From Solirubrobacterales bacterium (GTDB lineage: Bacteria; Actinomycetota; Thermoleophilia; Solirubrobacterales; 70-9): a stretch of 64,000 bases of DNA. Below the pieces are notes generated by a model. It did not search any database. It worked only from the letters and a program-made list of their open reading frames with translations, and was not told the origin of the DNA. The translations under genes were made by a program, and so were the position numbers. The first letter of the stretch is position 1. Each line of letters opens with the position of its first letter. The stretch spans positions 1 through 64,000 of the forward strand of contig SHVA01000010.1 of the NCBI GenBank assembly GCA_009691195.1, read 5' to 3'. This document shows positions 1 to 64,000 of the stretch, piece by piece.

Positions 1-1
1 C

Positions 2-934
2 GTCGAGGAGATCGCGGCCGAGGGGCTGCGCTGGGTCAAGATCGACCGCCTCGGCGCCCCCGAGCAGGCCTGGATCGAGGAGCACTTCGACTTCCACGCC
101 CTCGACCTCGAGGACGTTGTCTCACGCAACCAGCGCCCCAAGATCGACGAGTACGACGAATACCTCTTCATCGTCCTCCACTTCCCCGTCTTCGACCGCT
201 CGGTGGGACGCCTCGGCACGGGCGAGCTTGACCTGTTCGTCGGCCCCGACTTCCTGATCTCGATCCCCAACCAGCCACTGCAGCCGGTCGGGTACCTGTT
301 CGAGCGCTGTCGCCAGAAGGAGGAGCTGCGCGACCAGCTCTTCGCCCGGGGCTCGGGGTACCTCCTCTACCGCCTCGTCGACGACTGCTTCGACTACTGC
401 TTCCCGATGCTGCGCAAGATCGGCAACAAGCTGGACGCGCTCGAGGACGACATCTTCGAGGAGAACGCCGACGGCGACCTGGTCCGCGACATTTCCAACG
501 TCAAGCAGGAGATCATCAACTTCCGCAAGGTGATCCGCCCGCAGCGCCCCGTGCTTCGGGACCTCGAGGGCGTCAAGGGCCGCTACCTGGCCCCGGACAT
601 GGACCTCGAGATCTACTTCGACGACATCGTCGATGCGCACGAGCGAATCTGGGACATGCTCGAGAACTACAAGGAGGTCGCGGAGGCGCTTGACGAGACC
701 AACGAATCGGTCATCTCCCACCGCGTCAACGACATCCTCAGGGTGCTCACCGCGATCAGCGTCATCGTCCTACCCCTGACCCTGATCGCGAGCGTCTTCG
801 GCATGAACGTCGGCCTCCCCGGCGGCGCCGACCCGACGGGCGGCCCGACCATCAGCTTCTGGGTCGTCCTCAGCGTCATGGTCGCCATCCTGCTCGGCAT
901 GGTCGGCTACTTCCGCAAGCGGGGCTGGCTCTAG
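2..934 (+). CDS. corA: CorA-family divalent cation (Mg2+) transporter, 5' truncated by window edge
   Basis: Inner-membrane channel for Mg2+/Co2+ uptake. The reading frame is open from base 2, so the N-terminus lies outside the window. The visible part is the long acidic cytoplasmic domain (many Asp/Glu, predicted helices), then two C-terminal membrane segments. The family hallmark GMN tripeptide sits at the end of the first one (FGMNVG, about bases 800-817). The C-terminus ends in a short basic tail (RKRGWL), as is normal for CorA. An internal ATG at 203 could be mistaken for the start, but the frame upstream of it still encodes typical CorA sequence (ALDLEDVVSRNQRPKIDEY), so it is not the true start. 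Family assignment is firm; the transported ion is inferred from the family. Confidence 0.95.
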   Translation, partial: VEEIAAEGLRWVKIDRLGAPEQAWIEEHFDFHALDLEDVVSRNQRPKIDEYDEYLFIVLHFPVFDRSVGRLGTGELDLFVGPDFLISIPNQPLQPVGYLFERCRQKEELRDQLFARGSGYLLYRLVDDCFDYCFPMLRKIGNKLDALEDDIFEENADGDLVRDISNVKQEIINFRKVIRPQRPVLRDLEGVKGRYLAPDMDLEIYFDDIVDAHERIWDMLENYKEVAEALDETNESVISHRVNDILRVLTAISVIVLPLTLIASVFGMNVGLPGGADPTGGPTISFWVVLSVMVAILLGMVGYFRKRGWL

Positions 935-960
935 CCCCTCCTCCTGCCGCAGGCCGGGCG

Positions 961-1007
961 ATGCTTGGCGCTTTACCCGGCCAGATCGCGAAAACAGCGC
1001 CAAGCGT
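961..1007 (+). terminator. Hairpin downstream of corA
   Basis: Bases 963-972 (GCTTGGCGCT) and 996-1005 (AGCGCCAAGC) are perfect inverted repeats. They extend to 12 pairs with one G.U and enclose a 23-base loop. The hairpin lies 27 bases after the corA stop. There is no T-tract, so it may be a factor-dependent terminator or an RNA-stabilising end. Confidence 0.4.
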
Positions 1008-1010
1008 CCC

Positions 1011-1118
1011 TCAAGCGGCGCCCGCGAACTCCTCGAACCTCACCGCCAGACGCTCGGGATCAGGGTGCTCCTCCCTCCGCGACGGCGTCAGCAACTGAGC
1101 GCCGTGGAACGACTGCAT
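1011..1118 (-). pseudogene. Possible gene remnant or 35-aa ORF between corA and the HIT gene
   Basis: The 356-base gap after corA holds no convincing complete gene. On the minus strand, bases 1154 to 1011 read as a coding-like peptide with balanced composition (ending RLAVRFEEFAGAA and a TGA). A TAG at 1155-1157 closes it upstream, and the only ATG inside is at 1118. It may be the 3' end of a decayed gene or a real micro-ORF. I recognise no family. The rest of the gap (1158-1290) shows nothing I can name. Confidence 0.2.
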
Positions 1119-1290
1119 GCCCTGTGAATTGCCGAGCTTGGCGATTTCTTCGGCCTAGAGCCGGAAAAAGCGTCAATCACGGCGGGTCACGCGGCGCGGT
1201 GGGCATGGCGTCCCAAGGTGGATCGCCGCGCCGCCGATGAACCTGTGCGCCTGCACGCGGGAGTAGCCGGCGACGCGGAGGTTCGGCCGC

Positions 1291-1800
1291 ATGCGCCGTA
1301 GCATCAGCCCAGTGGCCAATCATCGGATCTGGGCGCCCTGGCGCCTCGACTACGTGAAGGACGCTTCCAAGGACAGGGAGGAGGAGTGCATCTTCTGCGC
1401 CAAGCCGGCGGCTGACGATGACGAGGCGAGCCTGATCGTCCACCGGGGCGAGCGCTGCTTCGTGATCCTCAACAAGTTCCCATATACGAACGGGCACCTG
1501 ATGGTGGCGCCCTTTGAGCACATCGCCAGGCTTCCCGAACTGGACGCGGCCACCTCGGCTGAGATGATGGCGCTGGTCCAGCGGGGGATGACCGCGCTCG
1601 AGCAGACCTACTCCCCCCACGGCTACAACGTGGGCGTCAACCAGGGCCGGGTCGCGGGAGCCGGGGTCGAGCACCACATCCACATGCACCTGGTCCCGCG
1701 CTGGGGCGGCGACACCAACTTCATGCCCGTGCTCGCCGACACCCGGGTGATGCCGCAGACGATCGAGCAGAGCTACGAGGCGCTGCGGGGCAGGTTCTAG
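1291..1800 (+). CDS. HIT-family hydrolase (Ap4A phosphorylase/hydrolase-like)
   Basis: Cytoplasmic nucleotide-binding hydrolase of the histidine-triad superfamily. The N-terminal WAPWRLDYV segment, a CIFC zinc-type cysteine pair (about residue 32) and the triad HHIHMHLVPRW (about residues 128-138) match the branch related to fungal Ap4A phosphorylase. The length of 169 residues is usual. The start may be ATG 1291 or the in-frame GTG at 1312, seven codons on, which would give the more standard N-terminus. The stop overlaps the next GTG by one base (TAGTG at 1798), so it is likely translationally coupled to the phosphohexomutase. The true substrate cannot be told from sequence. Confidence 0.88.
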   Translation: MRRSISPVANHRIWAPWRLDYVKDASKDREEECIFCAKPAADDDEASLIVHRGERCFVILNKFPYTNGHLMVAPFEHIARLPELDAATSAEMMALVQRGMTALEQTYSPHGYNVGVNQGRVAGAGVEHHIHMHLVPRWGGDTNFMPVLADTRVMPQTIEQSYEALRGRF

Positions 1801-3176
1801 TGGGAATCACCGCGCCGCCCCCCTCGATCTTCAAGGCCTACGACATCCGAGGGCTCCACGGCTCAGAGATGGACAGCGACACCGCCTACCTGATCGGGAG
1901 GGGATTCGCGCGCGTGCTGGCACGCCTGCGCGGGAAGCAGCCAGGCGAGCTCACGGTCGGGCTCGGCCGCGACATGCGCCTGACCTCGCCCGAGATGGCC
2001 GCCGGGGTGCGCAACGGCCTAGTCCACGAGGGGGTCGAGGTGATCGACTGCGGACAGGTCGCGACCGAGCTGCTCTATTTCCTGGTCGGCTCTCGCGGGC
2101 TCGATGGCGGCGCCATGGTCACGGCCTCCCACAACCCCAAGCCCTACACCGGGGTGAAGTTGATCCGCGAGGGAGCGCTCGCGCTCTCGGGTGAAGCGGG
2201 CATCCAGGACGTGAGGAGGGAGATCGAGGCGGGCATGCCCGAGCCGCCCGGCGGCGGCTCGGTCGAGGAAGCCGAGATCGGCGACGAGTTCCGCGCCCAC
2301 ATGCTCGCCATGGTGGACAGCTCCAAGATCGGTCCTCTCAAGGTCCTCGCCGACGGCGGCAACGGGATGGCGTCCGAGATGCTCGGGCCGCTGCTCGGGC
2401 AGCTCGACCTCGAGCTGACCACGACCTACTGGAAGCCCGACGGCAACTTCCTGGACCGGGAGCCCAATCCCCTGCTGGAGCAAAACCGAGCCTTCATCGT
2501 GGACAAGGTCAGGGAGCTGGGTGTCGATCTCGCCATCGCCTGGGACGGCGACGCAGACCGCTGCTTCTTCATCGACGCTGAGGGCGGCTTCTGCGACGGC
2601 GACTTCATCTGCGCCCTGCTTGCCCGCTCGCTGCTGGACAAGAACCCCGGCTCGATGATCCTCTACGACCCGCGCTCGAGCCGGGCCGTTCCGGACACCG
2701 TCGAGGCTGCCGGCGGCAGCTCGGACCTCAGCCGCGTCGGGCACGCCTTCTTCAAGGCCCGGATGCGAGAGACGAACGCGGTCTTCGGCGGCGAGGTCTC
2801 CGGCCACTACTACTTCCGCGACTTCTTCTGCGCCGACTCCGGGACGCTGCCGGCGCTGCTGATGCTGGAGCTGATCTCCAGCGAGGGCCGTTCGATCGCG
2901 GAAATGATCGCCGAGTTCCGCTCCCGCTACTTCATCTCAGGCGAGATCAACACGGAGGTCGCTGACCAGGAAGCGAAGATGGCTGAGATCGTCGAGCGCT
3001 ACTCCGACGGCGAGATCACCCATCTTGATGGCGTCTCGGTCGACTACCCCGAGTGGCACTTCAACGTCCGGCCCTCCAACACCGAGCCGCTACTGCGGCT
3101 CAACCTGGAGTCGCTCGTCTCGCCCGACCAGATGGAGGCAAAGCGCGACGAGATCCTCGGGTTGATCCGCTCGTGA
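1800..3176 (+). CDS. manB: Phosphomannomutase/phosphoglucomutase
   Basis: Interconverts hexose 6- and 1-phosphates for nucleotide-sugar and cell-envelope synthesis; cytoplasmic. The full four-domain alpha-D-phosphohexomutase layout is visible in 458 residues. The catalytic phosphoserine loop is TASHNP (residues 108-113, Ser110). The Mg2+ loop is DGDADR (249-254). A sugar-binding GGEVSGHYY follows near 325, and the C-terminal phosphate-binding loop is RPSNTEPLLR. The GTG start overlaps the preceding HIT gene by one base, and the stop overlaps the next gene by four bases, so three genes form one operon. The dual mannose/glucose specificity is a family inference. Confidence 0.93.
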   Translation: MGITAPPPSIFKAYDIRGLHGSEMDSDTAYLIGRGFARVLARLRGKQPGELTVGLGRDMRLTSPEMAAGVRNGLVHEGVEVIDCGQVATELLYFLVGSRGLDGGAMVTASHNPKPYTGVKLIREGALALSGEAGIQDVRREIEAGMPEPPGGGSVEEAEIGDEFRAHMLAMVDSSKIGPLKVLADGGNGMASEMLGPLLGQLDLELTTTYWKPDGNFLDREPNPLLEQNRAFIVDKVRELGVDLAIAWDGDADRCFFIDAEGGFCDGDFICALLARSLLDKNPGSMILYDPRSSRAVPDTVEAAGGSSDLSRVGHAFFKARMRETNAVFGGEVSGHYYFRDFFCADSGTLPALLMLELISSEGRSIAEMIAEFRSRYFISGEINTEVADQEAKMAEIVERYSDGEITHLDGVSVDYPEWHFNVRPSNTEPLLRLNLESLVSPDQMEAKRDEILGLIRS

Positions 3177-4294
3177 GCGGCAGAAAGCCGGGCGCGCCCG
3201 ACGACGTCTCGCCCGAGGTCTGGCGGCGCATCGCCGACGCGGGCATCCTCGCCCTGCGCATCCCGACCCCCTTCCAGGTCGGTCGCGTCAACTGCTACCT
3301 GATCGAGGACGAGCCGCTGACCCTGATCGATGCCGGCCCGAACTCCGGCAAGGCGCTGGACGAGCTTGAGCGCCAGCTCGAGTCAGTCGGGCACTCGGTC
3401 GAGGAGATCGGCCTCGTGGTGATCACCCACCAGCACATTGACCACCTCGGCCTCGTCGACACCGTCGCGCAGCGCTCGGGCGCCGACGTCGCAGCCATCG
3501 ACGTCGTCATCCCCTTCATCGAGAACTTCGGCGACGACGCGGACCGCGACGACCGGGAGGCGGCCGAGCTGATGCTTCGCCACGGGATCTCCGAGGAGGT
3601 CGTGGCGTCCCTGAAGCAGGTCGTCGGCAGCTTCCGCGCCTGGGGCTCGAGGGCGACCGTGACTCGGCCCCTCCACGACGGGGAGACGCTCCAGCTTCGC
3701 GACCGCTCGTTCGAGGTTCAGCACCGCCCGGGGCACAGTCCCTCCGACACGCTCTTCTGGGATGAGGAGCGACGCATCCTGATCGCCGCCGACCACCTGA
3801 TCAAGCACATCTCCTCGAACCCGCTGATCTCGCGGCCGCTCGACGGCTCCTCCGAGCGGACCCAGGCCCTCGTCAGCTACCTCGAGTCCCTCCGCCGCAC
3901 GCGCGAGCTGCCGGCAGAGATCGTGCTCCCGGGCCACGGCGAGCCGGTCACCGACCACCGAGCGCTGATCGACCAGCGCTTCGCGATGCACCAGCGCCGC
4001 GCCGAGAAGCTCTACGACCTGATCACCGAGCAGCCCCGCACCGGCCACGAGCTGGCCCAGGCGCTCTGGGGAGACGTCGCCGTCACCCAGGCGTTCCTCA
4101 CCCTCTCGGAGGTGATCGGCCACGTGGACCTGCTGGTCAATGCCGGCCACGTTCGCGAGGACTACGACGGCAGGGTGATCCGATACGAGGCGACCTCCGA
4201 TCTCGACACCTCCGATCTCGACACCTCCGATCTCGACACCTCCGGGCTCGGCGACCTGACCGGCGCCGGTAACCCCACGGCCGCGGAGGGTTAG
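3173..4294 (+). CDS. Metallo-beta-lactamase-fold hydrolase
   Basis: Dinuclear-metal hydrolase of the MBL superfamily, probably acting on thioesters or similar intermediates; the substrate is unknown. The signature THQHIDH (residues 85-91) supplies HxHxDH. A later GHSPSDT histidine, an AADH aspartate-histidine pair and a C-terminal PGHGEP loop complete the metal site, and a winged-helix-like C-terminal domain follows (ELAQALWGDVAVTQAFLTL). I take GTG 3173 as the start because it overlaps the mutase stop as GTGA. An upstream ATG in frame at 3053 would overlap 120 bases of the mutase. The C-terminus carries a slippage-type repeat (SDLDT three times, 4196-4240) and looks like a low-complexity tail. 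Confidence 0.88.
   Translation: MSGRKPGAPDDVSPEVWRRIADAGILALRIPTPFQVGRVNCYLIEDEPLTLIDAGPNSGKALDELERQLESVGHSVEEIGLVVITHQHIDHLGLVDTVAQRSGADVAAIDVVIPFIENFGDDADRDDREAAELMLRHGISEEVVASLKQVVGSFRAWGSRATVTRPLHDGETLQLRDRSFEVQHRPGHSPSDTLFWDEERRILIAADHLIKHISSNPLISRPLDGSSERTQALVSYLESLRRTRELPAEIVLPGHGEPVTDHRALIDQRFAMHQRRAEKLYDLITEQPRTGHELAQALWGDVAVTQAFLTLSEVIGHVDLLVNAGHVREDYDGRVIRYEATSDLDTSDLDTSDLDTSGLGDLTGAGNPTAAEG
4196..4240 (+). repeat. Three perfect tandem 15-bp repeats in the MBL gene
   Basis: TCCGATCTCGACACC is repeated exactly at 4196-4210, 4211-4225 and 4226-4240, and a degenerate fourth unit follows from 4241 (TCCGGGCTCGGCGACC). The unit is five codons (SDLDT), so gain or loss keeps the frame. 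It lies in the last 35 codons of the hydrolase. Confidence 0.9.
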
Positions 4295-4301
4295 GAGAGC
4301 C

Positions 4302-5324
4302 GTGGCCATCAGCCCCCCCACCACCACCTCCAGGGCAGCCGCGCCCGGCACCGCGGCGCCCGCCCAGCCCGTAACGCCCGGCGCCGAGAAGAAGCGGATG
4401 CTGATCATCGTCAACCCCTACGCGACGACGGTCAGCGACCGGCTCAAGAACCTGGTCGTCTATGCGCTCCAGGCGCGCTACGAGGTCGAGGTCGTGGACA
4501 CCGAGGCGGCCGAGCATGCGATCGAGATCGGCCGCGAGGCCCGCGACGGCGACTACGACATCGTGGTCGCCTTCGGCGGCGACGGCACCCTGAACGAGCT
4601 CGCCAACGGCCTCGCCGGGACCGACGTCCCTGTCTCGGTCCTCCCGGGCGGCTCCACCAACGTCGTCTGCCGAACCCTGGGCATCCCCAACGACGTGGTG
4701 GACGCCACCGAGCACCTGATCGGGATGGCCGACGCCTTCGAGCCCCGCAAGATCGACCTCGGGGTGGTCAACGGGCGCCGATTCGTCTTCGCATGCGGGG
4801 TCGGCATCGACGCCACCGTCGTCAAGCGGGTGGACTCACACCCTCGGATGAAGGCGCGAGCGCGGCAGTGGTACTACACGTGGGCTGCGGTCTCGGGCTA
4901 CTACCGCCAGTACCTGCGCAACCCGCCGCGACTCGAGCTCCAGGTCGGCGACGAGCGCCGCGAGGGTGTCACGGTGATCGTCCAGAACTCCGATCCCTTC
5001 ACCTACTTCGGCGAGATCCCCCTCCACATCTGCGACGACATCGGGCTCTCCGACGGCAGCCTCTCACTGGCGCTGATGGAGCGTGCGGCACAGCGCGACG
5101 CTTTCACGATCGCCCCGCGACTTCTCAACAAGCGGCTCTCGCTCGCCAAGCACAGCAAGATCGAGCAGTTCGACGACGTCACCGAGGCGACGGTCACGGC
5201 GGTGTCCCGCAACGAAGCGGGCGAGCCGCGCCCCCTCCCGGTCCAGGTGGACGGCGACTACATCGGCGAGCACTCCGAGCTGCGACTGAGCGTCGAGCCC
5301 GGCGCGCTCACGATCGTCTCCTAG
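4302..5324 (+). CDS. Diacylglycerol kinase-family lipid kinase (DgkB/YegS type)
   Basis: ATP-dependent kinase of a lipid such as diacylglycerol, acting at the inner face of the membrane. The GGDGT nucleotide-binding motif is at residues 92-96, followed by NELANGL and the LPGGSTN loop near residue 110. The C-terminal beta-sandwich carries the usual late VDGDYIG motif. The Pro/Ala-rich first 28 residues are an unstructured extension. Start GTG 4302 is preceded by GGAGAG at 4294-4299 and lies 7 bases after the previous stop, so it is the last gene of the HIT-mutase-MBL-kinase operon. The lipid substrate is inferred from the family. Confidence 0.88.
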   Translation: MAISPPTTTSRAAAPGTAAPAQPVTPGAEKKRMLIIVNPYATTVSDRLKNLVVYALQARYEVEVVDTEAAEHAIEIGREARDGDYDIVVAFGGDGTLNELANGLAGTDVPVSVLPGGSTNVVCRTLGIPNDVVDATEHLIGMADAFEPRKIDLGVVNGRRFVFACGVGIDATVVKRVDSHPRMKARARQWYYTWAAVSGYYRQYLRNPPRLELQVGDERREGVTVIVQNSDPFTYFGEIPLHICDDIGLSDGSLSLALMERAAQRDAFTIAPRLLNKRLSLAKHSKIEQFDDVTEATVTAVSRNEAGEPRPLPVQVDGDYIGEHSELRLSVEPGALTIVS

Positions 5325-5330
5325 CGTCGT

Positions 5331-5426
5331 CCCCCCTCTCGCTTCTCGTTGGGCGATCGTCGGTTGGAATCCCCCTCGCCAGCCGGGATCCTGGAATCGG
5401 TGGCCCAACGCTATGCGAGAGGGGGG
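5331..5426. repeat. 96-bp inverted-repeat element (large hairpin or MITE-like)
   Basis: Bases 5331-5342 (CCCCCCTCTCGC) pair perfectly with 5415-5426, and 5347-5354 (CGTTGGGC) pair perfectly with 5403-5410. Only a 4x4 internal mismatch separates the two stems. It begins 7 bases after the lipid kinase stop, so it can end that operon's transcript; its size and terminal arms also fit a small non-autonomous repeat. The remaining gap to 5654 has no clear gene. A minus-strand stretch 5433-5492 reads TPSSPGYVYTEAYCG then stop, which may be a gene remnant. Confidence 0.6.
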
Positions 5427-5654
5427 CGTGGTCTAGCCGCAGTAGGCCTCGGTGTAGACGTAGCCGGGGGAGCTCGGCGTCGCGGCGGGTCGTCAGCTCT
5501 TGCCGAGCCGTCTCGTGCGGAAGCTGAGCGGCTGGTTGGCGAGGCCGGCCGAGGCCTCCGGCTCATGCTGTGGCCGACCCTGCGATGCGAGCGAAGGTAC
5601 CGCCACGCCGCGATCACGCGAGCCGCGGCCCGAGCGTCCGGCTAGGGTGAGCCC

Positions 5655-6080
5655 GTGAGCGGGGAGTGCCTCTTCTGTCAGATCATCGCCGGTGAGACGC
5701 CGGCCGAGATCGTGTTCGAGGACGGCGTCTCGCTGGCCTTCCTCGACATCCGGCCGCTGTTTCCGGGCCACACACTGCTCGTTCCGCGCGAGCACCACGA
5801 GACCCTGGCCGACCTGCCGCCGGAGCTGGTCGGGCCGCTGTTCATCAACGCCCAGCTTCTCTCGAGGGCGATTCCCGAGGCGATGGGAAAGCCCGGCTCG
5901 TTCGTCGCCCTCAACAACATCGTCAGCCAGAGCGTTCCCCATCTGCACGTCCACGTCGTTCCCCGCAAGCCCCAGGATGGGCTCAAGGGGTTCTTCTGGC
6001 CCCGGACCAAGTACGAGGGCGATGCCCACGCGGCCGAGACGGCCGCGAGCATCCGCGAGGCGCTGAAGCGGCTGAGCTAG
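5655..6080 (+). CDS. HIT-family protein (Hint-like)
   Basis: Second histidine-triad protein of the window, 141 residues, closer to the HinT/Hit1 purine-nucleotide phosphoramidase branch than the gene at 1291. The N-terminus shows CLFCQIIAGE, a typical zinc-type CxxC followed by the Hint start. The triad is HLHVHVVPR near residues 97-105. The GTG at 5655 sits at the usual Hint N-terminus (SGECLFC). The stop codon shares a CTAG tetranucleotide with the stop of the convergent cupredoxin gene (6077-6080). Confidence 0.9.
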   Translation: MSGECLFCQIIAGETPAEIVFEDGVSLAFLDIRPLFPGHTLLVPREHHETLADLPPELVGPLFINAQLLSRAIPEAMGKPGSFVALNNIVSQSVPHLHVHVVPRKPQDGLKGFFWPRTKYEGDAHAAETAASIREALKRLS

Positions 6081-6829
6081 CCGAGCTTCTTGGAGGCGCT
6101 GGCGGGCGAGCCGAAGCGGACCGAGCCGAGGAGCTTGACGGTCGCCTTCGACTTGTTCTTGAGTGCGCTCTTGCCGGCGCCCGTGAGCTTCACCGACAGC
6201 TTGCGAGTCGAGCCGGCGCTGAGGTTGAGGCCCTTGACCGAGCCGAGCGTCTTCTTGCCGAGCTTCGCCGTCAGCGTGACCCCGTTGCTCTGGGTGACCG
6301 CATGGACGCTGACCGGGAGCTTGCCCTTGCCGGCGACCTTGCCGAGCTTCGAGGCCTTGATCGCAACGGTGATCTTGGGGCGGGCGACGGCGTCGTTGCC
6401 GCTGATCTGGAAGGTGCCCTGCATCGAGGACGGGTGGATCGTGCAGTAGAAGTGGTGCTCGCCGTCGGCGAGGTACTGAATGCCCTGGATCGGTGCGGCG
6501 TTGTTGGGAAAGACATCCCCGCTGGAAAACAGCGGCTTGCCGTCGGTGCCGTTCAGCGTCACCGGGAAGGCCGTGTCCTTCGCCGCCGTCACGTTGTGGG
6601 TCGTGTCGGGGTCGATGTTGTCGATGATGGTCGTGCTCCCCGAGACCAGGTTGAAGTCCGTTGCGCCGCCTGGGCCGTCGCCGTTCTGGAAGACGTCGCC
6701 GGCGGCGGCTTCGACCTCGACGTTGCCGGACACCGCCTGCGCGGGCACCGCGGCGACTCCCGCGACCACGCACGCGGCGATCAGCGCCGGCAGTCCTGTC
6801 CTTCCCCCTGGGAGTCTCATTCGGCTCAT
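6077..6829 (-). CDS. Secreted cupredoxin-domain protein
   Basis: Exported blue-copper-like protein, 250 residues. Residues 1-32 form a signal peptide (basic MSRMRLPGGR, hydrophobic core, AQA cleavage). The single cupredoxin domain has all four type-1 copper ligands: His78 (TTHNV), Cys129, His132 and Met136 in HHFYCTIHPSSMQG. A lysine/serine-rich beta-strand repeat region follows (about 150-250), possibly a cell-wall or surface module. It probably carries electrons outside the membrane; the partner is unknown. Alternative start ATG at 6820 would remove three residues. The same copper motif recurs at the end of the two large proteins at 28.8-32 kb. Confidence 0.85.
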   Translation of the reverse strand: MSRMRLPGGRTGLPALIAACVVAGVAAVPAQAVSGNVEVEAAAGDVFQNGDGPGGATDFNLVSGSTTIIDNIDPDTTHNVTAAKDTAFPVTLNGTDGKPLFSSGDVFPNNAAPIQGIQYLADGEHHFYCTIHPSSMQGTFQISGNDAVARPKITVAIKASKLGKVAGKGKLPVSVHAVTQSNGVTLTAKLGKKTLGSVKGLNLSAGSTRKLSVKLTGAGKSALKNKSKATVKLLGSVRFGSPASASKKLG

Positions 6830-6893
6830 GATACTAGGAGCTTAGACACGTCCCGGGACCGATCGATGCGGTCCCCCGAGCCCGCGCAAGCCG

Positions 6894-9152
6894 TCAGTCG
6901 CCAGGCGTCAGCCTGTAGGCATCGAAGACCGAATCGACGTTGCGCAGCCGGGTGACGCAGGCCTTGAGCTGCTCGGTGTCACCCACCTCGACGACGAAGC
7001 GGTTTGTGACCATCGGGTGCTTGGTGTTGCAGTTGGCTTCGAGGATGTTCACGCCCGCCTCCGCGAGGGTCCTCGAGAGATCCTCGAGGAGGCGAACTCG
7101 GTCCCAGGCATCGACCTGGAGCTCCACCCGGTAGGAGGCGGCGTTGTCGCCGTCCCAGCTGATCTCGGTGAATCGCTCGGGCGAGCGCTTCAGGGCCTCG
7201 ACGTTGCGGCAGTCCTCGCGGTGGACCGTGATGCCCCGCCCGAGCGAGACGTAGCCGACGATCTCGTCACCCGGAACCGGTCGGCAGCACTTGGCCAGCC
7301 GCACCGCGACGTCATCCACGCCCTTCACCTTGATCCCGAAGTTGGAGGCATCGCGCGTGCGGCGCATGTCCTGGTCGGTGCCTCGAGCAAGGTCGCCCAC
7401 CGGCTTGTCGTCAACCGCATCGCCCTGCTTGAGGCGCTGCATCAGCTTGTTCGTGACGACCTTGGTCGAGATCTTCGATTGCCCGAGGGCGATGTAGAAG
7501 TCTTCGGCCTTGCGGAAACCCATCTCGCGGATCACGTCGGCGAACAGCGGCGATCCGGCGATCCGGCTGTGCGGCAGGCCCTGCTTCTTCAATGCCGACT
7601 GGAGCTGCTCGCGACCCTTGCGCTCGGCGTCCTCCCGGCCCTCGCGCTTGAACCAGGCCCCGATCTTGTTGCGAGCGCGGGTGGTGCGAACCAGCTTCAG
7701 CCAGTCGCGCGACGGGCCCCTGCCCTGCTTGGCGGTCGTCACCTCGACGATGTCTCCACTGTGAAGCTCGTAGTGAAGCGGCACCATCTTGCCGTTCACC
7801 TTCGCCCCGACGCAGCGGTGGCCGACGTCGGTGTGGACGGCGTAGGCGAAGTCGAGCGGCGTGGACCCGGCCGACAGGTTCTTGACCTCGCCCTTGGGCG
7901 TGAAGACGAAGACCTCGTCCTCGAACAGGTCCACCTTGAGCGCCTCGAGGAACTCCTTGGGGTCCTGGTCCTTCTCAGCCTCGATCAGCTGCCGCAGCCA
8001 GGTCATCTTCTCCTTCTCGGGGTCCCCCGAGCCGGCGCCCTCCTTGTAGATGACGTGCGCGGCGATGCCGTACTCGGCCAGCTCGTGCATGTCGGGGGTT
8101 CGGATCTGGATCTCCAGCGGGCGGCCCTCCGGGCCTATCACCGTGGTGTGAAGCGCCTGGTACATGTTCGCCCTGGGCATGGCGATGAAGTCCTTGAAGC
8201 GCCCGGGCAGCGGCTTCCAGAGCGAGTGGATGATCCCGATCGCTCCGTAGCAGTCCTTGACCGAGCCGACCAGCACGCGCATCGCAGTCAGGTCGAAGAT
8301 CTCGTTGAACTCCCGCCCCTTGCGGGTCATCTTGATGTAGATCGAATAGAAGTGCTTGGCGCGGCCTGAGATCTCGGCCTCGATATCGACCTGCATCAGC
8401 TCCCGCGAGAGGAACTTGCCGGCCTCGTTGACGTAGCGCTCGCGCTCGGTCCGCTGCTGGGCGACCAGCATCTTGATCTCGTCGTACTTGCGCGGGTGCA
8501 GAGTCGCGAAGGCGAGGTCCTCCAGCTCCCACTTGATCGCGTGGATCCCGAGCCTGTGGGCCAGCGGGGCGAAGATCTCGAGCGTCTCGCGCGCCTTCTC
8601 GATCTGCTTCTGCTTGGGCAGCGCCTCGAGCGTGCGCATGTTGTGGAGGCGGTCGGCCAGCTTGATCAGGATCACCCTGACGTCGGTGGCCATCGCCACC
8701 ATCATCTTCCGGTAGTTCTCAGCCTGGCGCTCGTCGCGACTCTGGAAGGTGATCCCGGTCAGCTTGGTGACGCCATCGACGAGCTGCGCGATCTCCTCGC
8801 CGAAGCGCTCGCCGACCTCATCGTGGCTGGCGCTGGTGTCCTCGACCGTGTCGTGCAGCAGCGCCGCGCAAAGCGTCTCGGTGTCGAGCCGCATCCCGGC
8901 GCAAATCCGGGCGACGCCCAGGGGGTGGGTGATGAAGTCCTCGCCGGACTTCCGAAGCTGATCCGCGTGGCTCTCGCAGGCGAAGGCGAAGGCGCGCTCG
9001 ATCGCCTCCTGGTCGATCGGCACCACGAGGTCGGCGCTGTGTTCCTCGATCACGGCGAAGAGGTCACCGAGCAGGGCGCGCTGCGCGGCCGTCAGCTCGC
9101 TGGTGATCGAGTCCGCGCTGGGAACGGAGGCGCTGGGTGGCGCCTCTCCCAC
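6894..9152 (-). CDS. relA: Bifunctional (p)ppGpp synthetase/hydrolase (RelA/SpoT, Rel)
   Basis: Makes and degrades the stringent-response alarmone. Domain order is complete. The HD hydrolase has His100-Asp101 in LLHDTVED. The synthetase has RFKD, the charge pattern of bifunctional Rel enzymes, and the YQALHTTV segment. TGS begins FVFTPKGEVKNL, followed by helical/zinc-finger-like CCRPVPGDEIVGY and a C-terminal ACT domain (VGDTEQLKACVTRLRNV). The length of about 752 residues is normal. The frame stays open into recJ, so the start is uncertain. GTG 9152 is the first in-frame GTG after the recJ stop (9197), and I chose it for position and length, though its SD spacing is long. It is transcribed with recJ. 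Confidence 0.93.
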   Translation of the reverse strand: MGEAPPSASVPSADSITSELTAAQRALLGDLFAVIEEHSADLVVPIDQEAIERAFAFACESHADQLRKSGEDFITHPLGVARICAGMRLDTETLCAALLHDTVEDTSASHDEVGERFGEEIAQLVDGVTKLTGITFQSRDERQAENYRKMMVAMATDVRVILIKLADRLHNMRTLEALPKQKQIEKARETLEIFAPLAHRLGIHAIKWELEDLAFATLHPRKYDEIKMLVAQQRTERERYVNEAGKFLSRELMQVDIEAEISGRAKHFYSIYIKMTRKGREFNEIFDLTAMRVLVGSVKDCYGAIGIIHSLWKPLPGRFKDFIAMPRANMYQALHTTVIGPEGRPLEIQIRTPDMHELAEYGIAAHVIYKEGAGSGDPEKEKMTWLRQLIEAEKDQDPKEFLEALKVDLFEDEVFVFTPKGEVKNLSAGSTPLDFAYAVHTDVGHRCVGAKVNGKMVPLHYELHSGDIVEVTTAKQGRGPSRDWLKLVRTTRARNKIGAWFKREGREDAERKGREQLQSALKKQGLPHSRIAGSPLFADVIREMGFRKAEDFYIALGQSKISTKVVTNKLMQRLKQGDAVDDKPVGDLARGTDQDMRRTRDASNFGIKVKGVDDVAVRLAKCCRPVPGDEIVGYVSLGRGITVHREDCRNVEALKRSPERFTEISWDGDNAASYRVELQVDAWDRVRLLEDLSRTLAEAGVNILEANCNTKHPMVTNRFVVEVGDTEQLKACVTRLRNVDSVFDAYRLTPGD

Positions 9153-9196
9153 CCGCGTGTGACCGCGCCGATCCTCCTCCTCACGGTGAGGCTCGC

Positions 9197-11848
9197 TCAG
9201 GGTCTCCGTGTCTGTCCTTGGAGGAATGTCCTGATCTCCTCGTGCCGGGCCCGGTAGGCCAGGTAGGCCTCCGATCGCTCCAGCTCGGTCCTCTCCGAGG
9301 ATACGGACCCAAGCGAGCGGTTGGCGGGATCGAGCGTCCACTCGCAGAGCCCAAGCTCGGTCAGAACCCGCAGGCAGCGGCCGGCCACCTCGGGCGAGCG
9401 CGGGTACCTGCCCTCGCCCGCAAGCAGCGCCGGCAGGCCGTCCCCGCTTGCGACTCCGCCGGCGTCGCGGAGCGCCCTGTAGATCTCGGTGATCGCCGGG
9501 CGCAGCTGCCATTCCGCCATCGCGAGCTTCTCCGCCAACTCCAGCTCGGCCCCGCCCCAGGCTGGGTGGAGGAAGCCGGCGGCGAAGGGCGCGGAGGCGG
9601 CGCCCTCGCCGGCTCGCGCAAGGCCCGCGGCGCGGCCCAGCTCCTCGGCGGGAGGCGGGTCAACCAGCACGACGTGCTCGAAGCGCCGGGCGGCGAGGGG
9701 GCGCTGGGCGAGCGAGCCCCAGTCCGCCAGCACGAGCCCCGGTGGCGCGGGCCCGGAATCACCGGAGGCGCCGAGCGCCTGGTCGAGGTGCTCGGGGCCG
9801 CAGCGAGCGCAGGCGACCAGCGCGGCCTCGCCCCCGAACCGCCTGGGGTCCGCGGCCCGCTCGGCCAGCTCGCGGCGCACCGAGGCGTCGGCGCAGAGCG
9901 CCAGCACGGAGTCCCCGCTCGAGACCAGCTCTGCGATCGCCGCCACGGCCGCGCCGCCGCGGCGATCCACGACCTCGCGGGCCGAGGCGCCCGCCTGCGC
10001 CGAGGCAGCAACAAGCTCCTCAGGAAGGGTGCCCGGGGCCCGCTCCAGCTCGGCCTCGAGCCGCCGCCACCAGTCCTCGCGGCGGTCAGGGCAGCCCGGC
10101 TGGGCCTCGGGCTCGCCTTCCTGCTGATGGCCTGCCTCCGGCTGCTCTGCGAGGTAGAGCTCACGCAGCACGATCCGCGGCGCCTCGGCGCCGTTCCAGC
10201 GATCCACCTCGAGCCGGACCCCGGCGTCGATCGCCTCGCCCTCACGGCTGGAGACCTTGCCGTTGATCCCGAATGCGACGCCGTTCGCCCGCCCAGTCCC
10301 GGACTCCAGCTCGAACCGCGAGTGCTTGCCGCTCTGGCCCAGCGGCCTCACCGAGCGCAGCCGCGCGGAGGGGACGACCAGCCGCGGGTCGGGGTTGCCC
10401 ATGCCGAAGGGGCCGAGGCGCTCGATCTGCTCGGCGAGGTCGAGGCCGATCCCCCCGGTGCCGACGCCGATCAGCGCATCGATGCGCTCGGTCTTGACCA
10501 TCGCCTCGGGGTCCAGGCGGGCGGCGACGCGCTCGACGAACGCGGCCCGGAACTCGTCCACCTTGTCCGCCTCGATCTCGAGGCCGGCGGCGGCAGCGTG
10601 GCCGCCGTGACGGACCAGGTGCTCCGAGCAGGCATCGAGGGCCTCGACCAGGTCGATGCCGGGGATGCTCCGCCCCGACCCGCGGCCGACGGCGCCGTCG
10701 AGCCCGATCAGGACGACTGGGCGCCAGTGGCGCTCCACCAGGCGGGAGGCGACGATCCCGACCACACCGCGGTGCCAGCCCTCACCCGCGAGCACCAGCG
10801 CCGGCGCGTCGCGCAGCTCCTCGGGCAGCTCGCCGCGGGCGCTCTCGGCGGCGCCCAGCACCCCCCGCTCGGTATCCCGGCGCTCGTGGTTGGCCCGGTC
10901 GAGCTCGGCGGCGATCGCGGCGGCGCGGTCGGTGTCCTCGGTCAGCATCAGCTCGACGCCCGCGTCGGCGCGGTAGAGGCGCCCGGCCGCGTTGATCCGC
11001 GGCGCGAGCCGAAATGAGAGGTCGCCCGCGTCCACGACGGCCTGGTCGGTCGCCGAGGCCGCCATCAGCGCCCGCAGGCCGGGACGGGCGCCGGTGCGCA
11101 TCGCCGCGAGGCCCTGGCGCACGATCCGCCGGTTCTCGCCGCGCAGGGGGACCATGTCAGCCACCGTCGCCAGCGCCGCCAGGTCGAGGTCGCGCTCGCC
11201 CGCACCCTTGACGCCGAGCGCGAGCCGAAGCGCGGTCGCGAGCTTGTGGGCCACCCCGGTCCCGCATAGCTCCTCGAACGGGTAGCCCGAGATGACGGGG
11301 TGCAGGATCGTGCATTCGGGCAGCCGCTCGGGGGCGATGTGGTGGTCGCTGACGATCACCTGCATCCCCTTGCCCTGGGCCAGGGCCACCTCCTCGGCGC
11401 AGGCGATTCCGCAGTCAACGGTCACCAGCACCTCGGTGCCGCGCGAGGCAAGGGCCTCCACCCCGCCCCTGCTGAGGCCGTAGCCGTCCGCCATCCGGTC
11501 GGGTATCAGCCAGTCGCAGCTGGCGCCGGCCTCACGCAGTGCGCCGACCAGGATCGCGGTCGAGCAGACCCCGTCCACGTCGTAGTCGCCGTGAATGGTG
11601 ATCTGACGGCCGGCCTCGGCGGCCTCCAGCAGCAGGTCTCGCGCCTCGGCCATCCCGTTGAACAGCAGCGGATCGTGCTCCTCGCGGCCGTCGAGGAACT
11701 CGCGCGCGTCCTCGACCGTGCGATGGCCCCGCCGCACCAGCGTCACGGCCACCGGCTCGGCCAGATCCAGCTCGGTCGCGATCGCCCGGGCCTCCCCGTA
11801 CTCATACGGGTTCAGGGTGAAGGCGCTTGCCTGGGCAGCTGAGGCCAC
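9197..11848 (-). CDS. recJ: Single-stranded-DNA exonuclease RecJ with long C-terminal extension
   Basis: 5'-3' ssDNA exonuclease used in recombination and mismatch/base-excision repair. The DHH phosphoesterase core is intact: DYDVDG at residues 88-93 with its metal-binding aspartates, VDCGIA, VSDHH near 165, then the DHHA1 segment with RHGGHAAAAG and an OB-fold RVxxxR region. At 883 residues it is about 300 longer than E. coli RecJ. The extra C-terminal part is an Ala/Glu-rich region resembling the degenerate helicase-like extension of some actinobacterial RecJ proteins. ATG 11848 gives the standard N-terminus. Confidence 0.93.
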   Translation of the reverse strand: MASAAQASAFTLNPYEYGEARAIATELDLAEPVAVTLVRRGHRTVEDAREFLDGREEHDPLLFNGMAEARDLLLEAAEAGRQITIHGDYDVDGVCSTAILVGALREAGASCDWLIPDRMADGYGLSRGGVEALASRGTEVLVTVDCGIACAEEVALAQGKGMQVIVSDHHIAPERLPECTILHPVISGYPFEELCGTGVAHKLATALRLALGVKGAGERDLDLAALATVADMVPLRGENRRIVRQGLAAMRTGARPGLRALMAASATDQAVVDAGDLSFRLAPRINAAGRLYRADAGVELMLTEDTDRAAAIAAELDRANHERRDTERGVLGAAESARGELPEELRDAPALVLAGEGWHRGVVGIVASRLVERHWRPVVLIGLDGAVGRGSGRSIPGIDLVEALDACSEHLVRHGGHAAAAGLEIEADKVDEFRAAFVERVAARLDPEAMVKTERIDALIGVGTGGIGLDLAEQIERLGPFGMGNPDPRLVVPSARLRSVRPLGQSGKHSRFELESGTGRANGVAFGINGKVSSREGEAIDAGVRLEVDRWNGAEAPRIVLRELYLAEQPEAGHQQEGEPEAQPGCPDRREDWWRRLEAELERAPGTLPEELVAASAQAGASAREVVDRRGGAAVAAIAELVSSGDSVLALCADASVRRELAERAADPRRFGGEAALVACARCGPEHLDQALGASGDSGPAPPGLVLADWGSLAQRPLAARRFEHVVLVDPPPAEELGRAAGLARAGEGAASAPFAAGFLHPAWGGAELELAEKLAMAEWQLRPAITEIYRALRDAGGVASGDGLPALLAGEGRYPRSPEVAGRCLRVLTELGLCEWTLDPANRSLGSVSSERTELERSEAYLAYRARHEEIRTFLQGQTRRP

Positions 11849-11891
11849 CCTTCCAACTTAGGTTCGGCCCCCGACGGAACCACGCCCTCTC

Positions 11892-12791
11892 TCAGCAGGG
11901 AACGCTGAAGCGGTCGAGCACGGTGCCGTCGGTGGCAATGAAGTGGCCGACGGCGCGGGTCGGTGTCAGCGTCAGCTTCAGGGCGCCGTGGACGGAGTCA
12001 TTGAAGAAGACGAGTCCAGGCTCCCCCGCGTTCACCGGGTACAGCTCCCGGCCCCCCGAGCCGGCGACGAGCTGCGTGATCCCCTGATGGGGCGCAAAGC
12101 GCTGCATCTCGTGGTCGTGTCCGCTGAGGAAGATCCGGGCGTGCCCGGCGAGCGTGTTCCAGACAGGCTCCAGGTCGGGGTCGTCGCCGTGGACGCCGCC
12201 GCTGAAGCGGGGATGGTGCTCGAAGGCGAGCCTGCACTTCCCATAGCGGGGATTCGCCTTGACCACTCGCTTCAGCCAATTCAGCTGTGACGAGCCCTCC
12301 TCCACCGAATCGTTGGAGTTCAGGCTGATCAGCTGCCAGCCCGAAGCGGCGAACCAGTACCACTCCGGCGGCGCGCTCCCCTTCGCCTGCGTCCAGTAGG
12401 GGATGTAGCCGGTCGCCACGTTCCGCCATTCGTGGTTGCCGACCGTCGGCGCGGCACGCCTGTCAAAGCGCCCGAAGGCCGGGTCGTAGTTGGCGGTGAA
12501 TTCGGACGCCGTCCCGGTCTCGTAGACGTCCCCGAGGTAGAGGAAGCGCTCCATCCTGCGCGAGCCGATCAGCGAGGAGACCGGGCCACCCGCGTTCTCG
12601 GGGGCGGCGCCGTCGCCGACGGCCCAAACGACGCTCTTCGGCTTGGTCCGGGAGGGCACGTAGGCACTCGCCCCGCTCTCGTCGCCGAAGCCGGCGCTCG
12701 CGCTCTGCGCCGCGTCGCCTCCACCCGATGACGCGGCGGAGGCCGCAAGCAACAGCATCAGGCAGGCGCCCGCGACGCCGATCAGCCGCAT
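11892..12791 (-). CDS. Secreted calcineurin-like metallophosphoesterase
   Basis: Extracellular phosphoesterase, 299 residues. A signal peptide occupies about residues 1-22 (MRLIGVAGACLMLLLAASAA). The dinuclear metal motifs follow in order: GD near residue 60 (AVGDGAA), LGDVYE, GNHEW, FEHHPRF and the terminal GHDHEMQ. The set matches purple-acid-phosphatase/3',5'-nucleotidase-type folds; the first GDxH is altered to GDG, so one metal ligand may be lost. The gene reads alone, 43 bases after recJ on the same strand but in a clearly different role. The substrate cannot be predicted. Confidence 0.85.
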   Translation of the reverse strand: MRLIGVAGACLMLLLAASAASSGGGDAAQSASAGFGDESGASAYVPSRTKPKSVVWAVGDGAAPENAGGPVSSLIGSRRMERFLYLGDVYETGTASEFTANYDPAFGRFDRRAAPTVGNHEWRNVATGYIPYWTQAKGSAPPEWYWFAASGWQLISLNSNDSVEEGSSQLNWLKRVVKANPRYGKCRLAFEHHPRFSGGVHGDDPDLEPVWNTLAGHARIFLSGHDHEMQRFAPHQGITQLVAGSGGRELYPVNAGEPGLVFFNDSVHGALKLTLTPTRAVGHFIATDGTVLDRFSVPC

Positions 12792-12798
12792 GGCGCGA

Positions 12799-13062
12799 TT
12801 ATACCCGCTGCTCGGAGCGCCGCCCGATCGCGTAGATCACTGCGAGGCCGATCAGGCATCCCGGCACCGCCACCAGGGCGGTTCCGAGGTCGGTGTCGCC
12901 GATCGTGCGGCCTGAGGCCACCTGGGCGATCGCGCCGGTGATCATGGCGCCGGTGATCGCGCCCAGCAGGGCGCCGACGATCCCGCCCCAGAAGCGATCG
13001 GGCACGAAGACGGTGAAGTGCCAGAGGGCGATCCCCATCGTGAACCAGACGAGCGCAGCCAT
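12799..13062 (-). CDS. Small membrane protein, GlsB/YeaQ/YmgE-like
   Basis: An 87-residue protein with three predicted transmembrane segments. Glycine/alanine-rich helices (GGIVGALLGAITGAMITGAIAQ) resemble the transglycosylase-associated/GlsB family, though the match is only compositional. It starts with ATG overlapping the SecDF stop (TAATG at 13060-13064), so it is translationally coupled to secDF and the two are probably co-expressed in the membrane. No catalytic motif is seen, and I do not assign a function. Confidence 0.7.
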   Translation of the reverse strand: MAALVWFTMGIALWHFTVFVPDRFWGGIVGALLGAITGAMITGAIAQVASGRTIGDTDLGTALVAVPGCLIGLAVIYAIGRRSEQRV

Positions 13063-16022
13063 TACTTGGGCCTCCCGTGCTTGCGGCGGCGTTTGCCGCT
13101 TCGACGGCTCTGCTCGCGGCGAAGCGCGGCCGCGCTCGCCTCGCTGAGCCCGGATGAAGCAGCACCCTCGCCGTCCGCCGGCACGCCACCCTCTCCGTCC
13201 TCGGGCACGCCCGCTGGGCCCTGGCCCTCGGCGGGAGGCTCGGTCGCGGCCGGGGCGCCCTCTCCCGGCTCAAGCTGCGGCTCAGGCCGCGCCGCCGGTG
13301 GCGGAGCTGCGGGCCTCGGAGCGGGGGGGCTCGCGGTGGGCGGCGGTGGCGCCGGGGCCGACGTCGGGGCGCCGACGTCGGCGCGGGAGGGCGCGGCGGC
13401 GGCCGGAACCATGTCCGCGGGCGCGTTCTCGACCTTGGCGATCAGGTTCTCCTCCGGGAATGGCGGGACCACACCCCCGTTCTGATCCTCGATCCGCTCG
13501 CGCCGCTGGCGGTAGGCCGGCTCGCGCTCCTTCCATGCCGTCAACACCGGTGCAGCGATGAAGATCGAGGAATAGGTGCCCGAGAGGATCCCGATCATCA
13601 TCGCGAAGGCGAAGTCCTTGAGGGTGGCGCCGCCGAAGACGAACAGGACGCTGACCAGGAACACGCTGGAGGCACCCGTGATCAGCGACCGCGTCAGAAC
13701 CTCGCTCATCGAGCGGTTGACGATCTGCGAGAAGGCAGCCCGCGGCAGCCGCGGCACGTTCTCGCGAATTCGGTCGAAGACGATGATGGTGTCGTACAGC
13801 GAGTAGCCCAAGATGGTGAGGAACGCGGCGACTGTCGCGCTGTTCACCTCCCGGCCGACCAGCGAGTAGACACCCGCTGTGATCAGGACGTCGTGGGCGA
13901 CGGCGATCATCACCGGCACGGCGTACTTGGGCTGGAAGCGGAAGGCGACGTAGCCGGCGATCACCAGTAGGGAGAAGATGACCGCGTAGATGGCGCTGCG
14001 AGCGACCTGCTCGCCGAAGGTCGGGCCGATGCTGGTGTTGTCGAAGCCCTCGGGGACGAGCCCGAACTGCTCGTCGAGCGCAGTCTGGACGTTGCCCACC
14101 TGGTCAGGGCGAAGCTCAGCGGCCTGGATCTGGACGGCGTTGTCGCCGAGCGCGTCGCTCTGGACCTCCTGGATCTCGGCGTCGTTGACCCCGACGCCCT
14201 CGAGCACCCCGCGAACGTCCTCGACGCTCGCGGACCTCTCGAGCCCGGCCTCGATCCGGGTGCCCGACTCGAAGTCGATGCCGAGGTTGAGCCCCGCGGT
14301 CGCGAAGGAGAGCGCGCCGACCAGCAGGATCGTTCCCGAGATCGAGAAGAACCACTTCGACATCCCGGTGAAGTCGAAGTGCCATCGCACCCGCACCTCA
14401 CCGCCGGCGCCGATCAGGGCCCCGGAGCGTAGGAATCTCGAGCGCCCGAAGACGCCGAGGAACGCCTGCGTGAAGACCACCGCCGTGAACAGCGAGACGA
14501 TCGTGCCGACGCCGAGGGTGAAGGCGAAGCCCTTGACCCCCGCCGTAGCCAGCACGAACAGGATGAAGGCCGTGATCAGCGTGATCACGTTGGCGTCGAT
14601 TATCGTCCCGATCCCCTTGCGGTAACCGGTGACGATCGCCGAGGAGACGGATTTGCCCGCCCTCGCCTCCTCCTTTATTCGCTCGAAGATGACGACGTTG
14701 GCGTCGGCCGCCACCCCGATTGTCAGGATCAACCCCGCTATGCCCGGCAGGGTCATCGTGATCGGGACCATCTTCACCAGGGCGAAGAAGAAGATCCCGT
14801 AGACGATCAGGCCCAGGCTGGCCACGACGCCGAGGAAGCGGTAGTAGAGGATCAGGAAGAGCAGCACCAGGATCAGGCCCGCGATGCCCGCGCGCAGGCC
14901 CTGCTCGAGGGCCTGCTGGCCGAGGGTCGCCGAGACCGTGGACTGCGAGATCAGCTCGAGCTCGACCGGGAGCGCGCCGATCTGGATGAAGTTGGCGAGG
15001 TCCTGCGCCTCCTGGATGTCGCCGATCCCCGAGATCTGGGCCCCGTTTCGCCCGTCGATCCCCGCCGGGTTGTCAACGAAGTTGATGATCGCCCGCGAGA
15101 CGACGTCGTCGTCGAGGGTGATCGCGAAGCTGTCGGAGAACTGGTTGGCGCTCTGGGAATCGTTGACCCCGGGCGGCGCGCTGGCGCGGCCGCGCTCGGC
15201 GATCGCCCTGGTCACGTCCCCGAACTTCTGGCGGCCCGAGTCGGTGAACTCGAAGCTGACGATCGGCTCGTTGGTCTGCGGGTCGAAGTTCTGCTCGGGG
15301 TTGCGGATCTCGTCGCCGTTGAGCGCGGGCTTGTCCTCGAGCACGAAGAACTGGTCGGGCTCGTCGGGGGTGTTCTTGTCACCCACCACGACCTTGGTGC
15401 CCTGGGGCACGGCGATGATCTCCTGCTCGCTCTTGGGCGGCGGCTTGTCGGCCTCGAGGAAGAGGTCGGAGCGCTGGCTTGCCGGGCCGGTGACGAGCTC
15501 CTTGGAGTTCTTGTTGAAGAGGTAGTAGGTCGGGCCCGCCGTGGTGCACTCGTCGTTCTTGCACTCGGGCTCACGCTTGGAGGCGAAGATGACGGCGTCG
15601 TAGAGGCGGTTGAACCCCTGGTCGGCTTGGTTGCCCTTGGCCACGTCGGGGTTGCCGACGATGTTCTTCTCCCAGTCGTAGAAGTAGAGCTGGGCCGTGT
15701 CGCCTACCTGCTCGATGGCGCGGTCGGCGTTCTGGACGTCGGGCAGCCCGACCAGGATCGAGTCGTTGCCGAGGCGCGAGATCTCCGGCTCGGCGACGCC
15801 GAGCTTGTCGGTGCGCTGCCGGATGATCTCGATCGAGCGATCGAGGTCGGCGGCGTCGATCGTCGGGTTCTGCGGCGTTGGGCGCGCCTGGTAGACGAGC
15901 TCGGTGCCGCCCCGCAGGTCCAGGCCCAACCGGGTCGGCTTGGACGCGATCACCACGATCGAGACGAGCACGAGCCCGATCACGAACAGCAGGATGAACA
16001 GATTTCGGCGGCGGTTGGTCAT
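13062..16022 (-). CDS. secDF: Fused protein-export membrane protein SecDF
   Basis: Proton-driven auxiliary of the Sec translocase that pulls exported proteins across the membrane. SecD comes first: a TM helix, LGLDLRGGTELVYQ, a large periplasmic P1 domain, then five TM segments with GVAADANVVIFERIKEE. SecF follows from about residue 535: FDFTGMSKWFF, LGIDFESGTRIE, and GYSLYDTIIVFDRIREN near residue 750. The two halves are one frame, and total length is 986 against about 750 for other SecDF fusions. The surplus is a Pro/Ala/Glu-rich tail (about 820-970) ending in a basic cluster (RRSGKRRRKHGRPK). No yajC lies between ruvB and this gene. Confidence 0.95.
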   Translation of the reverse strand: MTNRRRNLFILLFVIGLVLVSIVVIASKPTRLGLDLRGGTELVYQARPTPQNPTIDAADLDRSIEIIRQRTDKLGVAEPEISRLGNDSILVGLPDVQNADRAIEQVGDTAQLYFYDWEKNIVGNPDVAKGNQADQGFNRLYDAVIFASKREPECKNDECTTAGPTYYLFNKNSKELVTGPASQRSDLFLEADKPPPKSEQEIIAVPQGTKVVVGDKNTPDEPDQFFVLEDKPALNGDEIRNPEQNFDPQTNEPIVSFEFTDSGRQKFGDVTRAIAERGRASAPPGVNDSQSANQFSDSFAITLDDDVVSRAIINFVDNPAGIDGRNGAQISGIGDIQEAQDLANFIQIGALPVELELISQSTVSATLGQQALEQGLRAGIAGLILVLLFLILYYRFLGVVASLGLIVYGIFFFALVKMVPITMTLPGIAGLILTIGVAADANVVIFERIKEEARAGKSVSSAIVTGYRKGIGTIIDANVITLITAFILFVLATAGVKGFAFTLGVGTIVSLFTAVVFTQAFLGVFGRSRFLRSGALIGAGGEVRVRWHFDFTGMSKWFFSISGTILLVGALSFATAGLNLGIDFESGTRIEAGLERSASVEDVRGVLEGVGVNDAEIQEVQSDALGDNAVQIQAAELRPDQVGNVQTALDEQFGLVPEGFDNTSIGPTFGEQVARSAIYAVIFSLLVIAGYVAFRFQPKYAVPVMIAVAHDVLITAGVYSLVGREVNSATVAAFLTILGYSLYDTIIVFDRIRENVPRLPRAAFSQIVNRSMSEVLTRSLITGASSVFLVSVLFVFGGATLKDFAFAMMIGILSGTYSSIFIAAPVLTAWKEREPAYRQRRERIEDQNGGVVPPFPEENLIAKVENAPADMVPAAAAPSRADVGAPTSAPAPPPPTASPPAPRPAAPPPAARPEPQLEPGEGAPAATEPPAEGQGPAGVPEDGEGGVPADGEGAASSGLSEASAAALRREQSRRSGKRRRKHGRPK

Positions 16023-16057
16023 CTCTCCTCGTCCCGACCCAAGGCGAAAGGCCGCGC

Positions 16058-16540
16058 CTAGTTAGGCGTCAGCACCAACAATAGGCCGCCGTCGTCATCG
16101 TAGGCGGGAAAGAGGTCGGCGACCGCCTCGGTCGGGAGGTCGCCCTCGGCGTTCACGGCGACCCGCTTTCCCAGCGAGCGCACTCCCCACTCGAGCGTCG
16201 TCTCGATCGGGTCGGTACCGCCGTTGCCGTCGTCGGTGTCAGGCACCTTCGCGCCCTCCTCGATCCACTCGAGGCCAAGCACGTCCCGCACGGGGCGGCC
16301 GATCACGTCCTCGTCCTTGAGGCCGGTGAGCTCGAAGGCGTTCTTGCCGAGGTCGAGCACGCGGCCCCCGGCGTCGCAGGTGAAGAAGGCCGCGCCGGGC
16401 GCCGGGTAGTAGTCGTCGAGCAGCTCGAAAAGGAAGCCGAAGCCGCAGTTGGAGCACCCCTCGGGCCGGTTGGAGAACCCGGAGGTTCGGTCGCCGCCCA
16501 TGGTCCGGTTGCCGCAGTTGGGACAGATGAAGAAGGGCAC
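16058..16540 (-). CDS. Zinc-ribbon plus PAS-like domain protein
   Basis: A 160-residue cytoplasmic protein. Residues 1-35 hold two CxxC pairs (CPNCG and CSNCG), a probable zinc ribbon. A PAS-type domain follows (about 45-160): FFTCDAGGRVLDLGKNAFELTG is the usual PAS sensing core, then IGRPVRDVLGLEW. There is no kinase, cyclase or helix-turn-helix output, so it would have to act by protein contact. The start is GTG 16540 with GGGAG just upstream. It sits between secDF and the ruv genes on the same strand. The role is unknown, perhaps a redox- or ligand-sensing adaptor. Confidence 0.75.
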   Translation of the reverse strand: MPFFICPNCGNRTMGGDRTSGFSNRPEGCSNCGFGFLFELLDDYYPAPGAAFFTCDAGGRVLDLGKNAFELTGLKDEDVIGRPVRDVLGLEWIEEGAKVPDTDDGNGGTDPIETTLEWGVRSLGKRVAVNAEGDLPTEAVADLFPAYDDDGGLLLVLTPN

Positions 16541-16563
16541 TCCCGGAAGGCTAGTAGAAGCCG

Positions 16564-16809
16564 CTAGGCGGCCCCGGTGCGAGCCCGACCCTGTTTAACG
16601 AGGCCCCACGTCGAAACGAGCGCCCAGACCCCCTCCAGCAGCAGGAAGCCCCACTGACGCTCCTCCCAGGCAAGCACGGCAAGCACGGCGGAGCCGACCA
16701 GATTCAGCAGGAGGTAGGGGCGAGAGTCAACCTGCATGCGCCCGAACTGAAGCGCGGCGAACGCCGCCAGGATCAGCAGTGCGCCGAGGACCTGTACGAC
16801 CTGGTCCAC
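16564..16809 (-). CDS. Small membrane protein, CBU_0592-like domain
   Basis: 81 residues, three predicted membrane helices. The order of motifs matches the CBU_0592 domain: [35 protein letters not shown], and [19 protein letters not shown]. Members are widespread and uncharacterised. GTG 16809 starts one base after the ruvB stop (16811), so it is the next gene of the ruvCAB transcript. No enzymatic residues are apparent. Confidence 0.75.
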
Positions 16810-16810
16810 G

Positions 16811-17869
16811 TCAGAAAAGGCTCGCGTGCCCCTCGGGCAACGCCAGCCCGATGTGCTCGTAGCCGCGCTCGGTCAGCACCCGGCCGCGCGGGGTGCGCTT
16901 GATCAGCCCCTGCTGGAGCAGGTACGGCTCGAACACGTCCTCGATCGTGTCGGCCTCCTCGCCGACGGCGATCGCGAGGGTCGAGAGGCCCACCGGGCCG
17001 CCCGCGAACTTGCTCGCCATCGTCTCCAGGAGCTGGCGATCGTGACGGTCGAGGCCGGCGGCGTCGACCTCGAACATCTCGAGCGCCTCGGAGGCGACCT
17101 CGTCGGTGACGACGCCCTCGCCCCGGACCTCGGCGAAGTCGCGGACCCGGCGCAGGAGGCGGTTGGCGACCCGGGGCGTCCCGCGAGAGCGCGACGCGAT
17201 CGCCTCGGCGCCCCCGTCCTCGACCTCGATCTCGAAAATCTTGGCCGAGCGGCGGACAATCGTCCCGAGGTCGCCCGGCTCGTAGTGCTCGAGGCGGTGG
17301 CTGACGCCGAAGCGGTCGCGCAGGGGCGTCGTCAGCAGGCCGGTGCGGGTGGTGGCGCCGATCAGCGTGAACGCCGGCAGGTCGAGCGTCACGGTCCGGG
17401 CGCCGGCGCCCTGCCCGAGCACGACCGGCAGCCGCCGGTCCTCCATCGCCGGGTACAGCGTCTCCTCGACCGCGCGGCCGAGGCGGTGGATCTCGTCGAT
17501 GAAGAAGACGCTGCCGGGCTCGAGCGCCGTCAGGAACGCTGCGATGTCCGCCTTGCGCTCGAGCGCCGGGCCGGCGGTCTGCACCATCCCGACCCCCAGC
17601 TCCAAGGCGATGATGTGGGCGAGTGACGTCTTGCCGAGCCCCGGCGGGCCGGCCAGAAGCACGTGGTCAAGCGGCTCCTCGCGCCGCCGGGCCGCCTCGA
17701 TGAAGATCCCGAGCTGCTCGGTGACCTGGACCTGGTTGACGAAGTCCTCGAGCGTCGAAGGCCGCAGGGAGCGGTCGAAGTCGTCGTCAACGCCGATCGC
17801 GCGGGCGTCGTGGACCTCGATCTCGTCGGCGCCCGGGGTCTTGATCCCCTTGCCGGGCTCGACGCTCAC
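16811..17869 (-). CDS. ruvB: Holliday junction branch migration helicase RuvB
   Basis: AAA+ motor that drives branch migration of Holliday junctions with RuvA. Walker A GPPGLGKT is at residues 74-81, Walker B DEIH at 125-128, then GATTRTG (sensor 1) and a C-terminal winged helix ([11 protein letters not shown] through [11 protein letters not shown]). The length of 352 is standard. GTG 17869 overlaps the ruvA stop as GTGA. Its N-terminal leader (about 25 residues) is typical for actinobacterial RuvB. Confidence 0.97.
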
Positions 17870-18471
17870 TGGGCGCTGACCCCGGCGGCGCCCCGCAGCG
17901 CGGCCTGGACGATCTCCTCGGCGCTCTCCCCCTCGGCGCCCTGCAGCAGCCGCTCGGCCTCAGCGGGCGTGTAGCCAAGGTTGAGGAGCCCGTCCCGCGC
18001 CAGCGTGCGCGGATCCTCTGGGCCCCTGACCGAGATCTCGGCGCCGTCGGCGTCGCCCTCGACGAGCTGCCCGGCCACCTTCTCCCGAAGCTCAACGATG
18101 ATCCGCTCGGCGGTGCGCTTGCCGATCCCCGGCACCGCCTGGAAGCGCTTCGCGTCGCCCGCCGCGATCGCCCGCAGCAGCTCCCGGGTCGAGCCGCTGG
18201 AAAGCGCGGCCAGGGCGACCTTGGGGCCGACCCCGCTGATCGAGGTCAGCAGCAGGAACAGGTCGCGCTCCTCCTCGCTGCAGAACCCGTAGAGGTTGAG
18301 AGCGTCGTCGCGGGGGATCAGGTGGGCGTGGAGCGTCGCGCGCTTGCCGACCGCCGGCACGCCCTTCAGCGTCTCGGCCGAGACCGCGAGGCTGTAGCCC
18401 ACGCCGTGGGCGTCTATCACCACGTGGTCGGCACGACGCACGAGCACCTCTCCGGAGACCGAAGCGATCAT
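17866..18471 (-). CDS. ruvA: Holliday junction DNA helicase subunit RuvA
   Basis: Tetrameric junction-binding protein that loads RuvB. The N-terminal OB fold reads [12 protein letters not shown]...[13 protein letters not shown]. Two helix-hairpin-helix motifs follow ([17 protein letters not shown] and [13 protein letters not shown]), then a Glu/Gly linker and a C-terminal UBA-like domain with [13 protein letters not shown] for RuvB contact. 201 residues, full length. It overlaps ruvB by four bases and lies 41 bases after ruvC. Confidence 0.97.
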
Positions 18472-18512
18472 CGCGAGTGATTCTGCGCTGTGGCCCGGAT
18501 GTCACCCAGGCG

Positions 18513-19067
18513 CTAGCCCGCCAGGCGCTGGCGGGCGCCGGCGGCTACGGGGGACGTGCCCACGCGGGGACGGCCGAGCTGGGCCGTCGCCTGCCTCGTG
18601 CCCTCGCCGGCGGCGTGGCAGATCGCGACCGCGAACGCGTCCGCTGTGTGATCGGGCGTGGGCGGCTCTGGCAGCCCCAGCAGGCTCGCGACCATGCGCT
18701 GTACCTGGTCCTTGCCCGCGGCGCCGGAGCCGCAGACGCCCATCTTCACGGCCTGCGGCGTGTAGTCGAAGCAGGGGATGCCGCGGCGCGACGCGGCCAG
18801 CAGGGCCACTCCCCGCGCCTGGCCGACCGAGACCGCGGAGCTGACGTTGCGGCCGAAGAAGAGGTCCTCGAGCGCCATCGCCTTGGGCTCATGCCAGTCG
18901 AGCAGCTCGCAGAGCGAGGTGTAGATCTGGGCGAGACGGTCCTCGCTCGCCTCGTCGGGCTGGGTCTCGATCACCCCGCCGTCAAGCGCCACCATCCGGC
19001 TGCCGCTGGTGCGCACCACGCCGAAGCCGGTGTTGGCAGCGCCCGGATCTAGGCCGATCACGATCAC
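18513..19067 (-). CDS. ruvC: Crossover junction endodeoxyribonuclease RuvC
   Basis: Resolves Holliday junctions by paired nicks. The RNase H-like fold has Asp7 (MIVIGLDPG), Glu67 (ALED) and a C-terminal DHTADAFAVAICH acidic pair near residue 140; these are the expected four catalytic carboxylates. 184 residues, ending in a short basic/Gly tail. It is first in the ruvCAB order. In most actinobacteria yebC lies directly upstream; here five P-domain genes intervene. Confidence 0.96.
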   Translation of the reverse strand: MIVIGLDPGAANTGFGVVRTSGSRMVALDGGVIETQPDEASEDRLAQIYTSLCELLDWHEPKAMALEDLFFGRNVSSAVSVGQARGVALLAASRRGIPCFDYTPQAVKMGVCGSGAAGKDQVQRMVASLLGLPEPPTPDHTADAFAVAICHAAGEGTRQATAQLGRPRVGTSPVAAGARQRLAG

Positions 19068-19144
19068 GCCTAGTCATTCTCGCCGCGCGGTCGGATGCCT
19101 CCCCGCCGAGTCGCCCATTTTGCGGTGGCCGGGGCCTGAGGCGA

Positions 19145-19162
19145 ATCCGCAGTCTGCGGGTT
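19145..19162 (-). terminator. Weak hairpin after the P-domain gene cluster
   Basis: On the minus strand AACCCGCA and TGCGGATT form an 8-bp stem with one mismatch and a 3-base loop, a few bases after the stop of the last P-domain gene (19166). No U-tract follows. It would separate that cluster from ruvC. Confidence 0.35.
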
Positions 19163-19165
19163 CAG

Positions 19166-19798
19166 TCAGCGGGCGCGGTGCGGCTTGACCTCGACGCGCC
19201 AGCAGTGAAGCGTGCCGGTCAGGTCCTCGACGTCGTCGAAGATGCGCAGGGTCCAGCGGCCGTTGGTGGCGCCGCCGTTCATCGTCACCAGCGGATAACT
19301 GTCGTCGGGCTGGGCCCGGCCCGCGTAGGGAGGCCCGAGCGAGTCCGGCAAGGGGCCGCCCGCGAACGGGACGAGGCTGAAGGGCGTCTCATCGTCGAGC
19401 GTGAGGAAGCGGCCGCCGCAGCCCCGCTGCCCACTCCCCCAGCTACCGCCGCTCGTCGATTCGCCCACCAGGAAGACGGTGGTCCCGTTGGGAGAGGTCA
19501 GCTGCGCGCTGAGGTCGAAGACGTCGTCGGCCGAGACGCGCATGCTGAGATCGACATCGCCGATCGGAAGGCCCTTGAGGCGCTTGGGACCGGTTACCGT
19601 GCTCCGCAGGGCGCCGGGGCCCTCCGCGCCCGCGTCAGGGATCGGCAGGTTGACCTTGCCGCTGGAGAGGATCTGGCGCGGGAGGTTGCGCTTGGGCTTG
19701 GGCTTGGCCGCGAGCGCCGGGGAGGCGGCGAGCGCCACCGCCAGCAGGACGATCGCGCACAGCGGCAGCAGCCGCGCCCGGCGAAGCCCCGCGCTCAT
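19166..19798 (-). CDS. Secreted P-domain (P/Homo B-like) protein, paralogue 1
   Basis: 210-residue exported protein. The signal peptide (MSAGLRRARLLPLCAIVLL..., cleavage after ALA near 29) leads into a single jelly-roll module. The end GRWTLRIFDDVEDLTGTLHCW matches the C-terminal strands of the proprotein-convertase P domain. Conserved cluster marks are FSSG-like ILSSGKVNLPIPD, the glycine-cysteine motif GSGQRGCGGRFLTLDDE, GPPYAGRAQP, and a second Cys in LHCW; the two cysteines probably pair. No protease domain is attached. ATG 19798 overlaps the upstream paralogue's stop (ATGA). The start is fixed by the signal peptide, since the open frame continues upstream. Function unknown; possibly a surface or adhesion module. 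Confidence 0.8.
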   Translation of the reverse strand: MSAGLRRARLLPLCAIVLLAVALAASPALAAKPKPKRNLPRQILSSGKVNLPIPDAGAEGPGALRSTVTGPKRLKGLPIGDVDLSMRVSADDVFDLSAQLTSPNGTTVFLVGESTSGGSWGSGQRGCGGRFLTLDDETPFSLVPFAGGPLPDSLGPPYAGRAQPDDSYPLVTMNGGATNGRWTLRIFDDVEDLTGTLHCWRVEVKPHRAR

Positions 19799-20409
19799 CG
19801 CGGCCTCCTCGGAAGCAGCTTGATGCCCCAGCAGTCGAGGGTCCCTGGGAAGCCCCCGAGCGTGTCGATCACGACCAACCGCCAGCGGCCCGCGACGGCG
19901 CTGCCGGTGGCCGTTCGCAGCGGCTCGCCCTGGGTCTGTGCGCGGCCCGCGTAGGGCGGCCCCAGCTCGAGCGGGCCGGGCGGTCCGAAGGGGGTGAGCT
20001 GGAACGGCGTCTGGTCGTCGAGGGTCAGGGGCTTGCCGGCGCAGCCGCCCTGGCCCGAGCCGAGGCTGGTCCCGCCGGCGAAGTTGACCAAGGTCATGCC
20101 CGCCCCATCCGGCGCGATCAGGCCGACCTTCAGGTCCTCGACGTCGTCGTGGCGGACGCTGACGCTGACGTTCGCGTCCTTGACCTCGAGGCCCTTGTAC
20201 TTGGCGGGGACGTTGATCGGAGAGCGCAGGATCCCCACCCCGCCCGGTGGCGCGTCGGGGATCGGCTGGTTGAGGGCGCCGCTGCTGAACGTCCTCGCCT
20301 TCAGCTTCGGCTTCCCCTTGGCCGCGAACGAGGGCGAGGCCGCGACCAGCACCACCACCAGCGCGGCGACCAGCATCCCGGCCCTCGGCAGAGGTCGCAT
20401 GCGGATCAT
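19795..20409 (-). CDS. Secreted P-domain-like protein, paralogue 2
   Basis: 204 residues with a clear signal peptide (core LVAALVVVLVAASPSFA, cleavage near 29). It shares the cluster pattern: FSSGALNQPIPD after the signal, GSGQGGCAGKPLTLDDQTPF, GPPYAGRAQ, GRWRLVVID and the closing GTLDCWGIKL. It couples by ATGA overlap to the paralogues on both sides (19795-19798 and 20406-20409), so at least three form one translational unit. Subfamily A together with paralogues 1 and 3, by the LDDQ/LDDE and GPPYAGRAQ signatures. No catalytic residues recognised. Confidence 0.78.
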   Translation of the reverse strand: MIRMRPLPRAGMLVAALVVVLVAASPSFAAKGKPKLKARTFSSGALNQPIPDAPPGGVGILRSPINVPAKYKGLEVKDANVSVSVRHDDVEDLKVGLIAPDGAGMTLVNFAGGTSLGSGQGGCAGKPLTLDDQTPFQLTPFGPPGPLELGPPYAGRAQTQGEPLRTATGSAVAGRWRLVVIDTLGGFPGTLDCWGIKLLPRRPR

Positions 20410-21029
20410 CCCGGGGGGATCTGCGGCTTGATCCGCAGCTCCAAGCAGTGGAGGGTTCCGAGCTCATCGTTGAAGTAGTTGCTCATCCGCAGGGTCCAGC
20501 GGCCGCTGGCCGGGCCCCCGTTCATCGAGAAGAGGGGCTTGCGCGCCGGCTGGGCGCGGCCGTTGTACGGGGGCCCGAGCTCGAGCCCGCCGACGATCGG
20601 GTCGAAGGGAGACAGCCCCCGGGACGTCTGGTCGTCGAGAACGAGCTTCTTGCCCCCGCAACCCGCCTGCCCCGAGCCCCAGCTGGGGCCCGACGTGTAG
20701 CCGGGAAGGACGAGGCTGACGGAGGCTCCGTTGGGCGCCGTCAGGGTCGCCTGGAAGGCACCCACGTCGGCATGCGACGCCCGCAGCGCGACATCGACGT
20801 CCCGGATCCCGAGGCCCTTCAGCTTCCGCCCAACGGCGATCCGCGTGACCCGGGTTCCCGGCGCGGAGACCGAGGCGCCCGGCACCTGGAGGTCGATATC
20901 CCCGCTCGAGATCGTCCGCCGCTTCAGCGACGGCTTCTCACCCGCGCCCGAGCCCGCGAGGGCGACCGAGGCGCAGAGGGCGAAGGCGCCTCCCAGCGCC
21001 AGCGCGTAGCTCTTAGGCCTGCCACCCAT
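20406..21029 (-). CDS. Secreted P-domain-like protein, paralogue 3
   Basis: 207 residues, signal peptide about 1-26 (YALALGGAFALCASVALA). Subfamily A marks: ISSGDIDLQVPG, GSGQAGCGGKKLVLDDQT, GPPYNGRAQPARKPL, MNGGPASGRWTLRMSNYF and the ending GTLHCLELRI, in which the usual Trp after Cys is Leu. The second cysteine is retained. It is first gene of the tight ATGA-coupled triplet, and a 39-base gap separates it from paralogue 4. Likely exported by Sec and folded as a single disulfide-bonded beta-sandwich. Confidence 0.78.
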   Translation of the reverse strand: MGGRPKSYALALGGAFALCASVALAGSGAGEKPSLKRRTISSGDIDLQVPGASVSAPGTRVTRIAVGRKLKGLGIRDVDVALRASHADVGAFQATLTAPNGASVSLVLPGYTSGPSWGSGQAGCGGKKLVLDDQTSRGLSPFDPIVGGLELGPPYNGRAQPARKPLFSMNGGPASGRWTLRMSNYFNDELGTLHCLELRIKPQIPPG

Positions 21030-21068
21030 TCCGGCGACGAGACTAGTCGCGGCGCAGGACTACTTCTT

Positions 21069-21635
21069 CTATTTCTTCTTGGCCTTCGCCTTGTACTTGA
21101 TGGTCAGCGCCCAACAGTTGACCGCGCGCGTACCCAGGTTGCCGACGTTCGCCGCCACCTGCAGGTCCCATCGACCCTTCGTCGGATAACCCTTGAGGCC
21201 GGCGAGCTGTTCGTCGGGGCGGACTCGCATCGCAAACGGAGTCACGATCCCGGGGTCACCAAAGCCACCCCCTGCCGAGTCATCGAAGACCGTCGGCGTC
21301 CCTGAACAACTGGCGGCCCCGCTGCCATAGCCCTGCCCAGAGTGCTGGCCGCTCAGGCCGATCAGGACCCCCGCGGGACTCCTCAGGGTCAGGAGTTGGA
21401 AGAAGTCGGCATTGTTGTTGGTCGCGCTCATCCGCAGCGAAAGGTCGACATCCTTGATGGTGCCGTTGACCTTGACCTTCTTGGTCAGCGCCGTGAAGGT
21501 GCCGGGAGCGATCGGGATGTTGAGGTTGCCGCTGGAGAAGGTCTTGGTGACGACCTTCGCCTGGGCCGTGGGGGCGCAGGCGAGCGCCAGTGCGCATAGG
21601 GGCAGGGCCAGCCCGATCATGCGAGCGCGCCTCAC
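21069..21635 (-). CDS. Secreted P-domain-like protein, paralogue 4
   Basis: 188 residues. Signal peptide MIGLALPLCALALACAPTAQA, then KTFSSGNLNIPI, the mark shared by the whole cluster. Subfamily B signature CSGTPTVFDD replaces the LDDQ form. The late strands read GRWDLQVAAN and VNCWALTIKYK. The C-terminus is a lysine run (KAKAKKK), as in paralogue 5, which could bind anionic cell-wall polymer. GTG 21635 overlaps the stop of paralogue 5 (GTGA). Lacks any peptidase motif. Confidence 0.78.
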   Translation of the reverse strand: MRRARMIGLALPLCALALACAPTAQAKVVTKTFSSGNLNIPIAPGTFTALTKKVKVNGTIKDVDLSLRMSATNNNADFFQLLTLRSPAGVLIGLSGQHSGQGYGSGAASCSGTPTVFDDSAGGGFGDPGIVTPFAMRVRPDEQLAGLKGYPTKGRWDLQVAANVGNLGTRAVNCWALTIKYKAKAKKK

Positions 21636-22162
21636 TTCTTCCCCTTCTTCGCCCTGGTCGGCTTGAACGAGATCTCCATGCTCGCGCAGTAGAGGGTTCC
21701 CTGGGCGCTGTTGACGGTCGCCGCGTCGGTGTCGATCACGTAGAGCTCCCAGTTGCCGCGAACCTGGGAGCCATTCAGCGATGACAGTGGTTGCTCCGGC
21801 TTGAATGCGCCGGCGAAGGGCGGGGCGGCGCTGGTGATGAGCGACCCAGCCTGGTCGTCGAAGCTGGTCTGTGTCCCGGAGCAGCTCGTGGCGCCGCCAC
21901 CGTAGTTGTCGTTGGTCGAGTTGTTGGTGAACGGCCCCAGCCCCGTCGCAAGGTTCACGTACCGGCCGCTCGGCGCTCTCAACACGATCGAGAGGTCGGG
22001 GTCATTCGGATGCCCGATCCGGACCGAGGCGTTGACGTCGGTGACCTTGCCCTTTTGGCCGACACCGAGGTTGATCCTGGCGTTACCGAGGCCGGGGAGC
22101 GGCGAATTGATGCTGCCCGTCGTACCGGTGGCCGTGGCGGCCCCGGCGCGCGGTACGGCCAC
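21632..22162 (-). CDS. P-domain-like protein, paralogue 5, with apparent frameshift in its signal peptide
   Basis: Subfamily B: CSGTQTSFDDQAGS, SQVRGNWELYVIDTD, TLYCASMEISF and a basic tail. From GTG 22162 the product is 176 residues and has no signal peptide. Reading on upstream, the same frame encodes a perfect hydrophobic core (AAALLACALCWVAVPRAGA), but it meets a stop. An ATG at 22232 with GGAG five bases before it begins MKIGAGRTRLL in another frame. One extra base in the GGG run at 22197-22199 (plus strand) separates the two. The intended gene is therefore 21632-22232. Either a sequence error or a real loss of export. Confidence 0.7.
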   Translation of the reverse strand: MAVPRAGAATATGTTGSINSPLPGLGNARINLGVGQKGKVTDVNASVRIGHPNDPDLSIVLRAPSGRYVNLATGLGPFTNNSTNDNYGGGATSCSGTQTSFDDQAGSLITSAAPPFAGAFKPEQPLSSLNGSQVRGNWELYVIDTDAATVNSAQGTLYCASMEISFKPTRAKKGKK

Positions 22163-22256
22163 CCAGCAGAGGGCGCAGGCGAGCAGCGCCGCGGCCGGGC
22201 AACAGCCGGGTCCGCCCCGCTCCGATCTTCATGCTCTCCAGCATCAGCGGCGTAGC

Positions 22257-23012
22257 CTACGCCTTCGCCTCGAGCTCTTCGAGGATCGACTCGGCGATCT
22301 CGAAGTTGGCGTGGACCTCGTCCACGTCGTCGTGGTCGTCCAGGACATCCAGGAGGCGCAGCAGGCTGCCCGCGTCGCCCTCTCCCACCTCCACCGTGCT
22401 CTTCGGCTCCATCGTCAGCTCCGCGGACTGGATCTCGACGCCGTCGGCCTCGAGGGCGCCGCGAACGCCGGTCAGGTCTGTGGCGGCGGTCAGGACCCTG
22501 ACCACGTCGCCGTCCTCGTCCACGTCCTCGGCGCCTGCGTCGATCGCCGGCATCAGGTCGTCCTCGCCGTAGCGCTCGCCGTCCACGAGGATCACGCCGC
22601 GCTTCTCGAACTGCCAGGCGACCGAGCCCGGCTCACCGAGGCTGCCGCCGTTGTGCTCGAAGGCGTGGCGCATCTCAGAGCCGGTGCGGTTGCGGTTGTC
22701 GGTCAGCGTCTCGACCAGGACCGCGGCACCGCCGGGCCCGTAGCCCTCGTAGGTGACGGCCTCGATCGCCGCGGCGTCATCGCCCTCCCCCGTGCCCCGG
22801 TCAATGGCCCGCTGGATGTTGTCCTTGGGCATCGAGGCGTCGCGCGCCTTCTGGACCGCGAGCCCGAGCGTCGGGTTGCCGTCAACGTCGCCGCCTCCGT
22901 CTCGTGCAGCGACTGTGATCGCCCGCGCCAGCTTGGTGAAGAGCTTGCCGCGCTTGGCGTCGGCGGCGCCCTTCTTGTGCTTGATCGAAGCCCACTTGGA
23001 GTGGCCGGACAT
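22257..23012 (-). CDS. yebC: YebC/PmpR-family protein (translation/transcription factor)
   Basis: Cytoplasmic TACO1/YebC family protein, linked to relief of ribosome stalling at prolines and, in some bacteria, to transcription control. The N-terminus MSGHSKWASIKHKKGAADAK is the invariant family start, followed by the nucleic-acid-binding three-domain body (YGPGGAAVLVETLTDNRNRT). 251 residues, full length. It keeps its place near ruvCAB and pdxST as in other actinobacteria, but P-domain genes flank it on both sides. Confidence 0.96.
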   Translation of the reverse strand: MSGHSKWASIKHKKGAADAKRGKLFTKLARAITVAARDGGGDVDGNPTLGLAVQKARDASMPKDNIQRAIDRGTGEGDDAAAIEAVTYEGYGPGGAAVLVETLTDNRNRTGSEMRHAFEHNGGSLGEPGSVAWQFEKRGVILVDGERYGEDDLMPAIDAGAEDVDEDGDVVRVLTAATDLTGVRGALEADGVEIQSAELTMEPKSTVEVGEGDAGSLLRLLDVLDDHDDVDEVHANFEIAESILEELEAKA

Positions 23013-23061
23013 GGCCGCATTCTATGAAGGGCTGCGCCGCGCCGCCGGGCCCGGAAACGAG

Positions 23062-23093
23062 CCGGCCCCGAAAGCTCGCGCTTCCGGGGCCGG
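23062..23093 (-). terminator. GNRA-capped hairpin after P-domain gene 6
   Basis: A 14-bp stem (CCGGCCCCGGAAGC / GCTTTCGGGGCCGG on the minus strand, one G.U) is closed by a GCGA tetraloop, 29 bases after the stop at 23122. The single non-Watson-Crick pair is G.U only on the minus strand, which supports its use by the leftward gene. The U-tract is weak (CTCGTTT). Confidence 0.6.
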
Positions 23094-23121
23094 GTGCAGC
23101 TTCAAACGGACTGCCTGGTGC

Positions 23122-23736
23122 TCAGGTCCGGTAGCGGATCCGCAGCTTCCAGCAGTTCAGCGTCACCGCTCCCACGGGATCGTCGTCGCCGACCAGAAGG
23201 GTCCAGCGCGACTTCGCCTTCTTCGCCTTGAGGCCGTTTAGCGCCGAGAGCGCCTGCTCGGGGTCGAAGGAGTCCACGAACGGGGCGGCCCCAAGCGTCA
23301 CCGAGATGGCTGCCTGATCGTCGAACACGGTCGGCGTGCCCGAGCAATCAGCGGCGCCGGTCCCGAAGTCGTTACCGAAGCCGCCGTTGTCGGTGGTCAG
23401 GTCGAGCACCCCGCGCGGGGTCGCCAGGTAGGCCTCGACATCGCTGGCGTCGTCGGCGGTGATCCGCACCGAGACGTTGACGTCCTTGATCGTCGCCTGG
23501 TCGGGGATGCCCCCCACACCGAGGAACGAGCGAACCAGGTTCGGGTCAAAGTCCCCGGCATCGACTCCCGGCTGAGGATCCGGCGGCGTAAGCGCCAGAT
23601 CGCCGCTGCTCAGCGTCTTGGTCTTGGTCACGTGCTTCTGCTTTGCCTGCGCCATGGGCAGCGCGAACGCCGCACAGGCCACGAGGCCCGTCATGGTCGC
23701 CGCCAGCGCCACGCGCTTCGGCCTGCTTTCAGCCAT
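23122..23736 (-). CDS. Secreted P-domain-like protein, paralogue 6
   Basis: 204 residues, signal peptide about 1-32 (VALAATMTGLVACAAFALPMAQA). It belongs to subfamily B: KTLSSGDLALTPPD, GTGAADCSGTPTVFDDQA, SRWTLLVGDDDP and the terminal LNCWKLRIRY. Both conserved cysteines are present. It lies upstream of yebC, apart from the other five, with a hairpin terminator after it, so it is probably a separate transcript. GGAGGGAACATCAG precedes the ATG. Its separation from its paralogues by yebC suggests either two insertions or rearrangement. Confidence 0.78.
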   Translation of the reverse strand: MAESRPKRVALAATMTGLVACAAFALPMAQAKQKHVTKTKTLSSGDLALTPPDPQPGVDAGDFDPNLVRSFLGVGGIPDQATIKDVNVSVRITADDASDVEAYLATPRGVLDLTTDNGGFGNDFGTGAADCSGTPTVFDDQAAISVTLGAAPFVDSFDPEQALSALNGLKAKKAKSRWTLLVGDDDPVGAVTLNCWKLRIRYRT

Positions 23737-23832
23737 CTGATGTTCCCTCCTGTTTATTGCAGAGTCTCTTCTCCGCGCCTCCCTTGCCGGGCGAGCCTAC
23801 CGAGGCTGAGCGGCGCGTCAAGCGTGTGCCAA

Positions 23833-24936
23833 TCAGACCACGAAGCGGCCGTCCTCCTGGAGCAGCTCGCCGTCAACCTCGATCCGGCCGCCCTGTCGCA
23901 GGTCGCAGATCATGTCCCAGTGGATCGCAGACTCGTTGACGCCGCCCGTGTCGGGGTAGCTGGCGCCGACCGCGAGGTGGACGGTCCCGCCGATCTTCTC
24001 GTCGAGCAGGATCTCACGGGTGCCGTTGGTGATCCCGTAGTTGGTGCCGATCCCCAGCTCGCCCAGGCGCCGGGCGCCCTCGTCGGTGTCGAGCATCTGG
24101 ATCAGGAAGTCCTCGCCCTTCTCGGCCGAGGCGTCCACGACCTTGCCCGCCTCGAAGCGGAAGCGAACGCCCTCGACGTCGCGGCCGCCGTATGAGGCGG
24201 GCAGGTGGAAGGTCACCTCACCCTCGGCGGAGTCCTCGACGGGGCCCGTGAAGAACTCTCCGTCGGGCATGTTGTGCCTGCCGGTCGCGGCGATGAAGGT
24301 GCGGCCCTCGATTCCGAGCTTCAGCTCAGTGCCCGGGCCCGAGATCCGGACCTCCTTGCGGCCCTGGATCCACTCCCCGAGGCGCTCGGTCTCCTCCGAC
24401 TGCTTCTTCCAGGCGGCCACCGGGTCGTCGGTGTCGGCGAGGCAGGCGCCGAAGTAGAAGTGCTCGTACTCGGCGAGGCTCATCCCCGCCTCCGAGGCGT
24501 AGGCGTTGGTCGGGAACAGGGTCAGCGCCCAGCGGTAGGAGCCCTCGGCGGAGCGTTCCATCGCGCGCTTCATCAGCGGCCTCGTCGCGGCCTGGCGGCG
24601 GGTCTGGCGCTCGGGCGGGACCTGGGAGAGCGCCCTGGTGTTGACGCTCGCCATCACCGCGATCCGGACGTCGGCGTTGTTGACCGCCCACTCCCCGACC
24701 GGCGAGACCCAGTCGAGCTGCTCGTCGGAGGCGAGCTTGAAGTAGGCGGTCGACTGGCCCTCGAGGGCCATGTTCACGATCGGGTTGCCGCCCACCTTGA
24801 GGATCTCCTCGTAGACGGCCTGGAGCAGCGGCTCGGCCGCGCTCTCACCCTCCACCGTGCAGACGTCGCCCGGCTTGACCGCCGCCGAGTGCTCGACCAG
24901 GATCCGCGCCAGCGCCTGCACCCTCGGATCTCTCAT
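23833..24936 (-). CDS. M29-family metal-dependent aminopeptidase (aminopeptidase T type)
   Basis: Removes N-terminal residues from peptides; cytoplasmic, dinuclear metal. The 367 residues cover the two-domain family. The C-terminal domain contains the expected ligands: GRHNMPDGEFFTGP (His/Glu), the glutamate and histidine around TNYGITNGTREILLDEKIGG, HLAVGASYPDTGG and ESAIHWDMICDL. Start ATG 24936 overlaps the pdxT stop (TGATG). The peptide substrate is not predictable. The co-location with pdxST looks like operon position rather than shared pathway. Confidence 0.9.
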   Translation of the reverse strand: MRDPRVQALARILVEHSAAVKPGDVCTVEGESAAEPLLQAVYEEILKVGGNPIVNMALEGQSTAYFKLASDEQLDWVSPVGEWAVNNADVRIAVMASVNTRALSQVPPERQTRRQAATRPLMKRAMERSAEGSYRWALTLFPTNAYASEAGMSLAEYEHFYFGACLADTDDPVAAWKKQSEETERLGEWIQGRKEVRISGPGTELKLGIEGRTFIAATGRHNMPDGEFFTGPVEDSAEGEVTFHLPASYGGRDVEGVRFRFEAGKVVDASAEKGEDFLIQMLDTDEGARRLGELGIGTNYGITNGTREILLDEKIGGTVHLAVGASYPDTGGVNESAIHWDMICDLRQGGRIEVDGELLQEDGRFVV

Positions 24937-25559
24937 CAGGCGCCTGCCCAGGGCATACCACGCGACGCCCCCGGCATGCCCGGACGCGAAGCGGATGACA
25001 TGCCGGTTGTGCAGAGGGCCATGAAGTAGGCGTGGAGGCGGGAGTCGTCGGTCAGCTCGGCGTGGAAGGCGACCGAGAGGACGTTGGCGTCGCGGACGGC
25101 GACCGGGTGGCCATCGACCTCGGCGAGGACCTCGACCGAGGGGCCGTGCTGCTCGACCCAGGGGGCGCGGATGAAGACGGCTCGGATCGGCTCGTCTCCC
25201 AGCCCCTCGACGAGCAGGTCCCGCTCGAAGCTCTGGAGCTGGCGACCGAAGGCGTTGCGCCGGCAGCGGTAGTCGGCCAGGCCGAGGTGCTCGCGGTCGC
25301 AGACGATCATCCCGGCGCAGCTTCCCATCACCGGCGTGCCGGCCTCGGACAGTGCCCTGACCGCCTCGTCGAGCCCGTCGCGGGCCATTCCCTTGCTGAT
25401 CGTCGTGGACTCCCCGCCCGGGATCACGAGGCCGTCCAGCTCGAGCAGCTCCGCCGGCGAGCGGACCGCGACGGCCTCGGCGCCGAGGCCGGCGAGCATC
25501 GTCTGATGCGCCGCGAAGTCCCCCTGAATGGCGAGGACGCCGATCCTCAGCGCGGGCAA
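24936..25559 (-). CDS. pdxT: Pyridoxal 5'-phosphate synthase, glutaminase subunit PdxT
   Basis: Hydrolyses glutamine and channels ammonia to PdxS to make PLP. Class-I amidotransferase triad: Cys81 in GSCAGM, His166 and Glu168 in FHAELTDD. The family motif GGESTTISK is at 48-56. The start lies one base below the pdxS stop, giving the usual PdxS-PdxT pair. The 207 residues include about 25 extra after the normal end (CTTGMSSASRPGMPGASRG...), a Met/Pro/Gly tail I have not seen described. Confidence 0.95.
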   Translation of the reverse strand: MPALRIGVLAIQGDFAAHQTMLAGLGAEAVAVRSPAELLELDGLVIPGGESTTISKGMARDGLDEAVRALSEAGTPVMGSCAGMIVCDREHLGLADYRCRRNAFGRQLQSFERDLLVEGLGDEPIRAVFIRAPWVEQHGPSVEVLAEVDGHPVAVRDANVLSVAFHAELTDDSRLHAYFMALCTTGMSSASRPGMPGASRGMPWAGA

Positions 25560-26447
25560 CTAGCTTCCGCGGGTCTGGAGGAGCCCGCCGTCGGCGGCGA
25601 GCGCTTCGATCTCGAGGCCGGGCATCGCTTCGCCCAGCGCCATCGACGCCTGCGCGACCCGCTCGGGGTCCTCGAAGTGGGTGGTCGCCTCGACGATCGC
25701 CCGGGCCCTGCGCTCGGGGTCCTCGGACTTGAAGATCCCGGAGCCGACGAAGTTGCCCTCGGCGCCGAGCTGCATCATCAGCGCGGCATCGGCGGGGGTC
25801 GCGATCCCGCCGGCACAGAAGAGGGGAACGGGAAGCCGGCCGTGCTCGGCCACCTCCTGGACGACGTCCAGCGGCGACCGCAGCTCCTTGGCGGCGGCCG
25901 CCAGCGTCTCCGTCGGGGCGGACCCGAGCTGCCTGATGCCGCTCGTGATCGAGCGCATGTGGCGGACGGCCTCGACGATGTTGCCGGTGCCCGCCTCGCC
26001 CTTGGAACGGATCATCGCCGCGCCCTCGCCGATCCGGCGCAGCGCCTCGCCGAGGTCGGTGGCGCCGCAGACGAAGGGAACCTCGAAGGCGAGCTTCTCT
26101 ATGTGGTTGGACTCGTCGGCCGGGGTCAGGACCTCGGACTCGTCGATGTAGTCAACCTCGAGCGACTGCAGGACCTGCGCCTCGGCGAAGTGGCCGATCC
26201 GGGCCTTGGCCATGACCGGGATCGTGACCGTCTCCTGGATCGCCTTGATCATCGCCGGGTTGGACATCCGGGCGACCCCGCCATCGGCGCGGATGTCGGC
26301 GGGAACGCGCTCGAGCGCCATCACCGCGCAGGCGCCGGACTCCTCGGCGATCTTGGCCTGCTCGGCGTCGACCACGTCCATGATCACCCCGCCCTTGAGC
26401 ATCTCGGCGAGGCCCGTCTTGAGCCGGAATGTCGCGCGCTCGGCCAC
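25560..26447 (-). CDS. pdxS: Pyridoxal 5'-phosphate synthase, lyase subunit PdxS
   Basis: TIM-barrel synthase that builds PLP from ribose 5-phosphate, glyceraldehyde 3-phosphate and ammonia. The key residues are Asp24 (IMDVV) and the ribulose-binding Lys81 (VMAKARIGH). The phosphate loop GEAGTGN contains the second lysine region near 149, and [12 protein letters not shown] follows. 295 residues, standard. It is directly followed by pdxT (end 25560, pdxT start 25559). PLP made here would serve the PLP decarboxylase at 55.7 kb among many others. Confidence 0.97.
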
Positions 26448-26476
26448 GAGCCCAATATAGCCGTGGGCACCCCGGG

Positions 26477-26635
26477 TCAGCGCTGAAGCTGCTCCGGGCC
26501 TTGCGCCGGATCGGCCTCCCCCTCCCCCTCCCCATCCTCATCGGAGCTGTCATCTGTAGCTAACCAGCCCTCTCCGTCAGGGACCACGCCGCCGTCCAGA
26601 TCGAGCAGCGACGCCTCCTCGACCTTGCCTGGCAT
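26477..26635 (-). CDS. Small acidic protein, 52 residues, unknown
   Basis: ATG 26635 begins a 52-codon frame 8 bases after the RpiR-type regulator's stop and ends 29 bases before pdxS, on the same strand. The product is strongly acidic with a run [16 protein letters not shown], and it starts [26 protein letters not shown] precedes the ATG as a possible binding site. Composition fits an intrinsically disordered peptide. There are no homologues I can name. It could also be a chance frame in a GA-rich intergenic stretch. Confidence 0.4.
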
Positions 26636-26643
26636 TTCCCGCC

Positions 26644-27525
26644 CTACTGAAGCTTGAAGGCGCGGATGCGGTCGCGGTGCGCCGCCTCGTCCTTGGCGTA
26701 GACGCCGTGTGCCAGCGCCTGCACCAGGCCCATCAGAGCCGCGTTGGAGCGGATGTAGGAGGGGCCGTTGGACGAGTAGTAGAGAGTCAGCTCAGAGTGG
26801 TCGGCAACATCGGAGAGGGTCGCGTCGGTGATCGCGAGGGTGCGGGCCCGGCGGTGGCGCCCCAGCTTGAGGGCGCGGACGATCAGCGGGTGGGCGCGGC
26901 CCGAGGTGATCGCGACGAGCAGGGTGTCCTCGTCCATGCGCGAGAGCCGCTGGATGTTCTCCTGGCTCGGCGAGGCGATGATCTCCGCCCTGATGTCGAG
27001 CAGCCCCAGCAGGTGGCGCATGTAGCTCGCGAAGAAGGCCATCTGGTCCACGCCGACGATCAGGACGCGCCGCGCGGTCGCCAGAGCCGAGAGCGACCCC
27101 TCGATCTGCTCGCGGCTGAGGCTGCGCGCCGTCTCCTCGATGTTGGAGTAGTCGGCGCCGAGCGAAGTCTCGAATTCAGAGTGGTCGAAGGAGAACAGGG
27201 CCGCGGCGCCGTTGCCGCCGTTGCCGGCGTTGCCGGCGCCGTTGGAGACCTTCAGCCGGTACTCCTCGATCGCGCTCTGCTGAAGCTCGGGATAGCCGTC
27301 GAAGCCCAGCGACTGCGAGAAGCGGACCACCGTCGAGGACGAGGTGTTGGCGCGCCGCGCCAGCTCCTCGGCCGTCTGGAAGGCGGCCTCGTCGAGGTGA
27401 TCGACGATGTAGCGGGCCACATCCTTCTGCGAGCGCGAGAACTCGTCGAAGCGCTCGGTGATGTAGTCCGAGAGGCTCTTGCGAGCCGGCTTGGTTCTGA
27501 TCGCAGTCCGTGCCACGGCGGTCAA
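26644..27525 (-). CDS. RpiR/MurR-family regulator (HTH plus SIS domain)
   Basis: Transcription factor of 293 residues. The N-terminal HTH_6 domain has the family pattern SRSQKDVARYIVDHLDEAAF followed by TAEELARRANTSSSTVVRFS. A C-terminal SIS sugar-phosphate-binding domain begins at about residue 125 (RRVLIVGVDQMAFFASYMRHLL, then ITSGRAHPLIVRALK). A Gly/Asn-rich linker (GNAGNGGNGAAA) joins the two. It probably represses or activates a sugar- or aminosugar-phosphate gene, but none lies next to it. The divergent gap to the gene at 27.6 kb carries a possible operator. Confidence 0.85.
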   Translation of the reverse strand: MTAVARTAIRTKPARKSLSDYITERFDEFSRSQKDVARYIVDHLDEAAFQTAEELARRANTSSSTVVRFSQSLGFDGYPELQQSAIEEYRLKVSNGAGNAGNGGNGAAALFSFDHSEFETSLGADYSNIEETARSLSREQIEGSLSALATARRVLIVGVDQMAFFASYMRHLLGLLDIRAEIIASPSQENIQRLSRMDEDTLLVAITSGRAHPLIVRALKLGRHRRARTLAITDATLSDVADHSELTLYYSSNGPSYIRSNAALMGLVQALAHGVYAKDEAAHRDRIRAFKLQ

Positions 27526-27563
27526 TTTCGCCGGGGCCGCGAGTTTCCCTTCCGAGATTCACT

Positions 27564-27581
27564 CAGGTTGCCAATAACCTG
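27564..27581. promoter_or_regulatory. Candidate operator, CAGGTT-N6-AACCTG
   Basis: Perfect 6-bp inverted repeat with a 6-base spacer in the divergent gap between the RpiR-type regulator (start 27525) and the rightward membrane-protein gene. Position and symmetry suit autoregulation. Only sequence symmetry supports it. Confidence 0.35.
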
Positions 27582-27635
27582 GATCCGGTGCACGGCCCAC
27601 CCCCGCCGGCCCGCGATGTGGTTGGATCGCTGACC

Positions 27636-28025
27636 GTGACGCTGGAACAGGAGCTGCTGCGGCTCAACCGCAACATGATCGCCTTCGACCTGGCGCTCGG
27701 CACCGGGGCCCTGCTCGCTCCCCGCCGGACCCTTTCCGTCATCGGCCACGAGGCCCCCGGCGAGGACGCCGAGCACCTCTTCCGCCGCTGCGCCCCGATC
27801 TGGCTGACCTTCGCGGCGGCTCACTTGGTCGCCCACTGCCGCGGGCGCCCCGAGGACTGGTGGGCGCTCGCCTGGCTGCGCGGGACCGAGGTCTTCACCG
27901 ACGCGGTCTGGGCGCGCTCGAGCGCGGTCTCGCGCCCCGGCGCCAAGGCCGGGCTCGTGCTCGCGGGGATCGCGAACCTGGGGATGGCGCTCGGCTTCGC
28001 GCACCTGGCGCGGACCCGCCCCTAG
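27636..28025 (+). CDS. Putative small membrane protein
   Basis: About 129 residues, with hydrophobic stretches GALLAPRRTLSVIG, APIWLTFAAAHLVAHC and GLVLAGIANLGMALGFAHL, giving three or four membrane helices. I chose GTG 27636 because the protein-like sequence (TLEQELLRLNRNMIAFDLALGTG) begins there. Earlier in-frame starts at 27588 or 27510 are possible, but the last overlaps the divergent regulator. The stop shares CTAG with the stop of the convergent lipoprotein gene (28022-28025). No function assigned. Confidence 0.6.
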   Translation: MTLEQELLRLNRNMIAFDLALGTGALLAPRRTLSVIGHEAPGEDAEHLFRRCAPIWLTFAAAHLVAHCRGRPEDWWALAWLRGTEVFTDAVWARSSAVSRPGAKAGLVLAGIANLGMALGFAHLARTRP

Positions 28026-28537
28026 CGCCCGGCGTCGCGGCGAGGCACATCGTCGCTGCAGACGCGGAAGCCCACGCGCCTGGCCAGGCGCCGCCGCTCA
28101 GACGCGCTCGCGGCAAAGCGGTCCTGGGTGCGGAGGTAGGCGCGCGCCTGAGCGGCGCCCGCGGCCTCCGCCCCCAGCGCGACCAGGGCAAGCGCCCGGC
28201 GGCGCGCCGCGAGGTAGCGCTCCATCGGGCCGCCAAGGGAGTCGGGGGCGTCGAGAGCACCGAGGTCGTCCAGCTCGCCTTGGAGCGCTTCTCCGAGCGC
28301 GCGGCTCTGAGCCTCGGCCTCGGCCGGCCCGCGCGGCGGCCGGCGCTGGATCGCATCGGCGGCGGACTTCCCCTCCCGACAGATCCCATCGCCCCGGGAC
28401 GCCAGCTCGGCTTTCGAGAGTGGCTCGGAGCCGCCGCCGCAGGCCGAGAGCGCGGCGCTCGATGTCAGCACAAGTGCGGCTGCCGCGGCGAGGGCGAGCC
28501 TCACGCGGCGCACGGCCGCGTTGGGCGGGCTCATCAC
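28022..28537 (-). CDS. Putative lipoprotein
   Basis: 171 residues with a type II signal peptide: basic N-terminus, core LALAAAAALVLTSSAA, lipobox LSAC with Cys33, then GGGSEP. The mature part is an alpha-helical, Ala/Arg-rich domain (about 40-150), similar in style to actinobacterial lipoproteins of unknown role. A C-terminal CSDD supplies a further cysteine. Start alternatives ATG 28537 and 28534 differ by one residue. Membrane-anchored on the outer face; substrate unknown. Confidence 0.7.
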   Translation of the reverse strand: MMSPPNAAVRRVRLALAAAAALVLTSSAALSACGGGSEPLSKAELASRGDGICREGKSAADAIQRRPPRGPAEAEAQSRALGEALQGELDDLGALDAPDSLGGPMERYLAARRRALALVALGAEAAGAAQARAYLRTQDRFAASASERRRLARRVGFRVCSDDVPRRDAGR

Positions 28538-28575
28538 CGGAACCTAGCCGTTCGGGCGGCGCAGGCCGAAGTACG

Positions 28576-28607
28576 ACGAGGGCCGCCCCGGCAGGAGCGG
28601 CCCTCGT
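28576..28607. terminator. Perfect 11-bp stem hairpin
   Basis: ACGAGGGCCGC at 28576-28586 pairs perfectly with 28597-28607 around a 10-base loop. It lies in the 291-base gap between the lipoprotein gene (start 28537) and the copper-protein operon (end 28829), both leftward, so it may end the operon's transcript. There is no T-tract. Confidence 0.5.
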
Positions 28608-28699
28608 CAGACATTGCGGCTGCGAAACGAGTCAGGGAGTGGCTACGAGAGGGGACAGTCCTCGCCTCCATGGCTCGCCGGTGCCCGGGTTGGATTCCG

Positions 28700-28723
28700 C
28701 CGGGCGACCCGCACGTCGCCCGG
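28700..28723 (-). terminator. Perfect 9-bp hairpin directly after the micro-ORF
   Basis: CCGGGCGAC (28700-28708) and GTCGCCCGG (28715-28723) form a perfect stem with a 6-base loop, starting 2 bases beyond the micro-ORF's stop codon. No U-tract follows on the minus strand. It could be a terminator or an attenuator-like element coupled to translation of the micro-ORF. Confidence 0.5.
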
Positions 28724-28725
28724 AC

Positions 28726-28770
28726 CTAGCGGCCCGGCACCTCCAGCGTCCCGGAAAGCAATGAAATCAA
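28726..28770 (-). CDS. Micro-ORF of 14 codons with exceptionally strong ribosome-binding site
   Basis: TTG 28770 opens a frame reading (M)ISLLSGTLEVPGR then TAG. It is preceded at 10 bases spacing by AGAAAGGAGGTGGTCC (minus strand, 28775-28790), which matches the complement of the 16S rRNA 3' end at nearly every base, far better than any other gene here. It begins 58 bases after the stop of the copper-protein gene at 28829. A perfect hairpin follows its stop. It may be a leader peptide, a secreted or signalling peptide, or a regulatory decoy. No family is recognised with certainty. Confidence 0.4.
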   Translation of the reverse strand: MISLLSGTLEVPGR

Positions 28771-28828
28771 CGTAGGACCACCTCCTTTCTCTGGTGATCC
28801 CATTGAATCAAAGCCGGGGGCGGAGCTT

Positions 28829-30379
28829 CTAGCGCTTGGCCTTCCGCTTCTTGGGCTTGGCTTTGACGATGACTCGCTCGGTCATCTGAACCGGGTGCAG
28901 GCCGCAGAAGAGCTTGTAGGTGCCCGGCTGCGAGAACTTCTGCGTGAAGGTGCGGCCACCGTTGAGGTTCGGTGAGCCGATCCCGACGGGGCCGTCAGCC
29001 AGGGTGATGTTGTGGAGCTCCTCCTCGTTGTCGCCGCCGTCAACGAACTTCCAGGTGAGGCTGCCGCCCTTCTTGAGCTTGATGTTGTTCTGGCTGTAGC
29101 GGCGGTTGGCGACGTCGATCGTCGAGCCGGACTTCATCGCCTTGACCGCGCCGGGCGGGGCGTTGATCGTGACGGCGTTCCCGTTCAGGTCGATGCCGGT
29201 CAGCGGGATCGTGAACGGCACAGGGCCGTCGCGGCCGTCGGGGCGGTTCGAGTTGTAGATGTCGTCGGGCAGCGGGTCGCAATTGGTGATCACGGGCTCG
29301 AAGCCACCCGGTTCCTCGGCTACGTAGACGACCATGATCCCCATCACCCGGACGTGTGGCTCGGAGTCGTCGTAAGTCGCGTTGAGCCGCAATCGGCTTC
29401 CCTGCTTGAGGGGTATCCCCGTCTCGCTCCCGAACGCGGTCATGTTGACTGGCCCCGGTTCGTGGAGGATCGGTTGGACGTTGTAGAAGGGGTGGTCCTC
29501 GTAGCCCCAGGTCGGCAGCGACTCCGCCACCCGGCGGTCGTTGCAATCGGGCTGGGTCAGCGTCAGCTTGCGAGCTCCGCCATGAACGTGCCCGCCGCCG
29601 CCGATCAGGCGCCCGTCAACCGGCATCGTGAAGTCGTACTTCTGCGTGTTGGTGGAGCCCTGCCCGCCAGTGCCGGGGACGTTGTAGATCGGGTCGGCGT
29701 GGCAGTTCCGCTCGTCGAGCCAGTACGGCGTGACCGGCTCCTGCGGGTTGTCGCTGACGGTGTAGCTGTAGCGGATGTTGGCGTCGTCGGTGAGCTGCTT
29801 GTGGTTCATGACCATGTAGACCATTCCCCAGGGAAGGTTGCCGCCGCCGGCGTAGCCGTAGCCGTCCGGCATCGTGAACTTGGCGCGCTCCTCGCCGGCG
29901 GCATAGAAGCGCTGGAAGTTGCCGCCCCCTCCGAACCCACCGCGGCTGTCGAAGCCGGTATAGGACTGTCCCGCGCAGGTCCGGTCCTGCTGCTGGAGGT
30001 TGGCGAAGACGATGTGGTGCAGCATCAGCCGGCTGATCGGGACCTGTGTCGCCTCCTGCGTGTCCGGGTTGATGTCCACCACGTCGACGTCCATGTGGGT
30101 GATGGTGGCGTCGGTGTTGCTGGTGCCCGGATGCTGGACGACGTTGAAGGTCTGCTTGACGCCGAACCCCTCGACCGAGAAGGGGAAGTCGCAGGTGTAG
30201 CGCCTGGCCGGCCCGTTGGCGTCGGTGGTCGGTACGCCCCCATCGCAGGTAGCCGGCCCGTCAGCCGATGCGCCGGCCGGAATCGCAAGGAAGGCGGCGC
30301 CGGCGACCGCCGCAAGCGCGATCAGGCGCGCAAGGCGGCGCGTGGACACGAGCGGCGAGTGCGTGCGTGAGTTTCCCAT
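28829..30379 (-). CDS. Secreted PHM/DBH-like copper protein with C-terminal cupredoxin domain, copy A
   Basis: 516-residue exported protein. The signal peptide ends about residue 39 (AIPAGASA). The body resembles the two-domain fold of peptidylglycine/dopamine copper monooxygenases, and all six ligands are found in order: His121-His122 (LMLHHIVF), His193 (MVMNH), His264 and His266 (GGGHVHGG), and Met346 (VRVMGIMVVYV). A cupredoxin domain follows (about 415-510) with His456, Cys492, His495 and Met499. The tail is basic (KPKKRKAKR). It lies 16 bases after copy B. Copper oxygenase function is inferred from the ligand pattern only. An alternative is a copper store or carrier. Confidence 0.7.
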   Translation of the reverse strand: MGNSRTHSPLVSTRRLARLIALAAVAGAAFLAIPAGASADGPATCDGGVPTTDANGPARRYTCDFPFSVEGFGVKQTFNVVQHPGTSNTDATITHMDVDVVDINPDTQEATQVPISRLMLHHIVFANLQQQDRTCAGQSYTGFDSRGGFGGGGNFQRFYAAGEERAKFTMPDGYGYAGGGNLPWGMVYMVMNHKQLTDDANIRYSYTVSDNPQEPVTPYWLDERNCHADPIYNVPGTGGQGSTNTQKYDFTMPVDGRLIGGGGHVHGGARKLTLTQPDCNDRRVAESLPTWGYEDHPFYNVQPILHEPGPVNMTAFGSETGIPLKQGSRLRLNATYDDSEPHVRVMGIMVVYVAEEPGGFEPVITNCDPLPDDIYNSNRPDGRDGPVPFTIPLTGIDLNGNAVTINAPPGAVKAMKSGSTIDVANRRYSQNNIKLKKGGSLTWKFVDGGDNEEELHNITLADGPVGIGSPNLNGGRTFTQKFSQPGTYKLFCGLHPVQMTERVIVKAKPKKRKAKR

Positions 30380-30395
30380 CCGGCTCCTCAGTCTC

Positions 30396-31982
30396 CTAGC
30401 GCTTGGACTTCTTCGTCTTGTGCCTATTCTTGTGCTTCTTCCCCTTCGGGGACTTCATCTTCGCCTTTACAACAACGCGTTCGGTCATTTGGACCGGATG
30501 CAGCGCGCAGAAGATCTGGTAGGTCCCCGGCCTGTCGAAGGTCTTGGTGAAGGTGCGGCCGGCGTCGAGGTTCGGCGAGCCGATCCCCACCGGGCCGTTG
30601 GCGAGCGTCACGTTGTGCAGCTCGTCCTCGCCCGAGTCGATGAACTTCCAGGTCAGCTTGCCGCCCTTCTTGAGGATGACGTTGTTACGGGAGAAGCGCC
30701 GGCTCTGGACGTCGATGGTGGCGCCGGAGTCGATCTTGGCGAGCTTGCCCGGGGGGCCCTGGATCGTGATCGCGTCACCGTTCGAGTCGAGGCCCGTCAG
30801 CGGGATGGTGAACGGCACGGGGCCGTCGCGCCCGTCGGGACGGTTGGTGTTGACCACGTCGGGCGGAACCGGGTCGCATGAAGTCGCGACGTCATCGGCG
30901 CCGAGGCCGTCGTCGCCCTCGTATACGTAGAGCTGGAAGATGCCCATCACGCGGACGTGTGGCGCCGAGTTGTCGTAGAGCGTGTTGAGGCGGATGTCGT
31001 CGCCCGCGGCCACCGGGATCCCGGTCTCGCTTCCGAAGGCCGTCATGTTGATCGGGCCCGGCTCATGGAGGATCGGCCTCACGTTGTAGAAGGGGTGATC
31101 GGTGTAGCCCCAAGTCGGGATCGACTCCGCCACGCGGCGGTTGTTGCAGTCGGGCTCGGTGATCGTGAGCTTGCGGGCGCCGCCGTGGACGTGTCCCGCC
31201 CCGGCGACGATCCGGCCGGCGACGGGCGCCGTGTAGTCGAACGTGCGGGAGTCGGTGGACTTGGGCCCGCCGGTTCCCGGGATGTTGAAGATCGGGTCGG
31301 CGCTGCAGTTCGCCTCATCCAGCCAATAGGGCCTGACGGGCTTGAGATCGGTCTGGTCGCTGACGACGTAGCTGTACTGGATCCAGGCGTGATCGGTGAA
31401 CTTGCGGTGGTTCATGACCATGTAGACCATCGGCCAGAGGCTGTCGGCGCCGCCGGCATACCCGTAGCCCTCGGGCATGGTCATCTTCAGCCGCTCCTCA
31501 CCGGCGCCGAAGAAGCGCTCGGGCGCGTAGTTGCCGACGGTCTGCAGGCCGTCGAAGCCCCTGATGCCCTGGCCGTTGCAGGTCGCGTCGGCGTGGTTGG
31601 TGTTGAGAAAGACGATGTGGTGGAGCATCAGCTGCGAGATCGGGACCTGGGCGCGGTCCTCGTCAACCACGTCGGTATCCATGTGGGTGATCGTCGCGTC
31701 GGCGGTGACACCGGGATGGGGGACGTTGATCAGGTAGCGCTGCTTGACCGCGTAGCCGTCGACCGAGATCGGGTAGGTGCACGTGTACCGGGTCGCGCTG
31801 CCATTGGAGTCTGTGGCCGGGACGCCGGTATCGCACTCGGGGTTGTTGGCGTTGGGGGGAGCGGCCGACGCGGAGGCCGGAATCGCGATCAGGGCAAGCG
31901 CGAGCACGGCGCCGATGGCGCTCAGGCGTGCGATGCCGCGCCGCGAAGCAACGAGGAACGAGTGCGTGCGCGTGCTTTCCAT
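30396..31982 (-). CDS. Secreted PHM/DBH-like copper protein with C-terminal cupredoxin domain, copy B
   Basis: 528 residues, tandem paralogue of copy A with near-identical spacing of every putative copper ligand: His121, His122, His192, His264, His266, Met346, then cupredoxin His456, Cys492, His495, Met499. Signal peptide about 1-40 (LALALIAIPASASA). Well-conserved segments between the copies include HVHGGARKLT, GSETGIP, NRPDGRDGPVPFTIPLTG and LHPVQMTERV. A lysine-rich tail (KGKKHKNRHKTKKSKR) may bind the cell wall. It is first in a two-gene operon with an operator-like repeat 40 bases upstream. Probably acts outside the cell on a small substrate with two-electron copper chemistry; no substrate is indicated. 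Confidence 0.7.
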   Translation of the reverse strand: MESTRTHSFLVASRRGIARLSAIGAVLALALIAIPASASAAPPNANNPECDTGVPATDSNGSATRYTCTYPISVDGYAVKQRYLINVPHPGVTADATITHMDTDVVDEDRAQVPISQLMLHHIVFLNTNHADATCNGQGIRGFDGLQTVGNYAPERFFGAGEERLKMTMPEGYGYAGGADSLWPMVYMVMNHRKFTDHAWIQYSYVVSDQTDLKPVRPYWLDEANCSADPIFNIPGTGGPKSTDSRTFDYTAPVAGRIVAGAGHVHGGARKLTITEPDCNNRRVAESIPTWGYTDHPFYNVRPILHEPGPINMTAFGSETGIPVAAGDDIRLNTLYDNSAPHVRVMGIFQLYVYEGDDGLGADDVATSCDPVPPDVVNTNRPDGRDGPVPFTIPLTGLDSNGDAITIQGPPGKLAKIDSGATIDVQSRRFSRNNVILKKGGKLTWKFIDSGEDELHNVTLANGPVGIGSPNLDAGRTFTKTFDRPGTYQIFCALHPVQMTERVVVKAKMKSPKGKKHKNRHKTKKSKR

Positions 31983-32021
31983 CTGGTTCCCTTCTTCTCC
32001 TGTCCCTTGATTCTAAAAAAC

Positions 32022-32034
32022 TGACCCTCAGTCA
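32022..32034 (-). promoter_or_regulatory. TGAC-N5-GTCA inverted repeat upstream of the copper-protein operon
   Basis: TGACCCTCAGTCA sits 40 bases before the start of copy B (31982). On the minus strand it overlaps a TTGACT -35-like hexamer and is followed by a T-rich stretch and TAGAAT. The promoter spacing (14) is short, so the hexamers are uncertain, but the symmetry suggests a repressor site. The remaining gap to 32160 shows no gene. Confidence 0.4.
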
Positions 32035-32160
32035 ATTACTCCGTGGACGGTATCAGACGACACCAGCGGCACCAATGTTCAAGCCGATTCCCCCCTCGGA
32101 CGATGGAAGAATCGTGCCCACCCCGCTCCCCGTGATCAGCCGAGACACCGACACCCGCTG

Positions 32161-32451
32161 ATGGCTCCCGAGCCGACCGGCCCCGACCGCGACCAGCGTC
32201 GCCACTGGCGCCTCGCGGCGATCCTCTTCATAGGGGGCGGCCTCGGCGCGATCCCCAGCGACGCTCTCCACCGCCCGGCGCACGATCCGACGATCTACCT
32301 CCTCCCCGCCCTGGCGATCGTCTCGGGCCTGCTCTGCTGGGCGATCGCCGACCGCGTCTCGATCCGCTGGCTGCACTTGATGGCGGTGGTGGCCACGCTC
32401 GAAATCGCGCTCACCGTCTGGCTCGCCGCCGACATGTTCGCCATCTACTAA
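32161..32451 (+). CDS. N-terminal membrane fragment of a split diguanylate cyclase gene
   Basis: 96 codons encoding a charged N-terminus and three membrane helices (LAAILFIGGGLGAIPSDAL, YLLPALAIVSGLLCWAIA, HLMAVVATLEIALTVWLAA), ending MFAIY and TAA at 32449. Removing one A at 32450-32451 would continue the frame as YTLVAIFVAYVFSSRR, a further membrane helix, into the GGDEF frame. The two pieces are therefore one gene (32161-33181, 339 residues) interrupted by a 1-base insertion or error. It is the sensor/membrane half of a MASE-like cyclase. Confidence 0.65.
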   Translation: MAPEPTGPDRDQRRHWRLAAILFIGGGLGAIPSDALHRPAHDPTIYLLPALAIVSGLLCWAIADRVSIRWLHLMAVVATLEIALTVWLAADMFAIY

Positions 32452-32533
32452 CACGCTGGTCGCCATCTTCGTCGCCTATGTCTTCAGCAGCAGGCGGGCA
32501 ATCGCCTGGCACGTCGTCCTCGCCTGCCTCTGC

Positions 32534-33181
32534 GTGCTGGCCCCGACCGTCTACGACCCCGACACGGCTCGTGAGACCCTGGCGCAGGCGATGGCACTGA
32601 TCCCGGTGCTCCTCCTCGCCGCGGCCACCGTGGCCTGGTTGCGCGAGCGCCTCCAGGCGAGCGAGGACCGCTACCGCAGGCTCGCCGAGCTCGACCCGCT
32701 GACGGGCGTCGGCAACTACCGGATGCTGATGGAGCAGCTGCCGGTCGAGGTGGAGCGCAATCGCCGCCACGGCCAGCAGCTCGCGCTGCTGGTGATCGAC
32801 ATGAACGACTTCAAGCGGGTTAACGACGAGCACGGCCACCAGTACGGCGACGGCGTGCTCCGCGACGTCGCCCAGTCGCTCGAGCAGGCGGTCCGGGGGC
32901 ACGACCTCGTCGTCCGCCAGGGCGGCGACGAGTTCGCCGTCGTCGCACCACAGACCGACCGTGCTCAGGCCATCCAGCTCGCCGGGCGCCTCTGCGAGGC
33001 CGTCTCGGGGATCGAGGTCAAGGACCGCTCGCTCGGCGCCTGCATCGGCTGCGCCGTCTTCCCAGAGGACGCCGACAACGTCAACGAGTTGCTCGCCCAC
33101 GCCGACGACGACCTCCGGGCGCGGAAGGGCGTCAAGACCGAGATCTCGCGCGGCGGCGAGGGCAGCCGCCTGGGTGTCTAG
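32534..33181 (+). CDS. GGDEF-domain diguanylate cyclase, 3' part of a frameshifted gene
   Basis: Makes cyclic di-GMP. The intact catalytic domain begins LAELDPLTGVGNYRMLMEQL and contains GGDEF in VRQGGDEFAVVAP, with the Mg2+ aspartates (VIDMNDFKRVND) present. A final membrane helix precedes it (ALIPVLLLAAATVAW). The GTG at 32534 is only the first start codon in this frame; sequence immediately upstream (TLVAIFVAYVFSSRRAIAWH) is coding, so the natural protein includes the fragment at 32161. No EAL domain and no RxxD inhibition site is visible in the stretch before GGDEF. Confidence 0.75.
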   Translation: MLAPTVYDPDTARETLAQAMALIPVLLLAAATVAWLRERLQASEDRYRRLAELDPLTGVGNYRMLMEQLPVEVERNRRHGQQLALLVIDMNDFKRVNDEHGHQYGDGVLRDVAQSLEQAVRGHDLVVRQGGDEFAVVAPQTDRAQAIQLAGRLCEAVSGIEVKDRSLGACIGCAVFPEDADNVNELLAHADDDLRARKGVKTEISRGGEGSRLGV

Positions 33182-33224
33182 CCCCGAGGGGAGACCGTCC
33201 CCCCAGGGGGAATCGCCTCCCGGC

Positions 33225-33536
33225 ATGGCCATGCCCGCGGTCGGGGCCCTCTGCGCCTCGCTCGTGATCGTCATCGTCGCCGCCCTGCTCGAGACGGACT
33301 TCGGGCGCGGGCTGGCCGATGACCTCGACGCCCCCGTCAGAGCCCTGGTGGCGGTTCCGGTGCTGGTGCTGGCGGGCGTCCTGTTCGCGGTCAGCGTGCT
33401 CGCCCTGGTGCTCCCCGCCGGGCGGCCGAAGCTGCTCGCGGCCGCTGGGATCACCGGCTGGCTGATCCCGGCCTGGCTCGTGGTGGCCGGCGTCCTGCTC
33501 GCCTGCGTCTCCTTCGGCCTCGACCGGATTTCCTGA
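33225..33536 (+). CDS. Small membrane protein, unknown
   Basis: 103 residues with three strongly hydrophobic helices: VGALCASLVIVIVAALL, ALVAVPVLVLAGVLFAVSVLALVL and GITGWLIPAWLVVAGVLLACVSF. ATG 33225 follows an AGGGGG at 33205-33210, somewhat distant; ATG 33231 is an alternative. It starts 44 bases after the cyclase stop and could be its co-transcribed partner. No domain is recognised. Confidence 0.6.
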   Translation: MAMPAVGALCASLVIVIVAALLETDFGRGLADDLDAPVRALVAVPVLVLAGVLFAVSVLALVLPAGRPKLLAAAGITGWLIPAWLVVAGVLLACVSFGLDRIS

Positions 33537-33633
33537 GCTGGGCACCGGCCGCACCGACCGGCCGCCACTTCGGTTGCAGGATCGCAGACGATCATCCGGG
33601 CAGCCGGGGAAGCGGGTACTTGTGAGGAGAGAG

Positions 33634-34806
33634 ATGGGCAGAGGGGACTTCAGGCTGGGCATCGCCCTGACGGCAATCGCCGCGGGACTCGCGACCGTTG
33701 CGATCGCCGGGGCCGGAGCGGCCGAGGCAAAGACCGTCTGGCTGTGCAAGCCGGGCGCCACTCCCAACCCCTGCAAGGAGAGCCTCGAGACGACGGTCAC
33801 CTCCTCCGCCGGCGACTCCCACGTGACCGACCCCCAGAACGCGAAGAGGCCCAGGATCGACTGCTTCTACGTCTACCCGACGGTCAGCGAGCAGCCCGGT
33901 CCCAACGCCGACAAGACGGTCGATCCGCAGCAGACCTCGATCGCCGAATACCAGGCCTCGCGTTACTCGCGGCGCTGCCGCGTCTTCGCGCCGATGTACC
34001 GGCAGCTCACCCTCAGTTCGATCGGCGGCGAAGCCCCTGAGGAGGCCGCCCGGATCGCCTACTCCGACATCCTCGAGGCCTGGAAGACCTACATGAAGAA
34101 GTTCAACCACGGCCGCGGCGTCGTCCTGATCGGACACTCCCAGGGCACCTTCATGCTGCGACGGCTGATCCACAACGAGATCGACCCGAGCCCCAAGGCC
34201 CGCGCGCACCTGGTCTCGGCGATCCTGCTCGGCGGAAACGTCACGGTGAGGAAGGGCAAGAAGATCGGCGGCGACTTCCAGCACATCCCTGCCTGCGTGA
34301 GCGCGAGACAGACCGGCTGCGTGATCGCGTTCTCGACCTTCGGTGACACGCCCCCGGCCGACGCCCTCTTCGGCCGCCACGGGACGCCGGTCACGGGCGA
34401 CCTCCCGAGCGGCCCGAACTACCGGGTCCTGTGCACCAACCCCGCCGCTCTCGGCAGCGACGACTCGGCCCCCCTGAAGACGCTGCTACGCACCGAGCCC
34501 TTCCCCGGCACGCTGGGCATCGCGCTGCTGATCATGTTCGGCGGCCCACCGCCGACGGCGGCGACCCCCTGGCTACAGCCGCAGGATCACTACACCGGGC
34601 GCTGCGTGCGACATAACGGGGTCAACGCGCTGATGATCGACGAGGTCGAGATGGCGCGACACCTCGCTCCCTCTCCCGACGCCACCTGGGGCCTGCACTT
34701 CTCGGATGCCAACATCGCGCTCGGCAACCTGACCGACTTGGTCAAGACCCAGGCCGCCGCCTACGGGGCGAAGGCCGGCAAGACCGGCAGCACCAAGGGC
34801 AAGTAG
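33634..34806 (+). CDS. Secreted DUF3089 alpha/beta hydrolase
   Basis: 390 residues. A signal peptide runs to about residue 32 (IALTAIAAGLATVAIAGAGAAEA). The DUF3089 core is clear: DCFYVYPTVS near 76, RVFAPMYRQLTL near 117, and the nucleophile elbow GHSQG with Ser169. A C-terminal GVNALMIDEVEMARHL / GLHFSDANIALGNL carries the acid-histidine part of the triad. ATG 33634 has GAGGAGAG just upstream; an in-frame ATG at 33574 would precede the signal peptide with an untypical leader. An extracellular esterase or lipase is likely; the substrate is unknown. Confidence 0.85.
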   Translation: MGRGDFRLGIALTAIAAGLATVAIAGAGAAEAKTVWLCKPGATPNPCKESLETTVTSSAGDSHVTDPQNAKRPRIDCFYVYPTVSEQPGPNADKTVDPQQTSIAEYQASRYSRRCRVFAPMYRQLTLSSIGGEAPEEAARIAYSDILEAWKTYMKKFNHGRGVVLIGHSQGTFMLRRLIHNEIDPSPKARAHLVSAILLGGNVTVRKGKKIGGDFQHIPACVSARQTGCVIAFSTFGDTPPADALFGRHGTPVTGDLPSGPNYRVLCTNPAALGSDDSAPLKTLLRTEPFPGTLGIALLIMFGGPPPTAATPWLQPQDHYTGRCVRHNGVNALMIDEVEMARHLAPSPDATWGLHFSDANIALGNLTDLVKTQAAAYGAKAGKTGSTKGK

Positions 34807-34822
34807 GAGAAGTAGGCGGGCC

Positions 34823-35605
34823 TCAGGCGGTCCGCGCCAGCGCCCGGGCGATGGCCCGGTAGGTCTGTGCGTTGGCCGCCATGCCGATGTGGCTGGCGGC
34901 CACCTCCACCTGGGTGGCGTCGTCGTCCAGACAGGAGCGCCAGCGGACGATTCCGTCGCTGCGCGAGTAGACGGAGGTCAGCTTGACCTCCTCGGGAAGC
35001 GCGGAGGCGACCTCGGCGTTCGCCTGCGTGCAGCACTCGCCGTTGCGGCAGCGAACGCTGAACAGGCCCGGGACGCCGAGCGTCCCGAGCACGCCGACCA
35101 AGTGGACGTGCGCCCAGACCCCGGGGTGAATGTCGAGCTGGTCCCGGAGGGGGCTGCCGAGCGTGATCACCGCCTCGATCAGGTCGCGGCGCCGGACCGC
35201 GAGTGCCTTTGCGCAGGTGCCGCCTCGGCTCTGGCCGACGAGGGAGATCTTTCGCCCCGCCTCCTCGGAGAGCTCCTCGGCCCGCTCCTCGAGCCGGTCA
35301 ACCGTCTCCCCCAGGCAGCCGACGTTCCAGCGCAGCCCGGCGCGCGCCGGCTTGTAGCCGATCCTCGTAAGCCAGGCGGCCATGCTGCTCAGCGACGGGT
35401 CGCCGGCGAGGAACCCACAGATCAGCAGTACGGGACGGCCGTCACCGCGCGGGACCCCCGTGCCCTGCCAGACGGGATCGCGTATCAGCTCGGCGAACTC
35501 GAGCGGAGCCCGGCCCTCACGCCAGATGGGCGGCAGCGGTGTGAGCGCCAGCATCAGGACGATGAGTCTAGGGAGCGGGCTGGTCGGCCCGCTCGCGCCC
35601 GGCAC
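34823..35605 (-). CDS. Alpha/beta-hydrolase (lipase/esterase-like)
   Basis: 260 residues. A short hydrophobic N-terminal region (PRLIVLMLALTPL) may be a weak anchor. The lipase-type fold has an oxyanion segment PVLLICGFLAGD, the nucleophile motif GQSRGG near residue 127, the acid Asp in SRSDGIV and the His in ASHIGM. Two adjacent cysteines (GECCTQ) are unusual. The stop lies 17 bases beyond the convergent DUF3089 gene. The start is uncertain because the N-terminus is Pro-rich and could begin later. The substrate is unknown. Confidence 0.75.
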   Translation of the reverse strand: MPGASGPTSPLPRLIVLMLALTPLPPIWREGRAPLEFAELIRDPVWQGTGVPRGDGRPVLLICGFLAGDPSLSSMAAWLTRIGYKPARAGLRWNVGCLGETVDRLEERAEELSEEAGRKISLVGQSRGGTCAKALAVRRRDLIEAVITLGSPLRDQLDIHPGVWAHVHLVGVLGTLGVPGLFSVRCRNGECCTQANAEVASALPEEVKLTSVYSRSDGIVRWRSCLDDDATQVEVAASHIGMAANAQTYRAIARALARTA

Positions 35606-35617
35606 CGCCCGGGCGGC

Positions 35618-36484
35618 TCAGCCGCCCGAGTAGGCCACGATCAGGTCGGTGACGACCCCGGCCATGAAACCGGCGGCCAGCAGCCAGAGGCCCAGCTCCC
35701 GATGGCCGAAGCGGCGGATCGCGTTCCAGACCTGGCCGATGACGTAGATGATCGCGCCGCCCGCGACGGCCAGGAAGGCGAGCTCGAGCGGCTCCGAATC
35801 CACGCTGTAGCCGATCATCGAGCCGAGCAGAACGGGCCCTCCGGCGACGAGTCCCGCGAGCAGCAGCCAGCGCCACGACGCCCGCTCCCCTCCGAGCGGG
35901 CCAAGGATGCCGAAGCCCTCGGTGGCGTTGTGCGCGGCGAAGCCGATGATCAGCACGGTGGCGAGGCCAATCTCACCCGTGTTCGCAGAGACCCCGATCG
36001 CCAGACCCTCGGCGAAGTTGTGAACCCCGATCGCGGCGGCGATCGTCATCCCCGTCCGCAGCGCCCGCGCGTGCGCCGCATCCACCCGGGCCGATTCCAG
36101 GTTGGCCTCCTGCCCGGGCGTCGCCACCGCGACGGCTCCCCCGGCGATCGGGGGCGGCGCTCCAGCGCGCCCGCGCAGTCGCGCCTCGAAGCTGGCGAGC
36201 GCGCCGCTGCCGATGGCGAACCCCACGCCGAGCAGGGCGGTGAGCCCTATCGCGCTTCCAAGGCTGCCCTCGTCGTCGTGGAACGCCGTGACCGAGTCCT
36301 CGACGATCTCGAATGCGTGCGCGAGGACGTCAACGAAGAGAAAGGCGAGGATTCCCACCGCGAACATCGCCAGCGCCACCCGCTTGCGGTCGCCGAGGAT
36401 CCGCATCCGGCCGAAGGGCAGCAGGCCGATGTAGATCGTGAAGCCGGCGATGCCGCCGAGAAGCGTCGTTTCCCAGAAGGACAT
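35618..36484 (-). CDS. ZIP-family metal transporter
   Basis: Imports divalent metals, usually Zn2+ or Fe2+, across the cytoplasmic membrane. The 288 residues have eight predicted helices. The two metal-binding helices are HNFAEGLAIGVSA and HNATEGFGILGPL, which hold the binuclear site of ZIP proteins. A His/Asp-poor loop between helices 3 and 4 (about 110-140, PPPIAGGAVAVATPG) replaces the usual His-rich loop. It lies 12 bases upstream of the lipase-like gene, same strand. Metal specificity is open; supply for the copper or zinc proteins nearby is only a guess. Confidence 0.9.
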   Translation of the reverse strand: MSFWETTLLGGIAGFTIYIGLLPFGRMRILGDRKRVALAMFAVGILAFLFVDVLAHAFEIVEDSVTAFHDDEGSLGSAIGLTALLGVGFAIGSGALASFEARLRGRAGAPPPIAGGAVAVATPGQEANLESARVDAAHARALRTGMTIAAAIGVHNFAEGLAIGVSANTGEIGLATVLIIGFAAHNATEGFGILGPLGGERASWRWLLLAGLVAGGPVLLGSMIGYSVDSEPLELAFLAVAGGAIIYVIGQVWNAIRRFGHRELGLWLLAAGFMAGVVTDLIVAYSGG

Positions 36485-36626
36485 TAGGTGACCCTAACAC
36501 CTAGCCGGGTGACAACACCCCCCGATCGCCCTCGATTGACGCCCCGCGCTCGGCCGCATACGCTCGTCTCGCAGGGAAACTGAAGACGTCCGGCCGGGAG
36601 GCCAGCCGGGCACGAATGAGGAAAAG

Positions 36627-37253
36627 ATGCAGATGCGCGACAAGTTGAGGCGGCCCTCGCCCGCGATGGTGGTGGCCGTGATCGCCCTGATTGCGGCCAT
36701 CGGCGGGACCGCCTACGCCGGCGTCAAGATCGGCAAGAACGCAGTCAAGTCCAACCAGATCGCCGCCAACGCGGTGACCAACAGCGAGCTCAAGAACATC
36801 AAGGTGAACCCGCTGGTCAAGGTGACGGCCGCGGCCAGCCAAGCGGCCGCCTCCCAGAACGTCCTGGCCCAGCGCGGGGCGCTCACCGTCTACGGCAAGT
36901 GCTTCGTTGAGGGTCCGGTCGTGCGAGCCGTGGTCTACCTGAAGTCGAGCGAGGCGGGTGCCGTGCTCGACAGCGACGCCGACAACCAGTCAGGCAACGG
37001 CACCGAGCCGATTGACGGCTACGTCAACCCCGGCGAGGCCGAGAGCGACAACGAGATCGAGAACAGCGCCAGCGCCGCCGTCAACGATGCCGATGACGGC
37101 GACGACGAGCACTTCTGGGCCGCCCGGGACAACACGGCGATCTCCGGAAGCGTGCTGTCATTCGCCAAGCAGGGCAGCCCGGTCGCGGGCGACGGGCCCT
37201 ACGGAGCGGGCAACCGCTGTCTGTTCCAGGCCCACGTGCTGGGCGTCGGCTAG
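36627..37253 (+). CDS. Exported protein of a Solirubrobacterales-type expanded family
   Basis: 208 residues. The N-terminus (RRPSPAMVVAVIALIAAIGGTAYAGVKIGKNAVKSNQI) is a signal-anchor or signal peptide followed by the repeated-type linker found in a large family of exported proteins in Thermoleophilia. The C-terminal half is acidic and beta-rich with two cysteines (GKCFVEG and GNRCLFQ) that could form one disulfide. ATG 36627 is preceded by GAGGAAAAG. No function is known for the family. A strong hairpin follows the stop. Confidence 0.75.
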   Translation: MQMRDKLRRPSPAMVVAVIALIAAIGGTAYAGVKIGKNAVKSNQIAANAVTNSELKNIKVNPLVKVTAAASQAAASQNVLAQRGALTVYGKCFVEGPVVRAVVYLKSSEAGAVLDSDADNQSGNGTEPIDGYVNPGEAESDNEIENSASAAVNDADDGDDEHFWAARDNTAISGSVLSFAKQGSPVAGDGPYGAGNRCLFQAHVLGVG

Positions 37254-37272
37254 AAGAAGCGACCGACGGGGT

Positions 37273-37304
37273 GGCGGGCGAGGCGGAAGCTCCCCTCGCC
37301 CGCC
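37273..37304 (+). terminator. Perfect 11-bp stem hairpin after the exported-protein gene
   Basis: GGCGGGCGAGG (37273-37283) pairs perfectly with CCTCGCCCGCC (37294-37304) around a 10-base loop, 19 bases after the stop at 37253. No T-run follows, as is common for actinobacterial terminators. Confidence 0.6.
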
Positions 37305-37363
37305 CCTCGCCGCCGCTTCAAGACAGCCTGGTAGGAGTAGCGCGAGGCGAGGCCGCTCTGCAC

Positions 37364-37404
37364 GGGCCGGGGTGGACTCGAACCACCGACCGACGGATTA
37401 TGAG
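37364..37404 (-). pseudogene. 3' half of tRNA-Met(CAT), truncated at the anticodon loop
   Basis: On the minus strand the sequence reads CTCATAA (anticodon loop, CAT), then TCCGT, a variable loop, the intact T arm (GGTGG-TTCGAGT-CCACC) and the acceptor strand CCGGCCC. The 5' half (acceptor, D arm, anticodon 5' strand) is missing: just beyond base 37404 the sequence no longer pairs. Truncation exactly here is what phage-type integrases leave when they insert in a tRNA. The discriminator base would be G, not the usual A. The gap 37405-37615 has no gene except a repeat. Confidence 0.75.
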
Positions 37405-37487
37405 TTCTGGCCTAGGCGTGCGGCTGAATTCGGTCAGCCCGTGATTCGTGCCTAGAGATCAGCCCAGGTGCTCTGAGTTTTCGGCAG

Positions 37488-37511
37488 TTCGGGATACGGT
37501 TCGGGATACGG
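37488..37511 (+). repeat. Tandem 12-bp direct repeat near the tRNA scar
   Basis: TTCGGGATACGG occurs twice back to back at 37488-37499 and 37500-37511, 84 bases from the truncated tRNA. Short direct repeats beside an attachment core are typical arm-type binding sites for tyrosine integrases; that role is inferred. Confidence 0.7.
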
Positions 37512-37615
37512 AATTGGTCCTCCGACGACCGGCCTCGAGTGGAAGCGCGCCAAGCGCTCCATCGGCTGGATGAGGATGGGTCAAGCCAAGCACTTCGACG
37601 GGAAGGGCATCAGGT

Positions 37616-38437
37616 TCACGTTCCTTCGGCCTGCCCTCCGAACACCGTCGTGGCCACATCGACCACCGTACTGCCGCCATCGACTGTGAGGACCGACCCG
37701 GTGATGAACGATGAGTCGTCGGAGGCGAGGAATGCGATCGCGGCTGCCACCTCGTCGGGCTCGGCCGGGCGGCCCAGTGGCACGTATCGGACCGCGGCGT
37801 CGTAGGCCCCCTGGCGGTCAGTGCCGAGCATCTCGGCCAGCTCGTCCATCTCAGCATCGGCCATAGGGGTACTGATCCATCCTGGACACACCGCGTTGAC
37901 GCGGATCTCGGGCCCCAGGTCGATCGCCGCCTGCTTGGAAAGCATGATCACACCCGCCTTCGCGACGCAATAGGCCACCGATTCAGGAGCCGCCTGCAGC
38001 CCGGCGACTGAGCTGACGTTGACGATCGAGCCACCGGAGCTCCCCATCGCAGCGGCGGCCGCGCGCATGACCAGGAAGGTGCCGTTCAGGTTGATGTCGA
38101 GGACTTGCTGCCAAATGGCGCGATCGATGTCCACGACCGAACCGGTTCCGCCGATTCCGGCGTTGTTGACCACGGCGTGCAATTCCCCGTCCCCGAGTTG
38201 AGTCGCCGCAGCAACCGCCTCAGCGACCACAGCTTCATCCGTCACGTCCCCGCTGACCGCGGCGCTTCTCCCGGTCGGCAGTTCTCGCGCGACCTGGTTC
38301 AAAGGCTCCGGGCGCCGGCCCAGCAATGTCACGCGGGCACCCTCCGCGACCAGGCGGCGGGCTGTGGCGGCGCCGATCCCGGTGCCCCCACCGGTGACCA
38401 GAATGCTCTGGCCCTGGAGCCTGGTCGGATCGCTCAC
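37616..38437 (-). CDS. Short-chain dehydrogenase/reductase
   Basis: NAD(P)-dependent oxidoreductase, 273 residues, classical SDR. The cofactor loop TGGGTGIG is near residue 17, NNAGIGG near 95, the active-site Ser in VNVSSVAG and YCVAKAG with the catalytic Tyr and Lys near 165. PGWISTPM and the C-terminal FITGSVLTVDGG are typical. GTG 38437 overlaps the upstream gene's stop by GTGA. It is the last gene of the transporter operon and the first past the integration scar. The substrate is unknown; the neighbours suggest an amine-derived alcohol or aldehyde. Confidence 0.88.
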   Translation of the reverse strand: MSDPTRLQGQSILVTGGGTGIGAATARRLVAEGARVTLLGRRPEPLNQVARELPTGRSAAVSGDVTDEAVVAEAVAAATQLGDGELHAVVNNAGIGGTGSVVDIDRAIWQQVLDINLNGTFLVMRAAAAAMGSSGGSIVNVSSVAGLQAAPESVAYCVAKAGVIMLSKQAAIDLGPEIRVNAVCPGWISTPMADAEMDELAEMLGTDRQGAYDAAVRYVPLGRPAEPDEVAAAIAFLASDDSSFITGSVLTVDGGSTVVDVATTVFGGQAEGT

Positions 38438-39435
38438 CCGCCGCGACTCCCGGCGGTTGCCCATGCGGATCGCGCAGCCTCGACGCCGCCGCCTCGCTTT
38501 ACCGTCTCCCCCACCCGAGCGACAGCCTCCTTGCACACCTCGCTCCAGTCGCCGACGTCGTCGGTGAACTGATTGGGCTTGAAGCAATACGAAGTGAATC
38601 CGCGCTCCAGCTGATCGGGGACAGAGTCCTCAACGGCCTGAGCAAGATCCGCCGTCGACTCGTCGTCCGGGAAGGTGCCGCGCAGCCCCCCGACCATCTC
38701 CATCTCAGCGGGATCCCGGCCTGCTTCGCGAAGCGCCACGGCCAGGCCCTGGAGCTCCTCGTCGGACATGCGACCCAGTGGATTGAAGCCCGATCCGTAG
38801 CGGACGAGCCGGCGCATCAGGGCGGGGTGAATCGAGCTGCCACCGAACCACATCACCGGCCCCGACCCCCTGAACGCCTTCGGCTCAAGCCAAACATCTT
38901 CGAAGCGATAGTTGTCTCCTTGGTGGCTGACCGGAGATTCACGCCAAATCTTCTCCCAGACTGCAAGCTGCTCATCGAGCACTTTCCCTCGGCGGCCAAA
39001 GTCGACCCCGAGTGCCTCGTACTCGTCGCGGTGCCAGCTCACCGTCGGCAGGACGACCAGCCGCCCCCGCGAGAGCAGGTCGAGGGTTCCGAGTTCGCGG
39101 GCCAGCAGGAGCGGATGCCGTAGGGGCGTAATGATCGCCCCTCCCACGAGCCGCAGTCGCTGCGTGGCGGCGGCGATGGCGCTCATCAGCACGATCGAGT
39201 TCGGCCAGGGCATCGCCGGATCCTGGTTTCCTGGCAGGGCGTACTCGCGGGGGTTGTCCATCAGGCCGTTCTCGTCGGCGCTCGGTCCGAGAACGATGTG
39301 CTCGCTGAGCATCACCGCGTCTATGCCGGCCTCCTCGGCCTGCCTGGCGAGGTCGACCAGCGCCATCGGATCGGCTGGGTCGACCAGGGTCCAGTTCTCG
39401 GTCAAAACAAGGACCAGGCGCGGCGCTTCACTCAT
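38434..39435 (-). CDS. Luciferase-like (LLM) flavin or F420 oxidoreductase
   Basis: 333 residues of the bacterial-luciferase TIM-barrel family, cytoplasmic, using FMNH2 or F420. Family features: DLARQAEEAGIDAVMLSEHIVLGP, a long LGTLDLLSRGRLVVLPTVSW, LDEQLAVWEKIWRESPVSHQG, and WFGGSSIHPALMRRLVRYGSGF. It starts 1 base after the ATPase gene's stop and overlaps the SDR. In this operon an oxidative C-N or C-S cleavage is plausible but unproven. ATG 39435 was chosen; the frame remains open upstream inside the ATPase gene. Confidence 0.85.
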   Translation of the reverse strand: MSEAPRLVLVLTENWTLVDPADPMALVDLARQAEEAGIDAVMLSEHIVLGPSADENGLMDNPREYALPGNQDPAMPWPNSIVLMSAIAAATQRLRLVGGAIITPLRHPLLLARELGTLDLLSRGRLVVLPTVSWHRDEYEALGVDFGRRGKVLDEQLAVWEKIWRESPVSHQGDNYRFEDVWLEPKAFRGSGPVMWFGGSSIHPALMRRLVRYGSGFNPLGRMSDEELQGLAVALREAGRDPAEMEMVGGLRGTFPDDESTADLAQAVEDSVPDQLERGFTSYCFKPNQFTDDVGDWSEVCKEAVARVGETVKRGGGVEAARSAWATAGSRGG

Positions 39436-39436
39436 C

Positions 39437-40507
39437 TCACTGCTCGCGGGGCAGCACGATCGCCGCGTCGGGCGACCACCCGATCCACACCTTGGTCCCG
39501 AGCTCGATCGGGTGCTCGGGAGCGGCGGCGACCTCGGCCTTGACGAGTTCCTCGAGCCCCGCAACCTCGAGCCGATAGGAGAAGCCAGTGCCCCGGAAGG
39601 CGACGTCCCTAACAGTGGCCTCGACGCCCTTGCCGCTGGTCTCGACCTGGATGCTCTCGGGTCTAAGCACCAGCCAGGCCGGGCCATTGAGTCCGGGGTC
39701 GGCGACGGCCGCGTCGGCCCCGGCCAAGGCCGCTTTACAAGCCTTGCCCTTGCCCTTGACCTCGCAGGCGATGACATTGGCGTTGCCGACGAAACCGGCG
39801 GCGAAGGGTGTCGCCGGCGCTCGGTAGATGGTCATCGGGTCTGCGAGCTGATCGATGCGTCCCCGCTCAAAGACGGCGATGCGATCAGAAAGGGCCAGTG
39901 CCTCGCGCTGGTCATGGGTGACGTAGACCCAAGTCGCCCCGGTTTCGCGGTGAACCCGACGCAGCTCAGCCTCCATCTCCAGGCGGATCTTCAGATCAAG
40001 CGCGCTCAGCGGCTCATCGAGCAACAGCACGCTGGGGCGCTTGACGAGTGCGCGCGCCAGCGCCACTCGCTGCATCTGCCCGCCCGAGAGCTCCGCCGCC
40101 TGGCGTTTCTCGTAACCGGGCATGCGCACGAGATCGAGAGCCCATCCGACGCGCTCGTTGATCTCCTCCTTGGGCAGCTTGTCGACCCTGAGCCCGAAGG
40201 CGACGTTCTCGAAGACGTCGAGATGCGGAAACAGCGTCGGTCGCTGGAAAACCATGTTGACCGGGCGTTGATGCGAGCTGACCCCGGTCATCTCCTGGCC
40301 GCCGATCTCTACGGTGCCCTTGGTCGGCTCGATGAAGCCGGCGATGATCCTCAACAGGGTCGTCTTGCCGCAGCCGGAGGGCCCGAGGAAGGTGACGAAC
40401 TCGCCGTCGCCGACTTCGAGATCCACGTCGCGGAGCACCATCTGCTTGTCGTAGGCGTGGCTGACGCCGCTGACCTTGAGCCCGCCGCTCTTCTTGCCCG
40501 CCGCCAT
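39437..40507 (-). CDS. ABC transporter ATP-binding protein, PotA-like
   Basis: Energises the importer encoded next to it. The 356 residues include Walker A GPSGCGKTT (42-50), signature LSGGQMQRVALARAL, Walker B LLLDEPLSALD and the H-loop VTHDQ. The C-terminal TOBE regulatory domain (AWLVLRPESIQVE, TVRDVAFRGTGFSYRLEV) is standard for the spermidine/putrescine and 2-aminoethylphosphonate type. ATG 40507 overlaps the permease stop (TGATG). Family certain, substrate not. Confidence 0.93.
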   Translation of the reverse strand: MAAGKKSGGLKVSGVSHAYDKQMVLRDVDLEVGDGEFVTFLGPSGCGKTTLLRIIAGFIEPTKGTVEIGGQEMTGVSSHQRPVNMVFQRPTLFPHLDVFENVAFGLRVDKLPKEEINERVGWALDLVRMPGYEKRQAAELSGGQMQRVALARALVKRPSVLLLDEPLSALDLKIRLEMEAELRRVHRETGATWVYVTHDQREALALSDRIAVFERGRIDQLADPMTIYRAPATPFAAGFVGNANVIACEVKGKGKACKAALAGADAAVADPGLNGPAWLVLRPESIQVETSGKGVEATVRDVAFRGTGFSYRLEVAGLEELVKAEVAAAPEHPIELGTKVWIGWSPDAAIVLPREQ

Positions 40508-41316
40508 CAGCCGACCCCGTCCAGAACTGTGGTGCGATCAGAGCGCGAGGCCCGGAGTGTCGCGATCGCGGCCACCGTCCAAGCGAACAGGGTGACGACG
40601 AGGAAGAGCGTCGAGGCGACGTTGATCCCCGGATCGACGGTCCGCCGAAGGCGGCCGAAGATGAAGGTCGGAAGGGTCTGCTCGTTACCGATGACGAAGA
40701 ACGTGATCAGGAACTCGTCGAACGAGAGCATGAAGGCGAGCGCGGCGGCGCCGACGAGGACCGGGGTGATCTGCGGCAGCGTCACCTTGCGGAACACCTG
40801 CCAGGGAACGGCGCCGAGGTCACGGGCCACCTCCTCGAGCGAGATGTCGAGCCGATCAACAGCGGTCTTCACGAGGATGAAGACGAAGGGGAAGGTGAAG
40901 ATGACGTGGCCGACCAGCACGGTCACCAGCGAGGGCTGGATATCTAGCCGGCCGACGAAGCTGAGTAGCGCAGCACCGATGAATAGCCCAGGCAGAAGTA
41001 TCGGTGCCAGGAACAGAGCCTGGACCGGGCCGCTGAGGCGGGTATTGGAGCGCGAGAGCCCATAGGCGGCGGCGGTGCCGAGGACGAGGGTGATCACGGC
41101 CGTCAGGACACCGAGGATGACGCTGTTGGTGATTGCTTCCTTGAAGGTGTCGTCACCGAAGACGTCCTCGTACCAGCGCGTCGAGAAGCCCTCGAATGGA
41201 AGCGTCAGCCCGCCGGTGCTGTGGAACGAGAAGAGGACGACGACTCCGAGCGGCACGAACAGAAACAGCAGCGCGGCCGCGGTGACGGCCCCGGACGCGA
41301 TTCCGCGGCGCGCCAT
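40507..41316 (-). CDS. ABC transporter permease, PotC-like
   Basis: 269 residues with six predicted membrane helices and the EAA loop EEVARDLGAVPWQVFRKVTLPQI (about 170-190), which contacts the ATPase. ATG 41316 starts inside the stop of the other permease (TGATG), so the two are coupled. The sequence matches the PotC/PhnV branch of type I importers. A GTG twelve bases upstream (41328) is an alternative start. Confidence 0.92.
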   Translation of the reverse strand: MARRGIASGAVTAAALLFLFVPLGVVVLFSFHSTGGLTLPFEGFSTRWYEDVFGDDTFKEAITNSVILGVLTAVITLVLGTAAAYGLSRSNTRLSGPVQALFLAPILLPGLFIGAALLSFVGRLDIQPSLVTVLVGHVIFTFPFVFILVKTAVDRLDISLEEVARDLGAVPWQVFRKVTLPQITPVLVGAAALAFMLSFDEFLITFFVIGNEQTLPTFIFGRLRRTVDPGINVASTLFLVVTLFAWTVAAIATLRASRSDRTTVLDGVG

Positions 41317-42248
41317 CAGGCCGTCCACTCCACGCGTCGCACTCCACCCAGCTTCAAAGCGAGCAGCAGCAGGCCCTGGACGACCAGGTAGCCGACGAGC
41401 ACCGTGATCGCCAGTGCAGCGCCGAGCGGGTAGTCGCCCTGGGCCTTGAAGTAATTCTGGACTTGGACACCGACCATCGAGCTTTCGGGACTGCCGAGGA
41501 ACTGCGGTGTCACGTAGTCGGCGGAGGCGAGGACGAAGCAGAGCATGAACGCCGACATCACCGGCACGGCGACGAGAGGAAAGATGACCCGGCGCCAGCG
41601 GGCGACCATCCCCGCGCCGAGATCCTCGGAGGCTTCCAGGTAGCGGGGCTCGATCGGCCTGAAACCGGCGTAGAGGATCAGGATCACGAACGGCAGCAGG
41701 ATGTGCGTGATCGCGACGACGACAGCGAAACGGCTGAAGACGAGGAAGCCGAGCGGCTCGTTAATAAGCCCGATCGACTCGAGGCCGGAGTTGATCACTC
41801 CCTCGGTGCCGAGCATGCTGCGCCAGGCGTAGATGCGGACCAGATACGAGGCAAAGAGCGCCGCGATCACCAGCAGCAGGATCAGGTTCTGGTAGCGCCC
41901 GGCGTGGTAGCGGATCCAGTAGGCGACCGGAATCCCGATCACAAGGCACGAGATGCCGACCAACAGGCCGACGATCGCCGAGTTCTCGAGCAGATCCTTG
42001 GTGCTGGGCGCCTGAAAGACGTCGACGTAGTTGTCGATCGTCAGCGGCGTATCGGCCGAGAACGAGAAGGCCGCGCCGGTGAGGAAGCTGTACACGAAGA
42101 AGATCGCGACCGGGGCCGCAAACAGCAGCAGCAACACGACCGTGGCCGGCGCGGCGAGCACAATCGGACCGACCTGCCGGCGGCGCCCACCAGGCGCCGC
42201 CGGCTCAGCCGGACCTAGCTCGTCAGCTGCGTGAATCGCTCGATCCAC
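41316..42248 (-). CDS. ABC transporter permease, PotB-like
   Basis: About 310 residues. After a short Pro/Ala-rich N-terminus come six helices (ATVVLLLLFAAPVAIFFVYSF onward) and the EAA motif (EASEDLGAGMVARWRRVIFPL). The start is not clear. No ATG lies after the binding-protein stop at 42215, so I use in-frame GTG 42248, which overlaps that gene by 34 bases. The next GTG is inside the first membrane segment. The frame upstream of 42248 is only antisense-free shadow of the binding-protein gene. Forms the channel with PotC. Confidence 0.85.
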   Translation of the reverse strand: MDRAIHAADELGPAEPAAPGGRRRQVGPIVLAAPATVVLLLLFAAPVAIFFVYSFLTGAAFSFSADTPLTIDNYVDVFQAPSTKDLLENSAIVGLLVGISCLVIGIPVAYWIRYHAGRYQNLILLLVIAALFASYLVRIYAWRSMLGTEGVINSGLESIGLINEPLGFLVFSRFAVVVAITHILLPFVILILYAGFRPIEPRYLEASEDLGAGMVARWRRVIFPLVAVPVMSAFMLCFVLASADYVTPQFLGSPESSMVGVQVQNYFKAQGDYPLGAALAITVLVGYLVVQGLLLLALKLGGVRRVEWTA

Positions 42249-43414
42249 TCGCCCTGCGTCACGAATTCGTCGGACTCCAGCGGCGCCAGCACCTGCAGCG
42301 GTGCCTTCTCGATGATCTCGTCGATCTGATCGGGCGGGTAGAGCTGGCGGTCGGCCGGCAGCAGGTCGTTCGCCCCTTCGACGACGACGCCTCCACCAAA
42401 CGCCTCCGAGATCGCGGCGTTGGTCTTCGGGTCGAGCACGTTGTTGATGAAAGCGTTCGCGGACTCGACGTTGTCGGCACCGGCGGGGATTCCGTAGCCA
42501 TCGGTGAACGACATATTGCCGCCTTCGATCTCGACGACATCCTTCGCCGCCGCACCGGCTCCGCCGGCCCCGTTGGCGAACACCGTGAACTGGGGTGTGC
42601 CGAGGAAAACCGCGACCACCTCGCCTGAGGCGAGCTGGGTGACGATGTCTCCCGGCGACGCGGCTACCGACTTCGACTGGTCGAGGAACTGCTGATAGAG
42701 CTCGGCCAGCTCCTCGATGCGATCCTTCGGCACCTGACCCTGCTCGATGTCGAGCATGTCCGAGAGCACACCGAAGGCGGCGTTCGGCTCGGCCCAGGTG
42801 ACGATCTTGTCCTTGAACTCGGGCTCGAGCAGCCCGCGGTAGTCGCTCGGAGGACTGCTGACCTCGTCGCTGTTGTAGATCAGGCTGAACGCCTGGAAGA
42901 ATGAGGGCACGAACAGTCTCTCCCCGTCCTCGAACCACTGCGGGTTGTCCTCGTCGTCGTAGCGCGAGACCAGGTTCTCGAGATTTGGAATCGCGCCGCT
43001 ATCGATCGGCTGCAGCAGGTCGTTGGTCTGCAGACGCTCGGTGACGACCGACGTGTAGCCGAGAAGGTCGACACCGTCGCCCGCCTGCAGCTTGGGCGTG
43101 ATGTCGTCGAGCGTCGGCGTGTATCCGGCCTTGACCGAGGCGCCGCTGCTCTTGAGGAACTTGTCGACCGGCGGAATACCGGCCAGCTCCTCGCCTTCCC
43201 AACCGAAGTAATCGATCGTTCCGCTTGCCGTCGGCTCGCCGCCGGACGCGGTAGTGGTGCTTGAGCCGCCATCATCGCTACCACAGGCAGCGAGCACTCC
43301 AGGCAAAGCAAACACTGCCATCGAGCCAGCTCCGTAACGAAGGACACGACGGCGTGTCAGTGGCTGCTCCAGCAGGTTGTTGAACTCCTCGGGTCCTTCT
43401 CCTCGACTCCCCAT
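42215..43414 (-). CDS. ABC transporter solute-binding lipoprotein, PotD-like
   Basis: Extracellular binding protein, 399 residues. The N-terminus has a twin-arginine-type TRRRVLRYGAG (residues 20-30) followed by a lipobox LAAC with Cys44, so it is probably Tat-exported and lipid-anchored, then a Ser/Thr linker. The body follows the PotD/PotF fold (TIDYFGWEGEELAGIP, GDGVDLLGYTS, MSFTDGYGIPAGADNVESA). Polyamine or betaine-like cations are the common ligands of this class. It heads the operon potD-potB-potC-potA-LLM-SDR and is divergent from the GntR gene. Confidence 0.9.
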   Translation of the reverse strand: MGSRGEGPEEFNNLLEQPLTRRRVLRYGAGSMAVFALPGVLAACGSDDGGSSTTTASGGEPTASGTIDYFGWEGEELAGIPPVDKFLKSSGASVKAGYTPTLDDITPKLQAGDGVDLLGYTSVVTERLQTNDLLQPIDSGAIPNLENLVSRYDDEDNPQWFEDGERLFVPSFFQAFSLIYNSDEVSSPPSDYRGLLEPEFKDKIVTWAEPNAAFGVLSDMLDIEQGQVPKDRIEELAELYQQFLDQSKSVAASPGDIVTQLASGEVVAVFLGTPQFTVFANGAGGAGAAAKDVVEIEGGNMSFTDGYGIPAGADNVESANAFINNVLDPKTNAAISEAFGGGVVVEGANDLLPADRQLYPPDQIDEIIEKAPLQVLAPLESDEFVTQGEWIERFTQLTS

Positions 43415-43469
43415 GGTCTCCTCCTTGGGTGAACGGATCAGCGATCGTTGGAAACAATACGACGTTCTG

Positions 43470-43485
43470 CGAATGTATGCATTCG
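43470..43485. promoter_or_regulatory. Candidate operator, CGAATG-N4-CATTCG, in the potD/GntR divergent gap
   Basis: A perfect 6-bp palindrome (43470-43485) flanked by direct repeats CGACGTTC at 43460-43467 and 43484-43491. It lies 32 bases before the GntR start and 56 bases before potD, the usual place for a GntR/FCD autoregulatory site. Confidence 0.5.
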
Positions 43486-43516
43486 ACGTTCGGCAGTCAA
43501 GGGCTAGGATGTTTTT

Positions 43517-44179
43517 GTGACTGAGGAAGCGAATGGGGACAACGTAAACCGCATCAACGCTTCTTCGGTAGTCACCCTGGCCTACGAGGAGCTGCGCGCC
43601 CTGATCCTTGCCGGCGACCTTGAGCCGGGCTCGCGTCTGGCCCAGGCCTCCCTCGCCGACCAGCTCGGGACCTCACGCACGCCGGTCCGCGAAGCCTTGC
43701 GCCGACTCGCGGTCGAAGGCCTGGTCGAGTTTCATCCCAACCGAGGCTTCTGGACTTCGGATCTCGGCCTCGACGCCGTACTGCGACGCCTTGAAGTGCG
43801 GCTGATCCTGGAGCCCGGGATCGCCGCCCTGGCTGCCGAGCGCCGCACCGATGAAGACCTCGAGGCACTGGCGGCGGCGATCGAGCGCGAAGCCACCACC
43901 TCGGATCCGGCCGGCGCTCACGACGCCAGCCGTGAGTTCCACATCCAGCTGGCCAAGGCGACGAGGAACGCTGAGCTCGAGCGAGCTCTGGAGTCGCTCT
44001 GGATCGTCGAGGTTGGTCGACGGCTGCTGGCCAGGCGCGCCACCGTTCAGGACTGGCAGACCGGCGATGTTGAAGAGCACCGCCACCTGCTGGCCGCGGT
44101 CGAGGCCCAGGAGCCCGAGCGAGCTGCCGCGCTGATGGCCAAGCATGTCCAAGACGCGCTGCGCCACTGGGAGCACTAG
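43517..44179 (+). CDS. GntR-family regulator, FadR/FCD subgroup
   Basis: 220 residues. The N-terminal winged helix contains ASLADQLGTSRTPVREALRRLAVEGLVE, the strict GntR signature. The C-terminal all-helical FCD domain shows the metal/ligand-binding histidine pattern (SREFHIQLAKATRN and EEHRHLLAAVEAQEPERA). GTG 43517 begins VTEEANGDN. It is divergent from the ABC transporter operon and probably controls it in response to an acidic metabolite. The ligand is unknown. Confidence 0.9.
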   Translation: MTEEANGDNVNRINASSVVTLAYEELRALILAGDLEPGSRLAQASLADQLGTSRTPVREALRRLAVEGLVEFHPNRGFWTSDLGLDAVLRRLEVRLILEPGIAALAAERRTDEDLEALAAAIEREATTSDPAGAHDASREFHIQLAKATRNAELERALESLWIVEVGRRLLARRATVQDWQTGDVEEHRHLLAAVEAQEPERAAALMAKHVQDALRHWEH

Positions 44180-44217
44180 CGGCCGTACCCGTACGCCCGT
44201 CCGTAAGATCGGCGCCG

Positions 44218-44715
44218 GTGCCAAGCCCGCCAGCTGATCCTGATCCACTTCCGCCGGCCGAGATCGATGACCTCGACCGGGCCATCATCGCCCAGCTGCA
44301 GCAAGACGGCCGTCGCAGCTACAGAGCGATGGCCAGAGAGCTCGGCGAGGCCGAAACGACGGTTCGCTTCCGCGCCACGCGACTGCAGAAGAGTGGCGTC
44401 GTCTCGGTGACAGCCTTCGCCGATCCCGAGCGCCTGGGCTATGGCGTGCTGGCCTCACTGTTTATCCGCACCAGCGCGCCCCGCCGGCAGGCCGTCATCG
44501 ACGAGCTCGCTTCCTGGCGAGAGGTGATGTACGTCAGCTCCTGTGCCGGGCGGGCTGACCTGATGATCCAGGTCGTCTGCCGCAGCCTCGCTGAGCTCAA
44601 CGACGTGCTGGCAGTGCGCGTCGGCGAGCTCGAGGGCGTCCTTGAGGTAGAGGCCTTGCTGGAGCTGAAGGTTCACAAGGCCCACTACGAGTTTGATCCC
44701 CAAGAGAATGGCTGA
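44218..44715 (+). CDS. Lrp/AsnC-family regulator
   Basis: 165 residues. An N-terminal AsnC-type helix-turn-helix (LDRAIIAQLQQDGRRSYRAMARELGEAETTVRFRATRL) and a C-terminal RAM ligand-binding domain (SWREVMYVSSCAGRADLMIQVVC). GTG 44218 follows the GntR gene by 38 bases, and the Rieske gene follows after 89 bases, so it is well placed to control betaine-type catabolism in response to an amino acid or product. The Pro-rich first 15 residues are unstructured. Confidence 0.9.
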   Translation: MPSPPADPDPLPPAEIDDLDRAIIAQLQQDGRRSYRAMARELGEAETTVRFRATRLQKSGVVSVTAFADPERLGYGVLASLFIRTSAPRRQAVIDELASWREVMYVSSCAGRADLMIQVVCRSLAELNDVLAVRVGELEGVLEVEALLELKVHKAHYEFDPQENG

Positions 44716-44754
44716 TTCAGCCGATAATCGCGCGTGATCTTGCGGTTATAGCAA

Positions 44755-44770
44755 CTATCCGTTAGGATAG
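44755..44770. promoter_or_regulatory. CTATCC-GTTA-GGATAG operator upstream of the Rieske gene
   Basis: Perfect palindrome 34 bases before the Rieske start. TTGCGG (44741-44746) and TAGGAT (44764-44769) could be its -35 and -10 at 17 bases spacing, so the palindrome would cover the promoter. The half-site GCAACTATCC also occurs, as GCAAACTATCC, before gcvT and etfB. Confidence 0.6.
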
Positions 44771-44804
44771 CCGCTGCACCCTCCAGCGCACAGAGGAGCC
44801 GAGC

Positions 44805-45974
44805 ATGCCAGTCGCCCCACTTGCCACTCAGGATCTGGAAGCCGTCCTGGCCGAGGACTTCGGAGCCGCGCGCACGCTGCCGGCGCGGGCCTACGCCTCC
44901 GAAGAAGTGCTCGACTGGGAGCGCACCAGGGTTTTCGAGGAGGGCTGGGTCTGCGCCGGCCGCTCCGACGAGCTTGCCGAGCCCAAGTCCCAGGTCGCAC
45001 TGCGGGTCGGCTCCGGCGGCATCGTGCTCGCCCGTGGCGAGGACGGGGTCTTACGCGGCTTTCACAACAGCTGCCGCCATCGCGGCCATGAGCTACTCGC
45101 CGACGGGGAATGCGCCAAGCGCTCGACGATCGCCTGCCCCTACCACTCCTGGGCTTACAACCTCGACGGAACCCTGAAGACCGCGACTCGCTTCAGCGAC
45201 GTGCCGGGCTTCGACACTGCCGACTTCCCGCTGATCCCCGTCGCCGTCAGGGAGTGGAACGGCTGGATCTTCATCAACTCGTCGGCCGATGCGCCCGAGC
45301 TCGAGAGCTGGCTCGGCAACCTCACCGACCACCTCGCTCCCTGGGGGATCGACGAGCTGACGATCGAAGCGCGGCACGAGTACGTCGTCCAGGCCAACTG
45401 GAAACTGATCATTGAGAACTACCTCGAGTGCTACCACTGCCCGACGATCCACCCTGAGCTCTGCAGCGTCTCGCCGCCCGAGAGCGCCGAGGCCCTTGAG
45501 CCAACTGGGATGTGGCTCGGCGGGCCGATGGAGCTGCGCGAGGAGGCCGAGACGATGTCGCTTGGCGGGGAGCGGGCCGGGGCGACGCTTCCGGGCCTCG
45601 ACTCTCGCCAAGCTCGCCAGGTCTTCTACTTCGCCGTCTTCCCCAACTTGCTGATCAGCCCTCATCCCGACTACGTGATGTCGCATCGTTTGGAGCCGCT
45701 CAGCCCCCGCGAGACGCGGGTTGAATGCGCCTGGATGTTCCCTCGTAACGGAGATTTCGACACCAGCATCGCCGAGAAGTTCTGGGACGTGACCAACGGC
45801 CAGGACTTCGGAGCTTGCGAGGCCGTTCAGCGTGGCATTGAGTCCCGCGGTTTCGTGCCCGGTCCGTTCGACTACCGCGAAAGCGGGGTCCATGCCCTGC
45901 AGAAGGTCGTTGCTCAGGCCTACCTGACCGGCGAGTTCGAGCGGCCCGACGCCGTCGACATGACAGCGGTCTAG
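44805..45974 (+). CDS. Rieske non-heme iron oxygenase, GbcA-like (betaine N-demethylase candidate)
   Basis: Oxidative demethylase or ring hydroxylase alpha subunit, 389 residues, cytoplasmic. The Rieske [2Fe-2S] site is complete: Cys90, His92 (CRHRGH) and Cys111, His114 (CPYHSW). The mononuclear iron site shows His211 and His216 in ECYHCPTIH, with bridging Glu208 and a C-terminal Asp in DFGACEAVQRG. This form, with glutamate before the histidines, resembles quaternary-amine monooxygenases such as GbcA, Stc2 and CntA. The flanking DgcA/GcvT/PurU/ETF set supports glycine betaine or proline betaine. No reductase partner is encoded in the window. Confidence 0.85.
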   Translation: MPVAPLATQDLEAVLAEDFGAARTLPARAYASEEVLDWERTRVFEEGWVCAGRSDELAEPKSQVALRVGSGGIVLARGEDGVLRGFHNSCRHRGHELLADGECAKRSTIACPYHSWAYNLDGTLKTATRFSDVPGFDTADFPLIPVAVREWNGWIFINSSADAPELESWLGNLTDHLAPWGIDELTIEARHEYVVQANWKLIIENYLECYHCPTIHPELCSVSPPESAEALEPTGMWLGGPMELREEAETMSLGGERAGATLPGLDSRQARQVFYFAVFPNLLISPHPDYVMSHRLEPLSPRETRVECAWMFPRNGDFDTSIAEKFWDVTNGQDFGACEAVQRGIESRGFVPGPFDYRESGVHALQKVVAQAYLTGEFERPDAVDMTAV

Positions 45975-46024
45975 CCACCGGGCACCCTGCTACCTGCTCC
46001 GCAGCCGCCGTTACGCTTGCCGGG

Positions 46025-46606
46025 ATGGAGGCCGCAGCCAAACCACGCTACGGCGGCGGGCGAGACGCTCTTATCGACGCCGCGATCCGCGTCGTCGCCA
46101 GGGAGGGGATGCGCGGGCTGACGATTCGCTCAGTCGCCGCTGAAGCCGGCGTCACCCACGGCCTGGTCCGCCATCACTTCGGCTCCCGCGACGCTCTCGT
46201 CGAGGCGACTCTGGTCCGCTCGGTCGAGATGGCGATCGATTCCTCGTCCCTGGCGCCCGGCCGCGGTCAGATCGAGGAGATCTCCTCGGATCTGGCGAGC
46301 ACCGTCGAGAGCCAGGAGGAGCTACTCGCCTTCCAGTACGAGCTACTGCTCGAGGCCCGTCGGCGCCCCGAGCTCAAGAAACACGTCGAGCGGATGTACG
46401 ACGACTACACGGCCGCGGCCCAAGGCGAGCTCGAGCGCGCCGGCTTCGGCAACGACCCCCTCGCCGCGCGTGTTCTCTTCGCCGCCCTTGACGGCCTGGC
46501 TTTGCAACAGGTCGTCTTCGGCAAGCCTGAGAGAACCGACGCCGGGGTCGAGCTGATTCACGCCCTCTTCGAAGCTTTGCTGGGCCAGCGCGCCGAAGAA
46601 AGCTGA
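46025..46606 (+). CDS. TetR-family regulator
   Basis: 193 residues. Helix-turn-helix GGRDALIDAAIRVVAREGMRGLTIRSVAAEAGVTHGLVRHHFGSRDALV (about 12-58), with the classic GVTHGLVRHHF recognition region, then a ligand domain rich in Leu/Glu. It lies 50 bases after the Rieske gene, same direction, and is convergent with the flavoprotein gene. A repressor of one of the flanking operons is likely; the ligand is unknown. Confidence 0.9.
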   Translation: MEAAAKPRYGGGRDALIDAAIRVVAREGMRGLTIRSVAAEAGVTHGLVRHHFGSRDALVEATLVRSVEMAIDSSSLAPGRGQIEEISSDLASTVESQEELLAFQYELLLEARRRPELKKHVERMYDDYTAAAQGELERAGFGNDPLAARVLFAALDGLALQQVVFGKPERTDAGVELIHALFEALLGQRAEES

Positions 46607-46607
46607 G

Positions 46608-48755
46608 CTACGCGCTCGGCACCGCGATCGACGAGGAATCCAGCGTGTAGGTGTCCTCGCCGTTTCCGATCACCCTGCGCTCACGGATGAACGGCAGCGG
46701 CACGCTCGGGTCAGGCGAATCGATCTCGCGCGCCAAGCGATGCCCGGAGAAGACCGACTGAGCGATCAGCCCCGGTGACCAAGCGTCACCGATGGCGTAG
46801 ACCGCCCCGATGCCGGCCTCCTCTAGATCGGCCTCGGAAATGAGCTTGTCGTAGAGCTCGCTCTCGGAGTTCCTCTGAGTGACCATCACGATGCTGTCGA
46901 TCTCGACCTGGCTCTCGGCGCCGGACCAGACCTGCAGGAGGGCGGCCTTGCCGGGCTCGGCAGCGAGCACAAGTGACTGCGTGACCAGCTCGACGCCGAG
47001 CTCGACGAGCCGCTGATACTGGCGCTGTTCCTCGAGCGTGAAGCGCATGTAGGAGCCGACGGTGTCGAGGTGAGTCACGTAGGTGACCTTGTGGCCGTCC
47101 GCTGCCAGGGCCTCGGAGACGCTGGCGCCCATGTAGTAGCCGTCGGTGTCGTAGACGATGACCCTCTCCCCGGGCTTCTTGCCCTCGACGAAGAGCTTCT
47201 CGGGCGTGAAGACGAAGTCGGCGTCGGCCGACACACCTTCGACCGGGGTATGGGTCGGGCCGCTCATCCCGACCGGGTCCCACTTCGAACCCGTGGCCAC
47301 GATGACGATCTCGGCCCCGTACTCCAGAACGTCATCGAGAGCGAGTTCGGTCTTGGGCACGAACTGGACATTGGAAAGCTTGTCGATCTGGCCCTCGCGG
47401 TATTGGGTCACCCTTGACCAGGTCCCGAGCCCCGGAAGCCTCGTCACCCATCCGAGATGCCCGCCCATCGCTTCGTTGGCGTCGACGATGTGGACGCGTC
47501 GCATCCCGCGCTTCCCGAGTACGGTCGCGCACTCCATCCCCGCCGGGCCGGCGCCGACAATCAGCACGTCGTTCTCGGCATTGGTCGCCTTGGAGAACTT
47601 CTCGGGATGCCAGCCGCGGCGGTACTCCTCCCCGGAGGTTGCGTTCTGGGTGCACCAGATCGGCGGCCCGCCCATCTCCCAGCGCGAGACGCAGACGTTG
47701 CAGCCGATGCATTCGCGGATGTCCTCGGGTCGTCCCTCTTCGATCTTGCGCGGAAGCCAGGGATCAGCGATCGAGGGCCGCGCGGCGCCGATGACGTCGC
47801 ACTGGCCGGAGTTGATCGCGTCGACCATCACATCGGGATCGGTGAAACGGCCGACGTTGATGCACGCCTTCTTGGAGACGCTCTTGGCGATGCGCACGTA
47901 GTCGGCCTGGTGGTTCATCGGGAAGAAGCGCGATGAGCCGGCGTCCTCGCCCCAGTTGAGGGTGCCGATGTTGAGGTCCCAGTAGTCGACGAGATCATCG
48001 AGGGCCTCTACGAAGCCAACGCCCTCGCCGTCATGGCGAATACCGAGATCGCCGTACCCGTAGGGCTCCTCCAGGGTGTCGATCGCGAAGCGGCAGCCGA
48101 TCGCGCAGTCGTCGATCTCCTCGTGCAGCTCCTCGAGCAGCTCGCGGGTGAAGCGCATCCTGTTCTCGAACGACCCCCCGTATTCGTCGGTGCGCTTGTT
48201 GTAGAACGGATATAGGAAGTACATCGGGAAGGTCCCGAGCGAGCAGTAGACCGTCAGCAGGTCGAAGCCGGCTGCCCGAGCCCGTTTGGCCCCCTCGACG
48301 TGCTCCCGGCGCAGCTGGCGGATCTCGTCCTTGCCCAGCTCGCGGCCGTTGCCCATCGGATTGATGTCGCTGGGGATCTGCGAGACGACTCGTCCGGGAG
48401 CGCGCGTCTCCGCGTTCTGGGCCAGTCCGCCCGGGAAGGCCATCTCAACGCCAGCGAGGGCATCGTGATCATGGATGCGGTCGCACATCAGCGACAGATT
48501 GCGGATATCCCCCTCGTCCCAGAGCCTGGCTCCGACCCACGGCGTCACGTCGCCGTCGGGCGTCATCACACAGACCTCGGTGAAGACGGCCCCCCAGCCC
48601 CCCTCGGCCTTGACCGCACGGAACTCGGCCTGCATACCGGGGCGCTCAGAACCCGCTCCGTTGCAATGCGGAACTTGCCAGAAGCGGTTCGGAAGTGTCT
48701 TCGGCCCGAGCTCGATCGGCTCAAACAGGACGTCGTATTTGGGATCTCGGGCCAC
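46608..48755 (-). CDS. TMADH/DgcA-like iron-sulfur flavoprotein (dimethylglycine-type dehydrogenase)
   Basis: Demethylates a secondary or tertiary amine such as dimethylglycine and passes electrons to ETF. 715 residues: an FMN TIM barrel (PKTLPNRFWQVPHCNG start, YNKRTDEYGGSFENR), a [4Fe-4S] site with Cys349, 352, 355 and 368, the same 2-2-12 spacing as trimethylamine dehydrogenase, then a nucleotide-binding domain (GAGPAG 401-406) and an NADH-oxidoreductase-like end. GTG 48755 is used. It follows the GcvT-like gene by 14 bases; together they form a leftward operon. The precise substrate is inferred from the neighbourhood. Confidence 0.88.
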   Translation of the reverse strand: MARDPKYDVLFEPIELGPKTLPNRFWQVPHCNGAGSERPGMQAEFRAVKAEGGWGAVFTEVCVMTPDGDVTPWVGARLWDEGDIRNLSLMCDRIHDHDALAGVEMAFPGGLAQNAETRAPGRVVSQIPSDINPMGNGRELGKDEIRQLRREHVEGAKRARAAGFDLLTVYCSLGTFPMYFLYPFYNKRTDEYGGSFENRMRFTRELLEELHEEIDDCAIGCRFAIDTLEEPYGYGDLGIRHDGEGVGFVEALDDLVDYWDLNIGTLNWGEDAGSSRFFPMNHQADYVRIAKSVSKKACINVGRFTDPDVMVDAINSGQCDVIGAARPSIADPWLPRKIEEGRPEDIRECIGCNVCVSRWEMGGPPIWCTQNATSGEEYRRGWHPEKFSKATNAENDVLIVGAGPAGMECATVLGKRGMRRVHIVDANEAMGGHLGWVTRLPGLGTWSRVTQYREGQIDKLSNVQFVPKTELALDDVLEYGAEIVIVATGSKWDPVGMSGPTHTPVEGVSADADFVFTPEKLFVEGKKPGERVIVYDTDGYYMGASVSEALAADGHKVTYVTHLDTVGSYMRFTLEEQRQYQRLVELGVELVTQSLVLAAEPGKAALLQVWSGAESQVEIDSIVMVTQRNSESELYDKLISEADLEEAGIGAVYAIGDAWSPGLIAQSVFSGHRLAREIDSPDPSVPLPFIRERRVIGNGEDTYTLDSSSIAVPSA

Positions 48756-48769
48756 GATCTCTCTCCTTC

Positions 48770-49891
48770 TCAGCTCTTGACGCGCTTGCGCTCAGGGTCG
48801 TAGACGGGTGTCGGGACGAGCTTTCCGGCGATGTCGTTGCCTCCGACGTTGGCCGAGACATCGGTCCCGGGTGTGACGTAGTCGCGGTGCACCTTGGCCA
48901 GGCCCAGAGTCTTGCCCTCGAGATACGGAGACGGGATCGCCATGGTCACCTGCCCGATGCCCTTGCCGTCGACGCTGAGCTCCGCGCCGGTCGCCGCGTC
49001 CTCTCCGCCGTCGAGGACGACCGACGTCAGACGGTCCGTTCGCTCGTCCTTAAGCTTCACGGTCGCCTCGCGGCCCTGGAAATCGCCCTTGTCGAGGTCG
49101 ACGGCCCAGCCCAGGCCGCACTCCCAAGGCGAGACGGTCTCGTCGTACTCAAGCCCGTCGCCCATCACCATCCCGGCCTCGATCCGCACCATCATCACCG
49201 CGGCGACGCCGACAGGCCGCATCCCTTCGGGCTCGCCGGCCTCGATCAAAGCGTCGTAGAGGTCGAGCGCGTGCTCGACAGGAACGAAGAACTCGTATCC
49301 GAGCTCGGCCGTGAATCCCATCCGCGTCACGAAGACGTCGTCAATGCCGGCGATGGTCACCGGGTCCTTGAAGCGGTAGTAGGGGAAGCCTTCGTTGGTG
49401 AAGTCCTCGTCGGTCAGCCTTGCGACGACCTCGCGGCTCTTGGGGCCCTGGACATTGAGATGGGCGAGCTCGGCGCGACGCTCTGTCGCTGTCAAGCCGT
49501 TGGCCTCGGCGAACTTGGTCACGACCGGGGGCATTCCGGGGCTGCCGACAACTCGGACCCGATCGGCGGCGCGAACCATCACCGTCGAGTCATCGATCAT
49601 CAGCCCGTCCTCGCTGAGGATGGCCCCGTAGGCGATCCGGCCCGGGGTCAGCTTGGTGACGTCGCGGGTGTGGAGCCCGTTGAGCTTCTCCTGGGCACCC
49701 GGCCCCTCGACATCAACCTTGAGCAGCGGCGAGAAGTCGAGCAGGCCGACGCCCTCGCGGACGGCCGTGTACTCGTCCATCGGGTCATCGATGACGGCCG
49801 GAATGCCCATCCCGTAGATGTCGACCAACTCCTGGTCGTCCCGGGCGACACGTGCGGCGATGGGACTCTTGATCAACTCCGGCTCGGACAC
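48770..49891 (-). CDS. GcvT-like aminomethyltransferase / folate-dependent demethylase
   Basis: About 373 residues. Tetrahydrofolate-binding GcvT/YgfZ fold (VGLLDFSPLLKVDVEGPGA, GFTAELGYEFFVP, ECGLGWAVDLDKGDFQG, LVPTPVYDPERKR). Such proteins take methyl or methylene groups from methylated amines and charge tetrahydrofolate. The start is GTG 49891, preceded by GAGGAGAGGAG at good spacing. The frame stays open to 49954, but the extra 21 residues look untranslated. Product 5,10-methylene-THF fits the PurU gene across the divergent promoter. Confidence 0.85.
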   Translation of the reverse strand: MSEPELIKSPIAARVARDDQELVDIYGMGIPAVIDDPMDEYTAVREGVGLLDFSPLLKVDVEGPGAQEKLNGLHTRDVTKLTPGRIAYGAILSEDGLMIDDSTVMVRAADRVRVVGSPGMPPVVTKFAEANGLTATERRAELAHLNVQGPKSREVVARLTDEDFTNEGFPYYRFKDPVTIAGIDDVFVTRMGFTAELGYEFFVPVEHALDLYDALIEAGEPEGMRPVGVAAVMMVRIEAGMVMGDGLEYDETVSPWECGLGWAVDLDKGDFQGREATVKLKDERTDRLTSVVLDGGEDAATGAELSVDGKGIGQVTMAIPSPYLEGKTLGLAKVHRDYVTPGTDVSANVGGNDIAGKLVPTPVYDPERKRVKS

Positions 49892-49946
49892 GACCGCTCC
49901 TCTCCTCGGTGGCTGCGCGGGCCGAAAACTATGAGCTTGCCCCAAA

Positions 49947-49966
49947 CTTGTCAAGGGGATAGTTTG
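49947..49966 (-). promoter_or_regulatory. CAAACTATCC...TTGACAAG element, gcvT/purU divergent promoter
   Basis: Minus strand reads CAAACTATCCCCTTGACAAG; 18 of 20 bases match the element before etfB (50842-50861). TTGACA would be the -35 for the gcvT operon with TAGTTT as -10 at 17 bases. The CAAACTATCC half lies just upstream of the -35, a position for an activator. Confidence 0.6.
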
Positions 49967-49971
49967 CCGTC

Positions 49972-50829
49972 ATGGCCGAAACCGACCAGTCCGCTCGCCT
50001 CCTCGTTTCCTGCGAGGACCGGCCCGGGATCGTCGCCGCCGTCTCGGCCTTCCTGCTCGACGCCGGCGCCAACATCGTCACTTCAGACCAGTACTCGAGC
50101 GATCCCAGCGGGGGTCGCTTCTTCCTGAGGATGAGCTTCCAGCTCGACGGGGTCGTCGAGCACCGCGACGAGCTCGAAACAAGGTTCGCCGAGATCGCCG
50201 CCGAGTTTCAGATGGACCGGCGCTTCTCCTACGGCGCCGACACCCCGCGGGTCGCGCTGATGGTCTCCAAGTACGACCACTGCCTGATGGACCTGCTCTG
50301 GCGCACCCAACGCGGCGAGCTCGCCGCCGAGATCAGCCTCGTTGTCTCCAACCACCCCGACCTCGCCGAGGCCGTTGAGGGATTCGACATCCCCTTCCAG
50401 CACATCCCCGTCGCCAAGGACGACAAGCCCGCCGCCGAGGCCGCGGCTCTCGAGGCCCTGGCCGGAAATGACCTCGTCGTCCTGGCCCGCTACATGCAGA
50501 TCCTGAGCGGCGACTTCCTGGAGCGGCTCGGCTGCCCGGTCATCAACATCCACCACTCCTTCCTGCCGGCCTTCGCCGGAGCCGGTCCCTACGAACGGGC
50601 CCGTGAGCGCGGCGTCAAGCTGATCGGCGCCACTGCTCACTACGTCACAGAGGATCTCGACGCCGGCCCGATCATCGAACAGGACGTCCTGCGGGTCAAT
50701 CATCGCTACACAGCCGCCGATCTCGAACGAGTCGGGCGCGACGTCGAGCGGGTGGCGCTGGCTCGCGCCGTTCGCAGCCATCTCGATGACCGCGTCCTCA
50801 TTGACGGGCATCGGGCGATCGTCTTCTAG
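49972..50829 (+). CDS. purU: Formyltetrahydrofolate deformylase PurU
   Basis: Releases formate from 10-formyl-THF, regenerating THF. 285 residues: N-terminal ACT domain ([28 protein letters not shown]) and C-terminal formyltransferase domain with [10 protein letters not shown], containing the catalytic histidine, and [12 protein letters not shown] with the catalytic aspartate. The start is ATG 49972. In this setting it disposes of one-carbon units from methylamine oxidation rather than serving purine balance. It is divergent from the gcvT-like gene. Confidence 0.95.
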
Positions 50830-50841
50830 GCCAGCGAACAG

Positions 50842-50882
50842 CAAACTATCCATTTGACAAGCGAGCGATTCTGGGACAGAAT
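50842..50882 (+). promoter_or_regulatory. Promoter and CAAACTATCC element before etfB
   Basis: CAAACTATCCATTTGACAAG at 50842-50861 repeats the element of the gcvT promoter. TTGACA (50854-50859) and CAGAAT (50877-50882) are 17 bases apart, a good sigma70-type promoter for the etfBA-dgcB operon. The gene starts 27 bases downstream. Confidence 0.6.
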
Positions 50883-50908
50883 GCGCCCGCAAGCAACGGC
50901 GGAGAGTG

Positions 50909-51718
50909 ATGTTCAAGATCGTGGTGCCGATCAAGCAGGTTGCTTTGCTCGACGATGAGTTCGAGCTCGAGCCCGGTGCGAGCGAGGTCGATCCCGACTG
51001 GATCGACCGTGAGCTCAACGACTGGGACACCTTTGCCGTCGAAGCCGCAGTCACTTTCAAGGAAGAGAAGGGCGACTGCGAGGTCGTCGTCATCACCGTC
51101 GGCGACGAGGACTCAGAGGAGGCCCTCGTCGATTGCCTGGCCCGCGGGGCCGACCGTGCGATCAGAATCCCTTCCGACGACCTCCCTCCTGATCCGTTGG
51201 CCGTCGCCGCGGCACTGGCCGCAGCGATTCGCCCCGAGGAGCCGAGTCTGGTCCTCTGCGGAGTCCAGTCGTCGGACGCCGCCAGCAGCGCCACCGGGGT
51301 TGCCCTCTCCGGGTACCTGGATCTCCCACGGGTCGCCGTCGTCCGAGCGATCGAGCTCGATCCCGCTGGTGGCAAGGCCAAGGTCGTCAGGGAGCTGGAG
51401 GACGGCCTACTCGAAGACGTCTCCGTCAGCCTGCCCTCCCTGCTCACGGTTCAGACCGGTGCCAACGAGCCCCGCTACGCGACTCTGCGGGCGATCAAGC
51501 AGGCCGCCGACAAGCCATTGGCCACGGTCGCGGCCGAGGAACTGGGCACCGACACTGCGGCCTTGGCCGCCCAGGCCGGGGCCACCGTTAGCCAACTTGC
51601 CAACCGACCGAAGGGCGAGGGAGCCGAGATGCTCTCCGGCGACTCCGATGAGGTGGCGGCGGCGCTGATCGAGATCCTCAAGGAACGCGCCGGCGTTGCC
51701 AACGGAGGTGGATCGTGA
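50909..51718 (+). CDS. etfB: Electron transfer flavoprotein, beta subunit
   Basis: Half of the soluble ETF that accepts electrons from the flavoprotein dehydrogenases. 269 residues from ATG 50909 (GTG at 50906 would add one). FIXA family marks: KIVVPIKQVA, DWDTFAVEAAVTFKE, VVITVGDEDSEEALVDCLARGADRAIRI, and the adenine-binding SGYLDLPRV...SLPSLLTVQTGANEPRY. GGAG at 50901 serves as ribosome-binding site. The stop overlaps etfA (GTGA). Confidence 0.93.
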   Translation: MFKIVVPIKQVALLDDEFELEPGASEVDPDWIDRELNDWDTFAVEAAVTFKEEKGDCEVVVITVGDEDSEEALVDCLARGADRAIRIPSDDLPPDPLAVAAALAAAIRPEEPSLVLCGVQSSDAASSATGVALSGYLDLPRVAVVRAIELDPAGGKAKVVRELEDGLLEDVSVSLPSLLTVQTGANEPRYATLRAIKQAADKPLATVAAEELGTDTAALAAQAGATVSQLANRPKGEGAEMLSGDSDEVAAALIEILKERAGVANGGGS

Positions 51719-52665
51719 GCGGGGTCTTGGTCGTAGCCGAGCACCGTCAGGGAGAGGTGCGACCGATCACCTACGAGCTGATTACCGCGGCCTTGAAGCT
51801 AAAGGAGGACGGCGCCGGCCCGGTGGCGGTCTTGGTCGTCGGCGGAGACGACTCCGTCGCCGGAGCCGTGGGACCCAGCGGTGTCGATGCTGTGGTCACG
51901 ATCGACTCCCCCACGGCCGAGTTCGAGCCTCACCTGACCGAGCGCGCCGTCGCTGCCGCGATCGAGGCACGCCAGCCCGCGGTCGTGCTCACCGGTCACA
52001 CCGTTGATGGCTTCGGCTTCGCTCCGGCGGTGGCCGCCGCCAACGACTTCGGCTTCGCCTCCAACATCGTCGCCGTCGAGGCCAACGACGAGCTCACCGC
52101 CAAACGCGGCGTCTACGGCGACCGCCTGCTGGCCGAGCTGAGTTTTGAGAGGACGCCCGCAGTGCTGATGGTCAGACCCGGTGCCAGTCAGCCGGCGGAC
52201 CCGGGCGGCGAGGCTCCGGTCGAGAGCCTGGACGCGGACCTTGGTCAGTCGCCGTCGGAGCATCTGGCCTACCGCAGTCTGCGCGAGGGAGATGATGAGG
52301 TCGACATCACCCAGAGTGAGTTCTTGCTCTCGATCGGCCGCGGCATCGGCGACGAAGAGAACGTCGAGCGCTTCCAAGAGCTGGCCGAGAAGCTGGGGGC
52401 GACGCTGACGGCGTCACGCCCGCTCGTTGACGCAGGCTGGCTGCCACCGGCCCGCCAAGTCGGACAGTCGGGCCGCACGGTCAAGCCCAAGGTCTACCTG
52501 GCGCTAGGCATCTCCGGCGCCATCCAACACCTGGCCGGGATCCGCGACGCCGAGACAGTCATCGCCGTCAACACCGATCCCGCGGCACCGATCTTCGACG
52601 TTGCCGACTATGGAGCCAGCCTCGACGTCCACGACTTGGCCGAGGCGCTCGAGGCCCGCCTCTAG
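51715..52665 (+). CDS. etfA: Electron transfer flavoprotein, alpha subunit
   Basis: FAD-carrying ETF subunit, 316 residues. The N-terminal domain begins VLVVAEHRQGEVRPITYEL. The C-terminal FAD site is clear: ARQVGQSGRTVKPKVYLALGISGAIQHL and TVIAVNTDPAAPIFDVADYG. GTG 51715 overlaps the etfB stop. Next in line is the DgcB-like membrane Fe-S protein, so electrons would pass from dehydrogenase to ETF to quinone. Confidence 0.93.
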   Translation: MSGVLVVAEHRQGEVRPITYELITAALKLKEDGAGPVAVLVVGGDDSVAGAVGPSGVDAVVTIDSPTAEFEPHLTERAVAAAIEARQPAVVLTGHTVDGFGFAPAVAAANDFGFASNIVAVEANDELTAKRGVYGDRLLAELSFERTPAVLMVRPGASQPADPGGEAPVESLDADLGQSPSEHLAYRSLREGDDEVDITQSEFLLSIGRGIGDEENVERFQELAEKLGATLTASRPLVDAGWLPPARQVGQSGRTVKPKVYLALGISGAIQHLAGIRDAETVIAVNTDPAAPIFDVADYGASLDVHDLAEALEARL

Positions 52666-52682
52666 GGCAGCCGCGCCTCGCC

Positions 52683-54842
52683 GTGAGCCTCCTGGCGGCC
52701 GCCCAGACTCGAGAGGTCTTTTGGCAGTTCCCCCCCTGGGCTGAAGTTCTCTGGTATTGCCTGGCTGTGGGCTCGGTCTTCGTCTTCGCCTACGGCGTCG
52801 CCCGGCCGATTGCCAAGTACCGGCGCGGCAATCCCGCGTCCCTCCCTCCCCTCGGCGAGCTTCGAAGCCGGATCGGGGTCGCCAACCGCACCGTCTTCTC
52901 CCAGGCCTCCGTCAGCTTCCGCGATCCCTACGTCGGCTGGGCCCACCGGGGGATCTTCTACGGCTTCCTGGTTCTCTTCATCGGCACCGTCATCCTGGCC
53001 ATCAACACCGATCTGACCGAGCCCCTGTTCGGCTGGCGCTTCTTCGAGGGCGACTTCTATCTCGTCTACTCGCTGATCCTCGACACCCTCGGAGTGGCGC
53101 TGCTCGTGGGGCTGTTGATGATCATGTTCCGGCGGGCAGTCCTGAAGCCGAAGAAGCTCGACTACACGCGACCGGACCGGACCGCTGACGATCCTGACCA
53201 AGCGGCCCGGCGCGGCTACCGCATCGGCGACTGGATCTTCGTGGGAACGCTCTTCTACCTGGTCGTCACCGGATACATGCTCGAGGGAGTACGAATCGCG
53301 ATGGACTCTCCGGCCAACGCCGACTACTCACCGTTCGGCTGGCTGACAGCGCAAGCAATCGACACCTTGGGCATGAGCGAGGGCGCCCTGGAAGTGCTGC
53401 GGCATGTCGGCTGGTGGAGCCACGGGCTCGTTGCCCTGGCCTTCGTCTCCTCGATCCCCTACACCAAGGCGATCCACATGCTGACCAGCTACGCCAGCCT
53501 GGTGCTGAAGGACGATCAGGCCGGCAAGCGCCTGCGGGCGGCTCCAACCGACGAGACCGGCGAGCCGACCGGTTACGGGATTCTCTCGGACTTCCTCACC
53601 GAGCACCTGGTTCAGCTCGATGCCTGCACCAAATGCGGGAAGTGCCACGAAGCGTGCCCGGCGAACGCAACCGGGATGCCGCTCTCGCCGCGCGATGTCG
53701 TTCTGCAGCTGCGCGAGGACGCCAACGACGCCATGCGCGGGGTCGGCATTGGTGGCGTGCTCGGATCGCTGATGAAGGGAGACCGGGACGATCGGCTCAA
53801 GGTCGACGTGATCGGAGGCGACGACGTCCGCGAAGAGACGGTCTGGTCCTGCATGCAGTGCAACGCCTGCGTCGAGGCTTGCCCGGTCGGCATCGAGCAA
53901 GCACCAATGATCAACCAGCTGCGCAGGCGGCTGGTTGAGGAAGGACGGATGGAGGCCGGCCTGACCAAGACCCTGCAGCTCGTTCACCGATCAGGCAACT
54001 CCTTCGGCGAGAACAGGCGCAAGCGCGGGCGCTGGGTCCGCGAGCTCGACTTCGAGGTCAAGGACGCCCGCGAGGAACCCGTTGACGTTCTTTGGTTCGT
54101 CGGCGACTACGCCTCGTTCGATCCGCGCTCGCAGGAGGTGACACGGTCAATCGCTCGCCTGCTGAGAGAAGCCGGAGTCGACTTCGGCATCCTCTACGAC
54201 GGAGAGCAGAACTCCGGCAACGACGTCCGTCGCGTCGGTGAGGAGGGCCTCTTCGAGCTACTGGCCGAGACCAACATCGCCACGCTGGCTGAGTGCAGCT
54301 TCAACCGCATCGTCACCAGCGATCCCCACTCACTGAACACCCTCAGCAACGAGTACTCCGAGCTCGGCGGATCATGGGAGGTGCTGCATCACACCAGCCT
54401 GTTGGCTGATCTGCTCGAGGGCGGACAGCTCAAGCCCAAGGAGCAGCTCGGGAGCCGGGTCACCTACCACGACCCGTGTTATCTGGGCCGCCATAACGGA
54501 GGCTACGACGACCCCCGCCGCATCCTCGAGGCGATCGGCTGCGAGTTGATCGAGATGCCGAGGAACCGTGACAACAGCTTCTGCTGCGGCGCCGGCGGCG
54601 GGCGCATCTGGATGACCGAGCCCGAAGGCCACGAGCGTCCCTCGGAGAACCGGATCCGAGAAGCCCTGGGACTGGGTGAGCTCGACTACTTCGTCGTCGC
54701 CTGCCCGAAGGATGTGACCATGTACGAGGACGCGGTCAAGACGACAGGCAACAGCACCGAGATAGCCGTTCGCGAGCTCGCTCAGCTGGTCGAGGAGGCC
54801 GTCGGAACCCGAAGCGAGCCGACGGCGCTCGCCGGCGTCTGA
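52683..54842 (+). CDS. DgcB/EtfD-like membrane Fe-S oxidoreductase (ETF:quinone-type)
   Basis: 719 residues joining the ETF pool to membrane quinone. The N-terminal part has about five membrane helices with His residues that could bind heme b (about 20-270). Two [4Fe-4S] motifs follow: Cys315/318/321/325 (CTKCGKCHEACP) and Cys390/393/396/400 (CMQCNACVEACP). Two CCG-type domains end it (VTYHDPCYLGRHNGG and NSFCCGAGGGRIW). GTG 52683 lies 17 bases after etfA. The order etfB-etfA-dgcB is like the Pseudomonas dgc region. Confidence 0.88.
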   Translation: MSLLAAAQTREVFWQFPPWAEVLWYCLAVGSVFVFAYGVARPIAKYRRGNPASLPPLGELRSRIGVANRTVFSQASVSFRDPYVGWAHRGIFYGFLVLFIGTVILAINTDLTEPLFGWRFFEGDFYLVYSLILDTLGVALLVGLLMIMFRRAVLKPKKLDYTRPDRTADDPDQAARRGYRIGDWIFVGTLFYLVVTGYMLEGVRIAMDSPANADYSPFGWLTAQAIDTLGMSEGALEVLRHVGWWSHGLVALAFVSSIPYTKAIHMLTSYASLVLKDDQAGKRLRAAPTDETGEPTGYGILSDFLTEHLVQLDACTKCGKCHEACPANATGMPLSPRDVVLQLREDANDAMRGVGIGGVLGSLMKGDRDDRLKVDVIGGDDVREETVWSCMQCNACVEACPVGIEQAPMINQLRRRLVEEGRMEAGLTKTLQLVHRSGNSFGENRRKRGRWVRELDFEVKDAREEPVDVLWFVGDYASFDPRSQEVTRSIARLLREAGVDFGILYDGEQNSGNDVRRVGEEGLFELLAETNIATLAECSFNRIVTSDPHSLNTLSNEYSELGGSWEVLHHTSLLADLLEGGQLKPKEQLGSRVTYHDPCYLGRHNGGYDDPRRILEAIGCELIEMPRNRDNSFCCGAGGGRIWMTEPEGHERPSENRIREALGLGELDYFVVACPKDVTMYEDAVKTTGNSTEIAVRELAQLVEEAVGTRSEPTALAGV

Positions 54843-54881
54843 TTGGAAGAATCAGCTTCCGGGCAGCCATCTGACAAGGCA

Positions 54882-55664
54882 ATGCACACCGCGACCCAGC
54901 TCTCACGCGAGATGTTCGAGATCGAGCTCGAAGGCCAGTCGGCCTCGATCGAGGATCTGCTGCCGGGCTGGCAGTCTCACGACCGCTATGGCCTCGTAAT
55001 CGACCGACCGTTAGGGGGCATCGGGGCCAGTCTTCTGACCCAGGTCGCCATCACCAAGTTCTTTGATCACCGTCGTTCGAATGGCCGCGAGGCCCCGGCC
55101 GTGTACCCGGAGATCTATGCGTTCCATGTCGGTGGCCGCTGGGGCGACCACACGATCTATGACTTCTGGCCTGCCTACAAAGAGGTCTTCGTCCCCGCCG
55201 ACGCCGACCTCGTGCTGGAGGCGATCAATGGCCGGGCCATCACGCGGCTAGCGGTCCCGGACGGGCCGATCGCGTCAGCTGACTTCTGGTGGCCCGACGA
55301 GGGCAGCGCCCTCGACCGAATCGTCAGCGCATGGACCTACGACCCGGACGGCCGCGTCATCGAGGGCGACTTGACGATCACCGGGCTCTCCCCACAGACC
55401 GAAGAGAATCCGGCATGGCTGCTCGACCTGGACGCGGCGATCGCCAGCGCGAGCCAGTCTGATGATCCCGATGATCGGCGCTGGGCCGACTCGGCCCGCG
55501 GTCGCCTGGAAGAGGTGCCGGCCCGGGAGCGGGAACGCGTCGCCACCTCGAGGGCCGGTGTGCTGGAAGGGGGAATGGCGATCGAGACTTACAGCCGCAT
55601 CTCAACCCACGAGGCACTCAGGCACCTGGCGCCGGAGTCGGGATCCCGGGAGTCTGGGGCATAG
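54882..55664 (+). CDS. Unknown protein in the betaine-type cluster
   Basis: 260 residues from ATG 54882; an in-frame TTG at 54843 directly after the dgcB-like stop is the alternative start. The composition is cytoplasmic, with Trp-rich motifs (FHVGGRWGDHTIYDFWPAYKE and ADFWWPDEGSALDR). The first third mentions DRYGLVIDRPLGGIGASLLTQVAI. No domain is recognised. It is in the same direction as etfB-etfA-dgcB and 39 bases behind it, so likely in the same operon. The conserved charged/Trp pattern suggests a real folded enzyme or binding protein. Confidence 0.6.
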   Translation: MHTATQLSREMFEIELEGQSASIEDLLPGWQSHDRYGLVIDRPLGGIGASLLTQVAITKFFDHRRSNGREAPAVYPEIYAFHVGGRWGDHTIYDFWPAYKEVFVPADADLVLEAINGRAITRLAVPDGPIASADFWWPDEGSALDRIVSAWTYDPDGRVIEGDLTITGLSPQTEENPAWLLDLDAAIASASQSDDPDDRRWADSARGRLEEVPARERERVATSRAGVLEGGMAIETYSRISTHEALRHLAPESGSRESGA

Positions 55665-55711
55665 GCCCAGAGCCGCTTCAGCCGACGCCGGCGCTCGCCG
55701 ATCGCGAGCGG

Positions 55712-57070
55712 GTGCTCGCTGATCTCACCCGCGTGATCGCTGAGGCCTGGAGCTCGTTCGACAAAGCGAGGGCTGCGGACCCCGATCTCGATCCAGCCCT
55801 TGTTGAGCGTCTGCACGCGCCGCTCCCCGAGTCTCCGGGGGAAGCTGAGGGGACACTCGACGACGCCGCGCGAGTGCTCGATGCCAGCGTCTCTCCATCT
55901 AGGCCGCTTTATCTCGCCTACATCGGGTCGACCGGGCTCGAGATCGGCGTCTTGGCCAGCGCCTTGGCCGCGACCTACGACGCCAACCTTGCCGCGGCCG
56001 CCGGTGGCGCGGAGCTGGTCGAAAAGCAAGCGCTTCGCTGGGCCTCTGAGTTCGTGGGCTTTCCGACGGCGGAGGGAACCTTCACCAGCGGCGGAATGAC
56101 CTCGAACCTGACCGCGCTCTTGGTCGCTCGCGAACGGGCGGTTCCCGGAGCGCGCTTCGACGGCCTCGGGAGCCGGCGGCTGGCCGTCTACTGCAGCGAG
56201 GAGGCCCACCATTCGGTTGTGCGTGCCGTCGAGGCCAGCGGCATCGGCTCCCGGTCCGTCCGCCGGATCGGCATCGACGAGTCCAGGCGGATGCGCCCTG
56301 ATGAGCTCGCTGCGGCGATCGACGCTGACAGGTCGGCCGGAGTCACGCCAGTGGCGGCGGTGGCGACGGCGGGAACGACTCTGACCGGTGCCGTCGATCC
56401 ACTGGCCGAGCTAGCGGAGGTCTGCGGGCCTCGAGGCGTCTGGCTGCACGTCGACGGCGCCTACGGACTGCCGGCGGCGGCGGCGCCAAGCGCAGCCGAC
56501 CTCTTCGCTGGACTCGAGCGCGCCGACTCAGCGACGATCGACGCCCACAAATGGCTCGGCGTCCAGAAGCCCTGCAGCCTGGTGCTGATGCGCCGACCAG
56601 GTGGCCTCGAGGCCGCCTTCGGGCACGAAGAGCGCTACATGCTTCACCACGGGGACATCTCCAATCCCGTCGACCGCACGCTGGAGTACTCGCGGCCCGT
56701 CAACTCCCTGCGGCTCTGGATGGCGTTTCGCGTTCACGGGGCTGAGCAGTTCCGGGCCTGGATCGAACAGACCCTGGAAACCGCTGGGAGACTGGCCAGC
56801 CTCACTCGCACACACGACGAGTTCGAGCTGCTGCACAAGCCCCAGCTTTCGACGGTCTGCTTCCGCCATGTCCCGGGCGGCGCCCGGGAGGCTGATGCCC
56901 ACAACTTGGCCCTGGCCCATGCGATGCAGCGGGACGGCCGCATCTACTTGGCGCCGGCCTCGGTCGACGGCCACACCTGCCTCAGAGTCACTTTCGTTAA
57001 CTTCCGCACCCCGCCTGAAGCGGCCGACCGTTTGCTTGAGGTCGCCTCTGAGCTCGCTTCCGACCTCTAG
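55712..57070 (+). CDS. PLP-dependent group II decarboxylase (aromatic-L-amino-acid decarboxylase type)
   Basis: Decarboxylates an amino acid, 452 residues. Fold-type I features: TSGGMTSNLTALLVARE, EEAHHSVVRAVEA with the ring-stacking His166/167, HVDGAYG (Asp248 pairs the pyridine nitrogen) and the Schiff-base Lys280 in DAHKWLG. Start GTG 55712; coding-like sequence runs a little further up, so the start may be earlier. It is convergent with the EamA gene, sharing a CTAG. The substrate (tyrosine/DOPA, tryptophan or another amino acid) is not predictable. Confidence 0.87.
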   Translation: MLADLTRVIAEAWSSFDKARAADPDLDPALVERLHAPLPESPGEAEGTLDDAARVLDASVSPSRPLYLAYIGSTGLEIGVLASALAATYDANLAAAAGGAELVEKQALRWASEFVGFPTAEGTFTSGGMTSNLTALLVARERAVPGARFDGLGSRRLAVYCSEEAHHSVVRAVEASGIGSRSVRRIGIDESRRMRPDELAAAIDADRSAGVTPVAAVATAGTTLTGAVDPLAELAEVCGPRGVWLHVDGAYGLPAAAAPSAADLFAGLERADSATIDAHKWLGVQKPCSLVLMRRPGGLEAAFGHEERYMLHHGDISNPVDRTLEYSRPVNSLRLWMAFRVHGAEQFRAWIEQTLETAGRLASLTRTHDEFELLHKPQLSTVCFRHVPGGAREADAHNLALAHAMQRDGRIYLAPASVDGHTCLRVTFVNFRTPPEAADRLLEVASELASDL

Positions 57071-57909
57071 GCAGCGGCGATCAGAGCGACTCCCAGGAAA
57101 GTCGCCACCAGAGCGACTACCTGGCCTGCTCGCAGCGTCTCGCTCGTCACAGCCACCGCCAAGAGCACGGTCACGATCGGGTAAAGCGAGCTGACGGTCG
57201 CCGTCAGGCTGAGCTTGCCGGCCTGGACCGCCGCCGTTGAGAGCGCCCAAGCGGCGAAGCTGAGCACCCCCAGCCCGGCAATCTGCAAGACGTCGTTACC
57301 CCGTGGCAGCGGTAATCCGCGCGAGATAACGACCGCGGCCAGGGCCAGCCCCGCGGTCAGCTGGGCAACGAGCAAGAACCAGGGGGACTGGTTGGGGCCG
57401 ACGTCCTCGGCGCTGACGAAGACCACGCCGAGCCCGAGTGCGCCGAGGACGCCGCAGGCAACGGCCACCGAACGGGATCCGCCCTCGCCTTCCTCGTTGT
57501 CGCTAGCAAGCGTGACGACGACCAGCATGCCGACGATCGCCATCACGATCCCGATGATCTGTCCCGTCGTCGGATCTTCGCCGCGGGCGATCCCGACGAG
57601 CACGGGCACGATCACACCACCGGCAGAGATTGGCGCCACCACACTCATCGGGCCAATGGCGAGCCCCTTGTAGAGCGCGGTCAGCCCGGTCGCGGTCGCA
57701 GCCCCGGAGGCAAGGCCGAGCCAAGCGGTTTGGGACTCCAGCCCTGGGCTCTGCAGAATCAGGAGAGCGAGGAGGCCGCCCAGGGCCCCGACGGCCAGCA
57801 TTCCCCCGAGAACGACGAGGACGGGGAACTCGCGGCCCTTGAGGCCAGCGCCGAAGTCGGTTACCCCCCAGGCCAGCGCCGCGGCCAACGAAAGAGCGAT
57901 TGCGCTCAA
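57067..57909 (-). CDS. EamA/DMT-family transporter
   Basis: 280 residues, ten predicted membrane helices in two EamA repeats (LAAALAWGVTDFGAG..., SLYPIVTVLLAVAVTSETLRAGQVVALVATFLGVALI). Such proteins export or import small metabolites such as amino acids or amines. The start is TTG 57909, overlapping the upstream stop as TTGA; no better start is near. It is the last gene of the leftward operon. An exporter of an intermediate is one possibility. Confidence 0.85.
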   Translation of the reverse strand: MSAIALSLAAALAWGVTDFGAGLKGREFPVLVVLGGMLAVGALGGLLALLILQSPGLESQTAWLGLASGAATATGLTALYKGLAIGPMSVVAPISAGGVIVPVLVGIARGEDPTTGQIIGIVMAIVGMLVVVTLASDNEEGEGGSRSVAVACGVLGALGLGVVFVSAEDVGPNQSPWFLLVAQLTAGLALAAVVISRGLPLPRGNDVLQIAGLGVLSFAAWALSTAAVQAGKLSLTATVSSLYPIVTVLLAVAVTSETLRAGQVVALVATFLGVALIAAA

Positions 57910-59489
57910 GCGGGCTGTTTCTCGCCGGAAGCGATGCCGAGCTTGGCCAGCAGTGCCCGCGCAGCGTTGTGCCCGGGGGCCCCGGTCACCTCGCCGCCGG
58001 GATGGGTGCCGACGCCACAGAGCCAGAGGCCCTCAATCGGCGTCCTGTAGCCGCTCCCAGGCAGCGGGCGGTCACCGTACAGCTGGCCCGGGATGAGGTC
58101 GATGTGACGGATGCAGCCGTCGGTGATGCCGACCCGCTCCTCGATGTCCATCGGCGTCAATAGCTCCCACTGGCGCATCGCCGAGCGAAAGTTGGGGATG
58201 AACGTGGCCACGTAGTCGATCAGGCTCTCTGCGGTCTGCTCGCGGAGCTCGTCCCAGCTGCCCGCTGAGGGCTTACTCGGCGCGTAGAGGGTCCAGATCG
58301 AGACGATCTCGCCCTCCCCCTGGGTAAGGGTCTTGTCGTAGGCCGTCGGCACCTGGATATGACAGACGGGCTCGCCGGGGATCTCTCCGGCCTGCGCCTG
58401 ATCCCAGGCGCGGCGGTAGGTCTCGAAGCCATCGGGCGCCAGGGTCACGTAGGTCGAGTAGCGCGGATCGTGATCGGGGCCAAGATACGGCGAGAGATCG
58501 AGCGGCTCGTCAAGGACGGCGTGGAACTTGAGACAGGCCGCCTTGGTCGAAAGGCCCTCGATCTGGGAGCGAAAGCCAGCGTCGATGTCAGCCGCATCGA
58601 CCAGCTTCAGGAACGTTCGCTTTGGATCGGCGTTGGAGACGACCGTAGCCGCACTCAACTCCTCGCCGCCGACAAGGCGAACGCCGGTGGCGCGCCCGTC
58701 CTCGACGAGGATCTTCTCGACCTCGCTCTCGGTCTTGATGACCACTCCCTGCTCGATGGCGGCCTTGGCCATCGCCTGAGTGATCCCGCCCATGCCTCCT
58801 TCGACGACCGAGGGCACCGACCCGTTCGGTTCGTTGGTGTGCCACCAGGCCTCGGACCAGGCGCTGCCCGGTGCGTAGGGATCCCCGATGTCGCAGATCA
58901 AGACCAACGCGGCACCAACGCGCTCGTCCTCGAAGTACTCGCTGGCCAGCTCAGCGATCGATGCCGTCTGCAAGCGCTCGAACAGCTCAAGTTCTCCGAT
59001 CTCGGCGGCTTGCTCGCGGATCTCCTCGATCGTCGGCGGCTGGCGCAAGAAGAAGGGATGGACGATGCTCGCGGCTCGCTCCCAGAACTCAAGCCACTCG
59101 CCAAAGCGCTCGGCGTCCTTGGGGCTGATGCGGGCGATCTCCTCGCGGGTGCGGTCGTCGTCCTCCCAGAAGGCCAGGTACTGCTGGTCACGGAGCGGCA
59201 ATACCGGCAGCGGGTCGATGGCATGGCGGACGAATCCGTGACCGGCCAGATCCATGTCCTCGACGACCTTCTCCTGCAGGTTCCAGCAGACGTAGGAGCA
59301 GGTCGACATGTTGTAGCCGGGGAAGATCTCCTCGGTGTACGCGGCGCCGCCAACCTTCTCGCGGCGCTCCAGCACTGCCACGTCGAGCCCCGCTTCGGCC
59401 AGGTAGAAGGAGGCGACCAGTCCGTTGTGCCCGCCGCCGACGATGATCACGTCGTGGTCGTTGCCGTTCCTGCTCTGGGCCATGTTCAC
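57906..59489 (-). CDS. Phytoene-desaturase-like NAD(P)/FAD oxidoreductase
   Basis: 527 residues, COG1233/PYROXD2-type flavoprotein. The N-terminal dinucleotide motif is DVIIVGGGHNGLVASFYLAEAGLDVAVLERR. The C-terminal FAD segment is LWLCGVGTHPGGEVTGAPGHNAAR. It is not a carotenoid enzyme by context: there are no crt neighbours, and it sits between an aldehyde dehydrogenase and a transporter. The start is GTG 59489 (GTGA overlap) or ATG 59483. It may oxidise a ring or amine intermediate. Confidence 0.85.
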   Translation of the reverse strand: MNMAQSRNGNDHDVIIVGGGHNGLVASFYLAEAGLDVAVLERREKVGGAAYTEEIFPGYNMSTCSYVCWNLQEKVVEDMDLAGHGFVRHAIDPLPVLPLRDQQYLAFWEDDDRTREEIARISPKDAERFGEWLEFWERAASIVHPFFLRQPPTIEEIREQAAEIGELELFERLQTASIAELASEYFEDERVGAALVLICDIGDPYAPGSAWSEAWWHTNEPNGSVPSVVEGGMGGITQAMAKAAIEQGVVIKTESEVEKILVEDGRATGVRLVGGEELSAATVVSNADPKRTFLKLVDAADIDAGFRSQIEGLSTKAACLKFHAVLDEPLDLSPYLGPDHDPRYSTYVTLAPDGFETYRRAWDQAQAGEIPGEPVCHIQVPTAYDKTLTQGEGEIVSIWTLYAPSKPSAGSWDELREQTAESLIDYVATFIPNFRSAMRQWELLTPMDIEERVGITDGCIRHIDLIPGQLYGDRPLPGSGYRTPIEGLWLCGVGTHPGGEVTGAPGHNAARALLAKLGIASGEKQPA

Positions 59490-60955
59490 TCCGTTGTTCC
59501 GTCGAGGATCTGCAAGGTCTTCAGGTCGCTGTAGAAGTCGAGCGCGTAGTCGCCGCCTTCACGACCGATTCCCGAGATGCCAATGCCACCAAAGGGGGCG
59601 GTCAGGTCGCGGACCAGGAAGGTGTTGACCCAGACCGTCCCGGCACGAACCGCTCGGCCGACACGCTCCGCCCTCTCGGCCGAAGCCGTGTAGACGATTC
59701 CCGAGAGCCCGTACTCGGTCGAGTTGGCCAGCTCAATCGCCTCCGCTTCGTCGGCGAAGGTCTGCAGGGTCAGAACTGGGCCGAAGACCTCGCGCTGGAC
59801 GATCTCGCTGTCATTGGAAGCGGGCTCGACCAAGGTCGGCTCGTAGAAGAGCTCGCCGGCGTCTGACGGGCGACCACCGATCACGATCTTGTCGCCGGCG
59901 TCGCGAGCCCGATCAACGAAGCCTTCGACCCGCGAGAGGTGATCAGGATGGATCAGCGGCGAGACAGTTGTCGCGTCGTCGCGCGGATCGCCGAGGACGT
60001 GCTCGGCGGCCTTGCTCTTGAAAAGCTTGGTGAACTCGTCCAAGACCGACTCCTCGACCAGAAGCCTCGTACCCGCGAGGCAGACCTGGCCCGCATCGTC
60101 GTACTGGCCCGCGGCCTTCTGGGCGGCGGCCTCGAGGTCGGCGTCGGCGAAGACGATCAGCGGGTTCTTGCCGCCAAGCTCGGCGGTGAACGGCACCAGA
60201 TTGCCGGCGGCCGTGGTGGCGATCAAGCGCCCAGTCTCCGGAGAGCCCGTGAACGAGATCCGCCGCATCTCGGGCCTCGCCACAAGAGCGGCGCCCGCCT
60301 CCTCGCCGATTCCCTGCAGGACGTTGAAGACACCAGCGGGTAGGCCGGCCTCGTCGGCAAGCTCAGCGAGCATCGAGCAGCTCAGCGGCGCCCACTCCGG
60401 CGGCTTCAGGACGACGGTGCAGCCGGCGGCCAGTGCCGGCGCCGTCTTCCAAGTCGAGAGCATGAACGGGGCGTTCCACGGGGTGATCACGGCGGCCGGG
60501 CCCGCGGGCATCCGCTGGACCCGGTTCCAGGTGCCGTTTGAGCTCCAATCGCGCTCCTCGTAGGCGACAGCCAGATCCGCGTAGGAACGGTAGTTGCGAG
60601 CACCGCGGCCGATCACCCTCGCCTTGAGCGACCTGATCAGCATGGCCATGTCGTCGCATTCGACTTCGGCGATGCGCTCGACGTTCTCGTCGATCAGATC
60701 AGCGAGCCGGTGCAGATAGGGAGATCGCCCAGCAGCCCCGAGCGCGGCCCACTCTGGAAAGGCTTTCTCCGCTGCCTGGGCTGCTGCCTCAGCCTCGGCC
60801 TTGCCACCGCGCGCCACGTCTGCCAGAAGCTCGCGGCTGTAGGGCGCCCGGTCCTCGAAGGTTGCCTCGCTGGCGACCCGACTGCCGCCGATGTAGTGCT
60901 CGGTCGAGACTTCCTGTCCGCGGACGGTCGCTGTCGATTCGGTTCCCGTGGTCAA
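59486..60955 (-). CDS. Aldehyde dehydrogenase (HpaE/BetB-type superfamily)
   Basis: 489 residues. Catalytic Cys292 in GQVCLAG and Glu259 in TAELGGKNP are present, as are the oxyanion Asn in ITPWNAPF and the NAD motif FTGSPETG. Closest in style to hydroxymuconic-semialdehyde dehydrogenases. The start is TTG 60955 with a TTGA overlap on the preceding stop; an ATG alternative lies much further in. It would oxidise an aldehyde formed by the ring-cleavage or amine oxidation steps next to it. Confidence 0.88.
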   Translation of the reverse strand: MTTGTESTATVRGQEVSTEHYIGGSRVASEATFEDRAPYSRELLADVARGGKAEAEAAAQAAEKAFPEWAALGAAGRSPYLHRLADLIDENVERIAEVECDDMAMLIRSLKARVIGRGARNYRSYADLAVAYEERDWSSNGTWNRVQRMPAGPAAVITPWNAPFMLSTWKTAPALAAGCTVVLKPPEWAPLSCSMLAELADEAGLPAGVFNVLQGIGEEAGAALVARPEMRRISFTGSPETGRLIATTAAGNLVPFTAELGGKNPLIVFADADLEAAAQKAAGQYDDAGQVCLAGTRLLVEESVLDEFTKLFKSKAAEHVLGDPRDDATTVSPLIHPDHLSRVEGFVDRARDAGDKIVIGGRPSDAGELFYEPTLVEPASNDSEIVQREVFGPVLTLQTFADEAEAIELANSTEYGLSGIVYTASAERAERVGRAVRAGTVWVNTFLVRDLTAPFGGIGISGIGREGGDYALDFYSDLKTLQILDGTTE

Positions 60956-61749
60956 AGCACTTTCACCGTCTCGAGGTCGTCAACCGTGTAGCCGAAGCTG
61001 AAGCGATAGCCGCGGCCCAGCTTCACCGGCACCAGTAGCTCGTGCTCCTCGCCTGGGGCCGCGCTGAGCTCAAGGGTCGCCTCGCCCTCCCAGATCTCGG
61101 AACTGGCTCGATCACGGCTGGCGGCGCGAACGAGCTCGTGGACCTGCGGATCCTCGTGGTCGCCCTTGCTGAGGCGCGGGAAGTGCCTGACGTTGACTAT
61201 CGGCGCCGCGTTGTGCTCGGGTCCGTTCTCGCTGACGCCCTCGAGAGTGACCGTGGCCTTGGCGATCAGGTGCCCGCGGGCCGTGCAGACGGCCCCGAAC
61301 TTCGAGCCGCTGGCAACGCCCGGATCAGCAGCGCAGGCCAGCCCGAAGGTGCGCGTCATCCAGATCGTCCCCAGCTTCTTGGGAAAGCCCTGAATCCAGC
61401 CGCGCGCCATCGCGAAGTCCTGATCGACCCAGATGAAGACGCAGGTCGTCACCTCTTCACCATCGAGCAGGGCGTTGGCGACGATGAAGAACTCCTTGTA
61501 GTGGCCCCGGGCTGGGTCGAGGATCTCCTCTCCAGAGTCCGAGCTCGATTGCCAGTCGGCGAAGATGGCCGCACAGCGACCGGGATCGGGGTGGGGCTCC
61601 ATTCCCTCCGGGAGCAGGCTGGTCACGACGTCGGGATCGGCCCAGTAGTCGACGACCAGGAAGTCGGCGGCGTAATGCCACGGCGGAGGCGGGACAAGCC
61701 CCGCTTTTCCAGACGGCGTGCGCGGGGTCGAATAGCCCTTCAGCGTCAT
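60952..61749 (-). CDS. Acetoacetate-decarboxylase-family protein
   Basis: 265 residues, ADC fold. The paired lysines of the active site are kept (GFPKKLG, Lys124/125, corresponding to Lys115/116 of clostridial ADC), so Schiff-base chemistry is possible. PPPWHYAADFLVVDYWADPD and LLPEGMEP match the N-terminal family segment. ATG 61749 sits inside the stop of the VOC gene (TGATG). Beyond decarboxylation, family members act as aldolase-dehydratases. The substrate here is unknown. Confidence 0.85.
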   Translation of the reverse strand: MTLKGYSTPRTPSGKAGLVPPPPWHYAADFLVVDYWADPDVVTSLLPEGMEPHPDPGRCAAIFADWQSSSDSGEEILDPARGHYKEFFIVANALLDGEEVTTCVFIWVDQDFAMARGWIQGFPKKLGTIWMTRTFGLACAADPGVASGSKFGAVCTARGHLIAKATVTLEGVSENGPEHNAAPIVNVRHFPRLSKGDHEDPQVHELVRAASRDRASSEIWEGEATLELSAAPGEEHELLVPVKLGRGYRFSFGYTVDDLETVKVL

Positions 61750-62675
61750 CAGTTCTCCAGTGGGGGTAGGGGGACACCGCGCGTCTCGAGGCTCTCGCGC
61801 TCGGACTCGATTGCGGCTTTGTCGAAGCGGAAATAGGAGCGTGGCGGCAGCGGGCCCCAGGTGTTCGAGGAGTAGCGATCGTCGGGATAGACGCGCGGCT
61901 CGTGATCTTCGGGGACGTGCTCCATGTCGCAGAAGAGCTCGACGAAGCACTCCTCCTCGACGATGCGGACGTAGGAAGCCATGTTGCCGGCGATGCCGTG
62001 GCGCACCGGGCCCCAGCCCAGCCAGCGCCCGTGGCGCGCGAGGTGGTCGAGCGCGGCGATCTTGTGGCCGAAGTCGACGTACTCGAAGGCCAGGTGATGC
62101 GGATGGGCGTGGCCCATGTCGACCAGGGCCATCACGTGGTGCTCGGAGCCGATCCTCAGCCAAACCCCAGCCTCGTCAAGTCGGTCCGAGACCTTCATTC
62201 CCAGGACGTCGCAGTAGAAGCGGGTCTGCTCCTCAAGCTGGCCGGTAAGGAAATTGACGTGGCCGAGCTTGCGCGGAGCACCCGGGACACCGGCGGCGGG
62301 GCGAGCGTGCTGCACGTAGCGGGCAGCGCCCTCGCGTTGGCGCGCCGGAAGAAGCTGAATGCGATTCTCGTCGAGATCGCGAAAGTAGAGCCCGCCGTCA
62401 CCGTCGTTCTCGGTCGCGACGCCAATGCCCTCGAGGTGCGAGCGCGCCGCGGCGATGTCGCAACTCGGATGCAGCTCCCAGGCCACGTGCTCGATCCCTG
62501 TGTGCTCACCCGCGGTCAACTCCAGGCAGAAGGGCTCGTCGTCACAGGCCAAGCGCACGGCGTCCCCGTCGCGGGAGCGCTCGACGAGACCGAACTCGGC
62601 ACTCCAGCGCCCCGCGGCCTCGTGAAGATCGCGAACCGTGAGCCCGACGTGGTCGATGTAGGCAACACGGATCAC
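61749..62675 (-). CDS. VOC-family extradiol-type dioxygenase
   Basis: 308 residues with two vicinal-oxygen-chelate modules, as in type I extradiol ring-cleavage enzymes (BphC/HpaD). The C-terminal module carries the metal set: His in LGHVNFL, His in HHLAFEYVD and Glu in CFVELFCDME. The N-terminal module (VAYIDHVGLTVRDL) is structural. Start GTG 62675 overlaps the P450 stop (GTGA). If active, it would cleave a catechol-like ring, but some VOC enzymes do other chemistry. Confidence 0.85.
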   Translation of the reverse strand: MIRVAYIDHVGLTVRDLHEAAGRWSAEFGLVERSRDGDAVRLACDDEPFCLELTAGEHTGIEHVAWELHPSCDIAAARSHLEGIGVATENDGDGGLYFRDLDENRIQLLPARQREGAARYVQHARPAAGVPGAPRKLGHVNFLTGQLEEQTRFYCDVLGMKVSDRLDEAGVWLRIGSEHHVMALVDMGHAHPHHLAFEYVDFGHKIAALDHLARHGRWLGWGPVRHGIAGNMASYVRIVEEECFVELFCDMEHVPEDHEPRVYPDDRYSSNTWGPLPPRSYFRFDKAAIESERESLETRGVPLPPLEN

Positions 62676-63904
62676 TTCGGTGAGACCCGCACCGGCATCC
62701 GCTTGATCCCGTTGAAGAAGTTGGAGCGCAGCCGCTCGGGCGGCCCCGTCAACTCGATCTCATCGATTCGATCTAGCAGGATGTCGAAGACGATCCCGAC
62801 CTCGAGCCGAGCTAGATGAGAGCCCATGCAGGTGTGGACCCCGCCCGGGCCGAAGCTGACGTGCCGGTTCGGGTCGCGGCCGACGTCGAACGTGTGGGGA
62901 TCGTCGAAGACGCTCTCGTCGAAATTGGCCGAGACGAACCAGGTGGTCACCTTGTCCCCGGCCGAGATTTTCGTATCCGCGAGCTCAGTGTCCTCGGCCG
63001 CGGTGCGTCTGAAGTGGTAGACGGGCGTCGCCCAGCGAAGCATCTCGTTCGCGGCCGAGTCGAGCAGGCTGCGGTCAGATCGGAGCCGCTCGAGCTGGTC
63101 CGGGTTTTCCATCAGAGCCAGCATCCCGTGGGTGATCGTGTGACGCGTCGTCTCGTTGCCGGCCGTCGCCAGGAGCAGGAAGTAGACGTCGTACTCCTGC
63201 TGGGTCAGCGGCTCGGTTGCGAGCTGGGTGACGACGTCGTCCCGCGGCGCCTTGCGACGCTCGGCTGCCAGTCCCCGGCCGAATTCGAACATCTCCATCG
63301 CGGCGGGACTCGAGAACGGGAGGTGCCGGTGGGCGTCGTCCTCGCCGCTTGCGTACTCGGGGTCCTGGTTGCCGAGCAAGCGATCGCCGAGGTCGATGAT
63401 CGTGCGGCGCTCCTCATGCGGAACGCCGAGGATCTCCGCGAAGACCTGCATCGGAATCTCCGAGCTGATCTCGCCGACGAACTCGAACTCGTCCTTCTCG
63501 AGCGCGAGGTCGAGTACTTCCTCGGTGACGTTTCGGATCTTGTCCTCCCAGACGCGGACCGCCCGCGCAGTGAAGCGCCGGTTCAGCATTCCGCGCAGCT
63601 CGTCGTGGCGGGGTGGGTCCATGTCGAGCATCGACTTGCGCCCCTCGATGTACTCCGGATCGATGTCTTCGAGCGAGGTGCCGCCCAGCTCGGAGGAGAA
63701 CACGCCCGGGTTGCGGTGGACCGCGCGTATGTCCTCGTAGCGGGTCACGGCCCAGAAGCCGGAGCCATCGGTCTCGTCATTCCAGTGAACCGGGTCCTCG
63801 CGCCTGAGGGTCGTGAACCACTCGTGCGGGACCCGCTCCACGAACGCGTCGTGATCGGAGAGGTCGATCTCGCTCAAGGGGACTGTCGTCGTCGGTTCGG
63901 TCAT
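62672..63904 (-). CDS. Cytochrome P450
   Basis: 410 residues, soluble bacterial type. The I-helix oxygen motif AGNETT is at 248-253, ExxR is Glu287-Arg290 (EMLR), and the heme-thiolate loop FGPGGVHTCMG contains Cys359. ATG 63904 has AGGAG six bases upstream and lies 8 bases after the preceding stop. Ferredoxin and reductase partners are not in the window. The pairing with a glutamine-synthetase-like gene resembles the piperidine/morpholine (pip/mor) loci of mycobacteria, where P450s open cyclic amines. Confidence 0.92.
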   Translation of the reverse strand: MTEPTTTVPLSEIDLSDHDAFVERVPHEWFTTLRREDPVHWNDETDGSGFWAVTRYEDIRAVHRNPGVFSSELGGTSLEDIDPEYIEGRKSMLDMDPPRHDELRGMLNRRFTARAVRVWEDKIRNVTEEVLDLALEKDEFEFVGEISSEIPMQVFAEILGVPHEERRTIIDLGDRLLGNQDPEYASGEDDAHRHLPFSSPAAMEMFEFGRGLAAERRKAPRDDVVTQLATEPLTQQEYDVYFLLLATAGNETTRHTITHGMLALMENPDQLERLRSDRSLLDSAANEMLRWATPVYHFRRTAAEDTELADTKISAGDKVTTWFVSANFDESVFDDPHTFDVGRDPNRHVSFGPGGVHTCMGSHLARLEVGIVFDILLDRIDEIELTGPPERLRSNFFNGIKRMPVRVSPK

Positions 63905-63912
63905 CTCTGCTC

Positions 63913-64000
63913 CTAGAGGTGTCGCAGGTACTCGTCGATTTCCCAGTCCGAGACCCACTGGCTGTGGCGCTCGCACTCGAAGCGCTTGGTGGCGACGAAG
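63913..64000 (-). CDS. Glutamine-synthetase-like protein, C-terminal end (truncated by window edge)
   Basis: Only the last 28 codons are inside the window. They read KRFECERHSQWVSDWEIDEY and end with LRHL and TAG, which is the typical C-terminus of glutamine-synthetase-fold gamma-glutamyl-amide ligases. The stop lies 8 bases before the P450 start, so it is first of the visible operon. By position it could glutamylate an amine substrate. The call is moderate because of the short length. Confidence 0.6.
   Translation of the reverse strand, partial: FVATKRFECERHSQWVSDWEIDEYLRHL

Follow-up and report, generated by a model that had tools for sequence, protein, structure and literature searches.

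The window analysed here, a stretch of 64,000 nt from a Solirubrobacterales bacterium (positions 1 to 64,000 of contig SHVA01000010.1), contains two tandem genes whose predicted secreted products join a core that is very probably a copper protein with the fold of peptidylglycine alpha-hydroxylating monooxygenase (PHM), an animal copper enzyme by which peptide hormones are completed, to a C-terminal cupredoxin domain. We read these products, with a probability of roughly 0.6, as secreted copper oxygenases like PHM and dopamine beta-hydroxylase (DBH), each fed by its own type-1 centre. The observations are a fold match to PHM, conservation of the ligands, membership of the core in the SURNod19 family and recurrence of the fusion, and the analysis points to a new form of the PHM/DBH-like copper oxygenases in which the type-1 donor is part of the same chain. 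A limited literature search found no account of a PHM-cupredoxin fusion or of a link between SURNod19 and PHM, an absence that is not proof.

The ORFs of the two copies (Table 1) are separated by 16 bp, with copy 2 upstream on the coding strand, and a Shine-Dalgarno-like AGGAG is situated just 5′ of each of them. The deduced products start with a hydrophobic signal-type N-terminus, as judged by eye; the genome has a third copy, 54 % identical, on a different contig (C10:3265-4725). The sequence-only reading had proposed for both copies a set of dicopper ligands in the order found in PHM, followed by a type-1 copper site, and the computed positions bear this out: both contain HH121-122, a single His (H193 in copy 1, H192 in copy 2), H264/H266 and M346, and then H456, C492, H495 and M499. 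The matching spacing of these residues between the two copies carries little weight, because they are close paralogues (64 % identity).

Table 1. Coordinates of the tandem genes and of the proposed copper ligands in the window.
Feature	Position	Strand	Remarks
Copy 1 (P0001)	28829..30379	minus	516 aa; ORF; SURNod19/PHM-like core plus C-terminal cupredoxin, predicted secreted
Copy 2 (P0002)	30396..31982	minus	528 aa; ORF; layout as copy 1
Copy 2 HH (H121-H122), CuH-type	31617..31622	minus	58/58 relatives, 91/91 in wider fused set; coincides with HH of Cu2_monoox proteins in hhalign
Copy 2 third CuH-type His (H192)	31407..31409	minus	58/58 relatives; preceded by invariant M188 and M190
Copy 2 HxH (H264, H266), CuM-type	31185..31193	minus	58/58, 91/91; aligned with HMH of Cu2_monoox_C
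Copy 2 M346, CuM-type Met	30945..30947	minus	57/58 plus one gap, 91/91; aligned with Met of DEMC, Cu2_monoox_C
Copy 2 cupredoxin, approx. residues 416-506, H456/C492/H495/M499	30465..30737	minus	Copper-bind; amicyanin PDB matches; ligands 58/58
Copy 1 HH (H121-H122)	30014..30019	minus	computed position
Copy 1 third CuH-type His (H193)	29801..29803	minus	computed position
Copy 1 HxH (H264, H266)	29582..29590	minus	computed position
Copy 1 CuM-type Met (M346)	29342..29344	minus	computed position
Copy 1 cupredoxin, approx. residues 416-506, H456/C492/H495/M499	28862..29134	minus	Copper-bind profile; computed positions

Conservation was examined in 58 non-redundant relatives with pairwise identities of 25-95 %. 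The ten proposed ligands were invariant in all of them, save that M346 was present in 57 and fell in a gap in the remaining sequence. Only 34 of the 446 alignable columns were identical in at least 57 of the 58 proteins, and these included all ten ligands (hypergeometric probability 2e-12, phylogeny being ignored). Further invariant residues, absent from the list of the sequence-only reading, were M119, M188, M190 and H306, together with C279 and C369, a probable disulfide pair.

The core had been expected to match the profiles Cu2_monooxygen (PF01082) and Cu2_monoox_C (PF03712), and in this respect the expectation failed: neither copy matched either profile up to E 10, a search of the genome itself with PF03712 was empty, and no PHM chain was found in the PDB by sequence using the core profiles as query. 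Nor did the core fall in a non-copper family, which the sequence-only reading had named as the outcome that would speak against it, since the sole Pfam family is SURNod19 (PF07712), copper-regulated in plants. This profile scored 33 bits with copy 1 and 36.1 bits with copy 2, over a curated cut-off of 25, and was matched by 30 of 31 aligned cores, with no other plausible Pfam match among them. The window proteins share their core with the other members of the family, both plant (the nodulin/stress proteins MtN19/Nod19) and bacterial; the Pfam model (377 positions) spans the core only, with no cupredoxin, and the stretches of it that were matched, 11-70 and 271-375, take in HH and HxH..M of the bacterial sequences. 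A protein modelled from the sister clade (clade 2, see below) has no Pfam match, and NCBIfam gives for it only a sub-threshold match to amicyanin.

Kinship with PHM was visible only by profile-profile comparison and by fold. Using hhalign, the SURNod19 cores matched a set of 14 canonical Cu2_monoox proteins with a probability of 92 % (E 6.7e-7), against 0.3 % for a reversed control and at most 0.9 % for 60 column shuffles; the value was 34 % against six canonical actinobacterial Cu2_monoox proteins and rose to 85-92 % with more sequences. In the global alignment, HH coincided with HH, HVH with HMH and M346 with the Met of DEMC, so that five of the six ligands were aligned without structural input, and H192 was two columns away from the PHM-type His. 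This offset is informative, because the H190 column of the sister clade aligns with the His of the canonical Cu2_monoox proteins. From these profiles, the SURNod19 core and the Cu2_monoox family appear to share a detectable common ancestry.

Structure prediction agreed with the proposed relationship to PHM. The AF2 model of copy 2 (pLDDT 88.3, pTM 0.84) retrieved PHM as the best solved structure in a Foldseek search (3mic, E 1.9e-8, probability 1.00), followed by many other PHM entries, human DBH (4zel, E 7.9e-8) and then cupredoxins for the C-terminal domain. With the model of the clade-2 protein (pLDDT 89.7), the first 23 matches were all PHM/DBH (best E 2.4e-9, probability 1.00). The TM-score of the copy 2 model against PHM was moderate (approximately 0.50 by PHM length, rmsd approximately 7 Å), indicating that the orientation of the domains or the loops differ from those of PHM, though the fold agrees. 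The window proteins resemble PHM (a domain of PAM) and DBH in fold, in the order and near-identical spacing of the proposed ligands and in their predicted secretion, and differ from them in that the third CuH histidine shifts register between clades of the family and in possessing a fused type-1 cupredoxin, whereas PHM and DBH are reduced by ascorbate only. The PHM residues R240, N316 and Y318, which we take to hold the peptide carboxylate, align with A/G262, I348 and Q/M350 in the window proteins and are not kept. PAM-like peptide amidation was not adopted as the activity because of these replacements, and a peptide with glycine at its C-terminus, bound in the way PHM binds it, probably does not serve as substrate.

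The C-terminal domain is, as judged from its sequence, an amicyanin-like type-1 cupredoxin with a His-Cys-His-Met site: the Copper-bind profile (PF00127) scored 22.1 bits with copy 1 and 24.1 bits with copy 2 (cut-off 21.2), and the best PDB sequence matches were amicyanin chains. The domain is C-terminal in both clades; a C-terminal type-1 domain with the same ligands is likewise found in amicyanin/plastocyanin-type cupredoxins and in NirK/multicopper oxidases (6hbe, 9cck). In clade 2, a separate small cupredoxin gene, whose product is predicted to be secreted, adjoins four of the fused genes. Among 18 canonical Cu2_monoox proteins from Actinobacteria, 12 have an N-terminal motif for c-type haem (CxxCH). 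Both the adjoining genes and the haem motifs are consistent with a role of the fused cupredoxin as electron donor, and it seems that electron carriers were joined to PHM-like cores on more than one occasion in Actinobacteria. The actinobacterial cytochrome c-Cu2_monoox fusions likewise have an electron-transfer domain of their own attached to a PHM-like core, although, unlike in the window proteins, the donor is an N-terminal c-type haem and the core is a canonical Cu2_monoox.

Scanning the contigs with a single protein as query found nothing and an alignment query recovered the relatives, which include proteins from Conexibacter arvalis, Svornostia abyssi and several Solirubrobacter species. 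A wider profile search yielded 91 non-redundant cores followed by a C-terminal type-1 motif. HH, HxH, M346 and M188 were present in all 91, and none lacked a third CuH-type histidine, which was H192 (with M190) in 56 cores and H190 in the other 35. The latter correspond to a sister clade with the motif M-[ILV]-H-[ND], in which the His is at 190, and the window's clade has M190-N-H192; the sister clade is represented in Thermoleophilia and also in further families of Actinobacteria. The family was matched in 18 of 296 genomes of the phylum and in 63 of 299 genomes of the class. Fusion to a cupredoxin is therefore widespread in Actinomycetota, in two clades, and not peculiar to the window's genome. 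Seven complete stand-alone cores, with no cupredoxin, all kept HH, HxH and M346, but the His at 190/192 was missing in four of them, versus none of the 91 fused cores (Fisher test 1e-5, uncorrected for phylogeny). In a midpoint-rooted tree of the cores, fused forms were on both sides and stand-alone cores were inside the H192 side, a pattern that fits either one old fusion, lost here and there, or two fusions. The pair H306-E307, invariant in the window's clade, does not occur in the sister clade and finds no explanation in PHM; it may serve the substrate or the entry of electrons.

In the mechanism that we propose, the first of two jelly-roll domains would contain the electron-transfer copper, CuH (H121, H122 and H192/193), and the second the O2-binding copper, CuM (H264, H266 and M346). 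An extracytoplasmic donor would reduce the tethered type-1 (blue copper) cupredoxin, which would hand on single electrons to the CuH/CuM pair; O2 would then be bound at CuM, and a C-H bond would be hydroxylated, outside the cell, on a substrate held between the domains. A core fed in this way would not need free ascorbate. For the window proteins, copper occupancy, O2 chemistry, the direction of electron flow and the substrate are what we infer. PHM and DBH are the textbook 'uncoupled dicopper' enzymes, in which long-range electron transfer between the coppers is debated, and the tethered type-1 centre would, if the proposal is true, allow electron entry to be followed by its blue band.

NirK and the multicopper oxidases also use type-1 centres of their own, and the window proteins could instead be copper reductases or oxidases in which a PHM-type CuM, supplied with electrons by the type-1 centre, converts O2 to peroxide or water, or reduces nitrite or NO, with no hydroxylation of carbon. 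The fused donor is indeed a layout of NirK type, with 6hbe and 9cck among the fold matches of the C-terminal domain, and there are PHM structures with nitrite on copper (3mib). We nevertheless consider this unlikely, because hydroxylation is the established activity of the PHM/DBH fold with such ligands and because the core is PHM/DBH-like and not cupredoxin-like. The cores of NirK and multicopper oxidases are cupredoxin domains with T2/T3 copper, whereas the core of the window proteins is not a cupredoxin fold, lacks the T2/T3 sites and matches SURNod19 only; compared with the copy 2 model overall, NirK gave TM-scores of 0.16-0.19 and an rmsd of about 20.

The response of plant Nod19 to copper supply and its cleavage by miR398 (PMC3882225) would also fit a non-catalytic role in extracytoplasmic copper binding or sensing, the two sites and the cupredoxin serving to buffer or ferry copper. 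The invariant M119, M188 and M190, which adjoin the proposed CuH residues in sequence, and the loss of the CuH histidine in some stand-alone members point the same way. However, type-1 copper sites are electron carriers, and an invariant, full catalytic set that includes the CuM Met, together with a canonical type-1 site, exceeds the needs of storage, which makes this role quite improbable. Very improbable indeed is a generic likeness, with the His/Met cluster serving another metal or role, even though the double jelly-roll fold is common to PHM, PNGase F, DUF2961 and viral major capsid proteins (PMC8812541) and PNGase and capsid proteins did appear in the match lists. With both models, PNGase F and the viral double jelly-rolls were far weaker than PHM/DBH, whose E-values were ahead by some three or more orders of magnitude; moreover, the motifs occur in PHM order with nearly PHM spacing, and hhalign aligned five of the six ligands without structure.

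The reading as PHM/DBH-like oxygenases bears on the plant members of the family. In bean, miR398 cuts the Nod19 transcript, whose level, like that of Cu/Zn superoxide dismutase, changes with copper supply (PMC3882225). Arabidopsis NOD19 has been described as a protein with a signal peptide, a SURNod19 domain and, at the C-terminus, a hydrophobic helix, and its function is called elusive (PMC10326430), and a 2026 study of the soybean Nod19 family makes no mention of copper or of a monooxygenase (PMC13355928). If the fold assignment of the bacterial proteins carries over, plant Nod19 would be a copper oxygenase, and an activity of the PHM/DBH type would account for the targeting of its mRNA by miR398. 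We give even odds to the broader view that SURNod19, including plant Nod19, is an unrecognised branch of PHM/DBH oxygenases, of which the Actinomycetota forms with their own type-1 donor would be self-contained extracellular hydroxylases independent of ascorbate. SURNod19, whose plant members have been studied in nodulation, viral infection and copper stress, thereby gains a concrete candidate function as a secreted copper oxygenase, and a widespread bacterial family is marked out that includes the clade-2 protein with no Pfam match.

Promoter and terminator scans of the window gave nothing informative, and the neighbours of the tandem genes (pdxS/pdxT, an RpiR regulator and genes for GGDEF, DUF3089 and ZIP proteins) are unrelated housekeeping or regulatory genes that give no functional pointer. 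A search of the neighbourhoods found no partner common to the whole family, and no conserved operon partner that names a substrate or a reductant. At nine loci within one sub-lineage, the gene directly upstream, in the same orientation, encodes a secreted S8 subtilase, and XdhC usually comes next; this subtilase was left out of the mechanism because it is not present at the window locus.

The fusion of an HH/H/HxH/M core, the proposed CuH and CuM ligands in PHM order, to a cupredoxin (CRIHPxM) was also found in clade 2, the sister of the window's clade 1, across several actinobacterial families. The modelled clade-2 protein had no Pfam match and, in NCBIfam, only an amicyanin match below threshold. 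At four loci from other genomes (L128, L129, L131 and L134), the clade-2 gene is directly adjoined by a same-strand gene for a small secreted cupredoxin, a possible soluble electron partner.

The pair H306-E307, within an HEPGP motif, occurs in 58/58 clade-1 proteins and is missing from clade 2; comparison with PHM gives no explanation for it. Strongly lysine-rich tails past the cupredoxin were seen only in the window copies and their closest relatives (L003, L005, L019) and may bind an anionic wall polymer.

Coordinates of the features discussed
Feature	Position	Strand	Remark
Lysine-rich C-terminal tail, copy 1	28829-28900	minus	
Lysine-rich C-terminal tail, copy 2	30396-30480	minus	
H306-E307 of P0002 (copy 2)	31062-31067	minus	HEPGP motif, conserved in clade 1
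DUF3089 protein gene	33574-34806		beside the locus of the two copies
Small secreted cupredoxin genes	L128:197-1174, L129:2253-3416, L131:149-862, L134:3-1340	same as clade-2 gene	
Clade-2 fused core genes	L128:1178-2854, L131:909-2768, L138:971-2548, L143, L144		examples; others exist

At nine loci (L077, L078, L079, L082, L084, L092, L094, L096, L112) the clade-1 gene is directly preceded by a co-oriented gene for a secreted S8 subtilase, and in most of them XdhC lies downstream; this order is reminiscent of protease-then-PHM processing, though lineage-specific. The window's DUF3089 gene has no evident link to the PHM-like/cupredoxin locus. Among canonical Cu2_monoox (PHM/DBH-family) proteins, Actinomycetota members at L043-L045 and L115-L123 carry an N-terminal CASCH haem motif, the one at L044 with an additional YceI domain.
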